Shown here piece after piece: positions 1 to 8,983 of a DNA stretch of 8,983 nucleotides. The stretch spans positions 1 to 8,983 of the forward strand of contig JABUUX010000346.1 in the NCBI GenBank assembly GCA_021442965.1. Direction: 5' to 3'. This DNA comes from Treponema sp. (lineage in GTDB: Bacteria > Spirochaetota > Spirochaetia > Treponematales > Treponemataceae). The notes beneath the pieces are model-generated. The model searched no databases. It was not told the DNA's origin and saw only the letters and a program-made list of their open reading frames with translations. Each line of letters begins with the position of its first letter. Positions within the stretch are counted from its first letter, which is position 1. A program made the position numbers and the translations under genes.

Positions 1-885
1 GCGGGAAAATCAAAAAGGTTCAGAAATGTTTTAGCTTCGGGTTACTGGGATATTCTGGATGGAACAAAACCCGAACAGTTTGCTGCAATTACATTTTCTT
101 ATAAGAGAACAAATCTTGTTTCGTTCAGAGGAACAGATGATACTCTTATAGGCTGGAAAGAAGACTGTATTCTGGCGTACGCTTCGGAAATTCCGTCACA
201 ACTGGAAGCCGTAAAGTATTTGGAAGAAGCAATGAAAAAATGTGGCGGAGACTTTATTCTGGCAGGCCATTCCAAAGGCGGTAATGAAGCGGTTTATGCT
301 GCTATGCATTCTGATAAATCCAGACGAAAAAGAATTCGAACTGTGTATAATTTTGACGGCCCCGGTTTTAAAGATGATGTTTTTAACAGTGCAGAATACA
401 AATGCATTTCTAATAAAATTCATTCTGTTTATCCTGAATGTTCTTTTGTGGGAATGATTTTTAATTCAACTGATAATTATGAAATTTCTGAAAGTTCCGA
501 AAAAATTGTTATGCAGCATGACCCTATGTCATGGAATGTTTATGGAACAGATTTTGTTCATAAGGACGATTTTTCTAAAGAAAGCCGTCTGTTTAAGAAT
601 ACGTTTAATGAATGGACTGGTGAACTGACGGGGGAGCAGATAATTGAATTTACAGAAATCCTGTTTAAAGTAATTGGGGCTACAGGAGCAAAATCTACCA
701 AAGATTTAGAAGTGAATAGAATTCAAAAGTCTGCTAAAATTGTTCATGAACTTGCAAGTCTGGATCGTAAAAAGAGGGAAGGACTTTGGAAAATGATTCG
801 CATGTTCATGAAAATCGGAAGAGGTTATTTCCCAATGCTGGATATTTTCAGAAACCCATTGATAGCAAAAGACTCTGAATTATAA
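1..885 (+). CDS. Mbeg1-like (DUF2974) alpha/beta hydrolase, 5' end missing
   Basis: This is the C-terminal 294 residues of a protein whose start lies before the window; frame 1 is open from base 1. Visible family landmarks, numbered from the first visible residue, are SFRGTDD at 41-47 followed by GWKED, the nucleophile elbow GHSKGG at 89-94 with Ser91 as predicted nucleophile, NFDGPGF at 117-123, and MQHDP at 171-175 with W178. This order matches the Mbeg1-like/DUF2974 group of lipase-fold proteins, usually near 370-400 residues, so roughly 80-100 residues are probably missing. The family is thought to be a serine hydrolase, but its substrate is unknown. There is no signal peptide in the visible part, so a cytoplasmic location is likely but unproven. 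A TTG at 220 is internal and is not the start. The FHA gene begins 29 bases downstream with no terminator between, so co-transcription is likely. The family call is firm; the function is open. Confidence 0.85.
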   Translation, partial: AGKSKRFRNVLASGYWDILDGTKPEQFAAITFSYKRTNLVSFRGTDDTLIGWKEDCILAYASEIPSQLEAVKYLEEAMKKCGGDFILAGHSKGGNEAVYAAMHSDKSRRKRIRTVYNFDGPGFKDDVFNSAEYKCISNKIHSVYPECSFVGMIFNSTDNYEISESSEKIVMQHDPMSWNVYGTDFVHKDDFSKESRLFKNTFNEWTGELTGEQIIEFTEILFKVIGATGAKSTKDLEVNRIQKSAKIVHELASLDRKKREGLWKMIRMFMKIGRGYFPMLDIFRNPLIAKDSEL

Positions 886-897
886 AAAAATGTTTAT

Positions 898-906
898 AGA
901 GGAAGG
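898..906 (+). promoter_or_regulatory. Ribosome binding site of the FHA gene
   Basis: A purine-rich AGAGGAAGG sits 8 bases before the ATG at 915. It supports that start and shows that the FHA gene, although probably co-transcribed with the hydrolase, has its own good translation signal. Confidence 0.7.
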
Positions 907-914
907 TATAAAAA

Positions 915-1256
915 ATGGATGAGACAATTACAACTACAAGTCCTGTTGGAAAACAGCTTAAAAATCTTGGAAGCGGGAAAAGTGCATCATACCTTATGTT
1001 TAATAATAAGAGAATTGCACTTGTAGCAAAAATTACGATTGGACGAGATTCTGATAATGACATTGTAGTAGATAATAAACTTGCAAGCCGCCATCATGCT
1101 GTTATTCAAAAAATTAAGAATGCTTATTTTTTGAAAGATGAAAACAGCACAAACGGAACATTTGTAAATTCTATTCGTATTCCCAAAGATAAATACGTCC
1201 GCTTGAATATTGGAGACCAGATTCAGGTAGGAAATTCAGTTTTTGTAATTTCATAA
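915..1256 (+). CDS. Small stand-alone FHA-domain protein
   Basis: This 113-residue protein consists of a short N-terminal extension and one forkhead-associated domain (about residues 22-113), the fold that binds phospho-threonine peptides. The signature residues are present in order: G43-R44, S58-R59-H60-H61 and N80-G81. R44, S58 and N80 are the expected phosphopeptide contacts, so binding ability is predicted. The N-terminus carries a Thr/Ser cluster next to acidic residues (DETITTTSP, residues 2-10). That layout resembles the phosphorylated N-terminus of actinobacterial GarA/OdhI, small FHA proteins controlled by Ser/Thr kinases, although the sequence match is only in style. There is no membrane segment, so it should be cytoplasmic. 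The start is fixed by the AGAGGAAGG site. The stop codon lies one base before the ATG of the phosphatase gene, and the kinase follows that. Its likely role is adaptor or phospho-switch for that kinase. The domain is certain; the partner is inferred. Confidence 0.92.
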   Translation: MDETITTTSPVGKQLKNLGSGKSASYLMFNNKRIALVAKITIGRDSDNDIVVDNKLASRHHAVIQKIKNAYFLKDENSTNGTFVNSIRIPKDKYVRLNIGDQIQVGNSVFVIS

Positions 1257-1257
1257 A

Positions 1258-2268
1258 ATGACAGATTTTTTTTTCAACAATATAAGACTTCCTTCAAAGG
1301 ATGAGCTTTTACAAAAAAGCAAAAAGTCTTTGGAAGTATTAAAAAACGAAGACTCTCTATACAGACCTTTGAATATAGAAGGGAATCCCGGTGGTCTTCT
1401 GGATTTTTTTTCAGATTCGCTTCCTGTGATTGTTATTCCGGATCTTCATGCACGCCCTTATTTTCTAAAAAATATTCTTGAGTATAAAATTTTACCGGAA
1501 ATAAATTTTGTAAAATCAGATAAAGAAGAAACAGTTTTTTCTGCATTGGAAAATAAATTGTTACGTGTTGTTTTTTTAGGGGATGCACTTCATTCAGAAA
1601 AAACAACTGTAGAAAGATGGAAGAGTGCTCTGGCAGATTTTGAAAATGACATATACGATGGCGATTTTATGAAAGAGGAAATGAAGTATGGACTTTCTCT
1701 TTTAATGGATTTAATGGAATTAAAAATAAAGTTTCCGTCGCATTTTCATTTTTTGAAAGGTAATCATGAAAATATTAAGAACGAGAGAAGTGGCGGAGAT
1801 TTTCCTTTTAGAAAATATGCGGATGAAGGAAATATGGTAAAGTCCTTTATGGAACAAGTTTACGGGAAAGAAACATTGGATACAATTTTTCAGTTTGAAA
1901 AAAATCTTCCTTTGCTTTATGCTTCTTCTTCCTGTTTTGTTTCTCATGCAGAACCGGCTTTTTGTTTTTCACGTGAAGAAATAATTAATTCTGTTTTATT
2001 CAGTGAAGTTGTGACCGGACTTACATGGACTGATAATGGGGATGCTGTTCAGAATAGCGTTATTCAAACTATTTCAGAAATCAGCCCGGTAAAATTTACA
2101 GAAAATCCTGTTTGGATTTCGGGGCATCGTCCGGTTCAGGAAAATTACAAATCAAAATATAAAGGTGCATTTATTCAAATTCACAATCCTTTAAAACAAA
2201 ATATTGTAATGGTATCTGAAAATAAAAAGTTTAATCCGGAATCAGATATAGTAGGAGTTGAAAAATGA
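1258..2268 (+). CDS. Calcineurin-like (PPP-type) metallophosphoesterase
   Basis: This 336-residue predicted cytoplasmic protein carries the ordered metal-ligand motifs of the calcineurin-like phosphoesterase fold: D62-L-H64 after a beta strand (VIVIPDLHAR), G108-D109 with H112 (FLGDALH), G168-N169-H170-E171, H230 (VSHAEP), and G289-H290 (ISGHRPV). The GNHE and late GHxPV motifs are closest in style to PPP-family Ser/Thr phosphatases. The second motif departs from the usual GDxVDRG: it reads GDALHSE, without the Asp-Arg-Gly. An insert of about 50 residues separates motifs two and three. It starts one base after the FHA stop, and its TGA overlaps the kinase ATG, so its translation is probably coupled to both. 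The context suggests it removes phosphate from substrates of that kinase. Other possibilities are a nucleotide or small-molecule phosphoesterase. The start codon is followed at once by a run of nine T. Fold certain, substrate inferred. Confidence 0.87.
   Translation: MTDFFFNNIRLPSKDELLQKSKKSLEVLKNEDSLYRPLNIEGNPGGLLDFFSDSLPVIVIPDLHARPYFLKNILEYKILPEINFVKSDKEETVFSALENKLLRVVFLGDALHSEKTTVERWKSALADFENDIYDGDFMKEEMKYGLSLLMDLMELKIKFPSHFHFLKGNHENIKNERSGGDFPFRKYADEGNMVKSFMEQVYGKETLDTIFQFEKNLPLLYASSSCFVSHAEPAFCFSREEIINSVLFSEVVTGLTWTDNGDAVQNSVIQTISEISPVKFTENPVWISGHRPVQENYKSKYKGAFIQIHNPLKQNIVMVSENKKFNPESDIVGVEK
2253..2257 (+). promoter_or_regulatory. Ribosome binding site of the kinase, inside the phosphatase gene
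   Basis: AGGAG lies 7 bases before the ATG at 2265, within the last codons of the phosphatase gene. Together with the ATGA stop/start overlap it supports this start rather than Met8 and points to coupled translation of phosphatase and kinase. Confidence 0.75.
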
Positions 2269-3914
2269 GTGATGAATTTCCTCCAATGATTGGAAAGTAC
2301 AAAATTCTTGGCATTGTAGCCAAGGGTGGAATGGGAGTGGTGTACCGTGCTATGCATCCTTCCCTTAAGCGTTATGTTGTAATAAAAAAATTTACTGCAC
2401 GCGGACGGGGTTCTTCTTCCAATGCTGAACGTTTTAAAAGAGAGGCTCAGATTCTTTTGGATTTGCAGAGCCCTTATATTGTTCATCTTTTTGATTATTT
2501 TACAGAAGACGGATTCCGTTATATGGTTGAAGAACTGGTGGACGGTTATGCCATAGATAAACTTATTAAGAAACAGGGCAAGATTCCGGTTCCTGTTGCT
2601 ATGCTGATTATGCAGGATGCCTGCTACGGATTAAAATATGCTCATTCTAAAAAAGTAATTCACCGTGATATAAAGCCCGGTAATATTCTTGTTTCAAAAC
2701 GCGGTGAAATTAAAATAACAGATTTTGGTATTGCAAGTGATGAAAGTGAACGTGAAGATAATCTGACCCTTCATGGTGTTGCATTGGGAACTCCCGCTTA
2801 TATGCCACCTGAACAGTTTGATGACAGTGCTTCGGTAGATAACCGTGCAGATATATACGCTTTGGGCATTACTCTTTACGAAATGATTACAGGTGTAAAA
2901 CCTTATTCCGGTGATTTTACTCCGGAAAATATAAATGTAATTAAAAAGGGAAGATACAAATCTCCAAGAAAAATTGAAAAATCAGTTCCGGTTGAAGTTC
3001 AGAAAATCATTGCAAAAATGATTAACTCAAAGGCGCGAAAAAGATTTCAGACTGTAGACGGAGTTCTTAGGGCAGTAAAAAGGTATCTTAAGCATTATGA
3101 CACTCATGAACTGCGTGTTCAGTTGGCAAGGTCTGTTTCTATAGATAAAGAATTTAAATGGACTCCTAAAGCTATGGAGCCAAAAGATAAAAAGCAGATG
3201 CTTGCAAAAAAAATTGGTCTTGGAACAGTTTGTTCTGCGGCTGTTTTAGGAGTGCTTCTTTATACGGGTGTTATTCACAGAACGATACTTGCTTATTGGT
3301 ATAATCCTGTTAATGTTGAAATGCTTATGCCTAAATCGGTATTCAGAGCGGGAGAACTGGATCTTCCTGTAAAAGCTACGTTTTATTTGAATGACGGGAA
3401 AGAGATTCCTGAAATAAAATTTACATCACGGGAATTCAGGGTTAAGGGGACGGATACCTGGTCACGCATAAAGAAAGTTTTTATTAAATCAGAAAAGAAG
3501 GCGGATTCTCCATACACTGTTTATGACATGAAAACTGTATTTCTTAGAGACGGAAATTACAGAATTAAAGTTGTTGTAGGGCCTTATGTCAGATGGAAAA
3601 GTTTTTCTGTAAAAAATGAAAAGCTTACACTTGATGTTGACTTTTTGAAAAATGAACGCCGAGAAATAAAAATCCATCCTTATGCTTATGATGCAGTTTC
3701 AGAGGAAAATATAACAGAACAGGCTGTTTTTGAAGTACAGTATAACGGTAAGTGGACTTCTATTTCTGAAGTGCCTGAAGAAAATCTTCTTTCAGGAACG
3801 GTTTGGAAAATCCGCGTAAGCTGCCCGGAATATCAGGAGGAAGTGTTTTCGCTTCTTATAGACTGGTATCAGGATGAACTGTTTCTTACAGCAGGACTTT
3901 CCAAACTTTTATAA
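2265..3914 (+). CDS. Transmembrane Ser/Thr protein kinase with novel C-terminal outer domain
   Basis: This 549-residue protein has an N-terminal Hanks-type kinase domain (about 11-275). Visible motifs are a Gly-rich loop at 19-26 (AKGGMGVV), the ATP-anchoring Lys41 in VVIKKF, helix-C Glu60, the catalytic loop H133-R134-D135 with K137 and N140, D153-F154-G155, and the P+1 loop GTPAYMPPE at 175-183. T168 and T176 are activation-loop candidates. All catalytic residues are present, so it should be active. The first Gly of the Gly-rich loop is Ala19. A basic linker leads to one membrane helix (about 317-337), then about 210 mostly beta-type residues predicted outside the inner membrane. PASTA repeats are absent. 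The last 60 residues faintly resemble a PEGA-like or carboxypeptidase-regulatory fold; this is a guess. Its ATG overlaps the phosphatase TGA, with AGGAG 7 bases upstream. An alternative start at Met8 is less likely. Kinase call very sure; the sensed signal is unknown. Confidence 0.95.
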   Translation: MSDEFPPMIGKYKILGIVAKGGMGVVYRAMHPSLKRYVVIKKFTARGRGSSSNAERFKREAQILLDLQSPYIVHLFDYFTEDGFRYMVEELVDGYAIDKLIKKQGKIPVPVAMLIMQDACYGLKYAHSKKVIHRDIKPGNILVSKRGEIKITDFGIASDESEREDNLTLHGVALGTPAYMPPEQFDDSASVDNRADIYALGITLYEMITGVKPYSGDFTPENINVIKKGRYKSPRKIEKSVPVEVQKIIAKMINSKARKRFQTVDGVLRAVKRYLKHYDTHELRVQLARSVSIDKEFKWTPKAMEPKDKKQMLAKKIGLGTVCSAAVLGVLLYTGVIHRTILAYWYNPVNVEMLMPKSVFRAGELDLPVKATFYLNDGKEIPEIKFTSREFRVKGTDTWSRIKKVFIKSEKKADSPYTVYDMKTVFLRDGNYRIKVVVGPYVRWKSFSVKNEKLTLDVDFLKNERREIKIHPYAYDAVSEENITEQAVFEVQYNGKWTSISEVPEENLLSGTVWKIRVSCPEYQEEVFSLLIDWYQDELFLTAGLSKLL

Positions 3915-3924
3915 TTTTTTATAA
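3909..3924. repeat. AT-only inverted repeat spanning both convergent stop codons
   Basis: TTATAA, then TTTT, then TTATAA forms a 6-bp AT stem with a four-base loop. The plus-strand kinase TAA (3912-3914) and the minus-strand rhomboid-like TAA (reverse complement of 3919-3921) sit symmetrically in the two arms. The stem has no G/C pair and is too weak for a standard intrinsic terminator. No other terminator is visible in the 4-base gap. Confidence 0.6.
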
Positions 3925-4701
3925 GGTAATGGTTCCTACAATCGTTGTGTCATCATCTTCTGTTGATACAACGGTTTTTTTCTTAAAACGCGGACTGTCT
4001 GATTCATTATTTAAGGCTGCACTTTGGGGTTCATCAATTTCTTCAACGTTTTTTATTTTCTTTATTTTGGAAAAAGATTTAACAGGCTTTTTTGTACTGG
4101 CTTTTGGATTTCTTTCTTTTTTAGCAGCAAGGAATGAAATTAAACTTCCAGAGATTCCTGAGGCTGTGTTTATAAGAAGCGGAATAAATGAAGCTTTTCC
4201 ATTCAGTCTTATTTCAATAAGAATAAAAAGTGCAAATATTAAAAACAGATTCAGTGATACACTTTTACTTTTGAAAGAATCAATAATTCGTAAAAATAAA
4301 ACCATACAGAAAATGCATTCTATTCCTGAAATTTGACTGGTACCGGTACAAAAGCATGCACACAGTGCTCCAGAAAAAATAACCGAAATTAGCATCATAA
4401 GAATAAGCAGAAACGTTCCGTATTTTTCTTCTGCTTCGGGGGTAATAAAAAATAAAATAGCAAGAAAAGCCCATGTTTCTACAGATTTAGTTCCAAAGAT
4501 GTGGGTAAAAATTCTTACGTAGCTTAACGGGTCTGTAAAAGAAAAAGGGTAGAGACCTTTTGGGGATGTAGGAGCTACAAAGATTTCATCAAGTGAAAGA
4601 CCTGGAAATACAGCTTCCAGAATAAAAACTGCCAGTGTAATCAGAGTCAGAACCAGAATAATAACAGGTTCAAACGTAATTTTAAATTTATTTGTTGCCA
4701 T
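3919..4701 (-). CDS. Rhomboid-fold membrane protein, probably catalytically dead, with Thr-rich tail
   Basis: This 260-residue protein has about six hydrophobic helices (near 11-31, 76-88, 97-116, 123-140, 148-164, 172-192). The layout YVRIFTHIFG (61-70), a TM2/TM3 junction EEKYG (91-95), and IS125-G126 in the fourth helix resembles rhomboid-family intramembrane proteins. The usual GxSG reads Q-I-S-G, the TM2 His and Asn of active rhomboids align with T76 and L80, and the TM6 catalytic His region reads LLINTASG with no His. Loss of protease activity is therefore likely. A cytoplasmic C-terminal region of about 65 residues is Lys-rich, then acidic, and ends in a Thr cluster (T243, T247, T252, T253, T257, T259). 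It faces the kinase gene tail to tail. The start has no clear Shine-Dalgarno; a GATAAT box 6 bases upstream could mean a leaderless message. The rhomboid assignment rests on pattern only and a plain multi-pass protein of unknown family is the alternative. Confidence 0.72.
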   Translation of the reverse strand: MATNKFKITFEPVIILVLTLITLAVFILEAVFPGLSLDEIFVAPTSPKGLYPFSFTDPLSYVRIFTHIFGTKSVETWAFLAILFFITPEAEEKYGTFLLILMMLISVIFSGALCACFCTGTSQISGIECIFCMVLFLRIIDSFKSKSVSLNLFLIFALFILIEIRLNGKASFIPLLINTASGISGSLISFLAAKKERNPKASTKKPVKSFSKIKKIKNVEEIDEPQSAALNNESDSPRFKKKTVVSTEDDDTTIVGTITL

Positions 4702-4707
4702 ATAAAA

Positions 4708-4713
4708 ATTATC
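4708..4713 (-). promoter_or_regulatory. Possible -10 box for the rhomboid-like gene
   Basis: On the minus strand this reads GATAAT, one base from the TATAAT consensus, ending 6 bases before the ATG. Transcription from it would start at or next to the initiation codon, which fits the lack of a Shine-Dalgarno. No good -35 box is seen, so this is weak. Confidence 0.3.
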
Positions 4714-4732
4714 GGAAAAAAAACATAGAAAA

Positions 4733-4756
4733 CTACTCTAAAAAATGTTAGGATAG
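4733..4756. promoter_or_regulatory. Imperfect inverted repeat, candidate operator of the DtxR-family repressor
   Basis: CTACTCTAA (4733-4741) and TTAGGATAG (4748-4756) are inverted halves matching at 7 of 9 positions, with a 6-base spacer. The right half differs by one base from TTAGGTTAG, the half-site of the actinobacterial IdeR/DtxR box, but the arms are in the opposite order and further apart than in that box. It lies in the only intergenic region between the divergent rhomboid-like and repressor genes, 25 bases before the repressor ATG, where an autoregulatory site would be expected. AT-rich DNA gives such matches by chance, so it is tentative. Confidence 0.35.
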
Positions 4757-4769
4757 AAACAAAAAAATT

Positions 4770-4774
4770 GAGGA
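4770..4774 (+). promoter_or_regulatory. Ribosome binding site of the DtxR-family gene
   Basis: GAGGA lies 7 bases before the ATG at 4782 and supports this start, which also puts the expected metal-ligand region near residue 9 as in the family. Confidence 0.7.
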
Positions 4775-4781
4775 ACTGTAC

Positions 4782-5144
4782 ATGGTTATCCGTGAATCTG
4801 CAGAAATGTATCTTGAAACTATTCTGGTTTTAAACCAGAAAGGACCGGTTCTTGCTGTTGAAATTGCACGAACCCTTCAAATTTCCAAACCTTCTGTCAG
4901 TGTGGCTATTCATAATCTGGAAGCCGAAAATTACATTAAAATTGATGAAAAAGGGCATATTTCTCTTTTGCAAAAAGGAAAGAAAATTGCTGAAAGAATT
5001 TATGAGCGCCATACAATTCTTACTGATTTTTTTGTAAAAATCGGAGTAAGTAAGGAACAGGCTTCGGCAGATGCGTGTAAAATTGAACATGATATCTCAG
5101 ACGAGTCCTTTCAAAAAGTAAAGGAACTTATAGCAAAATTATAA
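4782..5144 (+). CDS. DtxR/MntR-family metal-dependent transcriptional repressor (short form)
   Basis: This 120-residue protein has an N-terminal winged helix-turn-helix (about 6-68; recognition helix near ISKPSVSVAIHNLE, 34-47, wing near 50-62) followed by the helical dimerization and metal-binding domain (69-120). It opens with ESAEMYLETIL, the first-helix pattern of DtxR/MntR. There is no C-terminal SH3-like domain, so its size is MntR-like. Aligning ligands from memory, Met9 and Cys99 sit where DtxR has Met10 and Cys102 and where MntR has Asp8 and Glu99; E102 and H103 match both families. H77 and E12 match MntR. The site therefore mixes the two, and iron(II) rather than manganese sensing is a reasonable guess. 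It reads away from the rhomboid-like gene and is followed after 12 bases by the S1 gene, with no terminator between, so the two are probably one transcript. Family call firm; metal and targets inferred. Confidence 0.9.
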   Translation: MVIRESAEMYLETILVLNQKGPVLAVEIARTLQISKPSVSVAIHNLEAENYIKIDEKGHISLLQKGKKIAERIYERHTILTDFFVKIGVSKEQASADACKIEHDISDESFQKVKELIAKL

Positions 5145-5148
5145 AAAC

Positions 5149-5152
5149 AGGA
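5149..5152 (+). promoter_or_regulatory. Ribosome binding site that bears on the S1-protein start
   Basis: AGGA is followed by two consecutive ATG codons. It is 4 bases from the ATG at 5157 and 7 bases from the ATG at 5160. The second has the better spacing, so the mature start may be Met2 of the listed reading frame. Confidence 0.5.
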
Positions 5153-5156
5153 ATTA

Positions 5157-6245
5157 ATGATGAACAACAGACTGGAAATTGGTGAACAGATTGAAACAAC
5201 AATTGTGGCTATTCAGAATGACTCTGTATTTTTGGATTTGAGTGCAAAAAGTGAAGGCATTGCAGATACTTCAGACTTTCTTGATAAGGAAGGAAATCTG
5301 ACTGTAAAAGAAGGTGACAGCGTAAAAGTATTTTTTACAGGACTTGTAAACGGAGAAATGCGTTTTACTGCAAAAATTGCAGGTGATAAAGCCGATAAAT
5401 CTATGATTGAAAACGCTTTTAATTCAAAAATTCCGGTAGACGGTCACGTTGAAAAAGAAATTAAAGGCGGATACGAAGTAAAAATCGGGCAGATTCGTGC
5501 CTTCTGTCCTTATTCTCAGATGGGCTTCAGGCAGAAGGAAGAGTCTTCATATTACGTAGGACGTACACTTCCTTTTATCATCACTGAATATAAAAATGAC
5601 GGAAAGAATGTTCTTGTTTCAAACAGAGCCATGGGTGAAATAGAACACGCCGAAAAGCTTTCTTCCTTGGAAAAAGAAATTGTGCCGGGTGCAATTGTGG
5701 AAGGTGTTGTTGAATCTGTTCAGAATTTCGGTGCCTTTGTTAATGTAAACGGATTCAGAACACTTCTTCCGGTTTCTGAAATTCAGTATGACCGCATAGA
5801 TGATATAAACTCTGTTATTTCTGCCGGACAGAGGGTTAAGGCTAAGGTTATCCGTGCTGACTGGAAAAATGAAAAAGTATCTATTAGTGTAAAAGCTTTA
5901 CTGGATGACCCGTGGCAGGCTCAGGCAAAAGACCTTAAACTTGAAACAAAATACAGCGGAAAAATTGTTCGTGTTGCAGACTTTGGCATTTTTGTGAATA
6001 TTGCAAAAGGAATAGACGGACTTGTGCATATTTCAGAACTTGAAGGTGTAAATAAAAACACAAATATAAAGAAGATTTACAAAATCGGAGAAGAAATGGC
6101 GGTTGTTATTAAGGAAATTGATGTAAAAAACAAGCGTCTTGCTCTGATTCCGGCTTCTTCTGTGGAACAGGATTTAAGCGCTGCATCTTATCTGAAAAAT
6201 CAGAATGATGGGGATGACGGTTATAATCCTTTTGCCTGTCTTTAA
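5157..6245 (+). CDS. Four-repeat S1 RNA-binding protein (ribosomal protein S1-like)
   Basis: This 362-residue predicted cytoplasmic protein is built of four S1-type OB folds at about 8-74, 93-158, 179-246 and 266-331. The last two are the most typical: VEGVVESVQNFGAFVNV followed by LLPVSEI, and YSGKIVRVADFGIFVNI followed by GLVHISEL, with the strand-5 endings VSISVKAL and LALIPAS. The first two are more diverged, as in the ribosome-docking repeats of S1. It is much shorter than the six-repeat S1 of E. coli and closer in size to the four-repeat S1-like proteins of Gram-positives. Because S1 of some treponemes is annotated as a fusion to cytidylate kinase, this separate copy may be an additional RNA-binding protein rather than the main S1; that is inference. 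It follows the DtxR-family gene by 12 bases and ends 19 bases before a hairpin terminator. The start could be 5157 or 5160. Domain call very sure; exact role open. Confidence 0.92.
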   Translation: MMNNRLEIGEQIETTIVAIQNDSVFLDLSAKSEGIADTSDFLDKEGNLTVKEGDSVKVFFTGLVNGEMRFTAKIAGDKADKSMIENAFNSKIPVDGHVEKEIKGGYEVKIGQIRAFCPYSQMGFRQKEESSYYVGRTLPFIITEYKNDGKNVLVSNRAMGEIEHAEKLSSLEKEIVPGAIVEGVVESVQNFGAFVNVNGFRTLLPVSEIQYDRIDDINSVISAGQRVKAKVIRADWKNEKVSISVKALLDDPWQAQAKDLKLETKYSGKIVRVADFGIFVNIAKGIDGLVHISELEGVNKNTNIKKIYKIGEEMAVVIKEIDVKNKRLALIPASSVEQDLSAASYLKNQNDGDDGYNPFACL

Positions 6246-6264
6246 GCTGTAAATTTTTTAAAAA

Positions 6265-6302
6265 TGTGCATATACCGTGTCTTAAGATATGGTGTATGCA
6301 CA
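6265..6302 (+). terminator. Hairpin terminator after the DtxR-S1 transcript
   Basis: TGTGCATATACC (6265-6276) pairs with GGTGTATGCACA (6291-6302) with one G-U wobble, and the inner bases 6277-6281 and 6286-6290 extend it to about 17 bp around a TTAA loop. The downstream T tract is interrupted (TCTTTCCT). On the minus strand the hairpin is followed by TTTTT then A-rich DNA. It most likely ends the S1 transcript; a regulatory stem-loop is the alternative. Confidence 0.7.
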
Positions 6303-6389
6303 TCTTTCCTAAATTTCTTAAATTTCTACAAAATCTAAAAAATCTCCAAAAAAAACTTGTTCTTTAGCAAAAAAGGTTGTATTTTTAAA

Positions 6390-6395
6390 TATAAT
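6390..6395 (+). promoter_or_regulatory. Candidate -10 box for the lipoprotein gene
   Basis: A perfect TATAAT lies 65 bases before the ATG at 6461 and just after the terminator, where a new promoter is needed. No convincing -35 box sits 16-18 bases upstream, only A-rich DNA, so the match could be chance in an AT-rich stretch. Confidence 0.4.
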
Positions 6396-6449
6396 GGATT
6401 TTTTGTACTGTTTTTATGCAGTTTAAATTTAAGTTTAGTACTCACTTTT

Positions 6450-6454
6450 GGAGG
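6450..6454 (+). promoter_or_regulatory. Strong ribosome binding site of the lipoprotein gene
   Basis: GGAGG lies 6 bases before the ATG at 6461, the strongest Shine-Dalgarno in the window. It fixes the start and suggests high translation. Confidence 0.8.
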
Positions 6455-6460
6455 TTACTT

Positions 6461-8983
6461 ATGAATAGAAAGACTTTAAATTTTATTAATCTTTTTGCAG
6501 GATTTTTGGGACTGGTTGTTTTTTGTGTAACAACTTTTTCTTGCGAAATCGGACTTGGTGCATCGGTAGATACAAGCCGACCTACAGTGGAGATAACTTA
6601 TCCTCCTAAAAATTCCATCATCCGCGATACCTTTATTCTGGCAGGAAATGCAACGGATGACCGCGAACTTTCTTCTGTAAAAGTAACTGTAACCAGTGCA
6701 ACTACAGGAAAAAGTTTTACAAAAGAGCTTCCTGTAACGGGAACCAAAGTACCTCAAGGTACGGCAACAAGTGATTCTGCTCAATGGCAGTTTGAATTGA
6801 ATAAGAAGAATGATGACGGCACTTGGGAAATGCTTGACGGCAAATACACAATTGAAGTTATAAGCATTGATAAAGAAAACAAAGAATCTCAGGCAGCAAG
6901 TCTTACTGTAGAAGTAGATAATACCGCTCCATTCTTTATTGCAAGTAAACCTGGTTCAAAACGTGTAAATAACCCAAGCCGCTACGGTTCAAATCTTTCT
7001 GTTACCGGAACTATAGAAGAAGCACATTCTATTGTAAGAATGGATATGAAAGTATTTGAGCTTGATGCAAGCGGAAACAGAATACCAGGTGATGAGGGTG
7101 TTCTTTTTTCTGAACAGGAAATTCAGATTTCAAATTCTCACGGGGTAAAATTTGCAGACAACAACAAGGCCGACGGTGAAACTTTAAAAGAAAACTATAA
7201 GAAACTTTATAAAAATGCTGCCGACTCAAAAAACTATTCCTGTGAACTGGAATTTTTTGATAATGCAAAACAATATATAAATCCTGGCGAAGAAAAAAAT
7301 GAAACAGCGGGAAACAGTACTAAAGATTTTTATATTACAGATGATTTAACTTCTCTTACTTCTGTAAGTCAGGGGCTTGGTCTTAGTACAGAAGAAATCA
7401 GAGATATTTTTAACGGTACAAAAACTATTGATTCCGGTGCAGCTGTAAAAAAGATTCTGGAAGACAACACAAGAAATGAAGTATTTTTCAGCTTGAATCC
7501 AAAGAACAATCCGTATTTTAATATTGGTTCCAGTTCTTTTGAAGATGGATTGCCTGAAGATAAAATCATTTCTACGGCTAACTCCGGAATAAGTATTACA
7601 GTTCAGTATACTGCCGGCCGTGATGACATTAACGTTGTACCTTCAAGTTTAAGGCTTTTTATGGTGGGTCCTTTTGACAGTTATACAACAGCCCTTGGGA
7701 ACGCCATTTTTGATTCATCAAAATACATAAAGGCAAAGAGCGGGTATCCAAAAGAAGAAGTAAAAAACGGAGCTTCTTATACAAAATATGAATATGAGGT
7801 GGACTGTTCCGGAATAACAGAGTTTGGTGCAGATAAGGTTGTACCTCTTTCAATAAAACAGACAGGAAATGAAGATTTTGAACTTGATGCTTCTGCAACT
7901 AATTTGAATTATAACTATATATTACCAACTCTTACTCCTGGAAAATTTTACTTCCTTGTTGCAGTGGGTGAAGATCAGGAAAAAAACAGCATTCTGTGTG
8001 CAGACGGATACTTTTATGGCTTTAAAGCTCAAGGTTCAGGAACACCGCCACAGCTTACAATCAACTCATATAATGAGTCTGCAGGAAAATACTTAAACCT
8101 TGTAAACAATTCAACTGTAAATTCAAAGTCTTATGAATTTACAGGATCAGCTACTGGTGAAATAGAAATTTTTAAAGTGTTGTGTACAGTTAACGTAAAG
8201 TGTGGAAACGAAGTTAAGTTGAACACGACCTATGACTGTAATATTGCAGGACAATTAACAAGCACAACATGGAGTTTTGAGTATCCTGGAAGCCTTCAGA
8301 ATACTGTAGCTTTTGAGGATGATAAGGAATACACAGTGGGCTTTACCTTTAAAGCAGAGGATAAAGATGGTCGTTCTTCTTCTGATGTATACCGTGAAAT
8401 TACTGTAGACCTTAAAAAGCCTGAAATCAGCATTAACGCAGTTCAACCGAATGTTGAATACAATGGAAAAACTTGTGTAAATAAAAAAATTACAGTTTCT
8501 TTCAATGCAAGTGATGCAATAAAATACTCTAAAACAAAATGCCAGTTCTATGCCGGAACAAGAACAGATGCAAATAAACTTGGTACTGAGCAGGAAAATA
8601 ATAATGTAAACGGAAACTTTACAGTTGATACATCAAGTGTAGATAAAAAAGATTTGATTATTGTACTGACTGCTATTGATGAAGCGGGAAACGAAAAAGA
8701 ACTTGTAAATACTGATTATTACATTGACCAGGATTCTGATAATCCTGTAGTAGATGTTTCAAACTCTGCTGACAGTTCAATCGGTTTTAACGGCATTAAT
8801 AAGGATAAGAACCTCTTTACAATTAACGGAAGTCATGCGGGAAGTATTTCAACTACAGTAACTGATGATGATTCTGTTTCTGAAATTTACGCTTACTATT
8901 ACAAAGCCGGTAATGATGATGACCCGGACAATACTCTTGGAACAAGAACAGAATTCTACAAAGAAACAGGAAAAAATGGAACT
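6461..8983 (+). CDS. Large surface or periplasmic lipoprotein with Ig-like repeats, 3' end missing
   Basis: The frame opening at this ATG has no stop for 841 codons and continues past the window. Residues 1-28 form a lipoprotein signal: basic MNRK, a hydrophobic stretch (6-23), then T25-F-S-C28. Cys28 is the predicted lipidated residue; the -3 Thr breaks the E. coli lipobox but fits the looser spirochaete rule. The rest is rich in Thr, Ser, Asn and beta-strand patterns. Four strand starts with the same style (P41-TVEI, P530-QLTI, P654-EISI, P762-VVDV) each begin an Ig-like fold; the first reads PPKNSIIRDTFILAGNATDD, typical of bacterial Ig-like domains that recur as 'x-aspects, tension, DNTAP' units (DNTAP near 150). 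Residues about 155-525 are less clearly repeated. It probably sits on an outer or periplasmic leaflet and may act in adhesion or envelope structure, but no specific ligand or enzyme motif was found. Not linked to the S1 gene, which is terminated upstream. Confidence 0.85.
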   Translation, partial: MNRKTLNFINLFAGFLGLVVFCVTTFSCEIGLGASVDTSRPTVEITYPPKNSIIRDTFILAGNATDDRELSSVKVTVTSATTGKSFTKELPVTGTKVPQGTATSDSAQWQFELNKKNDDGTWEMLDGKYTIEVISIDKENKESQAASLTVEVDNTAPFFIASKPGSKRVNNPSRYGSNLSVTGTIEEAHSIVRMDMKVFELDASGNRIPGDEGVLFSEQEIQISNSHGVKFADNNKADGETLKENYKKLYKNAADSKNYSCELEFFDNAKQYINPGEEKNETAGNSTKDFYITDDLTSLTSVSQGLGLSTEEIRDIFNGTKTIDSGAAVKKILEDNTRNEVFFSLNPKNNPYFNIGSSSFEDGLPEDKIISTANSGISITVQYTAGRDDINVVPSSLRLFMVGPFDSYTTALGNAIFDSSKYIKAKSGYPKEEVKNGASYTKYEYEVDCSGITEFGADKVVPLSIKQTGNEDFELDASATNLNYNYILPTLTPGKFYFLVAVGEDQEKNSILCADGYFYGFKAQGSGTPPQLTINSYNESAGKYLNLVNNSTVNSKSYEFTGSATGEIEIFKVLCTVNVKCGNEVKLNTTYDCNIAGQLTSTTWSFEYPGSLQNTVAFEDDKEYTVGFTFKAEDKDGRSSSDVYREITVDLKKPEISINAVQPNVEYNGKTCVNKKITVSFNASDAIKYSKTKCQFYAGTRTDANKLGTEQENNNVNGNFTVDTSSVDKKDLIIVLTAIDEAGNEKELVNTDYYIDQDSDNPVVDVSNSADSSIGFNGINKDKNLFTINGSHAGSISTTVTDDDSVSEIYAYYYKAGNDDDPDNTLGTRTEFYKETGKNGT

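Follow-up and report, generated by a model that had tools for sequence, protein, structure and literature searches.

A short run of genes in Treponema sp. (contig JABUUX010000346.1 of assembly GCA_021442965.1) raises the question of whether an FHA protein, a PPP-like phosphatase and a membrane Ser/Thr kinase encoded one after another could form a single phosphothreonine switch, and on which proteins such a switch would act. The window, by which we mean the whole stretch of 8,983 nucleotides that was analysed, carries on its plus strand the genes for a 113-aa FHA protein (915..1256, TAA at 1254-1256; Pfam FHA 81.3 bits, 6.8e-23), a 336-aa PPP-like metallophosphatase (1258..2268, ATG at 1258 and TGA at 2266-2268; Pfam Metallophos) and a 549-aa membrane Ser/Thr kinase (2265..3914; Pfam Pkinase 179.1 bits, 1.4e-52). 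As the preliminary description of this DNA had stated, the FHA stop and the phosphatase ATG are one base apart, the single base 1257 lying between the two ORFs, and the phosphatase TGA overlaps the kinase ATG at 2265 within a shared ATGA. Read by eye, AGAGGAAGG lies 8 nt 5' of the FHA ATG and AGGAG 7 nt 5' of the kinase ATG, and near the phosphatase ATG no AGGAG-like site is seen, an absence consistent with re-initiation past the FHA stop. Promoter-like sites give no transcript limits, because the 14 found in 600-5200 are at the level of shuffled sequence (mean of 15.0 expected). A DUF2974 gene (PF11187, Mbeg1-like) ends 29 bases 5' of the FHA gene, and convergent with the kinase gene is that of a 260-aa rhomboid-related membrane protein (3919..4701, minus strand), recognized from the Pfam matches of its homologues and from alignment A7.

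The gene order recurs in relatives, where a survey had been suggested as a check on the coupling. In 74 of 77 loci the phosphatase gene is followed directly by a same-strand kinase gene, the other three lacking an adjacent kinase, and an FHA gene lies directly upstream in 40 of the 77, all of which also have the kinase adjacent; same-strand adjacency at these frequencies is more than chance. The 77 loci include the window and leave out five same-locus copies and seven weak paralogues (84 rows reduced to 77), the distant 'PGGL' metallophosphatases (L113-L119) having been excluded as such paralogues. Counted from longest-ORF starts, the ATGA overlap (-4) is found at 13 of the 74 phosphatase-kinase junctions, a gap or overlap of at most 20 bases at 48 of them, and the one-base gap at seven of the 40 FHA-phosphatase junctions. 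Near-identical genomes among the loci (e.g., L094/L095 and L100/L102/L103) mean that the loci are not independent. Distances of phosphatase and kinase over the 74 loci are correlated (r=0.70, with 0 of 999 permutations as high), to which shared ancestry contributes, and on a tree of 76 phosphatases that omits the split phosphatase L080, FHA adjacency takes one change with an SH-aLRT of 92, under the program's mark of 95. The idea of a self-contained module of fixed stoichiometry is not supported, since the FHA gene adjoins in 40 of 77 loci and a small FHA protein is encoded apart in some genomes.

How widely the set is distributed was approached at two scales. A phosphatase scan of named genome contigs, limited in reach to close relatives, found 16 loci. 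Fifteen bear the titles Treponema, Spirochaetaceae, Spirochaetales or Spirochaetes, and the sixteenth is Brucepastera parasyntrophica, also a spirochaete. Of the 296 genomes of the phylum that were sampled, 73 match the phosphatase profile at E<=0.001, and 64 match it at E<1e-50. The kinase sensor domain matches 57 of the 296 at E<1e-30; it occurs together with the phosphatase in 55 genomes, with nine holding the phosphatase alone and two the sensor alone. Of the 64 phosphatase genomes, 62 have the kinase gene next to that of the phosphatase, so that most of the nine phosphatase-only genomes have a kinase with a lower-scoring sensor part, and 32 have an adjacent FHA gene. These figures (64, 62 and 32 out of 296) lead us to reject an FHA-phosphatase-kinase set common to all spirochaetes. 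Of the 32 phosphatase genomes without such adjacency, 13 encode a small FHA homologue (E<1e-30) apart from the phosphatase, a few of them within 2 kb. A small FHA match is accompanied by the phosphatase in 36 of 36 genomes at E<1e-40 and in 45 of 46 at E<1e-30. These co-occurrence and adjacency counts, like the rhomboid-tail counts given below, treat genomes as independent although they are related. The patchy presence of the gene set agrees with a 2005 survey (PMC1262709), which reports that neither Treponema pallidum nor Borrelia burgdorferi had an identified Ser/Thr/Tyr kinase.

Two locus architectures can be distinguished. Type 1, that of the window, reads FHA - phosphatase - kinase, and in 19 of 40 FHA-type loci one gene family comes next downstream on the same strand, the copy tested being a Lon protease by Pfam check. 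DUF2974 as a constant partner of the trio is rejected: 14 of the 40 loci have a same-strand member of its family upstream, and in five of those 14 an opposite-strand ORF lies between. Type 2 reads ~176-aa family - phosphatase - kinase - membrane protein with a C-terminal FHA-like domain - vWA protein, the last of which also ends in an FHA-like part. The member of the 176-aa family that was tested gives no match in Pfam at E<=1, and a longer relative of the family ends in an HU-like DNA-binding domain. Neither this family nor the membrane FHA-like protein is found at E<=1e-10 in the whole genomes of the 32 FHA-adjacent sample members, and strong matches to them occur in 27 and 26, respectively, of the other 32 phosphatase genomes. 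One locus (L108) carries both sets, with a small FHA gene 1.9 kb upstream, which would fit type 1 as a reduction. The FHA-like domains of the membrane protein appear in 16 sequences to be without the usual Arg/Ser/Asn set, and thus they may not read phosphothreonine.

In its predicted fold and the positions of its ligands the phosphatase itself resembles PPP enzymes, and its action on phosphoproteins is putative. Its Pfam Metallophos match is weak (22.1 bits against a cut-off of 21.5), and its motifs are PDLHxR, GDxxHxE, GNHEN, SH[AS]EP and GHR. In 28 sequences D62, H64, D109, N169, H170, H230 and H290 are invariant at the two-metal ligand places DxH, GD, GNH, H and H, roles that are presumed from the PPP motifs. 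PPP phosphoprotein phosphatases carry GDxVDRG with its Asp and Arg; here the invariant G108, D109, H112 and E114 give GDxxHxE instead, and since GDxVDRG is missing we do not class the enzyme as a canonical PPP. The predicted fold is of calcineurin type, near PP1/PP2A/PP5, with Foldseek TM-scores by query length of 0.50-0.59 among the 50 matches listed. All of the VIA matches listed (50) are protein phosphatases, topped by PP5/PP1 over 249-255 residues, and the eukaryotic PP5/PP1, at 17-20% identity, differ from the spirochaete enzyme in this GDxVDRG motif. A PP2C identity is rejected, Pfam and NCBIfam giving no PP2C domain at E<=0.01, and the earlier view that a calcineurin-fold enzyme stands where PP2C is usual is supported. 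Among 40 module genomes PP2C_2 scores above its cut-off in six, and in nine at E<=0.001.

The kinase has its catalytic domain at residues 13-262 with intact motifs, including HRDIKPGN and DFG (alignment with 16 other ORFs from 15 loci), and in the window its activation segment contains Thr residues. A hydropathy scan gives a single hydrophobic transmembrane stretch at residues 317-338 (3213..3278, plus strand), beyond which residues 340-549 (3282..3911, plus strand) form the presumed extracytoplasmic sensor. This 210-residue outer part is predicted with modest scores as two beta domains, an Ig-like sandwich and a transthyretin-like domain, and we propose no ligand from the fold, the structural matches being only modest. 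Pfam finds no PASTA domain in the kinase, and a PASTA kinase of the PknB/PrkC kind is rejected also on NF033483 (250 bits against a cut-off of 450). We likewise discarded the idea that the kinase generally bears an N-terminal DxT[VI] tail, which is present in one of 40 FHA-type kinases and in none of 34 others.

For the FHA protein the proposed role of reader stands and is perhaps not its only one. R44, S58, R59, H61 and N80, which we take to be the usual phosphothreonine-binding places, do not vary among the 55 aligned homologues, and the conserved Thr4 tail means that the protein may be a substrate besides a reader. This N-terminal tail, residues 1-15 (915..959, plus strand; Thr4 codon 924-926), is a candidate phospho-switch in which T4 is kept in 55/55, I5 in 53/55 (V in two), S9 in 54/55 and G12 in 55/55; residues 16-24 are variable, and a hydrophobic residue at +3 after Thr4 is not conserved. 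Conservation of this kind is what a short regulatory tail, such as those of OdhI and DgcB, would be expected to show. The 55 proteins comprise 40 adjacent and 15 not adjacent to the phosphatase, and the weak hits L073, L091 and L092 and a second FHA family (L130, L131, L134 and L135) were omitted. Some of the omitted proteins also begin with [DE]xTV.

A second candidate tail is found at the C-terminus of the rhomboid-related protein (EDDDTTIVGTITL; 3919..3960, minus strand), singled out by tail motif counts, which has acidic-x-Thr-[Ile/Val] in common with the FHA tail. The window protein itself has no Pfam match; PF01694 is found in 13 of 14 other homologues, one of which (L137) passes the Rhomboid cut-off. 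The catalytic serine motif of rhomboid proteases is GxSG, which in the alignment is absent from the window copy and by regular expression is found in some tail-bearing homologues. The homologue P0125 has the same end, DDDxTVxGT. A core-only rhomboid profile, with the tail excluded, matches 67 of 296 genomes at E<=1e-8, and C-termini were read in 63 loci from 62 of these 67. The tail motif was formulated once 24 tails had been inspected and was then used on every locus; it occurs in 25 of 31 FHA-adjacent loci, six failing it, in 0 of 10 other phosphatase-bearing loci and in 0 of 22 phosphatase-negative loci, the last representing 21 genomes (G103 twice). This count omits the weak rhomboid matches of genomes G040, G059, G066, G091 and G116 and the second copy of G292. 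Four of the phosphatase-negative genomes carry a close rhomboid homologue with a long linker and no tail (L161-L164), and these genomes give no phosphatase, sensor-domain or small-FHA match.

At the DNA level, a strict pattern for the tail occurs once each in nine of 23 FHA-module genomes, always in the rhomboid-related gene, and has no match in the other 14 or in 17 phosphatase-negative genomes; a reversed control pattern has one match in 40 genomes. Although the rhomboid-related gene adjoins the module in the window, the 31 genomes searched have it at a great distance or on a separate contig. Tail and module belong largely to one lineage. Six changes are needed for the module label on the rhomboid tree and eight for the tail, and the well-supported branches hold only one independent contrast, the direction of which varies between pairings (same way 0.8, no difference 0.2). 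With a single well-supported contrast, the link of tail to module is a strong lead and not a proof.

We consider the chances evenly balanced that the three genes form one phosphothreonine switch of writer, eraser and reader acting on FHA Thr4 and the rhomboid tails. With its Ig/transthyretin-like part the membrane kinase would sense a signal from beyond the inner membrane, and it would phosphorylate Thr in acidic-x-Thr-[Ile/Val] tails, namely FHA Thr4 and the rhomboid-related C-terminus. The FHA domain may then bind a phosphorylated tail, either its own, thus closing on itself as GarA/OdhI, or that of the rhomboid-related protein, thus moving to the membrane, and the PPP-like phosphatase would take off the phosphate and reset the switch. 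Its observed base consists of gene order, kinase motifs, phosphothreonine-binding residues, predicted fold, tail conservation and the co-occurrence of tail and module, and from these we infer every phosphorylation, binding and dephosphorylation step as well as the signal. More tentatively, the same mark on the FHA N-terminus and the rhomboid-related C-terminus may constitute a relay, in which the two tails would compete for the FHA domain, shifting it between a self-closed form and a membrane rhomboid complex, with a new PPP-like subfamily to reset it. The rhomboid-related partner in the relay would often be a pseudoprotease.

Several other explanations have to be weighed against this switch. 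It is doubtful that the rhomboid tail is instead a PDZ or protease ligand (ends such as GTLKF and GTIEL) kept with the FHA-adjacent module by descent: many tails do end in [IL]-x-[FLI], a C-terminus that resembles a PDZ ligand, and few independent events part tail from module, but tails that end otherwise (L142 and L154) still have acidic-x-Thr-[VI]-[VI], and the four close homologues in phosphatase-negative genomes are without the tail. An FHA domain that reads the autophosphorylated kinase, at its activation segment or juxtamembrane part, as a scaffold or adaptor, with the FHA tail making another contact and the rhomboid tail unrelated, would require no partner beyond the three adjacent genes and would suit the Thr residues of the window activation segment; PknB is reported to recruit GarA via its activation loop. 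We nevertheless find it unlikely, since alone it leaves unexplained both the invariant Thr4 before a variable linker and the rhomboid tail that tracks the FHA module. Finally, the metallophosphatase may act on a nucleotide or other small phosphate ester and share a pathway or transcript with the kinase without being the eraser. Calcineurin-fold enzymes include nucleotide hydrolases, and GDxxHxE for GDxVDRG, the marginal Pfam score and the low TM-scores among the matches listed count in favor of this, yet the listed protein phosphatases headed by PP5/PP1, the kinase paired in 74 of 77 loci and the general lack of PP2C_2 make it quite improbable.

The switch puts forward two short tails as specific candidate substrates, so that purified proteins would serve to test the pathway. 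Should the rhomboid tail prove to be a genuine target, Ser/Thr phosphorylation would be tied to a rhomboid-related membrane protein. Full-text literature searches gave no description of a kinase-phosphatase-reader set in this phylum, which is weak evidence as subscription journals lie mostly outside them, and no paper in which rhomboid, FHA domain and phosphothreonine come together.

Best explained as a writer-eraser-reader switch, the trio is a variant of the known kinase/phosphatase/FHA kind in which a PPP-like enzyme holds the usual place of PP2C. The type VI secretion pathway of PpkA/PppA/Fha is rejected as its counterpart (TIGR03354 49 against a cut-off of 120.25, and a phosphatase that is not PP2C). 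The PASTA kinase-PP2C pairs PrkC/PrpC and Stk1/Stp1 (PMC6213207) are alike in having a membrane Ser/Thr kinase beside a phosphatase, whereas here no PASTA was found (PknB_PASTA model 250 against 450) and the phosphatase has another fold. ArnA (FHA) and ArnB (vWA) of Sulfolobus, which form a network with kinases and a PP2A phosphatase (PMC6509490), recall the fuller spirochaete neighbourhood with its vWA protein bearing an FHA-like part, a likeness in the kinds of parts; that system is archaeal and controls archaellum genes. The FHA domain of Bdellovibrio DgcB binds its own phosphorylated N-terminal tail, and the same work stresses a hydrophobic +3 residue (PMC6733907), which is not conserved after the spirochaete Thr4; DgcB also has a GGDEF output domain, which the 113-aa FHA protein lacks. 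A likeness in components is also found with the actinobacterial GarA/OdhI with PknB/PknG and PstP/Ppp, which share a small FHA protein with a phosphorylatable N-terminal tail, a Hanks-type kinase and a cognate phosphatase, phosphorylation in the spirochaete case being putative. OdhI becomes phosphorylated at Thr14/Thr15, and Ppp dephosphorylates it (PMC2784874). The two sets differ in that PstP/Ppp are PP2C enzymes and the spirochaete one is PPP-like, that the spirochaete tail reads DxTIxxxSxxG and the FHA protein scores 39.2 on the OdhI equivalog model against a cut-off of 200, and that the three genes abut here. Thr4, present in all 55 spirochaete proteins, has its counterpart in the Thr that GarA/OdhI keep in the short N-terminal tail ahead of their FHA domain.

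A same-strand gene of one family lies 3' of the kinase gene in 19 of the 40 loci that share the window's order of FHA protein, phosphatase and kinase. Its representative in L006, one of these 19, encodes a Lon protease (10683-13118) downstream of the kinase gene. Two reading frames are interrupted among the compared loci, the kinase ORF of L010 (Brucepastera parasyntrophica) and the phosphatase ORF of L080, each of which is in two pieces, and these splits may reflect sequencing error or decay.

The neighbourhood is fuller in the type 2 loci, including L016, L064 and L108, where the gene set comprises a 176-aa family without a Pfam match, the phosphatase, the kinase, a membrane FHA-like protein and a vWA-FHA-like protein. 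The 176-aa domain also occurs fused to an HU-like domain in a related gene of these loci, which is often divergent. A second small FHA family, beginning at its N-terminus with a DxTV-type tail, is found in loci L134 and L135, and its gene is divergent from that of another kinase, which matches the kinase profile.

From position 4782 onwards the window encodes a short DtxR/MntR-like regulator of 120 aa (4782-5144), followed by an S1-domain protein (5157-6245), and a large protein that carries a Big_7 domain, of the bacterial Ig type (6416-8983), and whose gene is incomplete, being cut by the window end. The genes of two Treponema proteins, the phosphatase homologue P0019 and the rhomboid-related homologue P0125, may be linked as they are in the window, because the longest contig given for each measures 80210 bases.

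Distant metallophosphatases (L113-L119) have in common a GDxxH motif and an N-terminal sequence resembling RPxxxxGxPGGL; in L115 the enzyme is joined to two CBS domains, and that of L114 is similar in appearance.
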